Origin: Fuerstiella marisgermanici
Lineage (GTDB): Bacteria; Planctomycetota; Planctomycetia; Planctomycetales; Planctomycetaceae
DNA: 64,000 nucleotides
NCBI RefSeq assembly: GCF_001983935.1
Contig: NZ_CP017641.1
Span: 4,836,001 to 4,900,000 of the forward strand
Direction: 5' to 3'
Made by a program: the position numbers and the translations under genes. Numbering within the stretch: the first letter of the stretch is position 1; each line of letters begins with the position of its first letter. The notes under the pieces are model-generated. The model was given only the letters and a program-made list of their open reading frames with translations, made no database searches and was not told the DNA's origin. Below, piece after piece: positions 1-64,000 of the stretch.

Positions 1-441
1 TTCGTTGAGAATTTCGCCCTCAGCTGGTTCCGTCGCTGAGCCATCCACGGTCGGCGCTGAATTCATCAGTGCCCCGGTCAGCAGCACGCCAAAGACACCG
101 GACAGGATCAGAAAAGACATGATCGTTCCAATTCCGGCCAGCAGGCGAGACCGTTGCGGCATAAAGAGTCCAGCAACGCTTAATACGAACGCGACCAGTG
201 TTAAGACGGCAATCGAGCAGCCAAGGATCAGCAGCCTGAGCTGAGCCAGCGTGTCTTCGTTAAACCGTTGCTGAAACGATTCGATATCGTCGGGAAGCTG
301 TCCCACAAACCAAAGCAACAGGACCAACAGCACGGCAGACAGGCAGGCCAGAATGAATCCGATAAAGGCGACCGTGTTTGGTTTCACGGGCCGGTCTTCC
401 GGACCAACCGTGCCCTCGGGATCGCCAGGTGCCGTCGACAT
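1..441 (-). CDS. Small integral membrane protein, 3' end outside window
   Basis: Reading the minus strand from the ATG at 441 gives an open frame that runs off the left edge of the window, so the C-terminus is missing. About 147 residues are visible. An N-terminal hydrophilic stretch of about 22 residues (MSTAPGDPEGTVGPED...) is followed by three hydrophobic segments, at roughly residues 23-45, 68-90 and 100-120, so this is an inner-membrane protein. It starts only 4 bp after the stop of the membrane protein at 446-868, so the two are probably cotranscribed. The two share layout (hydrophilic N-terminus, several membrane helices) but I recognise no family and assign no function. Confidence 0.6.
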   Translation of the reverse strand, partial: MSTAPGDPEGTVGPEDRPVKPNTVAFIGFILACLSAVLLVLLLWFVGQLPDDIESFQQRFNEDTLAQLRLLILGCSIAVLTLVAFVLSVAGLFMPQRSRLLAGIGTIMSFLILSGVFGVLLTGALMNSAPTVDGSATEPAEGEILNE

Positions 442-445
442 CGCG

Positions 446-868
446 CTACGCTCCGCCGGACGACATATTCAACACCAGCACAAACATCGTGACGGTGCCG
501 ACGAAGAACGAGATACACAGCCCCATGCCGGCCAGCAGCTTCGGATAACCACGCAGCGTGCCATACAAACACAGGAACAACGACACGGCCGTGGCAAGCG
601 TGCCCAGAATCAGCAGCGACGCAACAACCCACATCTGCCAGGAATCTCCGTCAAGTTGTTGCGTCTGTCCGGTGCTGTCAAGCCACGTGGCAAACCCGAT
701 CCACGAAGCGTGGATGCACAACTGCAACAGGCTGAGCCCGAATCCAATCAGCCCCGCACGATTCCGGCCGAAGAACGCCCACAACTCGGACAGGTTCTCT
801 GGTGGCGGCGGCGGCGGTGGTGGGGCCGCCTGGCGTGACTTTGATTTTGTTTTGCGTTTCGGAGACAT
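446..868 (-). CDS. Small membrane protein with polyproline N-terminal segment
   Basis: A 140-residue protein starting at the ATG at 868; a TTG three bases earlier is the only nearby alternative. The N-terminus is strongly basic (MSPKRKTKSKSRQ) and followed by a run of eight prolines at about residues 16-23. Three hydrophobic segments follow (around residues 40-60, 80-100 and 112-135), with a Gly/Ser-rich end. It has the shape of a small inner-membrane protein with a cytoplasmic basic tail. It lies 4 bp upstream of the next membrane protein gene on the same strand. Family unknown. Confidence 0.65.
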   Translation of the reverse strand: MSPKRKTKSKSRQAAPPPPPPPPENLSELWAFFGRNRAGLIGFGLSLLQLCIHASWIGFATWLDSTGQTQQLDGDSWQMWVVASLLILGTLATAVSLFLCLYGTLRGYPKLLAGMGLCISFFVGTVTMFVLVLNMSSGGA

Positions 869-871
869 CAA

Positions 872-1506
872 AAACTGGCAACCGCGATGATGCGGCCCAT
901 CGTTCGAAGGTGGTATCAGTCCAGGGCGGGAACGCCGAGGCTAGCTGGCTGGTCCGTTCCGACAGCGGCGTCGCGTACGATCGAAACGACTGAAACGTAA
1001 ATCCGGAAGATTCGGAGCGGACGGACACTATGGCGATTGGTTGGCCGTCCTTCAAGCGACGTCCATTTCCCGCAAACCAGGCGCATCTGCAGCAAAATTC
1101 GACCTCGTGGGGTGGCACAGTCAAAGTCCATCGATTTGTTACGGTAGTTCTTAAATCAATCCCTTCAGAATTCCTAAAACGCACTGAGCCGGATTCCGTT
1201 TTGTTGCTTCGGTTCGGCAAAAGCGAGCATAACGTTCCTGACGTGCGTGTACGTCCACTTCGGCAGGAACCGCCGAACAGGTTCGGATTAGGGCAACTGC
1301 GAAGACTGCTCATGGCGATATCTGTAACGGGCACGATAGCCAGTGGTCGCGTTGACCGCTGAAAATCGTCACCACAAGGCACGCTGGCTGTCGGCAAATT
1401 GCCATACAGCACGTTGATGATCAGCAAGCCTGCGTGCCGTCCCGCCTGCTACGATTTCTGCCGTTCTGGTAGAAGTTTTTCTATCCGCACATTTGGAGGA
1501 ATAAGT
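872..1506. other. Intergenic region between divergent genes, no supported gene
   Basis: About 635 bases between the divergently oriented membrane-protein pair and the coiled-coil gene. A minus-strand open frame crosses it (678-1427) and its part at about 880-1140 has a mildly protein-like composition (several Trp, Phe and Cys), but it continues into the neighbouring gene in another frame, has no clear start signal and matches no family I know. The region should contain the promoters of both flanking units; I cannot place them. The purine-rich GGAGGA at 1495-1500 serves the downstream gene. Confidence 0.5.
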
Positions 1507-2859
1507 GTGAGTACCACGACCACGATTCGAAGAAATTCCAAGCAACAAGACAAGAGCTTCCGCAACTTCATGTGGATCTCAATGCTAATGTCACTGTCCG
1601 TCGTATTCTTCGGAATGCAGCTGATGATGGTCGGCCCGTTGAAGGGACGACTCGACGGAATTCACGCTCGCCTGGATTCTGCCGACCAGAACATGCAGCA
1701 ACTGGTCGGCACACAGCACGGCGTTCAGCAGACCAACACGCTACTGAACTCACTGCACGAACAATCCGGCAAGCTGTCACACATGACGGCCGCCATCAGT
1801 GACATGGCCACTTTAAGAAACAAGCTGGAATCGGAAGCAGAATCAGCCACGGCCGCGCTGTCGAGTCTGGATCGTCTCTCAGCCGTACAACAGCGAGTGA
1901 TCGCGTCGCGTCAGCAGACGGATTCAGCCATTGCTCAAATCGGCCAGCTTGAATCTCTTCGCGATGAAATCATCAGCGGCAGCAGCCAAACTGAAGTCGC
2001 AGACAACAGTCTGGACGGCATGATGGCTCTGCAGCAGCGAGTGATCGCCGCATCGAACGGCTATGAACAAGCCAGCAACAGCATCGCGAATCTCGCGGAC
2101 CTCACACAGCGACTGGCAGCCAGCGACAAAGACCTGCAATTGGCCTCAGAAAAGTTCGACAACTTCGTCGGCCTGCAAAACCGCATGATCGCCGCTGCCG
2201 ACAACTTCTCGAAAGCCAACGAAGGGTTTGCGAATGCCGTCAACACATCAGAAAATCTGGCCACATTGGCAGCAAAAATCAACAGCAGTGCCGCCGGCAT
2301 CGACAAGGCAGCCGCCTCAACCGATTCGCTGGTTGCTTTGAAAGCAAAAATCATCAGCGGTGCTGAAGGCACTGAAGATGCAACTGAAACTGTGCGAACA
2401 CTGGTCGCAATGAAAGACTCACTGCACGGCAACAATCTTCAACTGGATCTCGCTCAGAACAACCTGAACCACATGATGGCATTGAACGAAACGCTGGGAC
2501 AGCAGACAGCACGAGTTGCCACAGCGATTCAGAATCTGGAACTGATGGACGACTTCCAGGGTGAAGTTGCCACTCACATCCGCTCACTAACCGGCCTGCG
2601 ACGCACGTTGATGGAGCTGGCCATGATGGAATCTACTGTTGGTCGAGTTGCTCAGGTGATCGCTCCTCTGACGGAAATCAGTAACCTGCGACGCCTCAGC
2701 GAAAACGAAGTTCGGGAAGCTGCCCGAGTCATTCTGGATCGTCGCAACACGCGATTGTCTCAGGCAGATCATTCGAACGAAGAAATGCCTGTTACAGCTG
2801 TCGACTCTCAGGATGCAGACCACGTTCCACTGCCACCTGAAGCTCGCAACGTTCAGTAG
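1507..2859 (+). CDS. Membrane-anchored coiled-coil protein
   Basis: The likely start is the GTG at 1507, six bases after a strong GGAGGA site (1495-1500), giving 450 residues; a longer frame from the ATG at 1399 would ignore that site. The protein has a short basic N-terminus, one hydrophobic segment at about residues 19-40 (FMWISMLMSLSVVFFGMQLM), then about 370 residues of Ala/Gln/Leu/Ser/Asp-rich sequence with heptad-like spacing and recurring 'LQxRVIAAxxxxxxA' and 'L..L...I...A' units, so a long coiled coil outside the membrane. The acidic C-terminus has no obvious domain. It resembles chemoreceptor-like or structural coiled-coil proteins only in composition; the methyl-accepting signalling hairpin is not visible. 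A terminator follows at 2897-2931, so it is probably monocistronic. Confidence 0.8.
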   Translation: MSTTTTIRRNSKQQDKSFRNFMWISMLMSLSVVFFGMQLMMVGPLKGRLDGIHARLDSADQNMQQLVGTQHGVQQTNTLLNSLHEQSGKLSHMTAAISDMATLRNKLESEAESATAALSSLDRLSAVQQRVIASRQQTDSAIAQIGQLESLRDEIISGSSQTEVADNSLDGMMALQQRVIAASNGYEQASNSIANLADLTQRLAASDKDLQLASEKFDNFVGLQNRMIAAADNFSKANEGFANAVNTSENLATLAAKINSSAAGIDKAAASTDSLVALKAKIISGAEGTEDATETVRTLVAMKDSLHGNNLQLDLAQNNLNHMMALNETLGQQTARVATAIQNLELMDDFQGEVATHIRSLTGLRRTLMELAMMESTVGRVAQVIAPLTEISNLRRLSENEVREAARVILDRRNTRLSQADHSNEEMPVTAVDSQDADHVPLPPEARNVQ

Positions 2860-2896
2860 AACTAAGATACTGACACGTCGAATAGGCAAAGCCTCT

Positions 2897-2931
2897 GCGG
2901 TTCGCGTTTCCTCCGACGCGAACCGCTTTTT
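2897..2931 (+). terminator. Rho-independent terminator of the coiled-coil gene
   Basis: A perfect 10-bp stem (GCGGTTCGCG at 2897-2906 with CGCGAACCGC at 2917-2926), a 10-base loop and TTTTT at 2927-2931. It lies 37 bases after the stop codon of the upstream gene and 57 bases before the uracil-DNA glycosylase frame. Confidence 0.85.
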
Positions 2932-2987
2932 GTTGCGCGGGTGGAATCAGCGTCTCCAGACAGAACTCCCTTGCGATTCGCGCCGAA

Positions 2988-3743
2988 GTGACGATGATCC
3001 TGCGAAAGCTTCTGTCCACTTCGCCGTCCGACGCAATGCCCCCAACTTCTGCACATCTTCGAAAATGGAACGCCCTCAACCGGCAGATTGTTCGCTGCGA
3101 ACGTTGCCCTCGGTTGATCGCTCATTGCCGCAAAGTCGCGGAAGAAAAGCGAGCCGCCTACCGCGACGAAGATTACTGGGGCGGACCTGTGGCTAACTTC
3201 GGTGATCCCAATGCCGCTTTGTTGATCGTCGGATTAGCACCGGGAGCTCACGGAGCCAATCGCACGGGGCGACTATTCACGGGTGACCGCAGCGGCGACT
3301 GGTTGTATCGGTCGTTGCATGTCACCGGCTTCGCCAATCAGGCCGAAGCCACTTCACGCGACGACGGACTGGAACTGAAAAACTGCGTGATCACCGGAGC
3401 CTGCCACTGTGCCCCGCCCGACAACAAGCCGACGACCGACGAACTGGCCAACTGTGCCGACTGGCTGACTCAGACGTTCGACCTACTGCCCATTAAAGTC
3501 ATTGTGGCGTTGGGCGGCATTGGCTGGAATTCTGTGTGGAAACACTTCCGCCAGACATCACCCGAGTCACTGCTGCCAACGCGCAAGCCGAAGTTTGGAC
3601 ATCGGGCGGAGGTGCAGTTAACAGAATCCATTGTGCTGCTGGGAAGCTATCACCCCAGCCAGCAAAACACCTTCACCGGCCGATTGACTCGCCGCATGTT
3701 GAATTCCGTCTTTCAACGCGCCGCCAAACTGTTGGCTAAGTAA
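2988..3743 (+). CDS. Uracil-DNA glycosylase, family 5-like (4Fe-4S)
   Basis: Removes uracil or other deaminated bases from DNA as the first step of base excision repair. The signature [19 protein letters not shown] at residues 82-100 matches the active-site motif I know from type-5 (UDGb) iron-sulphur glycosylases, and GSYHPSQQN near residue 225 fits the second conserved motif. The early CERC pair (Cys37, Cys40) with Cys139 or Cys141 and Cys156 could supply the 4Fe-4S ligands. The Asn/Asp of classical family-1 enzymes is absent at the first motif, as expected for this family. Starts at GTG 2988, ATG 2994 and ATG 3036 are all possible; none has a convincing ribosome site. mnmE follows 5 bp after the stop and may be cotranscribed. 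Confidence 0.85.
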
Positions 3744-3748
3744 CACGA

Positions 3749-5113
3749 ATGCCTCTGGACCTTAACGATACCATTGCCGCAATTGCTTCGCCGCCCGGAC
3801 CAGCGGAACGCGGTATCGTGCGTATCAGCGGAGACGGCCTTGTGGACGTCCTTCGAAAAGTCTTCACCGACGACGACGATCTCTGGCCGAATGCTAAGCG
3901 GGCTGCTCGATTTAATGGATCACTGAACGTGCCGGCGATCGGCATTCCGCTTCCGACAGCACTCATGCTCTGGCCCACGTCGCGCAGCTATACCGGACAG
4001 CCGATGGCCGAACTGCACACGACCGGAGCGCCTCCGCTGCTGGACGCGGTGCTGGAACGAGTGCTGGAATGCGGTGCTCGCCATGCCAACCGCGGTGAGT
4101 TCACGATGCGAGCTTTTCTTGCCGGTCGCATTGATCTTGTGCAGGCGGAAGCGGTATTGGGCGTGATTGATGCTGCCGATCATTCGGAACTGCAGGCCGC
4201 ATTGTCACAGCTTGGCGGCGGGATTACTCAGACGCTGGTCGTCGTGCGGAACGAAATCCTGACACTGCTCGGCGACCTCGAAGCCGGCTTGGATTTTGTG
4301 GAAGAAGACATTGAATTTATTTCCAACAAACAGATCTGCGACCGCCTGACGGAATGCCATGTTCGCCTGCAGAAGCTACTCAACGTTTCTGACGATCGCC
4401 TTCCATCCGGACTTCGCCGGCGAGTCGTTCTCGCAGGGCTGCCGAATGCGGGCAAGAGCACTCTGTTTAATCGACTGCTGGGTTCGCAACGAGCCATCGT
4501 GTCGCCCATTGCCGGAACAACGCGAGACTACCTTAGCGGGATCGTTGTCATCGGCGGGGTCGAAATCGAATTGATCGACACGGCTGGCTGGGAAGCGGCG
4601 GCCGATTTGATCATGGAGCGAGCTCAGGACCTGCGTTCTGAACAGGTCCACGGCAGCGACCTCGTCATCTGGTGCCGCGCAACTGATATGAATGATGCGG
4701 CATCGCAGGAGGACGACCGCCTGCGTAGCCAGTTGGACGATCAACACCTGCAGGTGCTGGATGTCTTCACGCGCTGTGACCTTGTTGACCAATTCAAGGG
4801 TGAAAACCACGTCAGCGCGGAAACCGGGCAGGGCATTCCCGAACTGCTTCACCAAATCGAACGAGTGCTCTCGCAGGACCGTTCGGCGAAGTCAGAACTT
4901 GTCTCGTCAACGGCCGCTCGCTGCCGCGACACGCTACGCCGCGCGATCGCGTCGATCGAAGCCGCCAGGGCTGCATCGGAACAGCAACTGGGCGATGAGA
5001 TCACCGCGTTCGAACTACGAGACAGCCTGCATCAGATCGCCACAATGCTCGGCGAAGTCTACACAGACGACATCCTGGACCACATCTTCAGCAACTTCTG
5101 TATTGGCAAGTAA
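3749..5113 (+). CDS. mnmE: tRNA modification GTPase MnmE
   Basis: With MnmG this GTPase places the aminomethyl/carboxymethylaminomethyl group on U34 of certain tRNAs. The 454-residue length is normal. The N-terminal folate-binding domain begins DTIAAIASPPG...RGIVRISG. The G domain shows G1 GLPNAGKST (about residues 229-237), the GTTRDY switch and DTAGW. The C-terminus ends in FCIGK, the CxGK signature. The G4 motif reads TRCD (about residue 340) instead of N/TKxD, which is unusual. It starts 5 bp after the glycosylase gene and ends 17 bp from the convergent methyltransferase gene. The partner gene mnmG is not in this window. Confidence 0.95.
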   Translation: MPLDLNDTIAAIASPPGPAERGIVRISGDGLVDVLRKVFTDDDDLWPNAKRAARFNGSLNVPAIGIPLPTALMLWPTSRSYTGQPMAELHTTGAPPLLDAVLERVLECGARHANRGEFTMRAFLAGRIDLVQAEAVLGVIDAADHSELQAALSQLGGGITQTLVVVRNEILTLLGDLEAGLDFVEEDIEFISNKQICDRLTECHVRLQKLLNVSDDRLPSGLRRRVVLAGLPNAGKSTLFNRLLGSQRAIVSPIAGTTRDYLSGIVVIGGVEIELIDTAGWEAAADLIMERAQDLRSEQVHGSDLVIWCRATDMNDAASQEDDRLRSQLDDQHLQVLDVFTRCDLVDQFKGENHVSAETGQGIPELLHQIERVLSQDRSAKSELVSSTAARCRDTLRRAIASIEAARAASEQQLGDEITAFELRDSLHQIATMLGEVYTDDILDHIFSNFCIGK

Positions 5114-5130
5114 GAGCCGGTCCCCGGAGG

Positions 5131-6069
5131 TTAGCAGCGCCGAAAGGCGAACTCGTTGCAGCCGCTGCCGCCTCCAACGGTGGTCAGCTTTTCCAGCACG
5201 AAGCCTCGCTGTCGAAAGAAATCGAAGACCTCTTCCGGCTTCGCGACTTCAAACGGATAACCGCCGATCCAATCGTGCAAATCGTACCAGTAGCTCATCC
5301 CGCGCAAACTTTGCTTCTGGTAGTTGCTGATGTTTCGAAAGTAGTCGCCGGGCCGCAGCTTCAGGGTGTTCAGCAGCAGATAGCGTGCTTCTCTGGGAAT
5401 CATGATGGCCGCGAAGAACGCCGGTCGCAGCCATGACGGCACAGCGTTGTAGGTCTTCTTAATGAGCCGCCACCGGCGACTCCACGCACCCTGGTCGTTG
5501 TAGATCGAAATGGCGAGTTGCCCATTGTCTTCCACCAGACCACACACGTTTTCGAATGCATTCCACATCTGCCCGGTGTGATGCAGCACTCCCCACGAAT
5601 AAACGGCGTCGAACTTTCCCAGTGACGACAGGAATTCGGTGTTTAGCACGCTGCCTTCCTGAATCGTCCAGCCTTCGTCTCCTTCAAAGTAGCGTCGTTT
5701 TAATTCTGCGGTGCAGGCGACAGACTGCGGATCGAAATCGAAGGAATGAACGGTCGCACCCAGCTTGCGAGCGGCGAGGCTAAACAGGCCGCTGCCGGAA
5801 CCGACATCCAAAAACCTGAGTCCGTCCAGACTGTCCCTTTGCAAAAGCGTTTGCACAGATCGCACCGCCAACGCAATTCGATCGTCGTTCAACACGGACA
5901 AAAACCGAGCCCAGTTGGCTCCGAATTCGAACCGCTGGCCGGTTGCTGTTTCAATTTGGTGAGCTGACGCCATGGCGAAGAAGTCTTGAAGCAAAGATGG
6001 CGTTTTCAGCCACGGTAGGACAATTCTGAGCAACCGAATAGAATCGGACTCTATAAGAACCTCTTGCAC
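5131..6069 (-). CDS. Class I SAM-dependent methyltransferase
   Basis: A 312-residue protein with the Rossmann methyltransferase motifs FLDVGSGSGLFSLAARKLGA (motif I, around residue 88), an acidic strand end HSFDFD, and YSWGVLHHT (motif IV region, typical of UbiG-like and methyltransferase-12 proteins). The C-terminal third carries extra aromatic-rich sequence (YFRNISNYQKQSLRGMSYWYD) that could form a substrate lid. The substrate cannot be read from sequence. The N-terminal 32 residues before the Met at 5973 are weakly supported, so the start may be internal. Convergent with mnmE and divergent from the UbiA gene, so it is probably transcribed alone. Confidence 0.8.
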   Translation of the reverse strand: MQEVLIESDSIRLLRIVLPWLKTPSLLQDFFAMASAHQIETATGQRFEFGANWARFLSVLNDDRIALAVRSVQTLLQRDSLDGLRFLDVGSGSGLFSLAARKLGATVHSFDFDPQSVACTAELKRRYFEGDEGWTIQEGSVLNTEFLSSLGKFDAVYSWGVLHHTGQMWNAFENVCGLVEDNGQLAISIYNDQGAWSRRWRLIKKTYNAVPSWLRPAFFAAIMIPREARYLLLNTLKLRPGDYFRNISNYQKQSLRGMSYWYDLHDWIGGYPFEVAKPEEVFDFFRQRGFVLEKLTTVGGGSGCNEFAFRRC

Positions 6070-6113
6070 CGCACCAGATCATCGCTACACGGTCAAAACA
6101 GAGCTAAACAGGA

Positions 6114-7082
6114 ATGTCCGCAGACTCTTCAACGCCATCCAGCACCAAACAGAGTTCAACCGTTTACGATTGGTTGAAGCTGATGCGACTGCCAACCGTG
6201 TTTACGGCACTTTCCAATGTGCTGTGCGGTTTTTTCATCAGCACGACTGATCGTGATCTGCCAGCACTGGCGGCTCGTCCGGAGTTCTGGCTACTGTTGC
6301 TATCCAGTGCGGGGCTGTATCTTGGCGGGATGGTGCTGAACGACGTTTTTGATGCCGAACTGGATTCACGAGAACGTCCTGAGCGGCCGATCCCTTCCGG
6401 GCGAATTTCACACAAACACGCGACGGTGTTTGGCGTGATGCTGGTCGCCACGGGATTGATCGCGGCGTTTGCAGCGGACGTTGTATCGAAGACTCAGAAT
6501 ACCAGCTTCCAGATCGCCAGCGTTCTGGCAGCAGCTGTCGTGCTTTACGATTCTGTCTTGAAGAGCACCATCGCTGGACCGCTGGGAATGGGGGCCTGCC
6601 GATTTCTCAACATCATGCTGGGAGCAAGCTGCTGTGGAAGCTGGGATGACGTGTGGTCGACGCCTCAGCTTGCCGTCGCCACTGCTCTGGCGGTCTACGT
6701 GATCGGCGTCACATGGTTTGCTCGCAACGAAGCGGGCAACTCTTCACGCAGCGGATTGATGGCCGGACTTAGCGTCGTGATCGTCGGCCTGTGCATTGAC
6801 GGTTGGGTGGCGTTACAGGACCTTCAGCCGCAGTCGCCTGCAACCGGGGCCTTGATTGCTCTGGGGCTGATTGGAGCGAACGTGATTTTTCGAGCCGCCA
6901 AAGCCATCTCGGCCAATCAACCGGTGCTATTGCAGAAGACCGTTGGCTTCATGCTGCTGCACATCATCTTTCTGGACGCCACGATGACCTTCTGCATGAC
7001 TGGCAGCGGCCGCATGGCCGCTGCCGTCGTGGTATTAGTGATTCCAGCGACGCTGATGAAGCGGGTCATCCCAATGTCATAG
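6114..7082 (+). CDS. UbiA-family prenyltransferase
   Basis: Integral membrane enzyme of 322 residues that would transfer a polyprenyl group to an acceptor. The first aspartate-rich motif is NDVFDAELDSRERPERPIPS (about residues 76-95), the family signature for Mg-prenyl diphosphate. The second conserved region (YDSVLKSTIAGPLGMGACR, about residues 143-161) is closer, as far as I recall, to the EboC-like branch than to UbiA or MenA proper. About eight membrane segments are apparent. The start at ATG 6114 fits a hydrophilic Ser/Thr-rich N-terminus. No other ebo genes are nearby, so the substrate is undetermined. Convergent with the next gene with a 12-bp gap. Confidence 0.85.
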   Translation: MSADSSTPSSTKQSSTVYDWLKLMRLPTVFTALSNVLCGFFISTTDRDLPALAARPEFWLLLLSSAGLYLGGMVLNDVFDAELDSRERPERPIPSGRISHKHATVFGVMLVATGLIAAFAADVVSKTQNTSFQIASVLAAAVVLYDSVLKSTIAGPLGMGACRFLNIMLGASCCGSWDDVWSTPQLAVATALAVYVIGVTWFARNEAGNSSRSGLMAGLSVVIVGLCIDGWVALQDLQPQSPATGALIALGLIGANVIFRAAKAISANQPVLLQKTVGFMLLHIIFLDATMTFCMTGSGRMAAAVVVLVIPATLMKRVIPMS

Positions 7083-7094
7083 CGCCGCTCGCGT

Positions 7095-7670
7095 TCACTC
7101 GGATGGCGAGTCCGCTTCTGCTGGCGGGGTCGTCGTTGCGTCTGCACCGGCACCTGCCGTCGCCTTCTTTGCCGGAGCACCATGCGGTGTGTTCTTGGCA
7201 ACAAAGACAACTCCGACAAACACCAACGCCATTCCCACCCACAGCATACTACTGACCTCAAGGTTGGGGTTCGAACGCAGTTTCAGGTAGGAAACAATGG
7301 CGTTTACAGTGACGGCTCCACCAAACACGATCGGCATCACCAAAGCCGTGTTCCCCTTGCTTGAAATCACCGCGTTGGTCAAAAAGAAGGCCCCTGCCGC
7401 GCCCAATGACCCCGCGATGAATCCCCAGTCGCGTGCTGGAGAATATGCTCCGCCGAAATCGAAGGAATCCCCTTTTATCTTCATCGCGATCAGCCCACCA
7501 ATAATGGCAATCACCAGATAAGCCACTCCGATAAACACATATGGCTTGAAGGGACTCCAAGGCGGCGTGTCTGGCGTGCTGCGAGCGTTCCCAAGTGCAG
7601 GCCCGTACGTTCCCCAGCACAGTGCTGTGCCAACGGCGAACAGGATCGGGATCATCAAACTACTCTTCAT
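7095..7670 (-). CDS. Small multi-pass membrane protein, EamA-like
   Basis: A 191-residue protein with about five hydrophobic helices, beginning MKSSLMIPILFAVGTALCWG, the kind of start seen in drug/metabolite (EamA) transporters. The frame is open up to 7715, but the ATG at 7670 follows a GAGAAG stretch at sensible spacing and starts a clean membrane segment. Residues 45-65 and 80-150 hold further helices; the C-terminal tail (from about residue 165) is Ala/Pro/Thr/Glu-rich and probably cytoplasmic. It is half the length of a ten-helix EamA transporter, so it may work as a dimer or be a different family. No operon partner is evident. Confidence 0.65.
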   Translation of the reverse strand: MKSSLMIPILFAVGTALCWGTYGPALGNARSTPDTPPWSPFKPYVFIGVAYLVIAIIGGLIAMKIKGDSFDFGGAYSPARDWGFIAGSLGAAGAFFLTNAVISSKGNTALVMPIVFGGAVTVNAIVSYLKLRSNPNLEVSSMLWVGMALVFVGVVFVAKNTPHGAPAKKATAGAGADATTTPPAEADSPSE

Positions 7671-7817
7671 GAGATTCTTCTCTATTTGACTGTCGTGGTG
7701 GGAAACTTCTCGCAAACCGGCATTCTAAGAACCATCGAGGTGTGGTCTATGAACCGGGCGGCGCGAGAAGCGCGTCTTTTCAAAATAGCCGCGCCTCCGG
7801 GAGGCTCGGCGGCGGCT

Positions 7818-8750
7818 TCAGATCTGCGTATCTGCCAGAAACTGCTGCGACGCCGTCAACAATTCTTCCAACGCGTCTTCAAAGACGTAGTGTCCGGCGT
7901 CGGCGATCGGATGCCGGACGGCCTTCGGAAACCGTTCACAGAACTCGTTGTAAAAGTGAGGCGTGAAGCACCAGTCCTGCATTCCCCACACCAAAAGCAT
8001 CGGATGGTCCAAAAACTGAGCCAGGCCGTCCTCAACGGCTTCCAGTGTGGCGTAACTGCGATGCGACGGCCGCAATGGAATATCATGAACGAACTCTTTC
8101 ACCGCCACGCGGTTCGCCCAGTTGTCGTACGGAGCGATCAGTCCAGCCTTCGCAGCCGCGGTCAGCGGTTTTTCACTCGCCATTTTCAACGCCGCCAGCG
8201 AAAACAGATTCAAGCCTCGCATGCCCAGTGAACCCAACAGCGGAATGCGGCAGGCCGCGATACGAAGCGGAATTCGAGTGCTGCGAAACGCGCCCGTGTT
8301 CATCAGTACGAAACGTCGAAAGCGTTCGGGCAGCCGACCGGCGCAGCCCATCCCGATGGCTCCACCCCAGTCATGAGCGAACAGTGTGATATCGCTGAGC
8401 TCCAGACATTCCACAAGCGACACGAGTCGTTGAATATGTTGGTCCAGCGTGTAGACATCTTCCTGCGGCTTTGCAGAAAAACCGCACCCCAGATGGTCGA
8501 TCACGATGACTCGATATTCGCTGCTAAGCCGTTTCACCAAGCCCCGCCAGGCGAAACTCCAAGTGGGATTGCCATGCACCATCAGCAGCACCGGGCCTGT
8601 GCCTTCGTCGACGTAGTGCAGCACGCGGCCTTCGGTTTCAATCCAGTGAGATTCAAACGGGTATTCGTCTTCGAATCCCGTTCGAGCGGCCGCTCGTCGG
8701 CGCAAGGTTTCAGGGACTTCGTCAGCGTGAAGAATTCGGTCAGCAGTCAA
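7818..8750 (-). CDS. Alpha/beta hydrolase of the haloalkane dehalogenase / OleB group
   Basis: A 310-residue alpha/beta hydrolase. HGNPTWSF at residues 59-66 carries the oxyanion/halide-site Asn, and AHDWGG has Asp127 at the nucleophile position followed by Trp, as in haloalkane dehalogenases and the related beta-lactone decarboxylase OleB. The base is probably the His of DAGHYVFED near residue 287. An Asp nucleophile argues against an esterase. I cannot separate dehalogenase from OleB; no oleA, oleC or oleD gene lies nearby, so the role stays open. It is the last gene of a probable mazG-comB-hydrolase run on the minus strand (36 bp after comB). There is no signal peptide, so it is cytoplasmic. 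Confidence 0.8.
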   Translation of the reverse strand: MTADRILHADEVPETLRRRAAARTGFEDEYPFESHWIETEGRVLHYVDEGTGPVLLMVHGNPTWSFAWRGLVKRLSSEYRVIVIDHLGCGFSAKPQEDVYTLDQHIQRLVSLVECLELSDITLFAHDWGGAIGMGCAGRLPERFRRFVLMNTGAFRSTRIPLRIAACRIPLLGSLGMRGLNLFSLAALKMASEKPLTAAAKAGLIAPYDNWANRVAVKEFVHDIPLRPSHRSYATLEAVEDGLAQFLDHPMLLVWGMQDWCFTPHFYNEFCERFPKAVRHPIADAGHYVFEDALEELLTASQQFLADTQI

Positions 8751-8786
8751 GACATTCGCTTTCGGGCAGGATGTGTGGGCCGCAGT

Positions 8787-9524
8787 TTAGCGAAGCCGAC
8801 CGTCGTCAGCGAGGACACCGACGTTCGATAATTCGTCAACCATCGCCGCCGTTGTGATGTCTTTATCATATTTCAGATCGATCAGGTTGCGGCCGCCCTG
8901 AGAACGCCGCAGGGCCGTTTCAATCGCCTGCCGCGAACCATCGCCGTATTCCTGCCGCCAATGGCTGATGGCAATATCAGCGGAATCGCAGGGGGAACAG
9001 GATTCTGTGTCCGTTAATCGTTCTGCCAAGGCGCCCGCGAACAGCACGTCTTCGCCGGAAATCTGTCCGTTCGTGCCCGCGCACACAATGTGGATCGGGC
9101 GGCTGTCGGCCAGAATTCTGTCCGCGACCGCAGAAAGATTCACAAACGAGCCGATCATCACGACATCGGCCTGGTTGGCTCGCAGCAACGCCATTGTCCC
9201 GTTGGTCGTGGTGAAACCGATCAGCCTGCCTTCCACGATAGAACGAACGTAATCGTCCGGCGAATTGCTCAGATCGAATCCTTCGATTTTCAAACCGCCA
9301 CGTTCGCCGCCGAGCAGGCAGTGGCCCTGTTCCGCCGATGCACGCACCTGCTGCGCGGTTTCTACCGTTTCGCACGGGACAACTGCCGCCGCTCCGTTGG
9401 CCAGGGCAAAGCTAATGGTGGTGGACGCTCGCAGAACATCCACAATCACTGCGACGCCCCCGGCGATCTCGGCAGGTTCGAACAGCTTCGGCAGCAAATG
9501 GACACGCAAAGAACGTTTCGGCAT
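8787..9524 (-). CDS. comB: 2-phosphosulfolactate phosphatase-like protein (ComB family)
   Basis: A 245-residue protein matching the ComB family, whose archaeal member dephosphorylates 2-phosphosulfolactate in coenzyme M synthesis. Recognisable motifs are VDVLRASTTI (about residues 28-37), the GGERGG stretch near residue 72, and FTTTNGT near residue 104. ComB homologues occur in bacteria that do not make coenzyme M, so the physiological substrate is uncertain; sulfolactate metabolism is one possibility. It begins 14 bp after mazG on the same strand and precedes the alpha/beta hydrolase by 36 bp, so all three are likely one transcript. No comA or comC is visible in the window. Confidence 0.85.
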   Translation of the reverse strand: MPKRSLRVHLLPKLFEPAEIAGGVAVIVDVLRASTTISFALANGAAAVVPCETVETAQQVRASAEQGHCLLGGERGGLKIEGFDLSNSPDDYVRSIVEGRLIGFTTTNGTMALLRANQADVVMIGSFVNLSAVADRILADSRPIHIVCAGTNGQISGEDVLFAGALAERLTDTESCSPCDSADIAISHWRQEYGDGSRQAIETALRRSQGGRNLIDLKYDKDITTAAMVDELSNVGVLADDGRLR

Positions 9525-9538
9525 CAGAAGGATTCCCG

Positions 9539-10456
9539 CTATTCCTTTGACTTGGCTTGTTGGTAAGCGTCTTCCATTTGCGCCAGCGATGCGTCTTCCA
9601 TCGTCACATCCTGCTGCTTCATGGCCGCTTCGATCGCCTTGAATCGCCGACTGAATTTCGCGTTACTCTTTCGCAACGCTTCCTCCGGGTTGATGCCCCA
9701 CCGTCGCGCAATATTGCCGACCACAAACAGCACGTCGCCCAGTTCACTTTCGACCCGCTGCTTCAACCCAGGATCGTCGATCGGTTCATCAGGAATCCGT
9801 TCGGCAGTGATCCCGGCAGGCACATGAGGAATCTGGCCGTCGTGAAATAACTCTTCGGCCAGCTCTGTGATTTCTTCGTTCAGTTTGTCGAAGAGCATGC
9901 GACGGTCAGGAAAATCGTAGCCCACCGATGCTGCTCGAGCCGCAATGCGGTAGGTTCTGGCAAGTTGAGGCAGGTCTTTGGGAATGCCGTCTAACTTTGA
10001 CGTCCGTTCACTTTTTTCCGCGTTCTTGGCGGCATGCCAGTGCTTCTTCACGTCATCGGTGGTGGCTGCAGTTTCATCGCCGAACACATGAGGGTGCCGG
10101 CGGACCATTTTGTCGGCAATCTGACGAACAACATCCACCAGTTCGAATCGCCCTTCGTCGGACGAAATCTGCGAATCCAGAATCACCTGCAGCAGCACGT
10201 CGCCCAGTTCTTCCTGAATTGCTGAGTTATCATCGCTGTCGATCGCTTCCAGCAGTTCGTAAGTTTCTTCCAGCGTGTATGGCTTGATGGAAGCCAATGT
10301 CTGCTGCCGATCCCACGGACAACCATCCGGCGAGCGCAACTTCGCGATGACTTCGCACAGCCGCTGGAATTCGGGCAACAGTTGAGCGAAATCCGGAGGG
10401 CGTCCGAAGTCTGCTGTGAGATCGGCCGCATCCGCGGGTGTAGATTGTTGTGACAT
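9539..10456 (-). CDS. mazG: Nucleoside triphosphate pyrophosphohydrolase MazG
   Basis: Hydrolyses non-canonical or excess NTPs to NMP and pyrophosphate. The 305-residue protein has two MazG-type helical domains. In the first, residues about 30-110 include the family stretch LRSPDGCPWDRQQTLASI, then EETYELLEAID and EELGDVLLQV, the EExxE and ExxD metal-binding pattern. The second domain repeats this as EEITELAEEL and ESELGDVLFVV near residue 235. The N-terminus has about 25 extra residues (MSQQSTPADAADLTADF...). The ATG at 10456 is taken as the start; the start is 9 bp upstream of repeat copy 1 (10466-10569), so the mazG promoter must lie in or beyond this repeat. Confidence 0.92.
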   Translation of the reverse strand: MSQQSTPADAADLTADFGRPPDFAQLLPEFQRLCEVIAKLRSPDGCPWDRQQTLASIKPYTLEETYELLEAIDSDDNSAIQEELGDVLLQVILDSQISSDEGRFELVDVVRQIADKMVRRHPHVFGDETAATTDDVKKHWHAAKNAEKSERTSKLDGIPKDLPQLARTYRIAARAASVGYDFPDRRMLFDKLNEEITELAEELFHDGQIPHVPAGITAERIPDEPIDDPGLKQRVESELGDVLFVVGNIARRWGINPEEALRKSNAKFSRRFKAIEAAMKQQDVTMEDASLAQMEDAYQQAKSKE

Positions 10457-10465
10457 AGTGACCTT

Positions 10466-10569
10466 AGAGCAGTTTCCCTTTTAATGTGGACGGTTCAGGC
10501 TCGTGGGAAACAGACTTCATCGTCCGAAACGCTTGTCCGCGGCCACAAGTCAATGAGATTCGCTGTAGC
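10466..10569 (+). repeat. Dispersed ~104-nt intergenic repeat, copy 1
   Basis: This is one of four copies in the window. It begins AGAGCAGTTTCCC and ends TTCGCTGTAGCC. The arms GTTTCCC (10472-10478) and GGGAAAC (10505-10511) are a perfect inverted repeat. It fills the gap between the start of mazG and the 3' end of leuA, opposite in direction to both genes as written. Confidence 0.85.
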
Positions 10570-10593
10570 CAGAGTTGGAGAATTCGAGCGTGG

Positions 10594-12159
10594 CTACGGC
10601 ACTTTCGCCGTCAGCTTCTCAGCCGCAGAAACCACGCCAGCCTGTCGGTCAGCGTCGGCCTTGTTCAACGCCTGCAGATACGCAGCCGTGGCGGCTTCGA
10701 TGATATCGGTACTGACGCCCTTGCCCAGGTAAGGACGGCCCAGCACGTTGATGGTGACTCGCACTTCACCCAACGCATCCTTGCCTTCCGACACGCTACG
10801 CACCTGAAAATCTTCCAGCCGCGCGGTGATTTCGATAATGCGTTCCAACGCTCGGAACACGGCATCAATCGGCCCGTCGCCTGTGGCTGCATCGCACAGC
10901 ACGGGCTGATCTTCGCACTGCAGTTCCAGTGTCGCCGTGGGAACAGCCGCCGAACCAGCAGACGTGTGAAAGCTAATCAGCTTCCAGCGAACCGGCGCGT
11001 CGGTCATGCGATTATCGATCAGAGCGATGATGTCGGAATCGTAAATTTCCTTCTTCTTGTCGGCCAGAGCGATAAAGTCGTCGAAGGTCTTCTGGAACGT
11101 CTGGTCGTCCAGTTCAAAGCCCAGTTCCTTCACGCGATCTCGAAACGCATGCCGGCCGCTGTGCTTGCCCAACACCAGGTTTTCACCAGCGTAGCCCACG
11201 TCTTCAGCTCGCATGATTTCATACGTGGTCCGTTCCTGCAGCACGCCGTGCTGATGAATGCCGGCTTCGTGAGCGAACGCGTTCCGCCCGACGATCGCCT
11301 TGTTCCGTTGAACCTTCATGCCCGTGATGGATGACACCAACTGGCTGGTCGGAAACAGCCGCTCCGTTTTGATGTTGGTGTGCACGTTGTAAAAGTCGGC
11401 TCGCGTCCGCAGCGCCATCACAACTTCTTCCAGAGCCGCGTTGCCCGCTCGTTCACCCAGTCCGTTTATCGTGCATTCGACCTGACGAGCTCCCGCTTCG
11501 ATCGCGGACAGGCTGTTGGCCACCGCCAGGCCCAGGTCGTTGTGACAGTGCGTGCTGATGATCGCTTTGTCGATATTCGACACGTTGTCCTTCAGATACG
11601 AAATCACTTTGAAGTAGTGATTAGGAGTCGCGTAGCCGACGGTATCTGGAATGTTGACGGTGGTCGCTCCGGCCGCGATCGTTTTTTCCACCACTTCACA
11701 CAGAAAGTCCAGCTCAGTACGAGCCGCGTCTTCCGGAGAGAACTCAACGTCATCACAGAATTCTTTGGCATCCGCGACGGACGAAATCGCTCGTTCAATG
11801 ATCTGTTGTTTATCCATCTTCAACTTGTGTTCACGATGGATCGCGCTGGTCGCCAGAAAAACGTGGATGCGTCGTTTTTCGGCATTCGCCAGAGCCGCTT
11901 TCGCCTTCGCGATGTCATCTTCACGACTGCGAGCCAGCGCGCAGATTGTGGAGCGGTCGCTGAAACGTTCGGCAATCATTTGCACGGCTTCGAAGTCGCC
12001 GGGTGAGGCGATCGGAAACCCGGCTTCGATAACATCGACGTTCAGGTCGACGAGTGCGCGAGCGACTTCCAGCTTCTCTTTGGTGTTCATGCTGCAGCCG
12101 GGCGATTGCTCGCCGTCACGCAGAGTGGTGTCAAAAATGATGATCTGTTCGCTGGACAT
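10594..12159 (-). CDS. leuA: 2-isopropylmalate synthase LeuA
   Basis: Condenses acetyl-CoA with 2-oxoisovalerate, the committed step of leucine synthesis. The start is the ATG at 12159, preceded by CAGGAG at good spacing, giving 521 residues; an upstream in-frame start at 12192 would bypass that site. Motifs include FDTTLRDGEQSPG at residues 8-20, HCHNDLG near residue 200 and the HAFRDRVKELG region after the barrel. The C-terminal third (from about residue 390) is the allosteric leucine-binding domain, so feedback inhibition is expected. Expression is probably controlled by the attenuator at 12282-12436. The gene ends 24 bp before repeat copy 1. Confidence 0.96.
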   Translation of the reverse strand: MSSEQIIIFDTTLRDGEQSPGCSMNTKEKLEVARALVDLNVDVIEAGFPIASPGDFEAVQMIAERFSDRSTICALARSREDDIAKAKAALANAEKRRIHVFLATSAIHREHKLKMDKQQIIERAISSVADAKEFCDDVEFSPEDAARTELDFLCEVVEKTIAAGATTVNIPDTVGYATPNHYFKVISYLKDNVSNIDKAIISTHCHNDLGLAVANSLSAIEAGARQVECTINGLGERAGNAALEEVVMALRTRADFYNVHTNIKTERLFPTSQLVSSITGMKVQRNKAIVGRNAFAHEAGIHQHGVLQERTTYEIMRAEDVGYAGENLVLGKHSGRHAFRDRVKELGFELDDQTFQKTFDDFIALADKKKEIYDSDIIALIDNRMTDAPVRWKLISFHTSAGSAAVPTATLELQCEDQPVLCDAATGDGPIDAVFRALERIIEITARLEDFQVRSVSEGKDALGEVRVTINVLGRPYLGKGVSTDIIEAATAAYLQALNKADADRQAGVVSAAEKLTAKVP

Positions 12160-12281
12160 GAGGAAACTCCTGAGGACGAATTCGCCCGTCAAAAAACTGT
12201 CGTAGTGGGACTCGTCAGACTTCCCGAAGAATGATCGCGATTGAAGGAATCCTGGCGAACTCCACCACAGATGAAGTCCAC

Positions 12282-12309
12282 AAAAAAACCCTGAGGTAAG
12301 ACCTCAGGG
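12282..12309 (-). terminator. Attenuator terminator in the leuA leader
   Basis: On the minus strand, CCCTGAGGT (12309-12301), a 3-base loop and ACCTCAGGG (12297-12289) form a perfect 9-bp stem followed by seven T residues (12288-12282). It lies 122 bases upstream of the leuA start codon and 43 bases after the leader-peptide stop codon. The segment CCTCAGG at 12346-12340 can pair with the 5' arm instead, making a classical antiterminator. Confidence 0.88.
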
Positions 12310-12352
12310 CGATGAAAATTCAGCATGGCTGCAAACGTACCTGAGGCGGGCT

Positions 12353-12400
12353 TCACAATGGAAGTAGAAGGAGGCTCAGTTCTGTTCGCAGGTTGTTCAT
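12353..12400 (-). CDS. leuL: Leu-rich leader peptide of the leuA attenuator
   Basis: A 15-codon frame, MNNLRTELSLLLLPL, with seven leucines including four in a row at residues 10-13, ending in TGA at 12355-12353. It sits between a sigma-70-like promoter and the attenuator hairpin of leuA, the arrangement of leader peptides that sense charged tRNA-Leu by ribosome stalling. There is no Shine-Dalgarno sequence, but the ATG lies at the predicted transcription start, so it may be translated as a leaderless message. The frame is also open upstream to 12574, but the promoter lies inside that extension, so the short form is preferred. The symbol leuL is used by analogy with enteric bacteria, not by homology. 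Confidence 0.75.
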   Translation of the reverse strand: MNNLRTELSLLLLPL

Positions 12401-12407
12401 GAGCGGC

Positions 12408-12436
12408 AATGTACCCGTCGGGATTGTGATGGTCAA
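12408..12436 (-). promoter_or_regulatory. Sigma-70-like promoter of the leuA leader
   Basis: On the minus strand, TTGACC (12436-12431) and TACATT (12413-12408) are separated by exactly 17 bases. They match the -35 consensus at five of six and the -10 consensus at four of six positions. The base seven after the -10 box is 12401 and the ATG of the leader peptide begins at 12400, so transcription would start at or within a base or two of that ATG. Found by eye; no transcription data. Confidence 0.6.
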
Positions 12437-12666
12437 CCCCCTGAACGGCCGGAATTGGACCAGGGGCATTTTCGGTGTCAATACCGAGACACCGTGAAAA
12501 CCGGGAGGTTCGTAATCTGCAACGGATTCTGGCGGCCCGGTCCGAATCTCGTCTAGGTCGCGATGGCCGGTCAAAAGTACAATCTAAGCATCTGGCCCGC
12601 CGTCCTTAAGAATTCATGGATGAATTCCGGTCATGGTCAGCACACCAGTTCCACAGGAGACCTGCC

Positions 12667-13530
12667 ATGGATCGCGTTGTCATTTTGGGGGCCGATTCGC
12701 CAGCCGGTGAAGCCCTCGTCAATCAACTGGCGGACAAATTTCATGTGACCGGATTGTGGTTCAAACAGCCCGTCAACCGAACCGACATTGCTACCAGCCG
12801 AATCGATCAGGCACGGCTGGATAAGGAAATCCAGCTGGCCGACACAGTGTATTTTTGCGGCGGTGCCTCCCGCTCGTCTTGGGATGCAGGTTTCGGTAAC
12901 TTTACAGCAGAAGAACAGTGGCTCGCGGCGTGCGTCGACCGATCTGCCGAAGCGGGCGCCGGCCTGATTTACGTGTCCAGCGACGCAGCGTTCAACGGGC
13001 CGTGGGTTTTCCACGACGACGACGCAGCCTGCGATCTGTCATGTGAATTGGGCGCGAAGCTGCATGAGATGGAAGAACTGGTAGCCAGCCACCCGGACCA
13101 TTTGATCATTCGCACCAACGTTGTTGGCATGACGATCGGGCGAGGTCACTTTGTGGATGACGTTCTAAGCGGCCTTCAGAACGGGCAAGTCAGACGCATT
13201 CCAGCTGACACTTTCAGCACACCGATTTCGGAGGAAGGATTCGCGTTAGCCGCCGCCGAATGTGGCATGGCCGAAACGGCGGGCGTCATTAACGTCGGCG
13301 GCGCCGAACGCACAACTCCATTCCGTTTTGCATCGTTGCTGGCAAGACAACTTGGGCATGACGCAGACCTGCTGGCCCCCGCTATTGCGAACGGTCCTAC
13401 CAGCGAACGGTCACTACGCTGTAGTCGATTGCGCTGTGAACTGAACATTGCCGCTCCGCTGCTAAGCGAAACTATCGAACAGGTCTGCGCTGGTATTGTT
13501 GAGCGAACATTCCATGCGGCCGCTGCTTAG
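12667..13530 (+). CDS. NAD(P)-dependent epimerase/dehydratase-like protein
   Basis: A 287-residue short-chain (extended SDR or RmlD-like) protein. The N-terminal Rossmann motif is VVILGADSPAGEALVNQLA at residues 4-22 (GxxxxxG type). YVSSDAAFNG near residue 105 resembles the RmlD 'STDYVFDG' region, but the usual YxxxK catalytic pair is not clear at the expected place (a LGAKLHEMEEL stretch follows), so the enzyme may be atypical. The start ATG at 12667 is preceded by CAGGAG (12653-12658). It is divergent from leuA and ends inside the first bases of repeat copy 2. Substrate unknown; a sugar-nucleotide or nucleotide-sugar-like role is a guess. Confidence 0.75.
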   Translation: MDRVVILGADSPAGEALVNQLADKFHVTGLWFKQPVNRTDIATSRIDQARLDKEIQLADTVYFCGGASRSSWDAGFGNFTAEEQWLAACVDRSAEAGAGLIYVSSDAAFNGPWVFHDDDAACDLSCELGAKLHEMEELVASHPDHLIIRTNVVGMTIGRGHFVDDVLSGLQNGQVRRIPADTFSTPISEEGFALAAAECGMAETAGVINVGGAERTTPFRFASLLARQLGHDADLLAPAIANGPTSERSLRCSRLRCELNIAAPLLSETIEQVCAGIVERTFHAAAA

Positions 13531-13632
13531 AGCAGTTTACGTTTTGTTGTGGACGTGCGGGCTCGTGGTAAACGACCCTCATCGTCCGAAACGCCTGTTC
13601 CGCGACCACAAGTCAGCAATGTTCGCTGTAGC
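13529..13632 (+). repeat. Dispersed ~104-nt intergenic repeat, copy 2
   Basis: Starts AGAGCAGTTTACG within the stop codon of the epimerase gene and ends TTCGCTGTAGCC. The inner arms here read GTTTAC (13535-13540) and GTAAAC (13568-13573): compared with copies 1 and 3, a C-G pair has become A-T on both sides. It lies between convergent genes and just before the terminator at 13669-13700. Confidence 0.85.
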
Positions 13633-13668
13633 CACCACGACTACTACTCGTTGCCGACTTAACAAATA

Positions 13669-13700
13669 AGAAGCCCGGCTTTATCGAAAGCCGGGCTTCT
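13669..13700. terminator. Bidirectional hairpin terminator between convergent genes
   Basis: Perfect 14-bp stem: AGAAGCCCGGCTTT (13669-13682) with AAAGCCGGGCTTCT (13687-13700) and a 4-base loop. It lies between the plus-strand epimerase gene and the minus-strand WD40 gene. It has no long T run on either side. A near-identical stem occurs at 61763-61792. Confidence 0.8.
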
Positions 13701-13730
13701 GAACGAGTCTCAAGATCGCTGCGTTTCAGA

Positions 13731-16433
13731 CTAATTGGCAGCAGCCTGAGTGATCTGCAATTGTGGCCGCAGCTGGTCTTTTCGTGCGTCGACCAGGGCT
13801 TGAGCTTTTTGCAGCTCTGCTTCAGCGGCTGTCAGCTTTGCCTGAGCTGCAGTCGCCTGTTCCTGAATCGGAGCGACTTCAGCCGTCAGCTTGGTTTGCA
13901 TTTCCATCTGTGCAGCCATCTCTTTTTGAACAGCCGCGATTTGAGTGGTCATCGTGGCCATTTCGGCTTTGGCCGCTGCCATCTTCGCAGTGACGTCTGC
14001 CAGTTGCGTTTTCAGATTGGCTAAATCAGCCACCTTGGCGGCAGCCGATTTTTCCAGTGCGGCGGCTGAGTTCTTGACGTCTGCATCGGCGGGCAACATG
14101 CCTGAAACGGCTTTCACCTGCTCAACAGCGGCCTTCAGAATTGGCAACGCCTGTTCGTGCTGGCCGACCGACTGAGTGACGATGGCAATCGTCTTTTCAG
14201 ACGCTACGACTTCCGCGGTCAGGGCTGCGACTTTTTGCTGCGATTCAGCAATGGCCTGAGCTTTCGCTTTCACATCTGCGTCTGCCTTCGCGACCAATGC
14301 CTGCTTTTCTTCCAACATCGCCTTTGCTTCCAGCGACGCTAACTCGACCTGCTCTTTTGCGGCTCGCTTTTCTCGCAACAGCTTCAATTCGTCCCGCAAA
14401 GCGATGTACTGCTGCCAGCGTTGCACGTCGGCTGTGGCTTTATTGATGGTATCCTGTGCGGAATTCACTACGGACTGAGCAGCCGCAAGTTTATCGTCGA
14501 ACGGTTTCAATGCGGCGACCTGCTTGTCGACGTTCGCTTGCTGAGCTTCTACCTGTTTGGTTGAGGCAGCGACTTGCTCCGTTGTGGCCGCGATCGCTTT
14601 CGTGATAATTGCCACTTCGGCGGTCACTTTCTCAGCGGCAGCCGTCGTTTGTTCCAGCTCTGCTGTTCGCTGGGTAACCTGAGCCTGCAGTTCGGCCACA
14701 GCTTTCTTTAGCTCAGCATCGTCCTGCATCATGCCGGAAACGGTCGCCGCTTTTTCGGCAGCATTCTTTAGCTGAGGAACAGCCTTCTGCAGGGCAGCCA
14801 GGCGAGCTTGCGTTTCCGTTTGTGTTTTCTGACTCGCAGCCAGTTGTGCCTGCGAAGCCTTTAAAGCCGCCTGCTGGTCGGCGACGGTCTTTACTGCCAC
14901 CGCATGAGCCTGCTTGGCTTTTTCGATAGTGGCAACATGAGCCGCTTTGGCAGCCGAGGCGGCGTCGAAGGCCGTTCGAGCTTCCGCCAGCTTGGCCGTC
15001 AGCGGTGCAATCTGACCTTCGGCCTGCTGAAGACGAACTTCCAGCGTCGGCGGATTTGTCGTGAGGTTTCCGACTCGCTTACCGTCCGCCGCCGTCCAGA
15101 CTCGAACTTCGCCCGTCCAGTCGCCAGCGATCACACGATCAGTCTCGTCGCAATGAGACACCTGAACCGCAAGGTCAGAAAACGCTTCATACGCCAACAG
15201 CTGCTTACCGTTCTGGTCCCAGATCTTGGCGACTTTGTCGCGGCCGGATGAGACCACTCGACCATCACGACAGAATTCGACAGACAGCGTTCCGCCGCCG
15301 TGGCCGTTCCAGGACTTGATATTCTTGCCCTGTTCCATCTCCCACAGCTTGATGGTGACGTCTTCACTGGCGGAAGCCAGCACGTTACTGTCGATGCGCC
15401 ATGAGACCGCATTGATGGCACCCTTGTGACCAGTCAGTGTCAAATATTCGCGACCGGTGAAGGATTCCCAAACATGCAACCCGCCGGCTCGATCCGCCGT
15501 TGCCAGCAATACGCTGTCCGGGCTGAATTCCAGACCATAGATCCAGTCCGTGTGTTTTGTAATTTCGTAAGCGAGCTCATTTGTCGCTGTATTATAGACT
15601 CGGACAACTTTTCCCGGGCCGCCCAACGCAATCAGTGACTGGTCTGCGCTGATGTCGGCGGCAAGAACTTCGTCCAGTTCGTCGCCAACCTGCATGATGC
15701 GTTCGCCCGTGCGAATGTCCCACACAACGGCAAGGCCTTTTGATGCTCCATGCCCACCGCCAGCCAGCAACAAGGCTCCGTTACGGCTGAACTTCAAAAC
15801 TCGCGCCTGACCTTCCGGGAATGGCAGCACGCCCAGCGGCTGCAACGTTTCGCTGCTGTACAGAACGACCTGCTTTTGACCGGCGACGGCGACTAACTTT
15901 GCCCACGGGCTGGTCGCGATGGCAGACACGGCTGTGGTGGCAGAAGTATGAACGACAGGTTCCAACCCTAACACGTCGGGCAATGGGGCCGGGCCTTCCG
16001 GGCGAGCACCTGCTGAAACGTTAACACTAAGATTGACCTTTGGCTTCTTTGGCAGCATCACTTTGCTGGAAGACGTTTCGGGCGCACCTGCTTCGATCCA
16101 CTTGCGGACCGTTTGGATCATGTCGTCCGCGATCTTGTCAGAATTCGGCGGCATGTAAGGTTCGCTGTCATGGTTGATCACCATAAACAGGTAGCTGTCG
16201 TCGGGAGCCCCCGGTTCGATCACTGCACCGCTGCCGCCACCCTGCATCATGGCCGTGTAGTTCGACAGGTCCAAGTCGGCCGTCATCTTGTTCGTGTTGT
16301 GACACGAAAAACACTTCGTCCGGAAGATCGGTTTGATGTGATCTTCGAAATTGATTTTCTCATCCGCACCAAAGGCGGTTGTCACCGTCAGGCTGAAGAT
16401 CAAGGCAAAGATTGGGGCTTTGGAAAAGCTCAT
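13731..16433 (-). CDS. Secreted cytochrome c (planctomycete type) - WD40 - coiled-coil protein
   Basis: 900 residues from the ATG at 16433, which follows CGGAG and starts a signal peptide (MSFSKAPIFALIFSLTVTTA, cut near residue 22). A heme c motif CFSCH at residues 41-45 starts a planctomycete-type cytochrome c domain (KPIFRTKCFSCHN...MPPNSDKI...IQTVRKWIEAGAPE). Residues about 150-460 form seven or so WD40 blades (e.g. LTGHKGAINAVSWRIDSNVL, VWDIRTGERIM). The last ~430 residues are an Ala/Gln/Lys/Glu/Val-rich coiled coil. The protein is probably periplasmic. It is the last gene of the four-gene operon and starts 222 bp after the DUF1549 gene ends. It may link redox sensing or polysaccharide handling to a scaffold, but the role is not established. 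Confidence 0.9.
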   Translation of the reverse strand: MSFSKAPIFALIFSLTVTTAFGADEKINFEDHIKPIFRTKCFSCHNTNKMTADLDLSNYTAMMQGGGSGAVIEPGAPDDSYLFMVINHDSEPYMPPNSDKIADDMIQTVRKWIEAGAPETSSSKVMLPKKPKVNLSVNVSAGARPEGPAPLPDVLGLEPVVHTSATTAVSAIATSPWAKLVAVAGQKQVVLYSSETLQPLGVLPFPEGQARVLKFSRNGALLLAGGGHGASKGLAVVWDIRTGERIMQVGDELDEVLAADISADQSLIALGGPGKVVRVYNTATNELAYEITKHTDWIYGLEFSPDSVLLATADRAGGLHVWESFTGREYLTLTGHKGAINAVSWRIDSNVLASASEDVTIKLWEMEQGKNIKSWNGHGGGTLSVEFCRDGRVVSSGRDKVAKIWDQNGKQLLAYEAFSDLAVQVSHCDETDRVIAGDWTGEVRVWTAADGKRVGNLTTNPPTLEVRLQQAEGQIAPLTAKLAEARTAFDAASAAKAAHVATIEKAKQAHAVAVKTVADQQAALKASQAQLAASQKTQTETQARLAALQKAVPQLKNAAEKAATVSGMMQDDAELKKAVAELQAQVTQRTAELEQTTAAAEKVTAEVAIITKAIAATTEQVAASTKQVEAQQANVDKQVAALKPFDDKLAAAQSVVNSAQDTINKATADVQRWQQYIALRDELKLLREKRAAKEQVELASLEAKAMLEEKQALVAKADADVKAKAQAIAESQQKVAALTAEVVASEKTIAIVTQSVGQHEQALPILKAAVEQVKAVSGMLPADADVKNSAAALEKSAAAKVADLANLKTQLADVTAKMAAAKAEMATMTTQIAAVQKEMAAQMEMQTKLTAEVAPIQEQATAAQAKLTAAEAELQKAQALVDARKDQLRPQLQITQAAAN

Positions 16434-16654
16434 AAATGGCTCCGTAAGGCACAGGGCGCGGCGGGATATTTTGCGAGGCAGAATATTGATGCGCGGCGGG
16501 GATTTCCACAAAACACCGCAGCTGACCTGCGGCGTTAAATTTCCTTAGAGGTTCGTACTCTATTTGATCGGACGTCCTTCACTGATCGAACAAGTCTGCG
16601 TCTGTTGCCCGGAATGACACTTACATTCCATCCAGACGAAATCGTGAGTACAGA

Positions 16655-19096
16655 TCAATGATTGAACAAAAATTCACGTGAATTCAGCAACGACCAGAAG
16701 ATATCCTCCAGCGGCTGCTGAGGATTTTCGTCTTCGGCGGTCACCGCCAGCAGCTTCGCCATCTCCGCTTCGGTCGGCTTGCGAGTAAAGCATCGCAGGT
16801 ACAACTCGGTGATGACTTCAGCAGGCGTCTTGCCTTCTTTCAGCATGGCGGGAATCAGGCCGCCCTGCTGAATTTTGCTATTCACGGTTGTGCCGTTCAT
16901 CAAGTGCAGAGCCTGTGACAGGTTGGGCTCCATTTGCACTTCGCATGAACAAACGCTTTCGCGTTTGGCACGCCCGAAAGTCGTGAGGAAGTACGTCGAC
17001 GTATTTCCATCCGCGATGTGGACGGCTCGAGCACCGACGGGCAGACCAGCGAACTTGTCGACAGTCGACGTCACCTGAGTGATACAGTCCAGCATCACTT
17101 CAGCTCGCAAACGGCGAAGTTCGGCGTGAGCAAAATTCGTGTGGTCCGTTTCGTTGGACGGATTCGTCTGAGTTGACAACTGGTAAGTGCGCGACGTACA
17201 GATGTCTCGAACAAGACGACGGAAATCGTAGTTGTAATCAGTGAACCGTTTGCCTAGTTCCGCCAGCAATTCGGCATTCACCGGCGGGTTGCTGACTCGC
17301 ACATCATCCACCTGATCGATGATCCCCTTGCCGAAGAAGTGCGCCCAGACAATGTTGGCCAGGTTTGTGGCGAAGTAAGGGTTGTCCGGTGACGCGAGCC
17401 ATTCTGCAAGAACTTCTCGCCGATCGCGGCCCTTCAAATCCGGTGTTTCGCCGCCCAGAAACTTGGGAGCCATATTGCGTCCGCCAACGGGATGCTTCAC
17501 TTCACCGCGGCCGCTGTTAAAGATGATCTGTTCGCGCGGGTCCTCGGCACGTTTGCGGCCGATTTGCGAAAAGAAGGCAGCGAAACCGTAGTAGTCATCC
17601 ATCGTCCATCGGTCGAACGGATGATTGTGGCACTGAGTACACTGGATTCTCATGCCCATGAACACCTGAGCCGCGTTTTCGGCGACCTTCAGCGTTTCGG
17701 TTTCGGTTTGATAATAGTTGGTGGCCGGGTCACTGAACGTGCCGCCCTTCGAGGCCAGCAATTCACGCACCATCACATCAGTCGGTGTGTTGCTCGCGAT
17801 TTTTTCCTTCAACCAGTTGAAGTACCTCAGCATCGGCTTCTTGGCAACACGGTTTGTAATGGTGCGAACCTGCAGTAGTTCAGCCCATTTCATCACCCAG
17901 ATGTCGACAAACTCTTTTCGCTGCAGCAACTGATCCACAACCTTTTCGCGTTTCTGCGGGTCGGTGTCAGCGAGGAACTGTTCGTGTTCTTCTGCAGAAG
18001 GCAGAGTGCCCGTGATATCAATAAAGACGCGTCGCAAGAACTGGGGATCACTGCAGACTTCAGACGGCGTGATTCGCAGCTTACGCAGCTTGTTATGAAC
18101 CAGCGTGTCGATGTAGTTGAACTCTGGTGTCTTCGGATCTTCGTACTTCAGGCCTTTCGGAAGCACGATAAAGTTAGAGCCAACCGTGTGCGTGTCAAAG
18201 CGTGCCATGATGAACGCTTCGCCGCGTTCTCGACCGGTCACGATGCCTTCCTGAGTGATCTCGGCCGCGGTTTCGTTGTTGGAACTGAAGTAGGCCAGCG
18301 AGGTCACGTCGCGGTCTGTGCCGTCCGAATATTTGGCTCGAACAGTCAGACGCTGCGTTTCGCCGTCACCGTCGAGGACCGCGGTTTTGGGGAAGAGTTC
18401 CACTTCGACAACTTTGGGAACTTCGGCCGGCTTTGGATCATCCGGCGCGCCTTCTTTCAGCCAGCGAACCAGCGTGTTGTACTTTTCACCGCCGACATCG
18501 AATCGTTTGCCGCCAGTATGAGGTACCAGGCCCGCCGCCTTTTCGACCAGCAGACTTTCTTCCGGCAACGCGAGGTTGATGCGTCGGCCGGGGATTTCGC
18601 GAGTGATGCGATGATGGTCGCCCGCCGGATCGAAGCCAAACAACGAAAGTGCAAAGCCGTCTTTGCCTCGTGCCGCGCCGTGGCAACTGCCGTTGTTGCA
18701 ACTGGTCTTCATAAAGACCGGCATGACGTCCAGACGAAAACTGAGCGGGGGGTTGACTGTGGAGTTCGCGACTTTCACGGGAACGTCCACAGCATGACCG
18801 GCATAGCTGACAGCCACTTTTGTGACACCGTCGGCCACTGGGTGAAACGTCTGCCCATCCTGTTTAATGAATGCCGGGTTCTCAACAACCAGCGTCGCCT
18901 TATCTGTGACGTCGAAGGTCAGGCCGTTTGGCATGACCGCCTGGACCAGCAGCGACTGACGATCGCGGGCCGACGACAGGTCAATGTCTGTGGGACTCAC
19001 GATGATGGATGCTGGCTTCGGTGCTTCATCGGCCGAGGCCGGGGCCACGACGACAGCGAACATCAGGGGTGTTAAGAACAGTCGAAGTGTCTTCAT
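16655..19096 (-). CDS. Secreted DUF1549/DUF1553 protein with cytochrome-like and Ig-like domains
   Basis: 813 residues from the ATG at 19096, with a signal peptide (MKTLRLFLTPLMFAVVVAPASA). A CNNGSCHG motif about 150 residues in looks like a degenerate planctomycete cytochrome c. A bacterial Ig-like (BIG2) stretch follows at about residues 240-330 (TVRAKYSDGTDRDVTSLAYF). Then come DUF1549 (LRKLRITPSEVCSDPQFLRR, GTLPSAEE, EFVDIWVMKWAELLQ) and DUF1553 (EVLAEWLASPDNPYFATNL, FGKGIIDQVDDVR). This architecture is a planctomycete hallmark, often near sulfatases or DUF1501 genes; the biochemical activity is not known. Second to last in the operon. Confidence 0.92.
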   Translation of the reverse strand: MKTLRLFLTPLMFAVVVAPASADEAPKPASIIVSPTDIDLSSARDRQSLLVQAVMPNGLTFDVTDKATLVVENPAFIKQDGQTFHPVADGVTKVAVSYAGHAVDVPVKVANSTVNPPLSFRLDVMPVFMKTSCNNGSCHGAARGKDGFALSLFGFDPAGDHHRITREIPGRRINLALPEESLLVEKAAGLVPHTGGKRFDVGGEKYNTLVRWLKEGAPDDPKPAEVPKVVEVELFPKTAVLDGDGETQRLTVRAKYSDGTDRDVTSLAYFSSNNETAAEITQEGIVTGRERGEAFIMARFDTHTVGSNFIVLPKGLKYEDPKTPEFNYIDTLVHNKLRKLRITPSEVCSDPQFLRRVFIDITGTLPSAEEHEQFLADTDPQKREKVVDQLLQRKEFVDIWVMKWAELLQVRTITNRVAKKPMLRYFNWLKEKIASNTPTDVMVRELLASKGGTFSDPATNYYQTETETLKVAENAAQVFMGMRIQCTQCHNHPFDRWTMDDYYGFAAFFSQIGRKRAEDPREQIIFNSGRGEVKHPVGGRNMAPKFLGGETPDLKGRDRREVLAEWLASPDNPYFATNLANIVWAHFFGKGIIDQVDDVRVSNPPVNAELLAELGKRFTDYNYDFRRLVRDICTSRTYQLSTQTNPSNETDHTNFAHAELRRLRAEVMLDCITQVTSTVDKFAGLPVGARAVHIADGNTSTYFLTTFGRAKRESVCSCEVQMEPNLSQALHLMNGTTVNSKIQQGGLIPAMLKEGKTPAEVITELYLRCFTRKPTEAEMAKLLAVTAEDENPQQPLEDIFWSLLNSREFLFNH

Positions 19097-19179
19097 GATG
19101 GTAACTCGACAACGTGAAATAAGTGCTGTCGACGCATCCAAATCGATGCGCCGGGTGGGGTGGGTTTGTGGGGAGGGGT

Positions 19180-21612
19180 TTAAGGAGTGCCAGCCGCCTG
19201 CTTGGCTTCCAGTCGGAGTTTCTCGAGTCGCGTCAGTCGCTTTTCAGCGGGAGGCTTGGGAGCTTCCGGCTTCGGCTTCGCAACTTCTTTTTTGGGCGCC
19301 GCTACGACAGGTTTGGGCAGCGGCTTGTCAACTCGAAGTTCTGTACCGCCCACGCGAGCATGGGTGATCGGTTCGTTATTTTCTGTCACAACCACGCTGC
19401 AGAAGATATTCTTGTGATTGCCGGCCGGGCTGTCCGGTGCCGTCTTCACGTGGAAGATCAGCTCTTTGGTATCCTTTGTCACTTGCAGCGGTTCGGCCGT
19501 GATCTTGTGAGGAAGGCCGAGCAGTTGGACGGTCGCTGGAGCGGCAAGGTCTTTAAGAATCGAGACCTCAGCAACAATCTCCGTTTCCTGTCCAAGCTCA
19601 ACAGTGGCTCGCTGCAGCGCGAGATTCAGATACGGTTCCGCGATTTCCAAAGTCGCCATCTGCGATGCCGCAAAAGCGTTGCCACCAACGTTGGCATAGG
19701 CCAGAGCGTACACAGGCCACTTGCCGATTGCAGCGTTCGCGTTGGCACTTAGCGGATACAGCACTTCGTTTTTGCCCTTGGGCATCTTAACTGAAGTTGT
19801 TGCTCCCAGGCCTGGCGGTCGAAACGGAAACTGAACGACAATCTCTTCGTCCCAGCCTTCTTTCTTTGTCGCGACAACCTTTAACTGCATCGAACCGTTA
19901 CGCACGATCGGCACTTTCGGTTGCACAATTTCAATCGTATACGGCAGCTCATCCACCACAACCACGGGCAGACGGTTAACGTCTTTCCAGGCGTAAAGTG
20001 ACTGGCCTGGTTGAGCAATCACGAAGTCCGCTCGGTTTTCGAAGCCACCGCTGATGTTCTTGCTTTCGTCGTTCAGTCGAGCTCGAAAGTCGACCAACGC
20101 GCCGCCCAATGGGGCGTCGGCTGCGGCTTCGAACATGACTGGCATGGTGTTCAGGTTCGACGGCATGGGCGATGCCACCATGTTGATACCGGCGGGCAGC
20201 TCCAAATCTTCCAGCACCAGCTCACCGCCAAAGTTAGCTCGACTGGCCGATATGATCGTGCCGAAGCGGTTGCCCTTCGCCACATAAATCCGCTGCCGAT
20301 CCTGCGAATACCTGCGGACTCGAGGAATCCCCAGAGTCAACTTTGGTTCTACCGGTTGAAACTCGACTCGGTAAACAAAGTCGGCACCACCACGGTTAAG
20401 ATGGTCCATGATGCGGACGGCGTACTCTCCGTCTTCGGGAACAGCAAACCGGATGTAACTGTCAGGGCCACGTGAATCGTCGTTGCCACTCAACGCCTTG
20501 CCATCTTTCACTCGAAAAATGTGCATCACTGGGTCGATCCCCGTGCGGATGCGGCGGCCATAACATTCGACTTCGTACGTCTGCCCCTTCTTCGCCGTAA
20601 ATTTGTAGTAGTCGTGGTCACCTTCCTTGTCCAGGACGCCGTTGAACGTCGACGGGAAAACGACGACCGCAGCCTCATTCAGACTGTTGTTGGGTTCGGT
20701 TTCGAACGCGTCCGGATCAGGTGATACGCGGACGGTGTGTCCAGATGGGCTAATGCCACGATCGTCCTGAGCGAAAATCTGCATTTCGGTAGTGCCATCG
20801 GCAGGCAGCTTGACCTTCTGCTTGATGGGACCTTCAGCATCGCCGATGAACGTAAATTCAACTTCTTCACCGGCTTGGCCGCCGGCGGGAAAAACAGCGA
20901 CAGGTCGTGGAAACTGGCCAACGTGCAGTCGGTAGCGGCAATTACCATTTCCGCCATAACCGCTCTCACGCATTTCGATCGTGTACTGACCATCTTCCGG
21001 CACGATGATGGATGTGACCGCGTCCTGTCGCACCAGTGGCGAATCGTCCACAGCCGACAGTTCGAACCGTTCTTTGTCCAGAATTGCGATGTAAGGATCG
21101 AACAACGTTTGACCGAATCGCATGCCTTCGACTTCGACCGATAGTCGCTGTCCTTTTTTGGCTTCAACGACAAAATAGTCGACGTCTTCATTTTGGATGA
21201 CGCCTTCGACTGTAACGCCCTGCTCAATCGCCTGCGGTTCGCTGAATTCTGTGTTGGGTTCTTTCTCTGCAACTGCTGGCAGAGCTCCCACAAAGAACGT
21301 GCGGTAGTCGGACACGCCCGTCTTTGTTCGAACCTGAGCCGTCTTTTCGCCGAGCTCCACGTCCGGAGCCACCTTCACGGTTGCGCGAACGATGTTAGCG
21401 TTCTTGGCATCGGGCTCGATCTTTACGACTTCGAAACCCGGTTCATAGAACAGAATCTCTTCCGCGTCCTGCAGGCGAGCACCAGAAAACGTGAGCACGT
21501 GTTCCGCCCCACGCTGCACTCCACGCGGCGTGATAACAGTTAACGCGGGATCAGAAGCAACAGCCGAAACGGCGCTACACAGCAACAAAGCGTTCAACAC
21601 ATGAAAACGCAT
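19180..21612 (-). CDS. Secreted PPC-domain protein
   Basis: 810 residues from the ATG at 21612, preceded by a GGGGGG run 8 bases away. The signal peptide is MRFHVLNALLLCSAVSAVAS. Residues 20-105 resemble an IPT/TIG immunoglobulin-like fold (VITPRGVQRGAEHVLTFSG). Two bacterial pre-peptidase C-terminal (PPC) domains follow, each recognisable by 'EPN' plus 'DVDYFVVEAKKGQ' or 'DHDYYKFTAKKGQ'. The middle contains more beta-rich Ig-like sequence and the last 40 residues are Lys/Pro-rich (PKKEVAKPKPEAPKPPAEK). It carries no catalytic motif, so it is probably a binding or surface protein. It lies between the DUF1501 and DUF1549 genes in the operon. Confidence 0.9.
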   Translation of the reverse strand: MRFHVLNALLLCSAVSAVASDPALTVITPRGVQRGAEHVLTFSGARLQDAEEILFYEPGFEVVKIEPDAKNANIVRATVKVAPDVELGEKTAQVRTKTGVSDYRTFFVGALPAVAEKEPNTEFSEPQAIEQGVTVEGVIQNEDVDYFVVEAKKGQRLSVEVEGMRFGQTLFDPYIAILDKERFELSAVDDSPLVRQDAVTSIIVPEDGQYTIEMRESGYGGNGNCRYRLHVGQFPRPVAVFPAGGQAGEEVEFTFIGDAEGPIKQKVKLPADGTTEMQIFAQDDRGISPSGHTVRVSPDPDAFETEPNNSLNEAAVVVFPSTFNGVLDKEGDHDYYKFTAKKGQTYEVECYGRRIRTGIDPVMHIFRVKDGKALSGNDDSRGPDSYIRFAVPEDGEYAVRIMDHLNRGGADFVYRVEFQPVEPKLTLGIPRVRRYSQDRQRIYVAKGNRFGTIISASRANFGGELVLEDLELPAGINMVASPMPSNLNTMPVMFEAAADAPLGGALVDFRARLNDESKNISGGFENRADFVIAQPGQSLYAWKDVNRLPVVVVDELPYTIEIVQPKVPIVRNGSMQLKVVATKKEGWDEEIVVQFPFRPPGLGATTSVKMPKGKNEVLYPLSANANAAIGKWPVYALAYANVGGNAFAASQMATLEIAEPYLNLALQRATVELGQETEIVAEVSILKDLAAPATVQLLGLPHKITAEPLQVTKDTKELIFHVKTAPDSPAGNHKNIFCSVVVTENNEPITHARVGGTELRVDKPLPKPVVAAPKKEVAKPKPEAPKPPAEKRLTRLEKLRLEAKQAAGTP

Positions 21613-21773
21613 CTCAATTCCCCCCAAAGGAATGATGTCTGGCGTGTCAGGGCGAGACCGAAAGACTTCCAGCCCTCTTCCACCGAACGCACTGGCGGGT
21701 CGATGTGGAAGAACGCTGCGGGTTCACAATTGTCACCCGCAGCGTTGAAGTTCGTATTAATTTCGAATCCGGA

Positions 21774-23072
21774 TCAGACCAGCAGTTCACGGCGAATTTT
21801 CCCGCCGTCAACAATCTCGATCGGCCGGTCACCAGGTGCCATCAGCTCTTTGTCAGCCGTGATCCCCAGACAGTGGTAGAGCGTTGTGGCCCAGTCCTGC
21901 ACAGTAAGCGGCTTTTCTTCCGGCTCACTGGCCGTTGAATCTGACTTACCATAGACCTGACCACCTTTAATTCCACCGCCGGCGAGCACCACGCTAAACA
22001 CCTTCGGCCAATGGTCACGACCTGCCGTGCCGTTAATCTTGGGAGTCCGACCGAATTCGGTCGCGAGGCACACGAGCGTATCCTTCAGGCGACCGCGTTC
22101 TTCGAGGTCGCTGATCAGTCGGGCATACGCCTGGTCGAGGTCAGGAACCTGACGCTTGATGCCGGGATCAATGTTGTCGTGCATGTCCCAGCTGCCGTAT
22201 GTCATCGTGACGAAGCGAGCTCCCGCTTCAATCAGTCGCCGAGACATCAGCATGCGAGAACCAGCCGTGTTACGACCATATTCGTCTCGTAGCTTGTCTG
22301 GTTCTTTGTTCAGGTCGAAAGCTTCACGAGCTTCCGGCGATCCGACCATCCCGTAGGCACGCTGATAAAACGTATCAACTGCATCAAGGCTGTCAGCTTT
22401 CTCTTTGGTCACGAAGTGTTCGTTAACCGCTTCCAGCACACTTCGACGACGAGTGAACCGTTTGTCATCAACACCACCGGGCAACTTCAGGTCGCGTACG
22501 GTGAAGTCTTTCCGTGCGGGATCAGAACCGAGACTAAACGGTGCGAAAGAAGAACTCAGGTAGCCCGTTCCGGCAAATTCGTTTGGCTGGTTCGGAATGC
22601 AAACATACTGAGGAATGTTGTTCCGTGGGCCAAATTCATGAGTCACCACACTCCCGAGACTCGGGTACGACAGCGCGGGGCTGGGCCGATAGCCGGTGAA
22701 CATGTTGTGCGTCCCACGTTCATGAGCCGCTTCGCCGTGGGTCATCGACCGGCAAATCGCCAGCTTGTCGACCACCTGAGCGGTCTTCGGCCACATCTCA
22801 TTAATAAACGTGCCACCGACGTTGGTTTGGATGTGCTTCATCGGCCCACGATATTCAATCGGAGCGTAGGGCTTCGGGTCGAAGCTTTCCTGGTGAGCCA
22901 ATCCGCCGGGCAGATAAATGAAGATCACTGACTTCGCAGTGCCTTCTTTACTTTCGTAATGTTTAATGTCTGCCTGAGCTTTTTGCAGCTTCAGGTACTG
23001 GGCCAGTGTCAGACCAATACCACCACAAAAGCCTACATGCAGGAAGTCACGACGAGAATTTCCGCGACGCAT
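21774..23072 (-). CDS. DUF1501 protein, Tat-type signal, sulfatase-like fold
   Basis: 432 residues from the ATG at 23072, with GGAG upstream at good spacing. The N-terminus RRGNSRRDFLHVGFCGGIGL carries a twin-arginine SRRDFL motif, so it is probably exported folded by Tat. DUF1501 signatures include SVIFIYLPGGLAHQESFDPKP, HGEAAHERGTHNMFTGY, and the C-terminal GRDHWPKVFSVVLAGGGIKGG. The family is distantly related to alkaline phosphatases and sulfatases, but the reaction is unknown. It is the first gene of the operon 23072-13731. A promoter must lie in the 500 bases upstream; none was identified. Confidence 0.93.
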   Translation of the reverse strand: MRRGNSRRDFLHVGFCGGIGLTLAQYLKLQKAQADIKHYESKEGTAKSVIFIYLPGGLAHQESFDPKPYAPIEYRGPMKHIQTNVGGTFINEMWPKTAQVVDKLAICRSMTHGEAAHERGTHNMFTGYRPSPALSYPSLGSVVTHEFGPRNNIPQYVCIPNQPNEFAGTGYLSSSFAPFSLGSDPARKDFTVRDLKLPGGVDDKRFTRRRSVLEAVNEHFVTKEKADSLDAVDTFYQRAYGMVGSPEAREAFDLNKEPDKLRDEYGRNTAGSRMLMSRRLIEAGARFVTMTYGSWDMHDNIDPGIKRQVPDLDQAYARLISDLEERGRLKDTLVCLATEFGRTPKINGTAGRDHWPKVFSVVLAGGGIKGGQVYGKSDSTASEPEEKPLTVQDWATTLYHCLGITADKELMAPGDRPIEIVDGGKIRRELLV

Positions 23073-23579
23073 AGCGCACTCCGTGAAATGGAAATCAAAT
23101 GAGGCCGTCGGAAGCAGAGTTCCGAGCAGCACAAAAAGGAGGGAGGGTGTATAGGTGGGGATGAACCGCAGCGGCTCATTTGCATATGTTTAACTCCCGC
23201 GCCGGCGATGTCAACCAGCTAAAGCCAGCAACTGAACACCCGTACATAGGAATCAACACATCACAACAGTAAATTCGTCATGGACGTCGACTGCCGCGTA
23301 GATGCACTATTTGCTGCAAATCAGCGGACAAACCTGACCACGGCCGCTGGAATAACGTTGACAGGCCGCAAATTGTTCGCAGAAATTTCCGTGAATTCCG
23401 GCAGGACGGAAAATTCGTTGATGAAACGGGCGGTGTTTGCCCGCATTTGCCTGGTGAGGCTGCTCCGGGTGTCGAGAGCAGCCGCGCAATCCTGCGATTA
23501 ACTGCAGGACGGGAGCAGCGCAACTCCCTGACATGAAGTACTTTCGGGCAAGGAAGCAGCGTGAAGGCGCGACAGAGCA
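23073..23579. other. Intergenic upstream region of the DUF1501 operon
   Basis: 507 bases between the DUF1501 gene and the small plus-strand frame. Apart from expected upstream signals of the operon I see no gene; short frames in both directions are unsupported and overlap one another. Confidence 0.4.
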
Positions 23580-23864
23580 TTGAAGCACAAATCAGACACA
23601 CCGGACTCACTTCGGTCGCTGATCAACGATGCCGTTGGCTTGCTGAGCCCGCAGATGGCCAGCATGTGGTCGCATAAATTTGACCGCAACCGAGCGAAAT
23701 TCCAGGGCCCCGGCCCGACTTTCAGCGTTCGAGACAAAGGTGGATTCTTTACGATCACGTACGAATACGAGCCCGACAAGACCACAACTCGCCACTACGA
23801 ACACGAAACAGCAGTCCGCTTCCTGCTTCAGCTAGTCCATCGCCCCGGCATCGGAAGACGGTGA
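23580..23864 (+). CDS. Small hypothetical protein, uncertain
   Basis: A 94-residue frame starting at TTG 23580 (MKHKSDTPDSLRSLINDAV). The central part (WSHKFDRNRAKFQGPGPTFS and FTITYEYEPDKTTTRHYEHE) is rich in aromatic and charged residues and looks more protein-like than its overlapping frames, but there is no Shine-Dalgarno site and no known family. The nested inverted repeats start 87 bases after its stop. It may be a real small gene or a decayed fragment. Confidence 0.35.
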   Translation: MKHKSDTPDSLRSLINDAVGLLSPQMASMWSHKFDRNRAKFQGPGPTFSVRDKGGFFTITYEYEPDKTTTRHYEHETAVRFLLQLVHRPGIGRR

Positions 23865-23951
23865 AGCCGATGGCGAAACACTCGATTCCATCCTGAATCC
23901 GGGCGGCTGCCTGGAAGGCGAACAACATTGCTGCAAGATCCATTCGCCTAA

Positions 23952-24080
23952 CTGGACAGCGCCATGTTGGTGCGAATGGTAACCCGAAGTGTAAGCGAGG
24001 TATCGAGTTGCGACGAATCCCTCGCTTACACTTCGGGTTACCAAAAACACGGCCCAACGCCCAAAGGTGGCGCTGTCCAG
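23952..24080. repeat. Nested inverted repeats (13-bp outer, 24-bp inner arms)
   Basis: Outer arms CTGGACAGCGCCA (23952-23964) and TGGCGCTGTCCAG (24068-24080) are perfectly complementary. Inside them a 24-bp perfect inverted repeat lies at 23977-24000 and 24020-24043 with a 19-base loop. The inner arm begins TGGTAACCCGAAGTG and ends AAGCGAGG. Transcribed, this would give a very stable long hairpin. I recall this GGTAACCCGAAG...AAGCGAGG palindrome as common in planctomycete intergenic DNA, where it produces spurious 'VTRSVSEG' peptides; this is from memory. Confidence 0.9.
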
Positions 24081-24170
24081 CTAATCGCCGCGGAAATGAA
24101 GCCGCAAACGGTCGCGATGACTAAAGGTAACTTAGTCAGCTTCTTTAGCGGGACTCACGCAGACGCTCTT

Positions 24171-24212
24171 GCGGTAACGGAGCGGCAATATTTGCCGTTG
24201 AGCGCGTTACCG
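24171..24212. repeat. Imperfect hairpin upstream of the M1-peptidase gene
   Basis: CGGTAACG (24172-24179) pairs with CGTTACCG (24205-24212), and inside it CGGCAA (24183-24188) pairs with TTGCCG (24192-24197) around a TAT loop. It lies about 90 bases after the nested inverted repeats and before a short frame leading into the peptidase gene. No T run, so not an evident terminator. Confidence 0.65.
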
Positions 24213-24231
24213 TCAGCAAGGTTGAGCCCGC

Positions 24232-24522
24232 ATGAAATGCGCAGCCCTCGGACAGATGGGCCGGACGCCTGCACAGCGGGCCTCTTTATTGACTGCCACT
24301 TTAGTTGCGGGCCTGCCTTGGCCGGGTCCGCAGTCTTTGCCGCTGGCCGTTACAGTCCGCCCAGATTCCGATACGCCGACGAAAAAATCAGGGGTCGCAG
24401 ATTCGCCCGACGTTATACAATTCGGACAACACTCGTCGACGGAATCCACCGATGAGGTCACAGTGACCCGGCTTGTTGATCAACAGCCGCCAACAAAAGA
24501 GGGGACGGATACCCCAGTTTAA
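24232..24522 (+). CDS. Possible small upstream frame, uncertain
   Basis: A 96-residue frame (MKCAALGQMGRTPAQRASLL) whose TAA stop directly abuts the ATG of the M1-peptidase gene at 24523. The abutting stop and start would suit translational coupling. The N-terminus has a hydrophobic stretch (residues 18-42) but no family is recognised and the minus strand is equally open at this place (24213-24461). The sequence could instead be part of a longer intergenic repeat. Confidence 0.25.
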   Translation: MKCAALGQMGRTPAQRASLLTATLVAGLPWPGPQSLPLAVTVRPDSDTPTKKSGVADSPDVIQFGQHSSTESTDEVTVTRLVDQQPPTKEGTDTPV

Positions 24523-27500
24523 ATGATCGTTGTCACCCGCATAATTTCACGCAGTGCTTTCCGATGCATGCTGCTGTGCTACGCAGCCTGCCTGTCGATG
24601 AATGCGTGCGCTGCGGACGAATGGGCTGGGTTGCAACTGAATGAATCCGTCCTTCCCCTTCAGACGCAAGTCAGCACCGCTGAACCGGGGATGGGCGTGA
24701 ATGTTGCGGCGGCAAACGTTCCAACAGACTCACTTCACCTGCCGCACTATGCGTTGAATGTCGACCTGAACCCGCAGCAACGTCGAGTTTCTGTAAAGCA
24801 ATCCGTGCGCTGGACTAATACGGGACATGCGGCGACGGGTGAATTGGTGTTCCAGGTTGTCGCCAACAACAAGCTAACAAAAAAGCAAATCGCCACAGGC
24901 GAACGGACGGTGGAATCTCTGCGTCTGGAACCCGACACCAGCATCGATTATCAGGGCCGCCGATTTCACATGAACAGTGTGACGTGCGCAGGAAATGACC
25001 TGCCAGCGAGCTTCGATGCGCAGCACGACACTCACCTGCACGTACAACTTCCGATGCCCGTCGTCCCTGGCGAATCCGTGGAAGTCGACCTCGACTACTG
25101 GATCGACATCCCGCCGATCATGGGACGCCTCGGGCAACACAAAGGCATAACCAACCTACTGAACTGGTACCCCGTGCTGGCCGTCTACCGAAGCGATGCG
25201 TGGCAGCCAGTGCCGTATATTCCGTGGCATCAGCCGTGGTACAACGAAGCGGGCAACTACGACGTCACATTAAGGTTGCCAGCCGATCATCTTGTCGTCA
25301 CAGGCGGGCACGTGGCCGACCGATCCAACACGGCAAACGGCCAACAGCAGCTTCGCATCAAAGGCACGGGCCTGCGAGATTTCACCATCGTTGCGAGTCC
25401 GCGTTTTCGAGAACTCACTGCGAATGCCAACGGTGTTCCGATTCGCATTCAATACCTGCCGAAGCACAAAGCGGCCGCCGAGGTGGCACTTAAAACTGCC
25501 CGAGAATCGATCCTGCTGTATTCCGAATGGTTCGGCGAATACCCCTATGAAGAATTCGAACTGACAGAGTCTTACTTCGGCTGGAACGGTAACGAATCGT
25601 CTGGTGTGGTGATGGTCGATTCGCGCATCTTCGCGCTTCCAGCATACGCGGCTCGTTATATCGAACATCTTGTTAGCCACGAAATCTGCCATCAATGGTG
25701 GTACTCGGCCGTCGGCACAGATGGCTACCACGAACCGTGGATGGACGAAGGCCTGGTCACATGGTTCACTCGCGTGAAGATGGAAGACAAATATGGCGCC
25801 AACGCCAACTTTCTGGATGTGCCAGGTTACGGACCGTTTCAGTTTCCCAACGTCGATTACCGTAGCCTTGTCCACGGTGGTTACGCCACTTATCGCCAAC
25901 GAGGCGGCAAGGGCACATCGTCGGGGTCGCTGGACGACATGGGCCACCTGCACAATTTGTTTTCGCTGGTGTACGACCGAGGGTCTCGCATCACGGGTAT
26001 GATTCAACAGCGCATGGGACGCGAACAATTCTTTGCGTTCATGAAGCAACTGTTCGCGAAGTATCGCTTCCGCATTCTGACGGTCGCCGACTATCAACGA
26101 GAACTGGAAGACTTCACGGGAGAAAGCTGGAGTCCATTCTTCGCCACATGGCTGCGCGACGACGCGACGGCGGACTGGCGAGTGGACGAGGTGAAGGTCA
26201 CTCAAACAGAAAATGGATATCGAACTCAGGCGCGCATCACACAGTCCGGCGCGACGTCCGAACCGCCGCAGGTTGGCATCGAACTCGACGGCGACCCTCA
26301 TCCGTTTCGATTGGCAACCCTATCAGAATCCCGGCAACTGCAGCAGCAGGGCATCGACGTGCAGAAGACGGGGCCAAACGATTGGCTGGTGTCAGTGGTA
26401 TCGGAAGGCAAGCCAGCGCAGGTGTCGGTCGACCCGGACGGCTACGTCCTTGATTCGGATCCTCATAACAACACATGGCGACCAGAAGTGGCCTGCCGAG
26501 TAACTCCGTTTTACACGCCAATGGATGAAGCATCGATGCTGCAACCATGGCAGCAGCACAGCGCAGTCGCCGGCTTCGGCGTGGACGGCGACGGACGCAT
26601 TGGCTTTCGAGCGTCCGTGCTCTCATCCAACAATTACCGCATCTCACCGTTTCTGGCATACACCGCTGCAACGGCAACTCGAAACGACGATCACATTTCT
26701 GCGGGCGTCGACGCCGTCTTTTACAACTGGCCTTCATCCAACTGGCAGTTGATGGCTCGTTATGAACACGCGCTGCTGTCGACGTTGGCGAACGATCCCG
26801 GACACCAGGCTCGCATCGCGATTCGTCGAGTCCTGAACTACACCACAAGCCTGATCTACCCGAACCTCAGCTACATCGACATCTACACTCGGTTTGGCGA
26901 CAACTTCTTCCCCGACGAAGACAACACCATTTCGCCCGATCCGCGAGTCGAACAGTACGACAACGTGCGTGCGTTCGGCGTCGACTTTCATGCAGATTCG
27001 CAGATGCCGTATTGGGATCCGAATCGTGGAGTAAAGTTCGATGCGAATTTCGAACACGGCTTCCAGGCATTTGGCGGTGGTGCGACGTACGATCGCGTGT
27101 CCGGACAGGTCAGCGGGGTACAGCGGTTAAATGAGTTGCCCGGCTGGCTGGGCGACACAAAGCTCGCTGGCCGATTGGCGGGCGGCTATGGCTGGAGCGA
27201 CAACGGCGAACACTTCCGCTTCGGCGGGCCGGGCCGCTTTCGTGGACGTGATGCTACGTCAACAGAGGGCAATGCCTTCTGGTTGTCGTCACTGGAATGG
27301 CGATTTCCGATTGCTGGCGACATCGACTACGAAGTGCTGGACAACACGGCCGCTCTTCGCAAAGTGGACGGCTCGATCTTCTACGATGTCGGCCGGTCGT
27401 ACCTCTTGAACGAAGCTCAGGGCAAAACTGACCACGCCGTAGGACTGGGCTTATATTGGCAGATTCCACTGCTTAGCTTTGTGGAAAACCTGACCGTGCG

Positions 27501-27570
27501 AACCGAATACGGCTACTCGATGACCAACAGCACAGGCGCATTCTGGTTCGGGCTGTATCGAGCCTTCTGA
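24523..27570 (+). CDS. M1-type metallopeptidase fused to an Omp85-like outer-membrane barrel
   Basis: 1,015 residues. A signal peptide (MLLCYAACLSMNACA, from about residue 16) is followed by a beta-rich N-terminal domain, then a gluzincin domain with HEICH at residues 386-390 and E409, exactly the HExxH-X18-E zinc pattern of M1 aminopeptidases. The GAMEN exopeptidase motif is replaced by SSGVVMVD just before it. From about residue 660 the sequence becomes beta-strand-like, with FRFGGPGRFRGRD near residue 900, resembling the (V/I)RG(F/Y) loop of Omp85/BamA barrels, and a C-terminal Phe (LYRAF). It would place a peptidase in the periplasm or on the surface, anchored by a barrel. Omp85 assignment is from motif reading only. 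It is convergent with feoB, one base apart. Confidence 0.85.
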   Translation: MIVVTRIISRSAFRCMLLCYAACLSMNACAADEWAGLQLNESVLPLQTQVSTAEPGMGVNVAAANVPTDSLHLPHYALNVDLNPQQRRVSVKQSVRWTNTGHAATGELVFQVVANNKLTKKQIATGERTVESLRLEPDTSIDYQGRRFHMNSVTCAGNDLPASFDAQHDTHLHVQLPMPVVPGESVEVDLDYWIDIPPIMGRLGQHKGITNLLNWYPVLAVYRSDAWQPVPYIPWHQPWYNEAGNYDVTLRLPADHLVVTGGHVADRSNTANGQQQLRIKGTGLRDFTIVASPRFRELTANANGVPIRIQYLPKHKAAAEVALKTARESILLYSEWFGEYPYEEFELTESYFGWNGNESSGVVMVDSRIFALPAYAARYIEHLVSHEICHQWWYSAVGTDGYHEPWMDEGLVTWFTRVKMEDKYGANANFLDVPGYGPFQFPNVDYRSLVHGGYATYRQRGGKGTSSGSLDDMGHLHNLFSLVYDRGSRITGMIQQRMGREQFFAFMKQLFAKYRFRILTVADYQRELEDFTGESWSPFFATWLRDDATADWRVDEVKVTQTENGYRTQARITQSGATSEPPQVGIELDGDPHPFRLATLSESRQLQQQGIDVQKTGPNDWLVSVVSEGKPAQVSVDPDGYVLDSDPHNNTWRPEVACRVTPFYTPMDEASMLQPWQQHSAVAGFGVDGDGRIGFRASVLSSNNYRISPFLAYTAATATRNDDHISAGVDAVFYNWPSSNWQLMARYEHALLSTLANDPGHQARIAIRRVLNYTTSLIYPNLSYIDIYTRFGDNFFPDEDNTISPDPRVEQYDNVRAFGVDFHADSQMPYWDPNRGVKFDANFEHGFQAFGGGATYDRVSGQVSGVQRLNELPGWLGDTKLAGRLAGGYGWSDNGEHFRFGGPGRFRGRDATSTEGNAFWLSSLEWRFPIAGDIDYEVLDNTAALRKVDGSIFYDVGRSYLLNEAQGKTDHAVGLGLYWQIPLLSFVENLTVRTEYGYSMTNSTGAFWFGLYRAF

Positions 27571-27571
27571 A

Positions 27572-29668
27572 TCAGCCCAGGCCCGCTCGCGTGCACACTT
27601 GATACGTGACCAACGCCGCGACATACGCCAGGCCGGACATGTAGCCGAGCTGCAGCATTGCCCATTTCCACGAACCGGTTTCACGTTTGGTGACTGCCTG
27701 AGTTGGCAAGCACTGCATCGCGAGCACGAAGAACACCAAAAGGCTTAGACTGGTCGCCATGTTGAAGACGGGCGTGCCATCAGGACGTTGTTGCCGCCGC
27801 AAGGTCTCAACCAACGTGGCTTCGTCCTCGGCAGAATCCTCGCCGATGCCGTAAACGATCGCGAGAGTCGACACGACCACTTCTCGCGCGGCGAATGAGG
27901 TCAGCACGCCGACGTTGATCTTCCAGTCAAAGCCCAGTGGCCGGAAGACTGGCTCGAACAACTTGCCGACTCGCCCCGCCACGGAATAGGCCAGCGATGC
28001 CTGAGCCACCTGTTGTTCGGCGTTCGCTCCGGCGTTTGCCGCAACTTGTTCTACCTGAGCGTCCGGCAGTTTGGGGTAGGTCGCCAACGCCCACAGAATC
28101 ACCGAAATCAGCAGAATCACAGTGCCTGCCTGTCGCACAAAGATCATGCCACGCTCGGCAACCAGCTGCAGCGAATTGATCAGGCTGGGCATACGATACG
28201 AAGGCAATTCAATCACCAGCGGAATCGCGTCGCCCTTCAAGATTGTCTTCTTCAAACACCAAGCTGAAAACAGTGCGGCTCCTATCCCCAGCAGGTACGC
28301 TCCAACAAAAACGAGCGACGCTTTAAACGGAGACTCAGCAAACAGAAGCGCGGCGATCATTGAATAGACCGGCAGTCGAGCCGAGCAGGTCAGCAGCGGC
28401 AGCACCAGAATGGTGACCAGTCGGTCGCGCCAGTTCTCGATGACTCGAGCCGCCATGATGCCGGGAATCGCACACGCGTGAGCCGACAGCATTGGCACGA
28501 ATGCTTTGCCGGGAAGCCCGACAAAACGCATCAGCCGTTCCATCACAAAAGCAGCTCGCGCCATGTAGCCGCTGTCTTCCAGCAGCGAGATAAAGAAGAA
28601 CAGAATGCAAATCTGCGGCAGGAAAATGAGCACTCCGCCAATGCCACCGATAACACCATCAACCAGCAAGCTGCGGAAGTCTTCCAATGGCAGCAGCGCT
28701 ACGACTGCCGACGTCACAATCGCGATCGCCGTACTTGTGCGCGACCAGCGAATCCTTGCCGCCCAGTACGATCCCGCGAGCAGACTCATACTGACGGCAA
28801 ACACTCCGCCAAACCACAGTGCGCGATTGCTGATTGTTTCTGGCAGCTGCTGGTTGGCCCATTCCCCAAGCGACGCGAAGGTCTCGTCGACCAGATCCAT
28901 GGGCACGCTGGCCATGGAAAAAATCAGGTAGAACACGCCTAGCATCACAGCTAGAAACGCGAATACGCCGACAACAGGATTCGTCAGTAGTTTGTCGACA
29001 GCAGCCGTGCGACGGCCGAGCATATCGGGAGAATGAACGGCTGCCTTGGAAACTCGTTCAGCCCAGTCATAGCGAGCAGAAAACTGGCAACCCGTGCAGC
29101 CCGTGGTGCAGCTTTGATGTTCTGTTTGAAGGACAGGCAAAGGCGATGACAGCCGCTCGTGCAGCAGCTTCTTCAGCTCGGGCACTCCGCGCCCCGTCTT
29201 GGCGCTGACCGGCACAACGGGGCAGTGAAGCTCTGCGGCCAGCTTGTCGACTTCGATGCGAATGTCGGCTGCGGTGGCGGCATCGATCAGATTTAGTGCG
29301 ACAACCGTTGGCAGTTCCAGATCCAAAATCTGGCTGGCCAGAAACAGGTTGCGTTCCAAATTGGTGGCGTCCAAAACCAACACCACAACGTCTGGTACGT
29401 CCGCCCCATCAATTTCGCCCAGCAGCACGGCCTTGGCAACCTGCTCTTCCGGGCTGAGCGCATCGATGCTGTACAGGCCTGGCAGGTCAATCAATTCGGC
29501 CGACTGGCCGGGTAAAGCCACTGTGCCTTTGCGCAAATCGACCGTAATGCCCGGGTAATTCGCTGTGCGAGCTCGAAGACCTGTCAGCCGGTTGAACAGC
29601 GAAGTCTTGCCGGCATTCGGATTTCCCACCAAAGCGACCGTCGCGCGTTTAGTGTCCACAACCGACAT
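27572..29668 (-). CDS. feoB: Ferrous iron transporter FeoB
   Basis: Imports Fe(II) across the cytoplasmic membrane. The 698-residue protein begins with a GTPase domain: G1 GNPNAGKTS (residues 16-24), a G2/G3 region ending LIDLPGLYSIDA, and G4 ALNLID (usually NMxD, here NLID). A Cys-rich insert lies after the G domain (CTTGCTGC, about residues 187-194). About eight membrane segments follow, with two gate-like regions (FLPQICILFFFISLLEDSGY and the related C-terminal half). feoA ends 2 bp upstream, so feoA and feoB are cotranscribed. There is no feoC. Its end nearly touches that of the convergent peptidase gene, with no terminator visible between them. Confidence 0.96.
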   Translation of the reverse strand: MSVVDTKRATVALVGNPNAGKTSLFNRLTGLRARTANYPGITVDLRKGTVALPGQSAELIDLPGLYSIDALSPEEQVAKAVLLGEIDGADVPDVVVLVLDATNLERNLFLASQILDLELPTVVALNLIDAATAADIRIEVDKLAAELHCPVVPVSAKTGRGVPELKKLLHERLSSPLPVLQTEHQSCTTGCTGCQFSARYDWAERVSKAAVHSPDMLGRRTAAVDKLLTNPVVGVFAFLAVMLGVFYLIFSMASVPMDLVDETFASLGEWANQQLPETISNRALWFGGVFAVSMSLLAGSYWAARIRWSRTSTAIAIVTSAVVALLPLEDFRSLLVDGVIGGIGGVLIFLPQICILFFFISLLEDSGYMARAAFVMERLMRFVGLPGKAFVPMLSAHACAIPGIMAARVIENWRDRLVTILVLPLLTCSARLPVYSMIAALLFAESPFKASLVFVGAYLLGIGAALFSAWCLKKTILKGDAIPLVIELPSYRMPSLINSLQLVAERGMIFVRQAGTVILLISVILWALATYPKLPDAQVEQVAANAGANAEQQVAQASLAYSVAGRVGKLFEPVFRPLGFDWKINVGVLTSFAAREVVVSTLAIVYGIGEDSAEDEATLVETLRRQQRPDGTPVFNMATSLSLLVFFVLAMQCLPTQAVTKRETGSWKWAMLQLGYMSGLAYVAALVTYQVCTRAGLG

Positions 29669-29670
29669 AC

Positions 29671-29985
29671 TCAGGCCATCCCGGCGAGTGCGTTTTCCTC
29701 GATGACCATGGCCGGAACGACTTCAGTTACCGCCGAAGTCACCTGAATGCTGCGAGCCAGCGATCGAGAGACGCCGATTCGTGAACCAACAACGCGAACG
29801 ATCATCGGATCGCCGGTCTGCAAAACGTCAATCCGACGGTTCTCACAGATGCCCAGTCGTTTCAGGCGGACTGTCTCGTCGCCACGATCTTCAATGTCTT
29901 CAACAAAGAAGGAACCAGGATTCACTAGATCAGAGAGCTTGGATGTGGTCACGGCAGGATACCCAAAGGGTTGTGAGGCAGGCAC
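29671..29985 (-). CDS. feoA: FeoA-domain protein
   Basis: A small SH3-like FeoA protein that partners FeoB in ferrous iron uptake. Of 104 residues, the region from about 15 to 85 shows the FeoA pattern (GDETVRLKRLGICENRRIDVL, ...VGSRIGVSRSLARSIQV). The frame opens at GTG 29985; a second in-frame GTG at 29952 would give 93 residues starting MTTSKLSDL and is equally plausible, since neither has a strong ribosome site. Divergent from ffh, so iron regulation sites are expected in 29986-30402, but I see no clear Fur box. Confidence 0.88.
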   Translation of the reverse strand: MPASQPFGYPAVTTSKLSDLVNPGSFFVEDIEDRGDETVRLKRLGICENRRIDVLQTGDPMIVRVVGSRIGVSRSLARSIQVTSAVTEVVPAMVIEENALAGMA

Positions 29986-30402
29986 TTACATCTTTCGCGT
30001 TTGCTTCCAGCCAGACGCCGAAGCGGTTACTGAGACTCAATCTCAGCCACTGATTGTATCGGGCGTTCGACGGGATTCCAACACTGCGGCCGCCGGTTTT
30101 CGCAATTCCCGCCGGTAGAAACGACGCGTGCGGGGCCTTCTCAGGGCCAAGTGTTGCAGTTTCCAGTCCCAACCCAGCGAATTCCGCTGAACGGCTTGTC
30201 AGAGAGAAAGGGTGACGGTAGTATCCCCGATTCGTTTTTGCTGGGTTTCTTCGAGCGCTGGAGCAGCAGTGCGACGGCACTTTAACGCTCGCGTAAATAA
30301 ATCCATTGATAGCAGCAACTTACGCTTCGCCGGGAACCGATCTAGGTTTCCAATAGCGAACTGCGAAGCTCGCTCTGGTTATGTTTGTATCTGGCTAATT
30401 TC
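29986..30402. other. Intergenic region between feoA and ffh
   Basis: A 417-base divergent intergenic region holding the promoters of the feoAB and ffh units. Short plus-strand frames in it are unsupported. No Fur-like palindrome, riboswitch or hairpin of note was found by eye. Confidence 0.4.
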
Positions 30403-31884
30403 GTGTTTGAAGGTATCACAGAAGGTCTGACGAACGCCTTTTCGGCTTTCCGCGGTAGTGGAAAGATCACCGAGGCGAATATCCGCGACGGGATGAAGCA
30501 GGTGCGTACTGCACTGCTGGAAGCCGACGTCGCGTTCGATGTTGCGCAGGATTTTGTGAAACAGGTGACTGAGCAGGCGATCGGCGCGGAAGTGCTGAAG
30601 TCGCTGCGGCCTGACCAGCAAATCGTCGGAATCGTCAATCAGTGCCTGATCGACCTGATGGCAGGCGATCACCAGCTCGCCATCAAACGAGACGGCATCA
30701 CCGTCATTATGATGTGTGGTCTGCAAGGAAGTGGTAAAACAACCACCTGCGGCAAGCTGGCCAAAATGCTGAAAGAAGATGGCAAATCGCCATTTCTGGT
30801 CGCCGCCGACCTTCAGCGCCCGGCGGCAATTGAGCAGTTAAAGGTGATCGGCGACCAGGTTGGCTGTCCGGTCTACCACGAAGACCCAGCGAAAAGCGAT
30901 CCGGTTCAGGTCTGTCGCAACGGAGTGAAGCAGGCGAAAGCCAGCGGCGCGACGGTCGTGATTCTCGACACCGCCGGCCGTTTGGGTATTGACGACGAGC
31001 TAATGAAGGAGCTGCAGCGGATTGATAACCGCGTCGCTCCGGATACTTGCCTGTTCGTCTGCGACGCAATGACGGGGCAGGACGCCGTCAACAGTGCCAG
31101 AGCATTTAACGAAGCGCTTGAGCTGGATGGTGTGATTCTCACCAAGCTGGACGGCGACACCCGCGGCGGTGCCGCATTAAGCGTGAAGGCTGTTACCGGC
31201 GTTCCGATCAAATACGTCGGTGTGGGCGAACAGCTCGACCGGCTGGAGCAATTCCATCCGGACCGGATGGCGGGCCGAATTCTCGGCATGGGCGATGTGT
31301 TGTCTCTTGTTGAGAAAGCTCAACAGGAATTCGACGAAGACGAAATGCTTGCCCAGCAGGAGAAGATGCAGCAGGGTAAGTTCACGCTGGATGACTTCCG
31401 CAAACAGATGCGGCAAATCAAAAAGCTGGGATCCATGCGGGAAGTCATGAAAATGATTCCGGGCATGGGCAAAGTTGTCGATCAATTGGGTGATATGAAC
31501 CCGGAAGACGACATGGTCCGAATCGAAGGCATCATCAATTCGATGACGCTGGATGAACGCAACAACCCGGACACGATCGACCGCAGTCGCCGCAACCGTA
31601 TCGCCAGTGGTAGTGGCGTCGAACCGGCCGAGGTTAATAAGCTGCTCAAAGACTTCGGGGCGATGGGCAAAATGATGCAGGGAATGTCCAATATGGGCAT
31701 GAAGGACCGCATGAAAGCTGTCAAGCAGATGGCAGACGGCGGCATGATGGATCCCAACGCCAGCATTCAGGAAAAGAAAATTCGCAGCAAACGCGGTCCA
31801 ACCAACGTGATTGAGATCCGAGACAAGCGAAAGAAGCAGCGTAAAGACGCAAAAAAGGCGAAGAAAAGAAACCGCAGAAAGTAG
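30403..31884 (+). CDS. ffh: Signal recognition particle protein Ffh (SRP54)
   Basis: GTPase of the signal recognition particle. The GTG at 30403 gives an N-terminus [18 protein letters not shown] that matches the MFxxLTxxL start of the family, so it is preferred over the TTG at 30385. The NG domain shows [15 protein letters not shown] (G1), the DTAGRLGID motif and [14 protein letters not shown]. The C-terminal M domain is Met-rich ([21 protein letters not shown]), and the extreme C-terminus is basic ([17 protein letters not shown]), an unusual tail beyond the normal M domain. 493 residues. rpsP follows after 88 bases containing small hairpins. Confidence 0.97.
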
Positions 31885-31892
31885 TTCCGTCG

Positions 31893-31912
31893 CTCGACTC
31901 TGCAAAGTCGAG
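31893..31912 (+). repeat. Small hairpin after ffh
   Basis: CTCGACT (31893-31899) and AGTCGAG (31906-31912) form a 7-bp stem with a 6-base loop, right after the ffh stop codon. No T run follows, so it may be a processing or stabilising site rather than a terminator. Confidence 0.5.
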
Positions 31913-31934
31913 TAAACTCAGATACATCTTGCCA

Positions 31935-31967
31935 GACTCAGCCTGAGTCCGGCTGCACCTCAGGAGT
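31935..31967 (+). promoter_or_regulatory. Possible alternative-hairpin leader of rpsP
   Basis: GACTCAG (31935-31941) can pair with CTGAGTC (31943-31949). In the alternative fold, the CCTGAG at 31942-31947 can pair with CTCAGG (31959-31964), which includes the CAGGAG Shine-Dalgarno site of rpsP (start ATG 31973). The two pairings exclude each other and the second would hide the ribosome site. This is inferred from base complementarity only; both stems are short. Confidence 0.4.
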
Positions 31968-31972
31968 AGTGA

Positions 31973-32371
31973 ATGTCAGTTCGAATTCGAATGAAACGAA
32001 TGGGACGGAAGCACCGTCCGTTTTACCGTGTTTGCATCATGGACCGCCAGCGGGCGCGTGATGGCAAGGCTATCGAAGAAGTTGGCTTCTATGACACGTC
32101 GGTTGCCGACAAGTCAAAGCGAGTCAGCCTGAATATGGAACGTATCGACTACTGGCTGTCGGTGGGTGCTCAGCCATCCGAAAAAGTCAATGCCCTGATC
32201 AAAAAGGTGCAGAAGGGCAAGTTCGGAACGGCAGCCGCACCACCTCCGATGCAGGAACCAAAGGCTCCGGAACCAGAACCAACTCCGGAAGCTCCAGCTG
32301 CAGAAGAAGCTTCAGCCGAAGGCGGCGAAGCGGCTGCTGAAGAAACTCCGGCAGCAGAAGGCGGCGAGTAA
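31973..32371 (+). CDS. rpsP: Ribosomal protein S16 with long acidic tail
   Basis: The small-subunit protein S16: MSVRIRMKRMGRKHRPFYRV, YDTSVADKSKR and RIDYWLSVGAQPSEKV are typical. The normal protein is about 80-90 residues; this one is 132, with a tail from about residue 88 rich in Ala, Glu and Pro and ending EETPAAEGGE. The tail has low complexity and no known domain. A CAGGAG site precedes the ATG. It is followed 9 bp later by trmD; in many bacteria rimM lies between them, but is absent here. Confidence 0.96.
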   Translation: MSVRIRMKRMGRKHRPFYRVCIMDRQRARDGKAIEEVGFYDTSVADKSKRVSLNMERIDYWLSVGAQPSEKVNALIKKVQKGKFGTAAAPPPMQEPKAPEPEPTPEAPAAEEASAEGGEAAAEETPAAEGGE

Positions 32372-32379
32372 CAGCCACC

Positions 32380-33063
32380 ATGCGGTTTGACATCCTGACC
32401 CTGTTTCCGGAATTGTTCGACAGTTATCTCGGACAGAGTATCCTGAAACTGGCGATCCAGCGTGGGCTGGTCGATGTTCAGACTCATAACTTTCGCGACT
32501 TCGCGGAAGGCAGGCATAAGAAAGTGGACGACAAGCCATTCGGTGGCGGTCCCGGCATGTTGTTAATGTGCCCGCCGATTTTCGACTGTGTCGAATCGGT
32601 CGTGGCTCTGGATGACAGGCCGTCAAAGCTGATCATGATGAGTCCGCAGGGGCGAACTCTTGATCAGCGATTAGTGGAAGAACTGGCAGAAGAAGAACGG
32701 CTGATTATTCTGTGCGGGCGTTACGAAGGATTCGACGATCGAATCCGGGAAGGTCTCCAGCCGCTGGAAGTTTCGGCAGGCGATTTCATCTGCAATGGCG
32801 GAGAAGTGCCCGCCATGATGTTGATTGATACGGTGATCCGGCTGATTCCGGAAGTACTAGGTGACGAAACCAGCGCGCGATACGATTCGTTCAGCGAATC
32901 CGGCCTGCTGGAGCATCCGCAGTACACGCGGCCTCGGGAATTTCGAGGAATGGCGGTGCCGGAGATTTTGTTAAGCGGAAATCACGAAGCGATTGCCGCG
33001 TGGCGACATGAACAGAGTTTAGAACGTACGGAACAAAGACGAGCTGATTTGCTCGACAAATAA
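32380..33063 (+). CDS. trmD: tRNA (guanine37-N1)-methyltransferase TrmD
   Basis: Methylates G37 next to the anticodon to prevent frameshifting. 227 residues, starting MRFDILTLFPELF. The conserved GGGPGML stretch is at about residues 55-61, LCGRYEGFDDRI near residue 110 and LLSGNHEAIAAWR near the C-terminus, as in other TrmD knotted SAM-binding proteins. It lies 9 bp after rpsP and 42 bp before rplS, so all three are cotranscribed. Confidence 0.97.
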   Translation: MRFDILTLFPELFDSYLGQSILKLAIQRGLVDVQTHNFRDFAEGRHKKVDDKPFGGGPGMLLMCPPIFDCVESVVALDDRPSKLIMMSPQGRTLDQRLVEELAEEERLIILCGRYEGFDDRIREGLQPLEVSAGDFICNGGEVPAMMLIDTVIRLIPEVLGDETSARYDSFSESGLLEHPQYTRPREFRGMAVPEILLSGNHEAIAAWRHEQSLERTEQRRADLLDK

Positions 33064-33105
33064 AGGCCGGGTCCGTCGCGCGGACCAGTATTGAGGAATT
33101 CAACC

Positions 33106-33492
33106 ATGAGACACAAGCTTCTTGATATCGCTGAGCAGTCCAGCCTGCGAGAAGAACCGCTTAACTTTGCCGTCGGCGACACCGTCGACGTACATACTCG
33201 AATTCTGGAAGGCAACAAAGAACGCGTCCAGATTTTCAGCGGCGTCGTGATCGCTCGACGCGGCCACGGAACCGGCGAGATGTTCACCGTCCGCCGAGTT
33301 GTGGCTGGCGAAGGCGTGGAACGAACGTTCCCCGTGAACACACCCAAGATCGCTAAGATCGAAATCAAACGACACGGCCGCGTGCGTCGAGCCAAGCTGT
33401 TCTACCTGCGTGAACGAACAGGCAAGGCAACTCGCCTTCGCGAACGCAAAGCCAAGCCATGGGAAGTCGATCCCAACGCCAAAAAGAAATAG
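33106..33492 (+). CDS. rplS: Ribosomal protein L19
   Basis: Large-subunit protein at the subunit interface. The start is the ATG at 33106, preceded by GAGGAA at good spacing; the frame opens earlier (33091) but without a site. 128 residues, with FAVGDTVDVHTRILEGNKER and FPVNTPKIAKIEIKRHGRVRRAK typical of the family, and a basic C-terminal extension ending NAKKK. It is the last gene of the ribosomal group; a terminator lies about 200 bases downstream. Confidence 0.96.
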   Translation: MRHKLLDIAEQSSLREEPLNFAVGDTVDVHTRILEGNKERVQIFSGVVIARRGHGTGEMFTVRRVVAGEGVERTFPVNTPKIAKIEIKRHGRVRRAKLFYLRERTGKATRLRERKAKPWEVDPNAKKK

Positions 33493-33783
33493 GTCGGGAT
33501 GCCCCGACGGGCGTCTGGCGTGGTGATCGGGTGAACGTGCGAGGGCCGAAGCGCCGGCGGTGCTCCCGTTGGTCGCTGGGGGCAATCCACCGGCGCGTGG
33601 CATGCGTGAACTCGGTGATTTTGTCCATCAGACACGAGTCATAGTGCGCTGACTGGCAATCGTCGGCGTGGACAAGCACAATTGGGTGATGCTCTGAAGA
33701 CTTCTGTCTTCAGATCATCGCCCTTTTTGCTGCGCGTGCAGCATATTAGGTTGGATGACGACTTGCCTTAAGACGCAAACGAC
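33493..33783. other. Intergenic stretch after rplS with terminator
   Basis: 291 bases between rplS and the small membrane gene. Only the terminator at 33688-33727 is recognised; no gene is supported. Confidence 0.5.
33688..33727 (+). terminator. Terminator downstream of rplS
   Basis: TCTGAAGAC (33693-33701) pairs with GTCTTCAGA (33706-33714) around a TTCT loop; a mismatch and four further pairs (GATG, 33688-33691 with CATC, 33716-33719) extend it. TTTTT follows at 33723-33727. It separates the ribosomal group from the yraN group. Confidence 0.75.
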
Positions 33784-34113
33784 ATGCTTGAAAAGCCGGA
33801 TGAGTCAAATCCCAAACGTATAGTAGCGGCTTCACTCGGTGGCATCGTGTCGTTACTCATGCTCTCTTGTTTTACGCCGAGCATGGGCCACTCAATTCCC
33901 TCCAACGCTGAAATCATTACCAAAGCAGTTATGCTTGGTGTCGGGACTGGACTCGCAGTTGGGTGCGTCAGGCACTCTGCCCATCCGCTCTTGATTTTTC
34001 TGGGGGCAACTGCGTCATGCCTTTATGCACTGCTCCTCCTGTTTATCCTATCCGAGTCGGTTGACCGTCCGGATCTCGTGTGGGCATATTGGCGAACGAT
34101 TTTCACTAACTGA
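33784..34113 (+). CDS. Small hypothetical membrane protein
   Basis: A 109-residue protein with a hydrophilic N-terminus (MLEKPDESNPKR) and three hydrophobic segments at about residues 14-34, 44-60 and 68-92. It sits 7 bp before yraN and so may be cotranscribed with it. Its position, between rplS and yraN, is often taken by rnhB in other bacteria, but this protein has no resemblance to an RNase. No family recognised. Confidence 0.6.
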   Translation: MLEKPDESNPKRIVAASLGGIVSLLMLSCFTPSMGHSIPSNAEIITKAVMLGVGTGLAVGCVRHSAHPLLIFLGATASCLYALLLLFILSESVDRPDLVWAYWRTIFTN

Positions 34114-34120
34114 ATGGCGC

Positions 34121-34516
34121 ATGAAACGCTTCCTGCACAAACTTCTGGGAGACAACGGCGAGAAAGCGGCGGCGCGTTTTCTAAAAGGCAAGGGGTATCG
34201 GATTCTGGCTCGCCAGTATCGAAACCAGTTCGGTGAAATCGACCTCATCGCCATGGATCGCAAGCAGATTGTGTTTGTGGAAGTGAAGACGCGCACGTCG
34301 ACCAACAGCGGCCAGCCATTCGAAGCCGTGGATCGTCGCAAGCAGCAGAAGCTAACAAATCTGGCTCTGGCCTGGCTAAAGAAACACAAGCGACTGGAGC
34401 ACTCAGGGCGGTTTGATATCGTGTCCGTCGTTTGGCCAAAAGACAGCAAGCAGCCGGACATTCAGCATTTCGAAAATGCATTCGAAGCCACCGGGCATGG
34501 CCAGTTTTACAGTTAA
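34121..34516 (+). CDS. yraN: YraN family endonuclease-like protein (UPF0102)
   Basis: A 131-residue protein of the restriction-endonuclease-like fold. GDNGEKAAARFLKGKGYRIL, GEIDLIAMDRKQIVFVEVKTR and the Asp...Glu-x-Lys pattern (D in GEIDLIA, EVK in VFVEVKTR) match the YraN family, whose function is not established but has nuclease-type active-site residues. The start ATG is at 34121; a longer frame at 34025 overlaps the small membrane gene and lacks support. The EVE gene follows 11 bp later. Confidence 0.92.
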   Translation: MKRFLHKLLGDNGEKAAARFLKGKGYRILARQYRNQFGEIDLIAMDRKQIVFVEVKTRTSTNSGQPFEAVDRRKQQKLTNLALAWLKKHKRLEHSGRFDIVSVVWPKDSKQPDIQHFENAFEATGHGQFYS

Positions 34517-34527
34517 AGGGACCTGTG

Positions 34528-35013
34528 ATGACAACTGAACGCCGCTACTGGCTGTTCAAATCGGAACCGGACGTATTCTCCATTCAGGATCTGGCCGCCG
34601 AAAAAGGGAAACGCACTTCGTGGGAAGGAGTGCGAAACTATCAGGTGCGCAACATGCTGCGCGACGACATCAAAATAGGAGACGGTGTTCTGTTCTATCA
34701 CAGCCGCGTCGACCCGATGGTCATCGCCGGCACGGCTCAGGTTGTAAAGGACGGCTACCCGGATCACTTTGCACTCGACCCAAATCACAAGTACTTCGAC
34801 GAAAAAAGCAGCGACGACAATCCCCGCTGGTTCATGGTGGATATCAAGCTGACTCAAATCTTCAAAACCCCGGTGACCAGAGAACAGCTCAAGGCAGACA
34901 AGACCACCGCAGGTATGAAGTTGCTCGCAAAAGGCAGCCGGCTCTCCATAACGCCGGTCACAGAAGACGAATGGCTAGCCGTGCATGAGATTGCAGGTGT
35001 GAAAGTGCAGTGA
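34528..35013 (+). CDS. EVE-domain protein
   Basis: A 161-residue protein with a complete EVE domain. Such domains are related to PUA/YTH folds and, in some cases, bind modified DNA bases. MTTERRYWLFKSEPDVFSIQDL, TSWEGVRNYQVRNMLR and GDGVLFYHSR are the typical features. The start is the ATG at 34528 just after GTG; a longer frame is not supported. The gene overlaps neither neighbour (11 bp from yraN; 2 bp to the next gene), so it belongs to the same transcript. Its role here, whether in RNA or DNA, cannot be told. Confidence 0.9.
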   Translation: MTTERRYWLFKSEPDVFSIQDLAAEKGKRTSWEGVRNYQVRNMLRDDIKIGDGVLFYHSRVDPMVIAGTAQVVKDGYPDHFALDPNHKYFDEKSSDDNPRWFMVDIKLTQIFKTPVTREQLKADKTTAGMKLLAKGSRLSITPVTEDEWLAVHEIAGVKVQ

Positions 35014-35015
35014 AT

Positions 35016-36215
35016 ATGAATCGCGTGAAACAGCCACTTGTGATCCTGCTGCTCGCAGTGCTGACTGAGGCCGCATTCGCAGCCGAACAATGGCCTCTTC
35101 ATACGATCGACAACTCATCGCGTGGAGCCGACGGAGTTCGTTTGGGAGACGCCGATTGCGATGGTCGCGAAGACATCGTCACAGGTTGGGAAGAAGGCGG
35201 GCGTATACGCATCTGTTTTCAGCCTGATGTTGACAGCATCAAGTTACCATGGCCTTCGATTGAAGTCGGCCGTGTGAAGTCACCAGAAGACGCCGTCTTC
35301 GCAGACGTCAACGCCGATGGCTGGCTGGATGTCGTAAGTTGCTGTGAAGGCAAACAGCGGACGGTGTTTTTCCATCTCAATCCGGGCGGCACAGCGTCTG
35401 CCGTGCGCGATCCCGGCCAGTGGAAAACTCATGCGGTGAAAGCATCAGCGGGACAAACAAACTGGATGTTCTGCGAACCGCTCGCTCCAATGAATTCGCA
35501 AACTGCTGTGTTAATGATCGGCAGCAAGGCTCCGAACGGCCGTATCGCAATGTGGCAGAACAAGACCAACGCAGATGTGCTGACGACCGTGCGAAAGTGC
35601 GGCTGGATCATGTCGCTGCGACGTTTCGATATCGACAACGATGGCGATGCAGACATCGTGTACTCCGACCGAAAGGGCGACCATCGCGGTGCTGGATGGC
35701 TGGAACAACGACCCGCAGCAGATTCGAAAAAGTGGGTCGATCACTCAATTGGTGGGCTGGATCGCGAAGTCATGTTTCTTGACGTGCAGCGGATCAACGA
35801 ACAGCTCATCGCGGTTTGCAACACCAAAGACGGTGGCCTTCTGAAACTGACGCCCGGTGACGATGTGACCAAAGTCTGGCAGATGCAGGAAATCGATCGT
35901 CCAGCCAACGTCGGAAGCGGAAAAGGCGTGGCGATCGGCGATCTAAATCAGGATGGACACCCCGACCTCGCATGCACATGTGAGCACTCCGAGGGCAAGA
36001 CGGGTGTGTTCTGGCTGGAATCACCTGCGTCGCGGGATCCCGCAGCGAAAACGAAATCACAGCAAAAATGGACGTTTCATGACGTCAGTGGGACCGAACG
36101 CGGTATAAAGTTTGACAGGATCGAATTACGAGATCTGGATCAGGACGGGGACCTGGATTTGATAACCTGCGAAGAAAGAGGCAACCTCGGCGTGATTTGG
36201 TATGAAAACCCTTGA
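35016..36215 (+). CDS. Secreted FG-GAP/VCBS repeat protein
   Basis: 399 residues from ATG 35016 (an in-frame GTG lies two codons earlier), with a signal peptide (RVKQPLVILLLAVLTEAAFA). At least five FG-GAP/VCBS-type repeats carry the calcium-binding D-x-D-x-D-G-x-x-D pattern: GDADCDGREDI near residue 42, ADVNADGWLDV near 98, FDIDNDGDADI near 205, GDLNQDGHPDL near 305 and RDLDQDGDLDL near 370. These form a beta-propeller domain like integrin alpha subunits. The likely location is the periplasm or cell surface; function unknown. It starts 2 bp after the EVE gene, so it is probably cotranscribed with it. Confidence 0.85.
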   Translation: MNRVKQPLVILLLAVLTEAAFAAEQWPLHTIDNSSRGADGVRLGDADCDGREDIVTGWEEGGRIRICFQPDVDSIKLPWPSIEVGRVKSPEDAVFADVNADGWLDVVSCCEGKQRTVFFHLNPGGTASAVRDPGQWKTHAVKASAGQTNWMFCEPLAPMNSQTAVLMIGSKAPNGRIAMWQNKTNADVLTTVRKCGWIMSLRRFDIDNDGDADIVYSDRKGDHRGAGWLEQRPAADSKKWVDHSIGGLDREVMFLDVQRINEQLIAVCNTKDGGLLKLTPGDDVTKVWQMQEIDRPANVGSGKGVAIGDLNQDGHPDLACTCEHSEGKTGVFWLESPASRDPAAKTKSQQKWTFHDVSGTERGIKFDRIELRDLDQDGDLDLITCEERGNLGVIWYENP

Positions 36216-36593
36216 ATGCAGCACTGTTGCCTCGTGCTTTGAATGAGAAATCGTGGCCCGGGGCCGCCAACGCTCCTTCGCGGCTTGTTGGCAGATTCAT
36301 CTCGCCTTAAACTTCCCCGGCTCCCCCTATCTTCTCAGTTCGCATTGACTTGTGACCATTTGGCAGGGTTGATGGATCTGGTGTTTAAGTTGGGATTATT
36401 TGATCCTGAACAGCGATTTTGGATTCCGATATTTCGATTCCTGAAATGAACGACTGCCGCTTCACGCCCCCCATCGTCTGCGTCGATTGATAGAGATAGC
36501 CCTCTTTTACCATGCCCGGCCGCTTTTGCGGCTCAACAGTCCGCCCAACTGAAAAACAATCTGCAGGCAGCGAGCTGCGGAAGGAAACCAACC
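36216..36593. other. Intergenic region, no gene
   Basis: 378 bases between the FG-GAP gene and the phosphoesterase gene. No frame, repeat or hairpin worth annotating was found; it should contain the phosphoesterase promoter. Confidence 0.5.
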
Positions 36594-37340
36594 TTGAGAG
36601 CCCTCATCAGCGACATTCATGGAAATCTCGAAGCTTTGGAGGCGGTGTTGGCAGACATCAAATCCAAAGGCATTACTGAGATTTTTTGCCTCGGCGACAT
36701 TGTCGGCTACGGTCCCAATCCCTGCGAATGTATTGATCGCGTGATGGATCTGGACATGTGCCTGCTGGGCAACCACGACCAGGCGGCACTGTTTGATCCG
36801 GAAGGGTTTAACGCGGGCGCTGAACGAGCCATTTTCTGGACACGAACGGTGCTGGAGAAATCGACTGGCCCCAAAGCAGAACACCGATGGGAATTTCTCG
36901 GCGAATTGAACCGTCGTCATATGAGTGATGACGAAAAAACAATGTATGTCCACGGGTCAGCTCGCAACCCGCTCAACGAATATGTTTTTCCTGACGACAT
37001 CTACAACCCGGTAAAGATGGAAAAGATTTTCGCGCTGGTTCCGCAGTACTGTTTTCAGGGGCATACACACATTCCCGGCGTCTTTACAGAAACCCTTGAG
37101 TTTCTGGACCCAGCCGAAATGGATTTCAAGTACGAACTAAATGACCAGAAGGTCATGATCAACGTTGGATCAGTCGGCCAGCCCCGCAACAACGATCCTC
37201 GATCGTCTTTTGTCACGGTGGACGGCAATTTGGTCGAATTCCATCGCGTTGAATACGACATCGATAAGACGGCGGAAAAAATCTACAACATCCCGGACCT
37301 AGACAACTTCCTGGGCGACCGATTGCGTGAAGGGCGCTAA
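36594..37340 (+). CDS. Metallophosphoesterase
   Basis: Calcineurin-like phosphoesterase of 248 residues, possibly cleaving phosphodiesters or nucleotides. The metal-binding motifs are SDIHGN (residues 6-11), [10 protein letters not shown] near residue 35, GNHD (about residue 60) and GHTH near residue 158. The start is a TTG at 36594, supported by AAGGA (about 36581) at good spacing and by [18 protein letters not shown], the usual family start. The substrate cannot be given; YfcE- or ApaH-like families are both possible. It is not part of a clear operon. Confidence 0.9.
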
Positions 37341-37782
37341 ACGGCGTTCCTGTCCAGTTCTTAGCGATCGCCTCACAAGGCCAACAGATACTCTGCAACC
37401 GCGGTTGATTGCCGTCTGTGTACATCGGAACGAAGTTGCAGCCTGATTCGCGGTCAGAACAGAACTTGGGGCGTTTACCCACTTTGCCAAAGCTGCGGCT
37501 GATCTGACGTTTTGAGCAGGAAAGCGTTCGCATTCCAGGGAACGCGGTGCGTGGAAATGACCACAGTCAGTCTGCACGGTATCCTACCAGCCCGGTTAGA
37601 CTTGTTTGTGCCAGGAAATTCCTGCGTCGGACGAACTGCACTTTCACTTAGATGCGGACCGGAACGCGGACGGTGCTGGCCGGGTGACCGGCCTTCCGAC
37701 GGGCCGCCGGACCGTTGTCACGCTCGCTCAGACCAAATTCTACATCTGCACAATCGGTGCATAGACTCCGTAAGATCCCGTC
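37341..37782. other. Intergenic region upstream of yidC
   Basis: 442 bases with no supported gene. A short dyad lies near 37679 (GGCCGGGTGACCGGCC, forming a small stem). Elsewhere yidC usually follows rnpA-rpmH, but these are not present here. Confidence 0.5.
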
Positions 37783-39975
37783 ATGGACAACCGACGTTTC
37801 GTCACCTTTCTGGTCTTCTTTTTCGCGTTCACGTACCTCTATAACGCGATCATCGTTCCGAAGTTCTTTCCACGCCCGGTGAAGCCAGCCGCCGTAGAAC
37901 CGGAAGGGGTGCTTGACGGAAATTTAGCCGACGACAACGAAGCTGACGAATCGGCTGAAGAGCCTCCAGACGGCGCTGAAGTAGCGGCTGAGTCTGACGC
38001 TCCGGAAGCAGCCGCGAAACCCGCCAGCCACCCTCAGAAAACCATTACACTCGGATCGCTTGAACCGGACAGCGGCTACTTTCTGCAGGCAGAAATCAGC
38101 AGCGTCGGCGCGGCTATTGAATCGGTTCAGATCACTGATCCCAAGTTCAAAGAACTGGATGATCGCAACAAGCAGGTGACTGTTGTTGGGACAACAACCG
38201 CCGACGATCGAACATTCTCGACGGCTATATCCGGCATCGACGACCAACTGAAAAAGCATGGCCAGTCGCTGGAAACGGCGAGCTGGGAAGTTGTGTCTTC
38301 AGACCAGTCACAAGCCACATTCGCGTACGAAGCTCCCGACGGAAAGCTGCGAGTCGAAAAGCAGTATCGACTTAGTAAAGTCGACGTCAACAAAAAGGAC
38401 ATGTCGGAGGAGTTCGAAACCAATGCGGCCGGTTACACGGTCGAAATGGAATTGACGATTCAGAACCTCAGCGACGAACCAAGCACCGTTGAATTCGAAC
38501 TGCAGGGGCCCGTCGGCGTCGTCCTTGAAAACAAAGCGCACACGCGGAAGTACCGCGACATCAAACTGGAATTCCTGGGCGAAGACGATGACGTCACGCT
38601 AAGCGCCAACGACGTAGTCGACCTGTACGAAACGACTCTGGCAGAAGCGCGCAGTCAGGGTGTGTCTCCGAATACGCGAGAACTGCGGCAGCTTGTGCGG
38701 CAGAAGGAGCCATGGACTGGCGCGATTCGCTACGCGGGCGTCGACGTGCAGTTTTTCGCGGCGTTGATGGCGCCGCTGGACGGACGCGATGAAGCTCAGC
38801 GCATGGCGAACAAGTGGATCGAACGAACCTACCCGATCCTTGTTGTGAAAGACGATTCCAACACGAACGAAAGCGACATTAGCTTTCGCGTCGTGTCCAC
38901 ACCAATTGAGCTACAGGCGAAAGGTGAGAAGGATTCCGCGACTCGCAACTTTGCGTTCTTTGTTGGCCCCAAACGCAGCGATCTTCTGGATCCGCCGCCG
39001 ATGGAAGCGAAGCGCGTACTGGACATCGACACGGGGTTCTTCAACACCATTTCGCTGGGGCTGGTCGGGCTGCTGGTTCGGCTGATGCAGTTCCTGCTCA
39101 GCACGTTTCATGGACTCGGACTGCCGTATGGCCTGGCCATCATCTGCCTGACGGCTTTGGTGCGAGGCTGCATGTTTCCGATTTCTCGCAAGCAGGCAAT
39201 TAGCGCCGCTAAGATGAAAGAACTGCAGCCGAAAATTAAAGAGCTGCAGCTGAAGTACCCGGACGACAAACAGAAGGTCGCTCAGGGGCAAATGGAACTG
39301 TGGCGCAAGCACAACATTAATCCGCTTAGCGGCTGCATGCCGCTTCTGTTTCAGATGCCGATTTTCATTGGCCTGTATTCCTGCCTGAACACCGCCGTCG
39401 ATCTGCGGATGTCGAAGTTCCTGTGGATCGACAACCTCGCGGCCCCCGATGCACTGTTTGAGTTCCCGTTTGCGATGCCAGCCATCGTTGGGCCACATAT
39501 CAACGTGCTTCCTCTGGTGACAGTCGTTCTGTTTCTTGTGCAGCAAAAGTTGTTCATGCCGCCGCCGGCCGATGAACAGGCTGAGATGACTCAGAAGATG
39601 ATGAACATGATGACGTTCATGTTCGGAGCGATGTTCTGGCACCAGCCAGCCGGTTTGTGCTTGTACTTCATCTGCTCCAGCTTGTGGGGGATTGCTGAAC
39701 GCAAGCTACTCGGCAAAGCCAGCGTTTCGTTGGGCGACGACGACCAGCCATCCGTCACCGTGAAGGATCCAACGTCCGACACGAAAAAGAATGGCAACAA
39801 AAAGAACGGCAACTCAGGCCGGCAATCCTCGTCAAAAAACGCTCCGCCGCAGGCAGAAAAGAAGCAGGGCTTCTTCGCGAAGCTGATGGAAGCCGCTGAA
39901 GAAGCTCAAAAACAAGCCGAGCAAAAACGGGATAAAGACGGCAAGAAGACGGGCGGCAAGAGGAAAGGGCGATAA
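37783..39975 (+). CDS. yidC: Membrane protein insertase YidC
   Basis: Inserts proteins into the cytoplasmic membrane, alone or with SecYEG. 730 residues, longer than the usual ~550. One N-terminal helix (about residues 8-25) precedes a large periplasmic domain, here with an acidic Glu/Asp/Ala-rich start (about residues 40-85). The conserved core has helices from about residue 417, the functional Arg in LVRGCMFPIS (about 460), and LVTVVLFLVQQKLFMP, with NPLSGCMPLLFQMPIFIGLY as the family motif. The C-terminal tail is strongly basic (KNGNKKNGN...GKKTGGKRKGR), as in ribosome-binding YidC proteins. A large hairpin follows the stop codon. Confidence 0.94.
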   Translation: MDNRRFVTFLVFFFAFTYLYNAIIVPKFFPRPVKPAAVEPEGVLDGNLADDNEADESAEEPPDGAEVAAESDAPEAAAKPASHPQKTITLGSLEPDSGYFLQAEISSVGAAIESVQITDPKFKELDDRNKQVTVVGTTTADDRTFSTAISGIDDQLKKHGQSLETASWEVVSSDQSQATFAYEAPDGKLRVEKQYRLSKVDVNKKDMSEEFETNAAGYTVEMELTIQNLSDEPSTVEFELQGPVGVVLENKAHTRKYRDIKLEFLGEDDDVTLSANDVVDLYETTLAEARSQGVSPNTRELRQLVRQKEPWTGAIRYAGVDVQFFAALMAPLDGRDEAQRMANKWIERTYPILVVKDDSNTNESDISFRVVSTPIELQAKGEKDSATRNFAFFVGPKRSDLLDPPPMEAKRVLDIDTGFFNTISLGLVGLLVRLMQFLLSTFHGLGLPYGLAIICLTALVRGCMFPISRKQAISAAKMKELQPKIKELQLKYPDDKQKVAQGQMELWRKHNINPLSGCMPLLFQMPIFIGLYSCLNTAVDLRMSKFLWIDNLAAPDALFEFPFAMPAIVGPHINVLPLVTVVLFLVQQKLFMPPPADEQAEMTQKMMNMMTFMFGAMFWHQPAGLCLYFICSSLWGIAERKLLGKASVSLGDDDQPSVTVKDPTSDTKKNGNKKNGNSGRQSSSKNAPPQAEKKQGFFAKLMEAAEEAQKQAEQKRDKDGKKTGGKRKGR

Positions 39976-39979
39976 AATT

Positions 39980-40069
39980 GAGAAGCGTTCCAGCGATGAG
40001 TTTCCGGTCCTCTGGGTTCGAACCCTGACCACGAAACCCATCCCCGAACGCTTCTCGACCTCCCTTTTT
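39980..40069 (+). terminator. Long nested terminator hairpin of yidC
   Basis: An 11-bp stem, GAGAAGCGTTC (39980-39990) with GAACGCTTCTC (40046-40056), encloses a second short stem (GTTTC, 40000-40004, with GAAAC, 40033-40037) and a perfect palindrome GGGTTCGAACCC (40014-40025), and is followed by TTTTT at 40065-40069. It is placed 4 bases after the yidC stop. The central GGTTCGAACC resembles a tRNA T-arm but no tRNA fits. Confidence 0.7.
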
Positions 40070-40093
40070 GACTGATTTCGGAGCGCCCAGCAA

Positions 40094-41398
40094 ATGCGTG
40101 CAATATCCCTGTGCTTGCGCAACGTCTTAAGCCTGCTGCTTTGCATGGGCGTGTCGCTGGCTGAGGACACTCAGCGAGGTTTTCATCAGTTCGACGAAGG
40201 CCCGGCGAGCGTCGACCTTCGAGCCTTTTTACCGGCGCCTCAGAAGCAGACAAAGAACGATTGCGTGGCGTGGTCATTCGCGTACGTCAGCTTTTCGTGC
40301 CAAATTTGCCAGGAACGCCAGATAACTCAGCCAACACGGAAATGCGACCTGTTCAGCCCGTCGTTTGTTTACAGCGAACTGGCTGGAGATAACGACGACG
40401 GCCTCGACATCAACGCGGCAATCAACTTCGCGATGAATCAAGGTTGCGCGTCGCTGGAAACCATGCCACTTGATTCAGCACTCGCCGATTCTGCTGCTCG
40501 CCGTGAAGCCGGTTTGTATAAGGCAAAGAGTTACGCAAAAGTAGAATCCCTCACTGAAATCCGACGCCATCTTAGCGGCGGCTTTCCAGTCATCCTGGTG
40601 ATTCGCAACGATCAGGTCTTCAACCGTCGCGAAGCACTGTCTGAACCATTCCGATGGCAAAAGACATCTCAGCAAATGGATGCTGACTTCGAAGAATACG
40701 GCCCTCACGCCGTGACGGCAGTCGGCTATGACGATGCGAAACAAGCGGTCCTTGTTATGAACAGCCTCGGCACCGAATGGAAGGACGGTGGGTTCTGCTG
40801 GGTTCATTACGACAACCTGCTCAACATCCCCGGAGACCGCACCGACGTTTCACCATATTGGTGTCTTGTAGCTCGTGTGCTGAAGATCAAGGAAGGGTTA
40901 CCAGCGATGGCGTCAATGGAGCACAAGTTGGGAACCGTCCGTTTTCAGTTGGATGCCAACCACGAAGTTGGAATTAAGAATGACAGTCGCCGCTTATCAC
41001 CCGCCCTTTGGCGCGTTGAAGACATTGCGTGCAACGATCAAGCCGTCTTCCTGCTGCGTAAAGATCATTTGGTTGCGCGGCTGAACGAAGTCGTCGAAGT
41101 GCTGAACGATGATCGCAAGGCGGTTTGGAGTCACCTGGACAAAGGTTTGCCTCCAAATTCCGAAGTGATCATGATCGCTGCAACGACGGGCACACCTATA
41201 CATGCGCTAACTCGCAAGGGGCAGCTATTTCAGTTCAACACTGGCCAGGGTAAATGGTCGCGAGTTGTGGTTCCGAATTCAGAAGATGCAGCAATCATCG
41301 ATTTGCGCGACAACCGCAGTCAAGGTCCGTTATCGATTACAACGATTCGAGGGCGGGTGTTCACGCTGGATATCGATGAAGGGTGGACGGAGTTGTGA
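40094..41398 (+). CDS. Secreted papain-like (C1) cysteine peptidase
   Basis: 434 residues. An N-terminal signal peptide (residues 1-23) is followed by a papain-family domain. The nucleophile is Cys57 in NDCVAWSFA (papain CWAF region), preceded by Gln52; the His is His205 in GPHAVTAVGYDD and the Asn is Asn223 in VMNSLGTEWKDGGFCWV. These match the Gln-Cys-His-Asn set. Several extra cysteines (e.g. 69, 72, 84) may form disulfides. The C-terminal 170 residues have beta-propeller-like repetition (e.g. PIHALTRKGQLFQFNTGQGKW) without a clear family. It is followed 82 bp later by the Cys/Gly-rich protein. Substrate unknown. Confidence 0.85.
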   Translation: MRAISLCLRNVLSLLLCMGVSLAEDTQRGFHQFDEGPASVDLRAFLPAPQKQTKNDCVAWSFAYVSFSCQICQERQITQPTRKCDLFSPSFVYSELAGDNDDGLDINAAINFAMNQGCASLETMPLDSALADSAARREAGLYKAKSYAKVESLTEIRRHLSGGFPVILVIRNDQVFNRREALSEPFRWQKTSQQMDADFEEYGPHAVTAVGYDDAKQAVLVMNSLGTEWKDGGFCWVHYDNLLNIPGDRTDVSPYWCLVARVLKIKEGLPAMASMEHKLGTVRFQLDANHEVGIKNDSRRLSPALWRVEDIACNDQAVFLLRKDHLVARLNEVVEVLNDDRKAVWSHLDKGLPPNSEVIMIAATTGTPIHALTRKGQLFQFNTGQGKWSRVVVPNSEDAAIIDLRDNRSQGPLSITTIRGRVFTLDIDEGWTEL

Positions 41399-41480
41399 TT
41401 GCCTCAAAATTAGTTGCTGTGGGGGCTAACCAGTAGTATGGTTGATGCATCACTTAAACTAATTTCATCAGGGGCCGCCA

Positions 41481-42047
41481 ATGAGCGACAAGACCAGCAA
41501 AGCCGACTTGCAGAAGATGTACCTCGCAGGAACCGTGACCGTGCCGCCTCGATTGCCGGGCGTGTCGCAACTTACCTTCGAAGTCAGTGGCAAGGCGTTT
41601 AATCAAATCACGCTCGTCAAAGCGACTCAGGAAATTTCACCCAAAGTCACCATCACTCGCACGTTCTTTCTGGAAGACGTGAAAGCCATCTTCGTTCCGG
41701 ATGCCGGTCAACGTGGCGATCTGAAAAACGGCCAATGGTTTGCAGGGCCTAAGGCCGTCAGCAAAAAAGTGGAACAGTTCGTGGGCAAAGATGGATTTGA
41801 TGGGGTCCTCTTTGTGCGCGAAGATGCTCAGTCGTTGCTGGAAACAAAAGCAGGTTTAACCGCCGCAGAGAATGCAGAATACTATCCGCCTCTGCCGGAA
41901 GATCGGTCGGTCAGTCATTACAACCTGAAAAAGGTCGGCTGCCTGCACGACGAATGCGATGACTTTCCGAGCCCAGCGTGCTGCGGCGCCAATTGCTGTG
42001 GTGGCGCTGGTGGCGGCGGCGGGGGCAACTGCGGAGGTGGCTGCTAA
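41481..42047 (+). CDS. Hypothetical protein with Cys/Gly-rich C-terminal tail
   Basis: 188 residues, ATG 41481 with AGGGG upstream. Residues 1-153 contain no cysteine and include beta-rich stretches (TFEVSGKAFNQITLVKA, KVTITRTFFLEDV). All eight cysteines lie in the last 35 residues: 154, 159, 167, 168, 172, 173, 184 and 188, with CCGANCCGGAGG followed by a six-glycine-rich run and a final CGGGC. Such tails can be metal-binding, disulfide-linked, glycosylated or cleaved. No known family is recognised and no signal peptide is seen. The next gene is a glycosyltransferase, 50 bp away, and the preceding one a papain-like peptidase; a processing or modification role of the neighbours is possible but unproven. 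Confidence 0.75.
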   Translation: MSDKTSKADLQKMYLAGTVTVPPRLPGVSQLTFEVSGKAFNQITLVKATQEISPKVTITRTFFLEDVKAIFVPDAGQRGDLKNGQWFAGPKAVSKKVEQFVGKDGFDGVLFVREDAQSLLETKAGLTAAENAEYYPPLPEDRSVSHYNLKKVGCLHDECDDFPSPACCGANCCGGAGGGGGGNCGGGC

Positions 42048-42097
42048 GCGCAGCGCGAAATGCGTTTGAATCTGCCACGGAAACGGAGGACTGTACC

Positions 42098-43465
42098 GTG
42101 CTCATTGACCGACCGACCATCGATTTGGCGATCCTTACGCGAACAGCGGATGACCTGCATCCCCAGGTCGAGGACGCCATTCAACGGCAGCAACATGTCG
42201 ACCTTCGGATTCATCGGGTTGTCGGTACGCCTCGACCTTCGGACCGCAGCCGCATTGAAACCATCGTGCGAGCTCGCAATCAAGCCGTGAGACAGACTAC
42301 GGGCGACTGGCTGATGTTTCTCGACGACGACGTCGTGCTGAAATCTGACTGCATCGCTCGACTGCATTACGCGTTGACCTGCCGCCCGGACTTTGGAGCG
42401 TTCGCAGCTGACTATCTGGGCGATTGCGGCCACCGGCGACCATCGCGTCATATCGCGATGGGAGCCACTCTGTTTCGCACAGCGTTTCTGCCACGCGATC
42501 CGTTTCGTTGTGAACAAAACAAGTGCGAATGTCTGTGTCGGTGCCTCGATATGCGGCGGTCCGGAACCCGGATTGAATACCTGCCAGGCGCCAAGGCAAC
42601 TCATCTGAACAAGAACGCCGTGGTGCGTACGACTGGGCAAACACCGGCAGCCGACGCTGCTTCTTCAGGTCAATCACACTCCGCCAGTGCGAAAATTCTT
42701 GTTGCGTTTAACCGTCGCGACGTGCGAGCGTTTCGCGATCAGTTTCTGCGCACTTTACGAGCGTCCGGCAATCGGCAGGAAGTGATTGTCGTCGGTTATG
42801 GTTTGTATCCCGGCGAAAACAGGATGCTGTGCGGTCTGCCCGGCGTTACCGTGATCCGTAGAACCCAAAATGGACAGCTGCCTCCGGTACGACGCCTGCA
42901 CGACTTCGGTGATATCGTCGAACAACTTCCGCCGCAAACTCCGGTCGCGTGGTGGGACGCGTCGGACGTCTTGTTTCAGGGACGTCTGGATCCGTTGTGG
43001 CAGCTGACTCAGGACCATCCGAATCAGCTTCTCGCAGTTCGCGAACCCACGCGGTATCCGCAAAATCCGGCGGTCGAAAACTGGTGCCTGTCCATTCATG
43101 ATCCTCAGAAGCGTGAACAAGCGTTCTCTCTGCTAACCTCCAACCCGTACCTGAACAGCGGTTTCGGTGCAGGAACGGCCTCTGCGTTGTTACAATACTT
43201 TCGTACAGCCAACCGGTTAAAGCACTCGCGAGATCTACTGGGTTCAACAGACTGGGGAGATCAAACGGCGTTAAATTTGTACTGCCATCAGGATCGTTCG
43301 CGTTGGCAGGAAGTGTCACCGACGTGGAACTTCTGTGTGCACGACCGGCCTCGCGGCAGTGTGCGAGTGACCAGTGATGGGCGAGTACAATCCAGCGAAG
43401 CAGGTTCGATTTGCGCAGTGCATGGCAATGCCAAGTCGTTGCGGAAGCTGGCGCTGCGGCCATGA
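42098..43465 (+). CDS. Two-domain glycosyltransferase with internal Cys cluster
   Basis: 455 residues from GTG 42098, with GGAGGA at 42085-42090; the frame opens earlier (41978) but overlaps the previous gene. The first domain (1-175) is GT2-like, with FLDDDVVL (DDD 76-78) as the metal-binding motif and a Cys cluster at 138, 143, 145, 147 and 149 (RCEQNKCECLCRC). The second domain (about 199-455) resembles GT8 or procollagen-galactosyltransferase-like folds: WWDASDVLF (DASD 287-290), YLNSGFGAG (NSG 353-355), GDQTALN (DQ 388-389) and AVHGNAKS (HGN 442-444). Both domain assignments come from motif reading. Its Cys cluster is noteworthy because the upstream neighbour has a Cys-rich tail. Confidence 0.8.
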   Translation: MLIDRPTIDLAILTRTADDLHPQVEDAIQRQQHVDLRIHRVVGTPRPSDRSRIETIVRARNQAVRQTTGDWLMFLDDDVVLKSDCIARLHYALTCRPDFGAFAADYLGDCGHRRPSRHIAMGATLFRTAFLPRDPFRCEQNKCECLCRCLDMRRSGTRIEYLPGAKATHLNKNAVVRTTGQTPAADAASSGQSHSASAKILVAFNRRDVRAFRDQFLRTLRASGNRQEVIVVGYGLYPGENRMLCGLPGVTVIRRTQNGQLPPVRRLHDFGDIVEQLPPQTPVAWWDASDVLFQGRLDPLWQLTQDHPNQLLAVREPTRYPQNPAVENWCLSIHDPQKREQAFSLLTSNPYLNSGFGAGTASALLQYFRTANRLKHSRDLLGSTDWGDQTALNLYCHQDRSRWQEVSPTWNFCVHDRPRGSVRVTSDGRVQSSEAGSICAVHGNAKSLRKLALRP

Positions 43466-43531
43466 CGGAAAACTTATCCTCGCATCCGCAGCGACGAAAT
43501 CGGTCTGATAAATGCTTTCAGCGGAACATGC

Positions 43532-46500
43532 ATGAAAAACTTCGACCCCACCGAGAAGACGTTTCTTGCCGATTTCAGTCCCGACGCTGAATCGCTGGCG
43601 GAGTTCGAACTTCTGCCGCCGGTGAAAACAATGGAACTCGACGAATCTGTAATCCCGGCAGCAATCGGTCGCTACCAGGTGATCCGAGTTCTCGGGAAGG
43701 GCGGCTTCGGCCGGGTCTATCTGACGCAGGATAACGAACTGCATCGTCAGGTTGCGGTGAAAGTGCCGCATCGTGTCGTCGACGATCGCCAGGCCGCCGC
43801 GTGGCTGGAAGAAGCTCGCATGGTCGCGGCGCTGGACCACGAACACATCGTGCCGGTGTACGACATTGGCCGGGCGGACGATGGCAGCATCTTCATGGTG
43901 TCAAAGTACATCGAAGGAGTCACGCTGCGAGAAGTTTGTCGTGATGGCCAGGGCAGCTTTCGAGAGATCTGCGAACTCACGATCACGATCGCCAGGGCTC
44001 TGCACTTTGCCCACGATCAAGGCGTCGTGCATCGAGACATCAAGCCGGCCAATGTGCTGATCGACAACAACGGCAAACCTTATCTGGTGGATTTCGGCGT
44101 AGCGTTGCGAGAAGGTCGCATCGAAGTCGATGGCTTTCAGGCAGGCACACCGTCCTACATGAGCCCCGAACAAGCGCGGGGAGAAGGGCATCGCGTCGAC
44201 CGCCGCAGCGACGTGTTTAGCCTGGGCATTGTGTTCTACATAATGCTTACTCGACGCAAACCGTTCGTCGGAAACAGTACGGTTGAGGTTCTGCATCAGA
44301 TCGAATACGTCGATCCGACGCCACCGCGACTGATTGACGACAGCATTCCGCCTGAGCTGCAGCGAATCTGTCTTCGCGCCATCGAAAAACGTGCTTCGCA
44401 GCGTTACCCGACGGCAGCCGACTTTGCGGCCGATCTGCAGTTGTTTCTGGATGAGGAAGACGAGCACCAAAGCCGCTCGGGCCAGACGGTCACTCAAATC
44501 GACAAGACGCCGTCGCGTTCGTCCGCATCAGCCACTGCCGACATCGCTCAACAAACTACGCGGCCGGATGTGGAATCCCCCGTGGTCGTTCCGCGGGGTC
44601 TGCGTTCGTTCGAAGAACAGGATGCCGACTTTTTTCTGCATCTGCTGCCTGGGCCACGCGATCGCAGTGGCATGCCGGAATCGCTGCGGTTTTGGAAATC
44701 GCGAGTCGAAGAACAGCAGGTCGGCAAGTCATTTTCTGTGGGCCTGATTTATGGCCCCTCCGGCTGCGGCAAGTCGTCACTGGTCAAGGCAGGCTTACTG
44801 CCAAGACTGAATGACAGCGTAAAGACGATCTTTCTGGAAGCGACTCGCGAGCTCACCGAATCACAATTGCTGCAGACGTTAAGAAAGCGGTTTCCTGAAA
44901 TTCCCGAATCGTTGTCGCTGACCGATGCAATGACGGGGTTGCGGCGAGGCCTATACCAACCGCTGAACTGCAGCATTCTGATCGTCATCGATCAATTTGA
45001 ACAATGGCTGCACGTGCCGCGACCGCTGGCCGAATCAGAACTCGTGCAGGCGTTGCGTCAGTGTGACGGCCCGCATGTTCGGTGCCTGTTGCTGGTGCGC
45101 GATGACTTCTGGATGTCGGCAACTCGCCTGATGAGAGAAGTAGAAGTGAACATCGTCGAAGGCTGGAACTCGGCCGCCGTCGATCTGTTCGATCCAGCTC
45201 ACGCGAAGAAAGTACTCACTTCATTCGGAGTCGCTTTTGGTCGGCTCCCTCAGCAACAAACCGACATCACAGCGGATCAACATCAGTTTCTTGAAGACGC
45301 CGTACAAAGCCTGGCTCAGGAAGGGCTGGTCGTGAGTGTCCGGTTGGCCGTCTTCGCCGAAATGATGAAAAATCGGCCCTGGTCGACCACCGAACTTAGA
45401 CAACTCGGCGGAACAACTCAATTGGGCGTCGCTTTTCTGGAAGACACATTCAATCGTCCTTCGACGCCGCCGGAACGGCGAGTTCACGAACAGGCCGCGC
45501 GAGCCGTCCTGCAGGCTTTGCTACCTGTTGCCGGGTCAGACCTGAAGGGGCATCGGCGTTCGGTGGCTGAGCTGAAGGAAGTGTCTGGTTACGCGGATAG
45601 TCCACGCGAGTTTGCTGAGTTGATTGAACTGTTGGATGGTTCGCTAAGGTTGATTTCACCGACTGATAGTCCTGCCAGCTCAACAGGAGAAAACAAGGAA
45701 GTCAGCAGCTATCAACTTTCGCACGATTTCCTGGTTGGTTCATTGCGAGACTGGCTCACTAGGCGTCAGCGAGAGACTCTGCGTGGTCGTGCCCAATTGG
45801 TGTTGGCGGAACGCGCCGACATGTGGGCAACTCGACAGGAACAAAAGCAACTTCCGTCGCTGCTGGAATGGGCCCGCATTGCCTGGTGGACGAAACGTTC
45901 GGAACGAACAGACCGCGAACAAGACGTCATGCGCGCGGCGACGAAGCGGCACGTTCGCAGCCTGTTGTCTTCAGCGCTGCTAACGGCTGTACTGTCAATC
46001 GGCGTCTTCTGGCTGAAATCGGAGATGAACCATCGGCACCAAAACGACCTCGCGGCCGCTCAAATTTCTTCGTTACTGGCCGCCGATGTTGACGAAGTCC
46101 CCGAGTTACTGGATGGGCTGCAAAATCTATCAGCAACGTCCGCGAGCAGCCTGCGGAATGTCTTGGAGACGGACGACCGTTTGTCGCCAGCTACGATGTA
46201 CGCAAGCCTCGCGCTGCTTCCTCACGACCCGGAGCAGGCAACGTTTCTGGTTGGCCGCGCGGCCGACTCGGAACCTGCTGAAGTCCAGCTCATTAGCCAG
46301 CGACTTCTGAAAGAAAACCTGCCCCAATCACGCAGTCTTTGGGACGCTGTGGACGCACCTGCCACCGCCGCGGGACAAAAGCTGCGAACACTCGGCCTGC
46401 TGGCTCAAACCGATCCCAACAACGATCGCTGGCCTGACGCCGCTTCGTTTGTGGCGTCGCAGCTTGTCACTGAACCAACGCTGCAGGCGGTCAAATGGTC

Positions 46501-48910
46501 ACACCTGCTGGATCCCGTCGCTGCAACGCTGAAGTCTCCGCTGATCGCCGTGTTTCAGGACGAAACTCGATCAGTCGATCAGAGAACCAATGCTGTGATC
46601 GTGCTGGCTGAACAACATCAGGACGATCCAAATTTTCTGAGCAACCTGATTGTCGATGCGGACGCAGCCCAGTTTGCGATTGTGCTGCCATACCTGAAAC
46701 AACACCGCGACAAGTCCATCCCGCTGCTGCAAAACATTCTTGCGAAAGCCGCTGGGCCTGGCTGGGAAGATACTGATCGAGGCAATTTCACTGTGCCCGA
46801 TGACAATGACCAGCAAACGATTCAGAGCAGTTCAGGAACACTGACGCCGGACTTCGCGTTCTGCCAGAACATGCCGTTGGAGAAATTCCGTCCGTTTGCC
46901 GATCAACTCACGGCCAAAGGTTATCGTCCGATTTGCTTCCGCCCGTTCTCAGGTCCGGAAGGCACTGTGGTTGCTGCCGTCTGGAAACGCGACGGCAAAC
47001 CGTGGGAAATTAACTACGGTACCACTGCAGCAGAACTGACGGCCGAAAACGAAACAAAGTACGCAGCCGGCAAGTGGCCCGTCGATGTCGCGTACCTGCG
47101 CCAGTCGAACGACGCGGGCGAATTCGAAGACTGGTTCGCCGCCGTGTGGACAGAGCAGTGGTCAGACATCGCGGACGCGAAGATGTATGTCGCCGTTCCG
47201 GAAGCCGAACATGACAAAGCTCGTTCGTCACTGGTCGACCAGGGCTTCGCGATGAAAACCAATCTTCAGGTCCGTAGCGTTGGCGACGAACTATTGTACA
47301 CCGCAGTCGGCTGGCGATTATGGCATGAACCTCGCCGCAAAGACGCATGGAACGAAACTGGGGTGGCGTATGAGCAAAGCCGCAAAGACACGAACGGGTG
47401 GACTCAACGCGATGTGCGAATCAGCCTTGCCAGCGAAGACAATGCCCCGTCGTATTCCGCCGCATGGTGGGACGGCACGGCCTTCGAAACGCGCGAAGTG
47501 CATGGTGTCGATCTGGACCAGCACCTGATCGAATGCGAGCAACTTGCCGCCGAAGGTTTCCGTCCGTGGTCGATGTCGGTCGCTCACGGAGAAACCGGTT
47601 TCGTCGCTGCGTCCGTCTGGGCCAGACCACTGAATGAAGCTCACAAGGATAAAGTCGCGAGTCAGAAAGCCAATGCCGCCATCGCGTTGGCTGACCTAAA
47701 CGTCACGGAACCGTTGTGGCCGCTTCTGCAGCACCAGCCGGACCCCCGGCTAACCGCACTGCTGATTGATCGCCTGGCGAAGCTCAAGTGTCCAATCAGA
47801 TTACTGACTGACCGGTTGCTGATCGAATCTGACACCGGTATTCGTCGAGCGTTGCTGGTCGCTCTTGCTGAGTTTGATCTGGAAGAACTCGGCGCCGCGG
47901 CGCGAACTGAGCTCGTTAATCACATCACGCAGCTATTCCAAACAGACGGTGATAGTGGCGTGCATTCGGCCTGTGAATTCCTGTTCCGCAAAGCGGGACT
48001 GGAAGTTCCGTCTGTCGCAGAAGGCACCGCAAAGGTGGCCGAGGATCGTCAGTGGGTCGTCAACAGCCAGGGACAGACGTTGGCCGTCGTCCGCGGACCT
48101 ATCGAATACCAAATGGGCTCGCTACCTCAAACCAAAGACCGAATTGCCGTTCAGGAACGTCTGCGGACAAAGAAAATCCCACGCAGTTTTGCGGTTGGCA
48201 CAAAAGAAGTCACGGTCGAACAATTTCTGAAATACCGTAGCGATTTTGAGTACGTCAAACAGCACAGCCGCGAACCGGATGCACCGGCGAACAACGTCAA
48301 CTGGGTTGATGCGGCGGCGTATTGTCGTTGGCTAAGCGAACAGGAGAACATTCCCGAAGACCAGATGTGTTACCCGCCGCTGGACGAAATCAAGCTAAAA
48401 ACGGAACCAGGTGTTGGCTTCCTCCTGAAGGTACCAGACGACTATTTGTCTCGCACGGGCTACCGGCTGCCGACGGAGGCGGAATGGGAATACGTTTGCA
48501 AAGCGGGCACCGTAACGGAGCATTACTTCGGGCAAACCGGTCAGCTTCTGGACGCTCATGCCTGGACCGCGTCGAATTCGTCAGCCAATGGTCTGGCCCG
48601 GCTGCATCCTGTCGGAAGTCTGCGTCCGAATGCTTTCGGCATGTTTGACATACTCGGCAACGTTATGGAGTTCTGTCAGAATCGACATGACCTGGAAAAT
48701 GAAGCAGAGTTCAAGATCGACGACGTGGAAGATCAGGTAGACATCAAAGAATGCATATACAGCGCACCGCGGCAGCTTCGAGGCGGAGACCATCTGTACC
48801 ATCCGTCGGTCTCGCGAGCCAGCCATCGCGACAATTACGGTCGGCCGTATTCGTCGCGGGCGAACCCGTTTTTCGGTTTTCGTATCGCGCGGACATTGCC
48901 GAAGGAATGA
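43532..48910 (+). CDS. Ser/Thr kinase - STAND NTPase - TM - FGE-like multidomain protein
   Basis: 1,792 residues. Residues 48-310 are a eukaryotic-type Ser/Thr kinase with GKGGFG loop, Lys77 (VAVKV), HRDIKPAN (Asp169) and DFG (187-189). Residues about 360-640 are a STAND-like NTPase with Walker A GPSGCGKSS (408-416) and Walker B-like ILIVIDQFE (482-490), as in the nSTAND1 group. A membrane segment is at about 808-827. Residues about 1100-1400 hold two repeat-like units (LTAKGYRPICFRPF, AAEGFRPWSMSV). From about 1505 a sulfatase-modifying-factor (FGE) domain follows (QWVVNSQGQTLAVVRGPIEY, YRLPTEAEWEYVCKAGT, GNVMEFCQN, FFGFRIAR), without the active-site cysteine pair, so probably non-catalytic. 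It is likely a membrane signalling protein. Its adjacency to the Cys/Gly-rich and glycosyltransferase genes is noted. Confidence 0.9.
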   Translation: MKNFDPTEKTFLADFSPDAESLAEFELLPPVKTMELDESVIPAAIGRYQVIRVLGKGGFGRVYLTQDNELHRQVAVKVPHRVVDDRQAAAWLEEARMVAALDHEHIVPVYDIGRADDGSIFMVSKYIEGVTLREVCRDGQGSFREICELTITIARALHFAHDQGVVHRDIKPANVLIDNNGKPYLVDFGVALREGRIEVDGFQAGTPSYMSPEQARGEGHRVDRRSDVFSLGIVFYIMLTRRKPFVGNSTVEVLHQIEYVDPTPPRLIDDSIPPELQRICLRAIEKRASQRYPTAADFAADLQLFLDEEDEHQSRSGQTVTQIDKTPSRSSASATADIAQQTTRPDVESPVVVPRGLRSFEEQDADFFLHLLPGPRDRSGMPESLRFWKSRVEEQQVGKSFSVGLIYGPSGCGKSSLVKAGLLPRLNDSVKTIFLEATRELTESQLLQTLRKRFPEIPESLSLTDAMTGLRRGLYQPLNCSILIVIDQFEQWLHVPRPLAESELVQALRQCDGPHVRCLLLVRDDFWMSATRLMREVEVNIVEGWNSAAVDLFDPAHAKKVLTSFGVAFGRLPQQQTDITADQHQFLEDAVQSLAQEGLVVSVRLAVFAEMMKNRPWSTTELRQLGGTTQLGVAFLEDTFNRPSTPPERRVHEQAARAVLQALLPVAGSDLKGHRRSVAELKEVSGYADSPREFAELIELLDGSLRLISPTDSPASSTGENKEVSSYQLSHDFLVGSLRDWLTRRQRETLRGRAQLVLAERADMWATRQEQKQLPSLLEWARIAWWTKRSERTDREQDVMRAATKRHVRSLLSSALLTAVLSIGVFWLKSEMNHRHQNDLAAAQISSLLAADVDEVPELLDGLQNLSATSASSLRNVLETDDRLSPATMYASLALLPHDPEQATFLVGRAADSEPAEVQLISQRLLKENLPQSRSLWDAVDAPATAAGQKLRTLGLLAQTDPNNDRWPDAASFVASQLVTEPTLQAVKWSHLLDPVAATLKSPLIAVFQDETRSVDQRTNAVIVLAEQHQDDPNFLSNLIVDADAAQFAIVLPYLKQHRDKSIPLLQNILAKAAGPGWEDTDRGNFTVPDDNDQQTIQSSSGTLTPDFAFCQNMPLEKFRPFADQLTAKGYRPICFRPFSGPEGTVVAAVWKRDGKPWEINYGTTAAELTAENETKYAAGKWPVDVAYLRQSNDAGEFEDWFAAVWTEQWSDIADAKMYVAVPEAEHDKARSSLVDQGFAMKTNLQVRSVGDELLYTAVGWRLWHEPRRKDAWNETGVAYEQSRKDTNGWTQRDVRISLASEDNAPSYSAAWWDGTAFETREVHGVDLDQHLIECEQLAAEGFRPWSMSVAHGETGFVAASVWARPLNEAHKDKVASQKANAAIALADLNVTEPLWPLLQHQPDPRLTALLIDRLAKLKCPIRLLTDRLLIESDTGIRRALLVALAEFDLEELGAAARTELVNHITQLFQTDGDSGVHSACEFLFRKAGLEVPSVAEGTAKVAEDRQWVVNSQGQTLAVVRGPIEYQMGSLPQTKDRIAVQERLRTKKIPRSFAVGTKEVTVEQFLKYRSDFEYVKQHSREPDAPANNVNWVDAAAYCRWLSEQENIPEDQMCYPPLDEIKLKTEPGVGFLLKVPDDYLSRTGYRLPTEAEWEYVCKAGTVTEHYFGQTGQLLDAHAWTASNSSANGLARLHPVGSLRPNAFGMFDILGNVMEFCQNRHDLENEAEFKIDDVEDQVDIKECIYSAPRQLRGGDHLYHPSVSRASHRDNYGRPYSSRANPFFGFRIARTLPKE

Positions 48911-48944
48911 CCGCGACGACCGCAATCCGATAACTCGCCGCTTA

Positions 48945-50075
48945 CTACTTCGCTGTTTCGGTAACAGGCAAATCGTAGTTCCACGCGGTGAAAAAGCGGT
49001 CCCATTGGTCGTGCAGTCGCTTCAAATCCTCGGGCGGCAATTCGGCGTGAGCGTTACGTTGGTAGCTCGCGTTGGCCGCCGCATATTCTTCCAGCTTTGG
49101 TTTTACGGCCGCGAAGTCGCCAAGGCTCAATACTGCGTAGGCACTTTCCAGAACGTCGACGGGATTTGATACCAGATCCTCGTAAGCGATTTCGTGACGA
49201 TGCGTTTCCGGAACGAACTGAACCTGATCGAGGTAGGCATCGTACAGGCGACGATAGGTGTCAATGACCATCTCTGGAATCTGATCTGGCGGAAGCACCT
49301 GCAGCCCCCAAACCGGCTGAACCTTGCGAGCCATGTGGCACATGCTGCGGAATACGTCGCACGGATGGCGGCGAATATGCAGAAACTTTGCATCCGGGTA
49401 CATCTGGTGCAGCATCTGAATGCGAGCCGTATGGTTGGGGGATTTCAGGACGACTCGCTTCTGAGTTTTGAAGGCAACCTTGCTCACAAACTTCTTAAAC
49501 CACTCGGCCCATAGCATCTTCTCGTCGTCTGTCGCCGTCGCGAAGTCAAGGTATGCATCGTAGCGATTCGCATTGTGAGGAAAGGCCCAGCTTAGCATGT
49601 TGGACCGCAGAGTCGTGATGGCCAATGCCATTTCGTCTTCGTGAGGTTCCTGCAAGCCCTGCGGCATATTGTCCATGAAGCGTTTGCGCGGCGTCATGGA
49701 ATCCAACAGCGGCCGCAGCCAGGATTCCGTCAAAAGAAACGTGTGCGGATACATCGTGTGATACATGTTGGGCGCCGCGTAACGATCGTCCAGACACAGC
49801 AGATTGTGCAAATGCGTGGTTCCGCTCCGCCAGCAACCGACAATGAAGATCGGCGGCTCAGGATCCGACTGCTGCAACCGCTGGTGATATGCGCGAGTTT
49901 CAATCGGCCGTAGGATAGATGTCACAACACTGCTGGCCGAGATGAAGGCCGCTTTGGCCCAGTAGCGGGGCGACACCCGAAACCCATTCTGCGCAAGCAA
50001 CGTCAGCCAGTCTGTGAGCGTGATGCCAGCGAGGCAGCCAGGGCCAAAGTACTTCACGGAAATCGTTCCCTTCAT
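48945..50075 (-). CDS. Sulfotransferase family protein
   Basis: 376 residues from ATG 50075 (GTG 50093 is an alternative with no better site). The PAPS-binding 5'-phosphosulfate loop is FIVGCWRSGTTHLHNLL, and RRHPCDVFRSM is the 3'-phosphate motif with the typical Arg and Ser. A protein of this type transfers sulfate from PAPS to a hydroxyl group; the acceptor cannot be determined. An N-terminal hydrophobic stretch suggests membrane association. It is convergent with the kinase gene (34 bp). Confidence 0.88.
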   Translation of the reverse strand: MKGTISVKYFGPGCLAGITLTDWLTLLAQNGFRVSPRYWAKAAFISASSVVTSILRPIETRAYHQRLQQSDPEPPIFIVGCWRSGTTHLHNLLCLDDRYAAPNMYHTMYPHTFLLTESWLRPLLDSMTPRKRFMDNMPQGLQEPHEDEMALAITTLRSNMLSWAFPHNANRYDAYLDFATATDDEKMLWAEWFKKFVSKVAFKTQKRVVLKSPNHTARIQMLHQMYPDAKFLHIRRHPCDVFRSMCHMARKVQPVWGLQVLPPDQIPEMVIDTYRRLYDAYLDQVQFVPETHRHEIAYEDLVSNPVDVLESAYAVLSLGDFAAVKPKLEEYAAANASYQRNAHAELPPEDLKRLHDQWDRFFTAWNYDLPVTETAK

Positions 50076-50320
50076 GGTTAGAAATGGCGGCACGACTGGT
50101 CGCCGTCACCCGTTTCGACACGGTATTGTCAGTCGATCCGGAAATCAAATGTTCGGCTGCACCAGGCCGTTCTTAGGTTTTTCGAAGGTTGGGTTTGCAA
50201 CTCGACGCCAGCGTTGCGACCATCGTCGGCTCCCGCAATCAAGGCGTCAGTAAATTTGGGCGTCAACAACTCGCTCATTTTTTGTCCCACCTGAACCTTC
50301 GCCCCGTTTGCCTCATCCGC

Positions 50321-51385
50321 ATGCTAGAAGTTCGACCATTCGCAGGAACGCCGGACGAACTGGCTGACTTCATTGTCTCTGCCTGGCAATCGACCTACGC
50401 AGGAAAGATGTCCGTTCCTCAGTGGAGCGGCGATTATTTCCGATGGCAACTGCGTCTGGACGAACCCGATTCGGCACAGCGATTGAAAGCTGTCTATCGC
50501 GGCGAGGAACTTGTCGGCACGATGTTGTATGTGCCAATGACCTTCGAAATGGCGGGGCAGCGTGTCCAGGCCGCACAAGCCAGTTGGCTGAGCGTGCCGG
50601 CCGAACATCGCGGGCAGGGTATCGGCCGGATGCTGCACCAGGCGGCCCAAATACAGTTGCGGCAGGAGGGGCTGGAGTTTCGGCTGGGATATGGGTACAC
50701 GGGATCGAAGGTTTCGTTGGGCCCGGGTTTCTGGAAAAAGCAGGCCGGCGACGTGTCGACAGTGCCTCGACGAGCTGGCTTTTGGGGGCGGTTGCTGGAT
50801 GCGGGCAGGGCGGCCGCGTGGAACGTCAATCGCGGTGAAGCATGGCTGACGGGAGCAGCAAGGCCGTTCGTTTTTCAACCACGACGACGGAATCCCGGTG
50901 GAATTGAAATTCGACCAATCAAGGCCGAAGACATTCCGGTGTGTCTGGATCTGGCGGAGCGAGCGACTGGACATTGTGATCTGCGACTCATCTGGAACGC
51001 CGACCGCCTGTCGCGGCAGCTCGGGCTGCATGGTTTTGGTCGAGCACTCGTAGCCGTCGAAAATGGAGTCGTGCGGGGATGTATCGGTTTTCACGTATTG
51101 CCGATCGCCGGTCGCACAGTCGAACCCATCGGGATTCTGGATTTAGTCTTCGTTTCAGAACTGTCGACGGCGGCGCGCAACGAACTGCTGAATTCCGTGC
51201 TACTCGAAATGCACCAGGAAGGCGCAATAATGGCATTGAAACTGCGCACGGGAGACTACCCAACCCGCACATTCCTGAAACCGGACTGGTTTTTAAAACC
51301 GGCCGACATGGATGTCATCATTACTGGCACAGACACGAACATGACCATCCCGCCGCTCCGCCGACTGCACGTGTTGTGGCGTTAG
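50321..51385 (+). CDS. GNAT family N-acetyltransferase
   Basis: 354 residues from ATG 50321 (MLEVRPFAGTPDELADFI); the frame opens at 50189 without support. The acetyl-CoA-binding motif A is SWLSVPAEHRGQGIGRMLHQAAQ (about residues 102-124), the typical R/QxxGxG/A motif. A second GNAT-like half follows (IRPIKAEDIPVCLDLAERAT and RGCIGFHVLPI) that lacks the motif, as in tandem GNAT proteins of the MSL3/FEM or sterol-carrier-like branch. The substrate is unknown. Repeat copy 3 follows 37 bp after the stop. Confidence 0.8.
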   Translation: MLEVRPFAGTPDELADFIVSAWQSTYAGKMSVPQWSGDYFRWQLRLDEPDSAQRLKAVYRGEELVGTMLYVPMTFEMAGQRVQAAQASWLSVPAEHRGQGIGRMLHQAAQIQLRQEGLEFRLGYGYTGSKVSLGPGFWKKQAGDVSTVPRRAGFWGRLLDAGRAAAWNVNRGEAWLTGAARPFVFQPRRRNPGGIEIRPIKAEDIPVCLDLAERATGHCDLRLIWNADRLSRQLGLHGFGRALVAVENGVVRGCIGFHVLPIAGRTVEPIGILDLVFVSELSTAARNELLNSVLLEMHQEGAIMALKLRTGDYPTRTFLKPDWFLKPADMDVIITGTDTNMTIPPLRRLHVLWR

Positions 51386-51794
51386 AAGCCATCCTTCACG
51401 GAACCGCGCCACTGGCCGCCTGGAACAGTTTCCCTTCTGTTGTGGACGGTTTCGGTTCGTGGGAAACAACCTTCATCGTCCAATACACTTGTTCCGCGGC
51501 CACAAGTCAGCGCGATTCGCTGTAGTCCCGCGCACTATACAAATCGGCAGACTTCGCCGCCCCCACCCTCACGGACCAGGTCGCACAGATTTGCCGAACG
51601 CGCTGTTCCTTACCGGCAGAATATTGCGCAGCGACAAGCACAGACAACGGCGGATCTGGCCGGACGGCAGAAAGTATCGGCGACTTCCTTGACGATGAGA
51701 GGAATGGCAGGAGGAAAATGTCCCTGCATCCATTCCACGTCCCTCAAGTTACTGCCGGGACGCCATCCGGATGCGTCGCAAAAAGGAAGTCGTG
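51386..51794. other. Intergenic region carrying repeat copy 3
   Basis: 409 bases between the GNAT and lipoprotein genes. Only repeat copy 3 (51422-51526) is recognised; the rest holds no supported gene. The lipoprotein promoter should lie near 51650-51780. Confidence 0.5.
51422..51526 (+). repeat. Dispersed ~104-nt intergenic repeat, copy 3
   Basis: Begins GGAACAGTTTCCC and ends ATTCGCTGTAGT, close to copy 1; perfect arms GTTTCCC and GGGAAAC are conserved, as is GTTGTGG...GGCCACAAG. The end contains AGCG...CGCT, a further small dyad. Confidence 0.85.
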
Positions 51795-52805
51795 ATGCGA
51801 CTCAAACGATTCGCTCTCTTACTCACCGCCACCTCAATCGCCGTCAGCGGTTGCACGGCCAGCCGATATGGTTCATCTGCTCCAGGGTCCGGCGGCGGTG
51901 ATTTTTCTGCGGGCGCAGAATACGATACCGATCCACCGATGCAGCAAAATCGAAGTCGGATGGCCATTCAGCCCCGTCCCGTTCCGCCAGCTCAGGGAGT
52001 GTCTCATGTACGAGGCGTCAGCTTTCTGACTGTGTTGAAGGGAAGTGACCACAACGATAACTGTTGTGATGACCCCAACTGCGCAGCTCCGGAAGAAGCG
52101 GTCTGCGTGCCAGACAAAGCGTGCGGCGAGAGTTTCTTTCAGCGGTCTCGATGCTGGTCAGGATTGTTCTGTCCAACAAAAAAAGACGCCTGCGTGCCGG
52201 AAGCCAATTGCGAAGAATCGTACTGCCAGCCACTGATCGAAACACCATGTGGTGACGAAGGCTGCACCGCAAAGTCGAGCAGTCCCTGTCGTCGGTTCTT
52301 CACCAGCTTCACGGGAAAGATGAAGAAGTTCTCGTTCTGTCGCCGCGGTTCAGCCTGTGGTGAAGGCTGCGTGGCTCAGTATTCACAGGAATGCGGAGAC
52401 GAAGGCTGTGTGACCTTCGGCCGCCGCGAGCACAGCATGACACCACAGCAGAATGACGGCTGTCGAGCCGCATCGCCTCTGGCTGCACCACTGGCCGACC
52501 CATTTGTGGAACACGGCACTGTCGAAACGCCACCCGCTGGGGTGCCGACCGCCCCTCGCGAATTTGAAGGCGGCAAAGCACCCCACGAGCAACCCGTACC
52601 GCCTGCTCCTCAGCCTGTAAAACCCAATAATGCCGCACCACTGAATCCAGTGCCAAACGTTCCTAACGACCAGGCAATGGTAGAGCCTCAAGTGTGGCCG
52701 AAGCTTAAAGTCGACAATGTCCCCAGCGAGGAATGGTCGACACCACAATGGACTCAGCGACCGCAAACCGCCAACACGCATCCGACCGGTTGGCGTCGCC
52801 GATAG
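51795..52805 (+). CDS. Cys-rich secreted lipoprotein
   Basis: 336 residues from ATG 51795, preceded by AAGGAAG. A lipoprotein signal peptide (MRLKRFALLLTATSIAVSGC) with lipobox VSGC predicts lipidation at Cys20. The mature protein has more than 20 cysteines in repeated patterns such as CGDEGC (twice), CGEGC and CGES, which might form disulfides or bind metal. The C-terminal third is Pro-rich (PPAPQPVKPNNAAPLNPVP). A terminator lies at 52903-52937. No known family. Confidence 0.75.
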   Translation: MRLKRFALLLTATSIAVSGCTASRYGSSAPGSGGGDFSAGAEYDTDPPMQQNRSRMAIQPRPVPPAQGVSHVRGVSFLTVLKGSDHNDNCCDDPNCAAPEEAVCVPDKACGESFFQRSRCWSGLFCPTKKDACVPEANCEESYCQPLIETPCGDEGCTAKSSSPCRRFFTSFTGKMKKFSFCRRGSACGEGCVAQYSQECGDEGCVTFGRREHSMTPQQNDGCRAASPLAAPLADPFVEHGTVETPPAGVPTAPREFEGGKAPHEQPVPPAPQPVKPNNAAPLNPVPNVPNDQAMVEPQVWPKLKVDNVPSEEWSTPQWTQRPQTANTHPTGWRRR

Positions 52806-52902
52806 TTTGCTGACAGCCGGAACCAATTCTCCGGCCGATCACGACGCATGGCAAACGTCTCTGCGAAGCGTCGCAAGAACTTAAATCCGAATCGCTATCA
52901 CG

Positions 52903-52937
52903 CTCGCTCGCACTTCACTGTGCGGGCGAGTTTTTTT
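52903..52937 (+). terminator. Terminator downstream of the Cys-rich lipoprotein gene
   Basis: CTCGCTCGCAC (52903-52913) pairs with GTGCGGGCGAG (52920-52930) with one G-T wobble and a 6-base loop, followed by seven Ts (52931-52937). It is 97 bases after the stop codon. Confidence 0.85.
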
Positions 52938-52990
52938 GTGGTTCGCGGAGTGACCGGACTTCGCAGGGGAGGCCGTTCGCGAGAGAAACT

Positions 52991-54187
52991 CTACTGCTGC
53001 GGCAAACATCGCTGCAGCGTCATAAGGGCGAACGCGGTACCGTAGGCATCGTGATAGTCGTACAGTGGGTAGTCCCACCACGATCCGTTCTTCTCCTGCC
53101 GATCGAGCATCAATTTCGCGAGCATTTGCTGGAAGGGGGGTTGCTCAGAAGCCGGAAGCTGTTCAAGGCTTAACGCCGCGTAGTAGTGGCCGTAGTAGTA
53201 AAAATAACCAGCCACCTGAAACCACGCTTCATGAGGAACCGGCCGCTTGCGTCCGATGTCCAGCCAGCCGTTGCGAACATAAAGTCGCACCAGCCAACTC
53301 TTCACGACGTCGTCAGTGATCTTATCGTCTCCCCACGAACGCAGTGCGAGATTACAGCATTGCGTGCGTCCGAGACTCCCGCCGGGCCGATTGATCCCTC
53401 GCATCGGGCGAGTATTCAGGTACTCGCCATACAGATAACTGAAGTCGTTCTTTTGCTGCCGCTTCGTAGCCGCGATGGCTCGACGAACAATCCGTGCCGG
53501 CGGTTCGATACCCGCCGCTTTGGCCTCCGCAAAAGCGACCAGCACCGTCCCGTTGACAAAGCTGATCGAACTGGACGTAGGGCGCTGTGCCTGGTATCGA
53601 AAGTCGTAGTAGCCCCAGCCGCCATCGACAGATTCGTAGCGAGTCAGACGGTCGAACTGGAGTCGGATCAGCTCGTCGATCTGCTCGATCATTTCCGAAT
53701 CGTCAGCATGCCGTTCTCTCATGCGAACCAACGCCTGAATGGAATAGGCGTGTCCCCAAACATTATAAATCGCGTCGCCAGTGGCTCGTTTCAGGTCCGG
53801 TAGATTCGCCAGCAGCCACGCTTCCGCTCGATCAAGTGACGCCGTCACATCGTCACGATCGCTGCCGGTTTCCAGTAGCGCGGATATGCAAAGCGACGTT
53901 GTGGCTGTGCGAAAAGCGTGATGAGCACCGGGGATCGGGGCATAAATGTTGAGAGATTTCGTTCGTGTGGCGGAACCCCACGACCCGTTTGCGTTCTGGT
54001 CCCGCAACAGAAATTCGATGCCGCGCTGCATGGCTTCGTTGATGGCCGCGTCAGACGGTGCGTCAACGTCAGGCAACTGAGGCGTGTCAGGGATGGACTC
54101 AACAGATTCGTTGTCGCCAGCTCGCGATGAGTTCACCAGCGCCAAGAGCGACAGCGCCAGAATGGACTTAAAAACGCAGTTATCCAC
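52991..54187 (-). CDS. Secreted squalene-cyclase/prenyltransferase-like toroid protein
   Basis: 398 residues from a probable GTG start at 54187, which begins a signal peptide (DNCVFKSILALSLLALVNSSRA); the frame is open to 54286 but that extension is less natural. The mature protein carries repeats of the alpha/alpha-toroid type found in squalene-hopene cyclases and protein prenyltransferases: AINEAMQRGIEFLLRDQNANGSWG, RLTRYESVDGGWGYYD and MLDRQEKNGSWWDYPL. The catalytic DXDD motif of hopene cyclases is not visible, so catalysis cannot be claimed. A distantly related protein is at 59626-60759. Confidence 0.8.
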   Translation of the reverse strand: MDNCVFKSILALSLLALVNSSRAGDNESVESIPDTPQLPDVDAPSDAAINEAMQRGIEFLLRDQNANGSWGSATRTKSLNIYAPIPGAHHAFRTATTSLCISALLETGSDRDDVTASLDRAEAWLLANLPDLKRATGDAIYNVWGHAYSIQALVRMRERHADDSEMIEQIDELIRLQFDRLTRYESVDGGWGYYDFRYQAQRPTSSSISFVNGTVLVAFAEAKAAGIEPPARIVRRAIAATKRQQKNDFSYLYGEYLNTRPMRGINRPGGSLGRTQCCNLALRSWGDDKITDDVVKSWLVRLYVRNGWLDIGRKRPVPHEAWFQVAGYFYYYGHYYAALSLEQLPASEQPPFQQMLAKLMLDRQEKNGSWWDYPLYDYHDAYGTAFALMTLQRCLPQQ

Positions 54188-54323
54188 GTGAAGTGCTTTC
54201 GTAGATGCGGACGTAAACCAAGGCAACGAGGGGGGAAGACGACGCATTATTCGGCGGCTGAGTTCTCCAACATGAGTGAGAAGCAACGTGTAGTTGCACG
54301 GAGCTACAGCCGAACGGACAACG

Positions 54324-55532
54324 TTACTCCTTTTTAGTCAGCTTCACTTCACAGGTTGTGCCAGGAACGATGTCCTCCGTATGCCCTTTGCGAATCGCTA
54401 AGACACAATCAAATTTGTTATTGGCGTGCGGGATTCTGGCCGCTTTTTTAACTCGAACATTCAGGCTGACTTCGCCAAGTGCGTTGGGCGTGGCTTTGCC
54501 AGTCATGCCAACGTTGACTTGCTTCAGCAACGCTTCTGTGAGTTCAGTACGAATCTGCAGTCGCCGGGGATTTGCCAGAGTGATCAAAATCTGCTTATCT
54601 GTCGCAGCAGATCCGGCTTCAAGGGTGCTCGGCTTGTCGCTGAGTCGCCCTCGCGTGAGTTGGCCGTGAAACGCAATTCCGTCGTGAGGTGCCGTGATTA
54701 CAAGGCTGCGGCGTTCGGCCTGCATGGCCTGCAATTTTTCCGTTTGCTCGTGAAACTTTTCACGCTTCTGCTGCATGTCGAGTGTCTGTTTCGCTTTGGC
54801 GACGCTTAGCCCCTGTATCGCCTTCCGGAACGCAATTTCGGCGCGGGCCAGAGTGTCGTCCTGCTGCTTTGCCGTGCGCGGGATAGATTGTTCGAGATTT
54901 CGTTCGTGCTGGATCTTTGCGTTGTCGAGACGGAACTGAGCACTTTCGACCGCTTGTTTGGCTCGCTTCAGGACGATCTCTTCTGATTCTTCAGTGAGTT
55001 CATCTTCTTTGTACATCTGCTCTAACTGCTTCAGTTCTTCGGCCGCATTGTCGAACGAAGCCTGGCTGGATTTGAGACTGAACTCAGCACTCAGGACGCT
55101 GCGGTCCCGGTCGACTCGCACATAATTATCGTGCGATTGGCGAGCAGCTTTCCAGGCCCGTTCCGCGGCAGCCCGATCCAGTTCCTGAAGCTTCTGAAAC
55201 TGCTCGAAGCTGAACTCCGCTGCTTCGAGGTCAAGTTCCGCCAGTTGATGAGCTCGCTCGGCGTCCCGTATCTGCTTATCGATGTCTTCGGACTCAAACG
55301 CTACCAATGTCTGCCCCTGCCGAACGGTGGCTCCGTGTGGCACGATTCTTCTGATCTTTAACGACGTCAATTCTTCTGTGTCGGCCGCCAATTCTGTCGC
55401 CTGCACCGCTTCGAAGACTCCGGTCATCGTGACTTCGTCCGGTTTGTCTCCTTCCTTCTTTTCGTCCTCGGCGAAAGTCGATGAAGCGATGAGCAGGCAG
55501 GTGCAGAGAGCGAACAACAATGGGCGTTGCAT
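54324..55532 (-). CDS. HlyD-like membrane fusion/secretion protein
   Basis: 402 residues from ATG 55532 with a signal peptide (MQRPLLFALCTCLLIASSTFA). Arrangement: a short lipoyl-like beta region (SLKIRRIVPHGATVRQGQTLVAF, residues about 55-75), a long alpha-helical coiled coil of about 180 residues (ERAHQLAELDLEAAEFS and similar) and a C-terminal beta region (ITAPHDGIAFHG, VNVGMTGKATPN). This matches periplasmic adaptor proteins of efflux or secretion systems. No ABC transporter or outer-membrane partner lies nearby. The frame continues upstream to 55835 without support. Confidence 0.82.
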   Translation of the reverse strand: MQRPLLFALCTCLLIASSTFAEDEKKEGDKPDEVTMTGVFEAVQATELAADTEELTSLKIRRIVPHGATVRQGQTLVAFESEDIDKQIRDAERAHQLAELDLEAAEFSFEQFQKLQELDRAAAERAWKAARQSHDNYVRVDRDRSVLSAEFSLKSSQASFDNAAEELKQLEQMYKEDELTEESEEIVLKRAKQAVESAQFRLDNAKIQHERNLEQSIPRTAKQQDDTLARAEIAFRKAIQGLSVAKAKQTLDMQQKREKFHEQTEKLQAMQAERRSLVITAPHDGIAFHGQLTRGRLSDKPSTLEAGSAATDKQILITLANPRRLQIRTELTEALLKQVNVGMTGKATPNALGEVSLNVRVKKAARIPHANNKFDCVLAIRKGHTEDIVPGTTCEVKLTKKE

Positions 55533-55848
55533 CGGGATAGGCTCCAGAGTGGTATCAGGTTCGGTGCAAAACTGGCGAAAGTCACAGTCAACAGCATACA
55601 GACCCCCGTCAGGTGAAAGCTCGCACAGATGTAGAGAAAACTTGGGCTGGGCATGAGTTAACCGACCGCGGTAGCGGCGAATACTGCCGGTACCGACGCC
55701 AAAATGGACGGCGAGGCGGAAGTCACTGAGCAAAGATTTTCGTCCGCGAGGCGATGCCTGAAAACAGACGCACGTCTCGCCGACTAATAATGAAGGAGAG
55801 CTATTCAGCTGCTCGTACTCCACGACTCTACTCACCGGACGTCAGCCG

Positions 55849-56772
55849 ATGCAACCGAACTGCACTCATGCCGTCATGTCTCTGATCCTGACAATTGCCG
55901 TCCAGGGTTGTGCGGCAAACCGGGTGTTGCAGAAACCTTCGGTCGTCACCACCTTGCCCGCCGCCGAAGCTCCCGCGTTTTCACTGGCTGATCCAGACAC
56001 TGGAAAAATCTCCACAGTGTCCCACAGTCCTGCCTGCAAGGTGACCATTGTCGACCGGCGGCAGGAGTTCGAGAAGCGGTACTATCCGGGCACCACGGAT
56101 GCTCATCACTGGCGAGACGCGATGACCGTTCTGCCAATGGAAGCGTTTCGTCCGGACCTGGACAAAGCAATACAGCAGCAGGTGCAGAAGAACCTACCGA
56201 ATGCAGCAGACTTTGATGCTATTGAGATCGCGGTAGGTGCGTTCCACGTCGCATTGGATGAACGCGAACGTGGCGAGAACCAATTGTTGTCGGACTACAA
56301 GAAGTGGGACGATCAGCGTGAAGAGGAAGAGGCCGCGAAGGAAGAGATACGCCTGCGTGAGCTGGAGTACGAGCGGAACGAACGCCAACGGAACGCGGAG
56401 TTAGGGTTGTCAAAATACAACGACGACACGGACGACAGCGTCGGCAGCTCGCTTATGAGCGCCGTGATACGCTCAGCGATTATCAAACCACTGAAACTTC
56501 GCCGCACACAAGCGGCTCGCGTGGAACAGCTCAAGGCCGCCCCACAAACGTTGCCGGTCAGCCTAACGGCAGGAAAGAAGTCGGGCTGGAATTGTCGGCT
56601 CAATGCAGTGGTGACCCTGCATTCAAAGACTGGTGAACCACTCGCCATTCCGGTCAGCGTGAGTTCGCATATCGCGCAAGACGATGCGGTGTCGGTGCAG
56701 GAACATGTCGAACAAGTCGTGGCTGACGCGTTGAAAATGTTCGGTAACAAGTTGCGTCAGCCGTCCTTCTGA
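55849..56772 (+). CDS. Lipoprotein of unknown function
   Basis: 307 residues with a lipoprotein signal peptide (MQPNCTHAVMSLILTIAVQGCAAN; lipobox VQGC). Middle residues about 140-185 are highly charged, Glu/Arg/Lys-rich (EEEEAAKEEIRLRELEYERNER), so coiled coil, and the C-terminal 100 residues are beta-rich (LPVSLTAGKKSGWNCRLNAVVTL). No domain recognised. It faces the adaptor gene divergently and repeat copy 4 follows. Confidence 0.7.
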   Translation: MQPNCTHAVMSLILTIAVQGCAANRVLQKPSVVTTLPAAEAPAFSLADPDTGKISTVSHSPACKVTIVDRRQEFEKRYYPGTTDAHHWRDAMTVLPMEAFRPDLDKAIQQQVQKNLPNAADFDAIEIAVGAFHVALDERERGENQLLSDYKKWDDQREEEEAAKEEIRLRELEYERNERQRNAELGLSKYNDDTDDSVGSSLMSAVIRSAIIKPLKLRRTQAARVEQLKAAPQTLPVSLTAGKKSGWNCRLNAVVTLHSKTGEPLAIPVSVSSHIAQDDAVSVQEHVEQVVADALKMFGNKLRQPSF

Positions 56773-56798
56773 ATGCGCATCAAAAGGCCCCGCGTTGT

Positions 56799-56902
56799 AG
56801 AGCAGTCTACCTTTTGTTGTGGACGGTTCGGGCTCGTGGGAAACAGCCTTCGTCGTCACAAACGATTGCTCCGCGGCCATAAGTCAGCGAGATTCGCTGT
56901 AA
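56799..56902 (+). repeat. Dispersed ~104-nt intergenic repeat, copy 4
   Basis: AGAGCAGTCTACC to TTCGCTGTAAG, in the 172-base gap between convergent genes. The arm GTCTACC is degenerate relative to GGGAAAC here (two mismatches), unlike in the other copies, but the rest aligns well. Confidence 0.8.
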
Positions 56903-56944
56903 GAACGCAGGGCTTCCACCGTATTGGATTGATAGCGTGCGATT

Positions 56945-57700
56945 CTATGCACTGGCTCGGTGCTGGTTATATCCGTTGTCAGTGTCCAGAGCCTGAATGC
57001 GTGCGGACATGACTTCCAGCGTATCGGCAATCAACTTTTGCTGTCGCACAACGTTGTCCAGGACTTCAGTCAGCGATTCCATCCTCAGACGGCTCGCCTC
57101 GTGATGACGCTGTAACAGGTTCTTCACCTGCTCCAGTTCCGTCGCCCCCGAATTCGCGACTCCCGGTTGAGTTGCAGCCTGCTGTTGCGTTGTTGCGGTT
57201 TTCGCGACCGCCGTGAGCAATTCGACGACTGCCTGGTCGGGTGTTCGAGTCAGTTCTTCAATGAGGTCAAATTGCTCATCCAGTTTTTCGACAAGCCGAT
57301 CGGCAGCATTAGAATCATCGTGTGTGGTGAAAGCGGATTCGTCCAGCGTGATGCGATCTTCTTCCGCAACCATTCGAAACAGCAAGCGATGGTCTTCCAG
57401 TTCGACGAGGTCGCCGTCCAGTAGCAGGCTTTCCGTTGTGGGCGTGCCATTGACCAGCACCGGCGGATCGGTCACTCGCGACTGCAGCAAAACGCCGCTG
57501 CGTTCGACAGTCAGCACGGTATGGATGTCCGGAATCGTGGCGTCACCGAGTCGCAACTGACAGTGCGGCGCGCTGCCGATTCGGAACTCGCCCAGGGCAA
57601 TGGGTTCAATGGGTTGTCGTCCCGTTGCTGAGGCAATCCGGAAGTAGCCGACAGTGTCGTTTGGATAGATTTGGCCTGAAAAACTCACAGCGCCCTCCAT
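56945..57700 (-). CDS. FHA-domain protein
   Basis: 251 residues. A forkhead-associated domain at about residues 35-105 has FRIGSAPHCQLRLGDATIPDIHTVL, with the characteristic GxxxxCxLxLxxxxIPxxHxxL signature; such domains bind phosphothreonine, so it could be a partner of the Ser/Thr kinases frequent in planctomycetes. The rest is a helical, charged region with a coiled-coil-like C-terminus (RHHEASRLRMESLTEVL). No membrane segment. It shares no operon with its neighbours. Confidence 0.88.
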   Translation of the reverse strand: MEGAVSFSGQIYPNDTVGYFRIASATGRQPIEPIALGEFRIGSAPHCQLRLGDATIPDIHTVLTVERSGVLLQSRVTDPPVLVNGTPTTESLLLDGDLVELEDHRLLFRMVAEEDRITLDESAFTTHDDSNAADRLVEKLDEQFDLIEELTRTPDQAVVELLTAVAKTATTQQQAATQPGVANSGATELEQVKNLLQRHHEASRLRMESLTEVLDNVVRQQKLIADTLEVMSARIQALDTDNGYNQHRASA

Positions 57701-58141
57701 TGGCGAAATTGTGCCACTCTCGTCCGGTCTTCAGAAGTTGAAGTACTCCGCGCGCAAGACTGCTCATTCAAGAAATCGACACCATCCGACAATTCGCTGA
57801 GACGTTTTTGGAAATTCAGTCAAGTTCACCGCGACGGATTGCGCAAACTTATTGCCTCAGGCAATCGGCTTCCTTCTGCGCGGCGGATAAGGCGCGTTCA
57901 GTGGCCGTGTTGTTTCCTCCGCCGGTCGCGAGCGGCACATTCTGCCGATTCTGAACGGATGGGCTCCACGGCGAAAACCCGCGCATGGAAAAACCCGCAA
58001 TCCCAGGGGATAGGATAACGGGCTTGTTTAATGCAGGGCCGAACTCCGCTGCGATTCAAAGTTGCCGCGTCGAAGGTTTTCTGCTTCAGCGGCTCAGTGG
58101 CAACCAAACACGCGATCTGAGCAGCCAGTCGCCGGTGGTCC
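57701..58141. other. Intergenic region, no gene
   Basis: 441 bases with short frames on both strands that lack starts, composition or known families. No hairpin of note. Confidence 0.5.
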
Positions 58142-58744
58142 TTAGTACCTGTTGTAATACGGATTCATTGACGGAAAGAAGCGGTAATAGTTGCGTCGCA
58201 GCGACGGCCGAATGAAGTCAAACGGATACGGCATGATCGTCGGCTGAGATGGCTGAACGACAACCGGTTGATTCTTTGGCGATGTTCCGTGATGCACGAC
58301 CGTCTTGTGACGTGCATTTCCTGTCAGGATTTCCATGGCAGAATCATGCCGGTACGACGGGTTCACATCGTACTCCGCTCTGTTAAACGGAATCGACTTG
58401 TAGATGCGAGTGTAGTCGGCCGCGTTGGCCGTTGCGTGACCGCACGTCGGACAGCCTTCACCGGCGGCAGCCTGACCTGAATCGGCCGGAGCGGCAACGG
58501 AGGAATTGGCTTCTGAAGCATCCCTGACTTTGTGCGCCGGAACGATTTCAATAGTCCATTCCGCGTACGATGAATCGGCCTCCAGCGGAACGGCCACGGC
58601 ATTTTCTGGTGGCAACGCTGGTGCCGGAGTGTCCGGAATAGGCGTCAGTTCAGCACCGTCCTGTGCCTGCACCTGGCCGCTCATGGCCGCCAGCGCAACA
58701 ACTGCTATCCACGCCGCCAAACAAATTCGAAATCGCAAAGACAT
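58142..58744 (-). CDS. Secreted protein of unknown function
   Basis: 200 residues from ATG 58744, preceded by GAGGAGGGG at good spacing. The signal peptide is MSLRFRICLAAWIAVVALAAMSGQVQA. The mature protein is Pro/Ala-rich at first (LTPIPDTPAPALPPENAVAVP), has a CPTCGH zinc-ribbon-like pair in the middle (about residue 98) and a Tyr/Arg-rich end (RPSLRRNYYRFFPSMNPYYNRY). No family recognised. Confidence 0.65.
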   Translation of the reverse strand: MSLRFRICLAAWIAVVALAAMSGQVQAQDGAELTPIPDTPAPALPPENAVAVPLEADSSYAEWTIEIVPAHKVRDASEANSSVAAPADSGQAAAGEGCPTCGHATANAADYTRIYKSIPFNRAEYDVNPSYRHDSAMEILTGNARHKTVVHHGTSPKNQPVVVQPSQPTIMPYPFDFIRPSLRRNYYRFFPSMNPYYNRY

Positions 58745-58908
58745 TTTCAATCCCCTCCTCAGTGAGTTTCATCTGACTGCGACGGACAACTGCCCAGTCG
58801 TGGTCGAGTTTTTGATCAGTTACTGAGGATGGCGGGGGCGATGGCCCAATGTCAATTATTCAAATGTCAAATTGTTTTGAATGCCGTCCGCGTTGTAAGG
58901 ACAAATTA

Positions 58909-59622
58909 TCATTCCGATTGTGCCGGTTTGTAGCCGATGTACACCGCTGCTATTCCGCCGGTCAACTTCCGGAACATCGTGCGTTCCAGGCCGGCTTCTT
59001 CCATGATTTCCGTCAACTGGCTGCCGTTAGGAAATTCCGAAACCGATTGAGGCAGGTACTCATAAGCCGCCTGCCGATTGCGGACCAGCAACTGGCCCAT
59101 CTTCGGCAGAATGTTGCGGAAGTACCATTGGTACGAGCGGCTTAGTATCCGGTTGTCCGGTAACGAAAATTCCAGCACGACGACTCGCCCACCAGGTTTG
59201 CACACGCGAGTCATTTCAGCCAGACCACCGATCGTGCTGGCCACGTTGCGCAGGCCGAATGCGACGGACACAACCTGAAACGTATCGTCTTCGAAGGGCA
59301 GATGCAGCGTATCTGCTTCCATGAAGACAACGTCACGTTGCTGGCGTTTCTTCTCCGCCAGTTTCAGCATGCCGTGAGTAAAATCGGTCGCGAAGACGGG
59401 CGTTTCGGTCCCGGCTTTCTTGCGCCATGCGAAGGCCAGGTCACCAGTACCGGTGCAGACATCAAGAATGGGATCACCATTTTCCGGCCGCGCAAGGCGG
59501 ACCGTTTTCCACCGCCAATAGATGTCGGTGCCGCCGGACAGAAAGTGATTCATAAAGTCATAGCGCCCGGCGATTTCGCCAAACATCTGGCGAATTCGAC
59601 TTCCGGACTTATCAACGGGCAT
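58909..59622 (-). CDS. ubiE: Demethylmenaquinone/2-methoxy-6-polyprenyl-1,4-benzoquinol methylase
   Basis: Class I SAM methyltransferase of the MenG/UbiE family. 237 residues with MFGEIAGRYDFMNHFLSGG, ILDVCTGTGDLAF (SAM motif I) and VSVAFGLRNV, all diagnostic. It C-methylates the quinone ring in menaquinone and/or ubiquinone synthesis; without the rest of the pathway I cannot say which quinone. It lies 3 bp after a toroid-protein gene on the same strand, so the two are probably cotranscribed. Confidence 0.95.
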   Translation of the reverse strand: MPVDKSGSRIRQMFGEIAGRYDFMNHFLSGGTDIYWRWKTVRLARPENGDPILDVCTGTGDLAFAWRKKAGTETPVFATDFTHGMLKLAEKKRQQRDVVFMEADTLHLPFEDDTFQVVSVAFGLRNVASTIGGLAEMTRVCKPGGRVVVLEFSLPDNRILSRSYQWYFRNILPKMGQLLVRNRQAAYEYLPQSVSEFPNGSQLTEIMEEAGLERTMFRKLTGGIAAVYIGYKPAQSE

Positions 59623-59625
59623 TCA

Positions 59626-60759
59626 TTACTCCGTGTCGCAATAGCTAAGTGCCATCAGGCAGTACGCCGAAACCAGATTGGGGTCGCCTTCGTACCAGCG
59701 GTCAGCAGGGTTGATCCAACTTCCGTTAGGTCGCTGCAGTTCGCTTAGTCGCTGAGCCAATTCGGCCTTCCACTCATGACGGACACCTTTGTCGTCGACG
59801 AATTCTTCGTCTCCCACGGCCGTCATCGTTTTGGCGAAGGTATGGAAATAGTAAAACAGGCCCTGTTGGCCCACGCCTGGATTTTCTTTGAGGGTGTAGT
59901 TCTTCTGAATCCATTCTTTTGCCGCTTTGACTCGCACGTCGCCGTCATCCAACCCGGCATAGATCAGACTCTTCAAACCTGCGTACGTCATGCTGGCATA
60001 AGACCGCAGCCCGCCGTCATCGGTGACGCCCGCCTTGGATTCACCACCAGCCGCCGGAGTATAATAGAATCCTCCGTCGTTAATCTTGCCGGCGAATTTC
60101 GTATCGTTGTGCGACGTTTCCAGGTTCTGACTACGCGACACAAAGACAAGAATCTTTTGCATGGCGGGGTCGTCTGATTTCACACCTGCTTCTTTTAGCG
60201 CTTCCATCAGGAATTGAGTGTTGGACATGTCCGGCCGTTGATGACTACCGTAGCCGCCGCCGCCCCAGGATGGATCCGACGATTCAATCCCCTCGCCCTG
60301 ATCCCACTGCAACCCACGCAAAAACTGTTCGGCCTTTTTGATCTGGCCGTCATAGTGACCATCTTCGTTGGCCTCAGCAAAGGCCATAATCGCGATACAG
60401 GTTTCGTAGTTGCGATGCAGGCTGCCGGTTGCATAGATGCCGCCATCGGATTTGACATGAGACATTAAATTGGCCAGCCCGGCTTCAACCATCGGATCGT
60501 CAGCTGTCAGCCCGGATCGCAGAAGCGATGTGGTCACTAACCCCGTAACGCCGACGAAATCGTTTTTGGTCCACGAACCGTCGGGGCCTTGAGTCACCCT
60601 CAAAAACTGAAGGGCTTTCTTCTGCATTGAGGCGATGTCTGGCGATGCATTGGCGTCGTTTGACTGTACCGCCGCGCCAGCCTTCGCCGACGATTGACTT
60701 TCGTCAGCCGCAACCGCGACAGAAAATCCAAGAAGTGTGATGAGGGTCAGTCGAAACAT
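59626..60759 (-). CDS. Secreted squalene-cyclase/prenyltransferase-like toroid protein
   Basis: 377 residues from ATG 60759 with GGAG upstream; the frame opens to 60972 without support. A signal peptide (MFRLTLITLLGFSVAVAA) is followed by toroid repeats: MQKKALQFLRVTQGPDGSWT, LTADDPMVEAGLANLMSHVKSDG, RYGGGGYG-like and LSELQRPNGSWINPADRWY. The DXDD motif of hopene cyclases is not present, so it may be structural or bind glycans. It is the first gene of the pair with ubiE. It differs substantially in sequence from the toroid protein at 52991-54187. Confidence 0.82.
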   Translation of the reverse strand: MFRLTLITLLGFSVAVAADESQSSAKAGAAVQSNDANASPDIASMQKKALQFLRVTQGPDGSWTKNDFVGVTGLVTTSLLRSGLTADDPMVEAGLANLMSHVKSDGGIYATGSLHRNYETCIAIMAFAEANEDGHYDGQIKKAEQFLRGLQWDQGEGIESSDPSWGGGGYGSHQRPDMSNTQFLMEALKEAGVKSDDPAMQKILVFVSRSQNLETSHNDTKFAGKINDGGFYYTPAAGGESKAGVTDDGGLRSYASMTYAGLKSLIYAGLDDGDVRVKAAKEWIQKNYTLKENPGVGQQGLFYYFHTFAKTMTAVGDEEFVDDKGVRHEWKAELAQRLSELQRPNGSWINPADRWYEGDPNLVSAYCLMALSYCDTE

Positions 60760-60994
60760 TGATGACTCCCGTTTTGTGAACCTAAAGATTGAGTTGATCG
60801 TCCGAATACATTCTACACCAGAACCCCGACGATCAATGCCCGAAGCGGTTGCGGCCTGCATATTTCCCGGCGACGCGATTGCTGCGCCAAGGTAATTCAA
60901 AACTGGCATGAAACTTTTTTGTGCCGACAGTGAGCCCGGATTCGCTATTATTAGAGCGACAGCCTGCCGCAAAAACCCTCAGGAATACGAATCT

Positions 60995-61750
60995 ATGACG
61001 CATCGAACAATTGGGAAAGCGGGCCTGTGGCTTGGTGGCACATGTATCGTGACCGGAATGCTGCTGGCCGCCAGTCAGCCTCAAACATCAGCCAGCGCAG
61101 ATAAGCCATCCGTGAGAACAGACTCACACCCGCTGCAATCGTTCAATCCATTGATCGGATCGTGGCGTGGTGTCGGACAACTGAAGCGAGGGTCTCAAAA
61201 GGGTGCATGGATCGAAAAGGCGACTTGCGAATGGAGTTTCGAGAACAAACAAACGTCCATTGTGTTGAAGTCTGACAAAGGCCGGCAGTTCGAAAACCTG
61301 GCACTCAAATGGGACCAGCCGAACAAGCAACTGCTTCTGCTGCAAACCGATGGCGACACTGTTCACGAATACCGAGGCACGATGCCGGACAAGTGGCCGG
61401 ACCGGATTGTCCTGGTCTCACCACCAGATGCAGACGGAGTCAGCCGTCGGTGCACGATCCAGCAGCTTAGCGACATTCGAGCTACGCTACTGTTCGAACA
61501 GCAAACGTCACCCAGCGGAAGTTTTCGCCGAGTCGCCGGCATCGGCTACACGCGATCAGGCGAAAAACTGGCCGAAGCAGGAGGCAACCAGCGGAAGTGC
61601 ATCGTCACCGGTGGACTGGGGACGATTCCAGTATCGCATAAGGGCGAAACATTTTACGTTTGCTGTCAGGGCTGCGTGCAGGCGTTCAACGATTCGCCGG
61701 ATGAAATCATCTCAGAATACCGAGCGTCGCTGACAACGAAGAAGAAGTGA
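60995..61750 (+). CDS. Secreted protein with YHS/TRASH-like C-terminal domain
   Basis: 251 residues from ATG 60995, preceded by CAGGA; the earlier in-frame start at 60908 is not supported. A signal peptide or membrane segment (GLWLGGTCIVTGMLLAAS) is followed by about 160 residues resembling a THAP4/lipocalin-like beta-rich domain (LIGSWRGVGQLKRGSQ, FEQQTSPSGSFRR). The last 45 residues, KCIVTGGLGTIPVSHKGETF plus YVCCQGCVQAF, form a YHS/TRASH-like metal-binding domain with cysteines in CIVTG and CCQGC. It may sense or carry copper or another metal; inference only. A terminator lies just downstream. Confidence 0.75.
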   Translation: MTHRTIGKAGLWLGGTCIVTGMLLAASQPQTSASADKPSVRTDSHPLQSFNPLIGSWRGVGQLKRGSQKGAWIEKATCEWSFENKQTSIVLKSDKGRQFENLALKWDQPNKQLLLLQTDGDTVHEYRGTMPDKWPDRIVLVSPPDADGVSRRCTIQQLSDIRATLLFEQQTSPSGSFRRVAGIGYTRSGEKLAEAGGNQRKCIVTGGLGTIPVSHKGETFYVCCQGCVQAFNDSPDEIISEYRASLTTKKK

Positions 61751-61762
61751 ACAAAACGCGAC

Positions 61763-61792
61763 GAAGCCCGACTTTTCGAAAAGCCGGGCTTC
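61763..61792. terminator. Hairpin terminator between convergent genes
   Basis: GAAGCCCG (61763-61770) pairs with CGGGCTTC (61785-61792); after one mismatch CTTTTCGAAAAG continues the stem to a very tight loop. It separates the YHS-like gene and the beta-propeller gene. The outer arm is the same GAAGCCCG as in the hairpin at 13669-13700. Confidence 0.75.
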
Positions 61793-61826
61793 GATTCACA
61801 TCTGCTCTAACAACATTCAGCGCCGA

Positions 61827-62894
61827 TTAGTTAGCCGCTGGCTTCTTCTTGCCAGTAAACTTCTTGATGCCCGAAATGGCAACAATCTGGCCCTTGTCTT
61901 TGTCAAACTCGGCTCCCAATTGAGCCACATACAAATCGCCGTCAGGTCCGAACGCACACGAAACAGGTCCGTGCAGTTTCTCGCCGATCACGCGAACTTT
62001 GGCGTCGTCGCCTTCCTTTGGCAAGTTCACTCGTGCCAATCGACCGGCCTTAACTTCCGTCAAAGCCCAGTTGTTGTCGACTACGACCAGCGACTTCGTT
62101 TCAGGAATTTGGGCGAAGCCCATCGGATCGGTCAGGCCAGGCAAATTCCATTTCCTGACGACTTCCTTCTTCTTCACATTCCACTGAACAATCAGTCCGT
62201 CATCTTTGCCGCCAGCTCCGGAATACAGTGCCAGAATGCTGTTTTTACCCCAAGGCATCGTGTCCATCGGTGAGTTGATTTCGATGCCTGCGTCATCGGC
62301 TGAAGCCAGTCCGCTTAGTTTCTTGCTGGCGACGTCGACAGAAAGTACCCACGTCTTCGCATCCGATCCCTGACCGGCCACGTAGACAGTACTGCCGTCT
62401 TCCGAAACGCTAAGCCCTGTCAAATTGCCTTCGCCGTTGTCTTTGTCGTCGTCAGAAGTCGGCCCAACACTGTTGGTCGCTTTGCCGCTGTCGACCGTGC
62501 CGGCAGCATCGTAGAACACAACGGTCTCTTTGCCGTCGCCCAACCCCGCGTTTGTTACGGCGAGCGTCTTATCATTCACCCATACAGACGATAGTGGTCC
62601 AAGCTTGAATCGCTTCGCGCCAGTTTCGGCGTCGACCTTCCAGTACTCTGTCTGGAAACCAGTAATATACTTTTCAGCCTTGCCGTCCTTCACCAGCAAG
62701 ACCTGGCCGTTGCCGGAATCGCAGACGGTCAACACGCCAGACGGGCTAAAGCTGACGGACGACGGATTGGTGAGTCCACCAAGGACAAGGCGGCCCGAGA
62801 ATTGTTTTTTCAGACCAAGGTCAATGTCCTCAGCAGTTGCGGTCGTCGCGACGCCAGCAACGAGTAACGTGGCAAGAAAAGAGCGGATACGCAT
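61827..62894 (-). CDS. Secreted beta-propeller protein
   Basis: 355 residues with a signal peptide (MRIRSFLATLLVAGVATTATA). Repeated motifs such as SVSFSPSGVLTVCDSGNGQVL, GLSVSEDGSTVYVAGQGSDA and CAFGPDGDLYVAQLGAEFD are typical of NHL/SMP-30-type or WD40-like propellers with about six blades. No catalytic residues are evident. It probably functions in the periplasm; the substrate is unknown. Confidence 0.8.
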   Translation of the reverse strand: MRIRSFLATLLVAGVATTATAEDIDLGLKKQFSGRLVLGGLTNPSSVSFSPSGVLTVCDSGNGQVLLVKDGKAEKYITGFQTEYWKVDAETGAKRFKLGPLSSVWVNDKTLAVTNAGLGDGKETVVFYDAAGTVDSGKATNSVGPTSDDDKDNGEGNLTGLSVSEDGSTVYVAGQGSDAKTWVLSVDVASKKLSGLASADDAGIEINSPMDTMPWGKNSILALYSGAGGKDDGLIVQWNVKKKEVVRKWNLPGLTDPMGFAQIPETKSLVVVDNNWALTEVKAGRLARVNLPKEGDDAKVRVIGEKLHGPVSCAFGPDGDLYVAQLGAEFDKDKGQIVAISGIKKFTGKKKPAAN

Positions 62895-63299
62895 AAGAAT
62901 AATTCTCCTTGTTGAATTTGGGTTATTGAGTCAAATCGGTCTGCCGTAGATTGCAGCCACTTATGCCCAAGTTTGCAAGCGGGCGCAGCCCTGGGGCGGG
63001 AACGTTTACGTGCAATCGACAGATTGTGGTCTCAATTTCCAATACTGCGAACAACGCTCGTTTTCGTTCAAAACTGAACACTGTAAGCGTTTCCAACCTT
63101 CAGCTCGGCAGTGCCGGGCAGGAATTGAGTCCACAGCGATCCGCCTCAACGGGAAAAATAAAGATCCTGTGAAATCGAACTTCGCCGAGGCTGAAGAGGC
63201 ATCCGCTTGTTGAAAGTTGCGTTCGCGCATGACCTTCGTACAATCAGGTTCCCACCTTCTTTCCCCACACTTCCCGCCAGTCGTTGAAAGCCACACGCG
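62895..63299. other. Divergent intergenic region
   Basis: 405 bases containing the promoters of the propeller and ceramidase-like genes; no gene or notable repeat was seen. Confidence 0.4.
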
Positions 63300-64000
63300 A
63301 TGAGACACTCCAATTCCTGCCTGCTGCGCGTTTTCCTCCTGTTCGCGTTTGTGACGACCGCTGCAACGTCCGCAGCGGCTAAATCCGAGTGGCAAGCGGG
63401 TGTGGCAAAGCGAGTGATCACGCCGCCACAACCGATGTGGATGTCCGGCTACGCAGGGCGAAAGGGCCCGGCAGAAGGAAAGCTGCACGATTTGTGGGCG
63501 AAGGCTTTGGTCCTGCAGAGTCCTGACGGCGAACGGCTGGTCCTTGTGAGTCTTGACCTTGTCGGGATCGGCCGCGACGTTTCTCAGGGGATTTGCAAAA
63601 AGCTGCAGGAAACGCACAGTCTTCGCCGTTCGCAGATTTCTATCTGCACCTCGCACACTCACACCGGCCCCGTTGTTGGCCGAAATCTGATCACGATGTA
63701 CAGCCTTACTGAGCAGCACAAGTCGCTGATCGATGAATACGCTGTCTTCCTTCAGGACGCAGTCGGCAAAGTCGTTGCCGAAGCCTTCAGCAATGTTCAA
63801 TCGGCCAGCGTCAGCTATGGTCTTGGCAAGGCGACCTTCGCCGTCAACCGGCGTAACAATCGTGAAGCGGACGTTCCGATGCTGCGTGAAAACGGCGAAC
63901 TAAAAGGCCCTGTCGACCATTCCGCTCCCGTGCTGGCTGTCAGAAATGAAAAAGGCGAACTGTCGGCTGTCGTGTTCGGCTACGCCTGCCATGCGACAGT
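63300..64000 (+). CDS. Neutral/alkaline ceramidase-like protein, 3' end outside window
   Basis: The ATG at 63300 starts a signal peptide (MRHSNSCLLRVFLLFAFVTTAATSAAA) and the frame continues to the window edge (233 residues shown). WQAGVAKRVITPP, WMSGYAGRK and ISICTSHTHTGPVVGRN match the neutral/alkaline non-lysosomal ceramidase family, including the HTHTGP zinc-site motif. Later FGYACHATV is also typical. Such proteins cleave ceramides or similar amides and in planctomycetes are abundant, where their true substrates are unknown. The C-terminal half is not in this window. Confidence 0.85.
   Translation, partial: MRHSNSCLLRVFLLFAFVTTAATSAAAKSEWQAGVAKRVITPPQPMWMSGYAGRKGPAEGKLHDLWAKALVLQSPDGERLVLVSLDLVGIGRDVSQGICKKLQETHSLRRSQISICTSHTHTGPVVGRNLITMYSLTEQHKSLIDEYAVFLQDAVGKVVAEAFSNVQSASVSYGLGKATFAVNRRNNREADVPMLRENGELKGPVDHSAPVLAVRNEKGELSAVVFGYACHAT

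Follow-up and report, generated by a model that had tools for sequence, protein, structure and literature searches.

A leader-peptide attenuator that very probably controls leuA in the planctomycete Fuerstiella marisgermanici, with an isoleucine-type counterpart at the citramalate synthase gene

Among the closest described counterparts of the element analyzed here is the leu attenuator (leuL) of Escherichia coli and Salmonella, the Rfam family Leu_leader (RF00512). Replacement of CUA with CUG in the Salmonella leu leader lowers sensitivity, as described in PMC1183508, citing Carter et al. (1986). The trp attenuator of Sinorhizobium meliloti (rnTrpL/peTrpL) is a leaderless RNA that begins with the ATG of its leader ORF (PMC7298713). 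Actinobacteria possess the LEU element, in which a leader peptide with a leucine run lies upstream of leuA and a pseudoknot forms with the leuA Shine-Dalgarno sequence in the absence of any terminator; its mutational data disagree with classical attenuation (PMC1262725). As far as the authors of PMC2965389 knew in 2010, leader-peptide systems had been shown in Proteobacteria and Actinobacteria only, and a firmicute case was added in that year; the first-pass annotation of the DNA studied here agrees in placing such control mainly in these two groups. The same annotation considered it poorly described in planctomycetes, and open-licence PMC full text likewise yielded nothing specific on leader-peptide attenuation in this group.

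The current study concerns a 64,000-nucleotide stretch (the window) of the F. marisgermanici genome, a single contig of 8.92 Mb, in which an attenuator-like element occupies the minus strand upstream of leuA (Table 1). The first-pass annotation had described a 15-codon leader peptide with seven Leu (four consecutive), an antiterminator segment CCTCAGG located 6 bases past the leader stop, and a perfect 9-bp terminator followed by seven Ts, which together were thought to form a complete classical attenuator. The leader is confirmed to the base, the segment and terminator are present as stated, and the leader, terminator, antiterminator, and stop placement are all in place. Absent from that description were segment 1, the promoter-like site, and an Ile-type attenuator elsewhere in the genome. 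The element contains three mutually exclusive pairings (1:2, 2:3, and 3:4), with the antiterminator (2:3) and the terminator (3:4) competing for identical segment 3 bases, while the 1:2 pairing is predicted from folding to act as an anti-antiterminator (protector) hairpin. The Leu codons of the leader agree with the product pathway of the downstream gene. The genome lacks a leuABCD operon, and leuC is located approximately 2 Mb from leuA.

Table 1. Features of the putative leuA attenuator in the window and of its cimA counterpart elsewhere in the genome
Feature	Position	Strand	Details
Whole element	12436-12282	-	Promoter-like site to T tract
Promoter-like site	12408-12436	-	TTGACC (12436-12431), 17-nt spacer, TACATT (12413-12408); -10 ends 7 nt 5' of leader ATG
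Leader peptide ORF	12353-12400	-	MNNLRTELSLLLLPL then stop; ATG at 12400, TGA at 12355-12353; 15 codons, 7 Leu, 4 consecutive; Leu-rich ORF likewise placed in 131 leuA loci, whose leaders are CTA-enriched
Segment 1 core	12375-12379	-	CTGAG; within leader ORF (Leu codon CTG + AG); pairs with segment 2
Segment 2	12340-12346	-	CCTCAGG; antiterminator 5' strand; 6 nt 3' of leader stop
Terminator stem	12309-12289	-	CCCTGAGGT-CTT-ACCTCAGGG; perfect 9-bp hairpin, then 7 T
Segment 3	12301-12309	-	CCCTGAGGT; shared by antiterminator (3' strand) and terminator (5' arm)
Segment 4	12289-12297	-	ACCTCAGGG; terminator 3' arm
T tract of intrinsic terminator	12282-12288	-	7 T
Shine-Dalgarno-like site of leuA	12167-12171	-	AGGAG; 7 nt 5' of leuA ATG
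leuA, 2-isopropylmalate synthase	10594-12159	-	NF002086, 771 bits (cut-off 532); TIGR00973, 729 bits (cut-off 599)
Ile-type attenuator 5' of cimA	L003, 5' of match 1501-3045; G000:C1 about 4525973-4526280	-	

The 120-nt leader folds to -38.6 kcal/mol, compared with a mean of -25.5 kcal/mol among dinucleotide shuffles (z = -4.0), and none of 200 shuffles was as low. We also employed a detector, defined as a short Leu-rich ORF containing LL and located 10-60 nt 5' of a hairpin plus T tract, which serves as a comparison tool rather than as an unbiased scan, because its thresholds were chosen after the first relatives had been inspected. Applied to the whole 64 kb in both orientations, the detector matched this element alone. 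When the region 5' of leuA was dinucleotide-shuffled 3000 times, 5 of the shuffled sequences contained any candidate and none equaled the score of the real element.

As the first-pass annotation had proposed, leuA upstream regions of relatives were compared, these being gathered by protein match, and the Leu-rich frame, terminator, and antiterminator are kept throughout the family as well as in other families of the class. Of the 97 same-family leuA loci compared, 91 yielded both leader and terminator with the detector, and inspection by eye judged 94 of 95 judgeable loci positive with one apparent loss. The six loci of the family that escaped detection comprise one that carries the element (L120), two atypical versions (L025 and L174), two truncated or masked sequences (L127 and L140), and L166, which alone looks degenerate. 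No complete leader was recognized at L192 and L308. Detector matches were also obtained for 14 of 21 loci in other families of the class and for 26 of 32 planctomycete or planctomycete-like contigs, among them Thalassoglobus, Schlesneria, Stieleria, Roseiconus, Rubripirellula, and Rhodopirellula. Elsewhere in the phylum the distribution is patchy: among approximately 33 further loci, the element seems to be present at L210 and L239-L241 and absent from the rest. In these distant members, whose LeuA proteins are 45-58% identical, short Leu-rich leaders followed by hairpins are found upstream of leuA. Outside the planctomycetes, the detector matched only 2 of 48 leuA homologues, most of them from proteobacteria. 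One of these, from a proteobacterium (L098), was judged spurious. The locus L106, on a metagenome-assembled contig labelled Verrucomicrobia (PLZV01000012.1), has a plausible Leu-rich leader (MNCNLGLSLALLALRFASETMG) and terminator upstream of leuA.

Leaders vary in length and sequence from locus to locus, yet they retain the Leu run. Across the 131 loci, 38% of leader residues are Leu and 2% are Ile. The rarest Leu codon, CTA, accounts for 178 of 880 leader Leu codons (20%) versus 17 of 2601 in the leuA coding sequences (0.7%), an odds ratio of 38.5 (p = 4e-91), which agrees with the use of rare CUA codons for control in the leu leader of enterobacteria. The Leu codon within segment 1 is CTG in all 18 clade sequences and the adjoining Leu codons vary, as would be expected if RNA structure were also under selection.

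The first-pass annotation had further claimed that segment 2 can pair with the 5' arm of the terminator, and had suggested a search for covarying pairs. Both points were borne out, with compensatory changes found in the terminator and weaker ones in the antiterminator. In an alignment of 44 family relatives having their stop codon within segment 2, the terminator retains 95.2% standard pairs with two-sided changes in 6 of 11 pairs (43 cells versus 14.0 in shuffles), and its covariation score exceeds all 500 shuffles, uncorrected for relatedness. For the antiterminator in the same alignment, the corresponding values are 89.8% standard pairs and two-sided changes in 5 of 10 pairs (11 cells versus 4.0), with 1 of 500 shuffles as high, again uncorrected for relatedness. 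Within the window's own clade, the 3:4 and 2:3 pairs are 96-98% kept and almost invariant, and stem 1:2 is paired in 94% of cells with no covariation; due to this near invariance, covariation within the clade is uninformative for 2:3 and 1:2. In a swap test among 107 dissimilar loci, exchanging partners between loci lowered the mean stability of the 2:3, 1:2, and 3:4 duplexes below that of the native combinations, which 0 of 5000 permutations matched for each pairing (relatedness uncorrected). In the 44 relatives, the stop is a TAG inside segment 2 (GGTCTTAGG and variants); since it lies within GGTCTTAGG in most relatives, a terminating ribosome there would sit on segment 2 itself.

These data bear upon the possibility that only the terminator matters, whether constitutive or controlled by a protein, and that the Leu-rich ORF is incidental. 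The presence of a terminator that is strong on its own would fit such a scenario. We regard it as very improbable, because the Leu-rich frame is retained at 131 loci in spite of widely divergent leader DNA, the leaders are strongly enriched for CTA, segment 2 changes together with segment 3, and, as described below, the leader of the cimA counterpart has Ile in place of Leu.

Instead, it is highly likely that leuA is controlled by ribosome-mediated transcription attenuation of the classical kind, and we consider the element to be very probably genuine and functional, its mechanism being an ordinary one. RNA polymerase would start at or adjoining the leader ATG, and a ribosome would load onto the leaderless 5' end. 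When charged Leu-tRNA is ample, the ribosome should pass the Leu codons and reach the stop, where its 3' edge would mask segment 2, leaving the 3:4 terminator to form and transcription to stop at the T tract. When Leu-tRNA is scarce, chiefly the species that decodes the rare CTA, the ribosome should stall in the Leu run and mask segment 1, leaving segment 2 exposed; the 2:3 pairing would then form before segment 4 is made, thus blocking the terminator and permitting transcription of leuA. Without translation, 1:2 would form and termination would be the default. Such alternation between masking at the stop and exposure upon stalling had been proposed in the first-pass annotation, and the modeled energies are consistent with it. 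If the 3' edge of the ribosome reaches no further than leader nt 50, segment 2 is predicted to be free and the 2:3 pairing to yield -15.8 kcal/mol, whereas with the edge at nt 60 or beyond, 2:3 would be prevented, only a structure of -4.8 kcal/mol would be left, and the terminator (-17.0 kcal/mol) would form. In a fold calculation without a ribosome, the 1:2 hairpin is the predicted structure.

The position of the promoter-like site suggests how the leader might be translated. In all eight genus members, a TTGAC-N17-TANNNT site (TTGATA in one) ends 6-7 nt upstream of the leader ATG, so it is probable that the leader is translated from a leaderless RNA in the window's genus and in several others, and the predicted transcription start is at or adjoining the ATG. 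A TTGAC-type site occurs in 108 of the 131 loci (1.0 in shuffles), and a site-to-ATG spacing of 5-8 nt in 20 of the 131 (0.05 in shuffles). The spacings are bimodal: among 120 loci, a group of 25 falls at 6-9 nt, a single locus at 12 nt, and the remainder at 19 nt or more.

A leader of this type could conceivably act mainly upon mRNA decay or translation, which is the proposal made for the LEU element of actinobacteria, whose Leu codons pair with the Shine-Dalgarno sequence of leuA. There is precedent in that system, in which a leuA leader peptide without a terminator shows non-classical genetics (PMC1262725), and in g31, a genus with large genomes belonging to another planctomycete family, the T tract is imperfect and both the leader and hairpin are kept. 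Nevertheless, we find this highly unlikely for the window, given that an intrinsic terminator with 7 Ts is located between leader and gene, 129 nt 5' of leuA, the T tract is retained across the window's family, and the leuA Shine-Dalgarno sequence, 110 nt past the terminator, is not in a paired region. A ligand- or tRNA-binding RNA, such as a T-box or a leucine riboswitch in which the ORF arose by chance, was also considered, as both classes likewise end in a terminator/antiterminator pair. At the Rfam gathering score, the 64-kb window has no match to T-boxes, to amino-acid leader families, or to anything else, and the leader at E values up to 10 has no T-box or riboswitch match and matches just two unrelated sRNA families, far under their cut-offs; the leader regions of relatives match no leader family. 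Furthermore, the region from leader stop to terminator is short and poorly conserved, with no conserved unpaired aptamer core among relatives. We therefore assign virtually no probability to a ligand- or tRNA-binding RNA, and classical attenuation is the reading that we retain.

The same genome encodes a second such element. Citramalate synthase (cimA), identified by TIGR00977 with 683 bits, is preceded by an Ile-rich leader with a GTG start (MTHEIIGIQIISICDIIVSSEV), by the segment CCTGAGG, and by a terminator of sequence GCCCTCAGG-TTT-CCTGAGGGC-TTTTTT. Judged from its sequence, this is a sister attenuator whose logic would be that of leuA. The route from pyruvate to isoleucine begins with citramalate synthase, and hence the amino acid of the leader matches the pathway. 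The detector found the cimA attenuator at 26 of 30 relatives' loci, a few of them weak, and in 18 clear cases the leaders contain 28% Ile and 5% Leu, the inverse of the leuA leaders. No convincing attenuator was found in this genome at ilvB (L242), leuC (L244), a LeuA-like paralogue (L002), two trpE homologues (L276 and L277), or hisG (L278); weak candidates upstream of ilvB were rejected on account of their TTG starts and poor hairpins. Open-licence PMC full text contained no paper that we recognized as describing an attenuator of citramalate synthase, the one text hit being about overproduction of valine in a methanogen. Between genera, the leader ORF flips independently between leaderless and leadered arrangements at leuA (L113-L119) and at cimA (L247-L263): some genera are leaderless at cimA and leadered at leuA, the reverse of the window's genus. 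In a genus relative, an Acido-Lenti-1 RNA (RF01687, 52 bits) is located just 3' of cimA (L247:3108-3153, minus strand).

Attenuation functions only when a ribosome trails the polymerase on nascent RNA. Accordingly, the existence of the attenuator implies coupling of translation to transcription in planctomycetes, a matter under dispute, since the mechanism requires a ribosome close behind RNA polymerase. In Gemmata, segregated transcription and translation were reported in 2014, as cited in PMC6212462; such segregation would be at odds with this type of attenuation, and the attenuator makes the claim testable with a simple reporter. Within the family sampled around genome G046, which is presumably Gemmataceae, the leader is accompanied by a matching segment and a terminator at most loci. 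The genus g31 (L196-L198 and L309-L313) combines its Leu leader with a GC-rich hairpin near the leuA start and a sequence such as GTTTCTGTTTC at the T tract, and some neighboring loci are similarly imperfect. This version may be a weakened or altered attenuator. An outright loss in this Gemmata-like genus was not adopted as an explanation, as leader and hairpin remain and the T tract alone is imperfect.

A leucine attenuator that is nearly universal in the family, together with an isoleucine version at cimA, extends leader-peptide attenuation to another deep lineage, and the leader could be used directly as a leucine sensor in organisms for which genetic tools are few. The novelty seems to lie in the taxon, the RNA family, and the Ile version at cimA; the mechanism is known. 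We are inclined, with some reservation, toward a broader proposal: that this attenuator family, absent from Rfam, goes back to the ancestor of the class, adjusts the first committed steps at leuA (Leu) and citramalate synthase (Ile) independently of each other, has repeatedly switched between leaderless and leadered forms, and by its persistence shows coupled transcription and translation despite claims of a nucleus-like separation.

When compared with known systems, the element shares with the actinobacterial LEU element a leucine-run leader before leuA, but differs in having a terminator and an unpaired Shine-Dalgarno sequence. With the S. meliloti trp attenuator it shares the classical arrangement and, as predicted here, a leaderless leader RNA, whereas that system employs Trp codons, controls trpE(G), and belongs to an alphaproteobacterium. 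Unlike the leuL attenuator, it has no Rfam match, its stop is beside or inside segment 2, it is probably leaderless in this genus, and it is not part of a leuABCD operon; the leuL leader is also longer than the planctomycete leader. Common to both are a Leu-rich leader containing rare CUA control codons upstream of leuA and an alternation between terminator and antiterminator.
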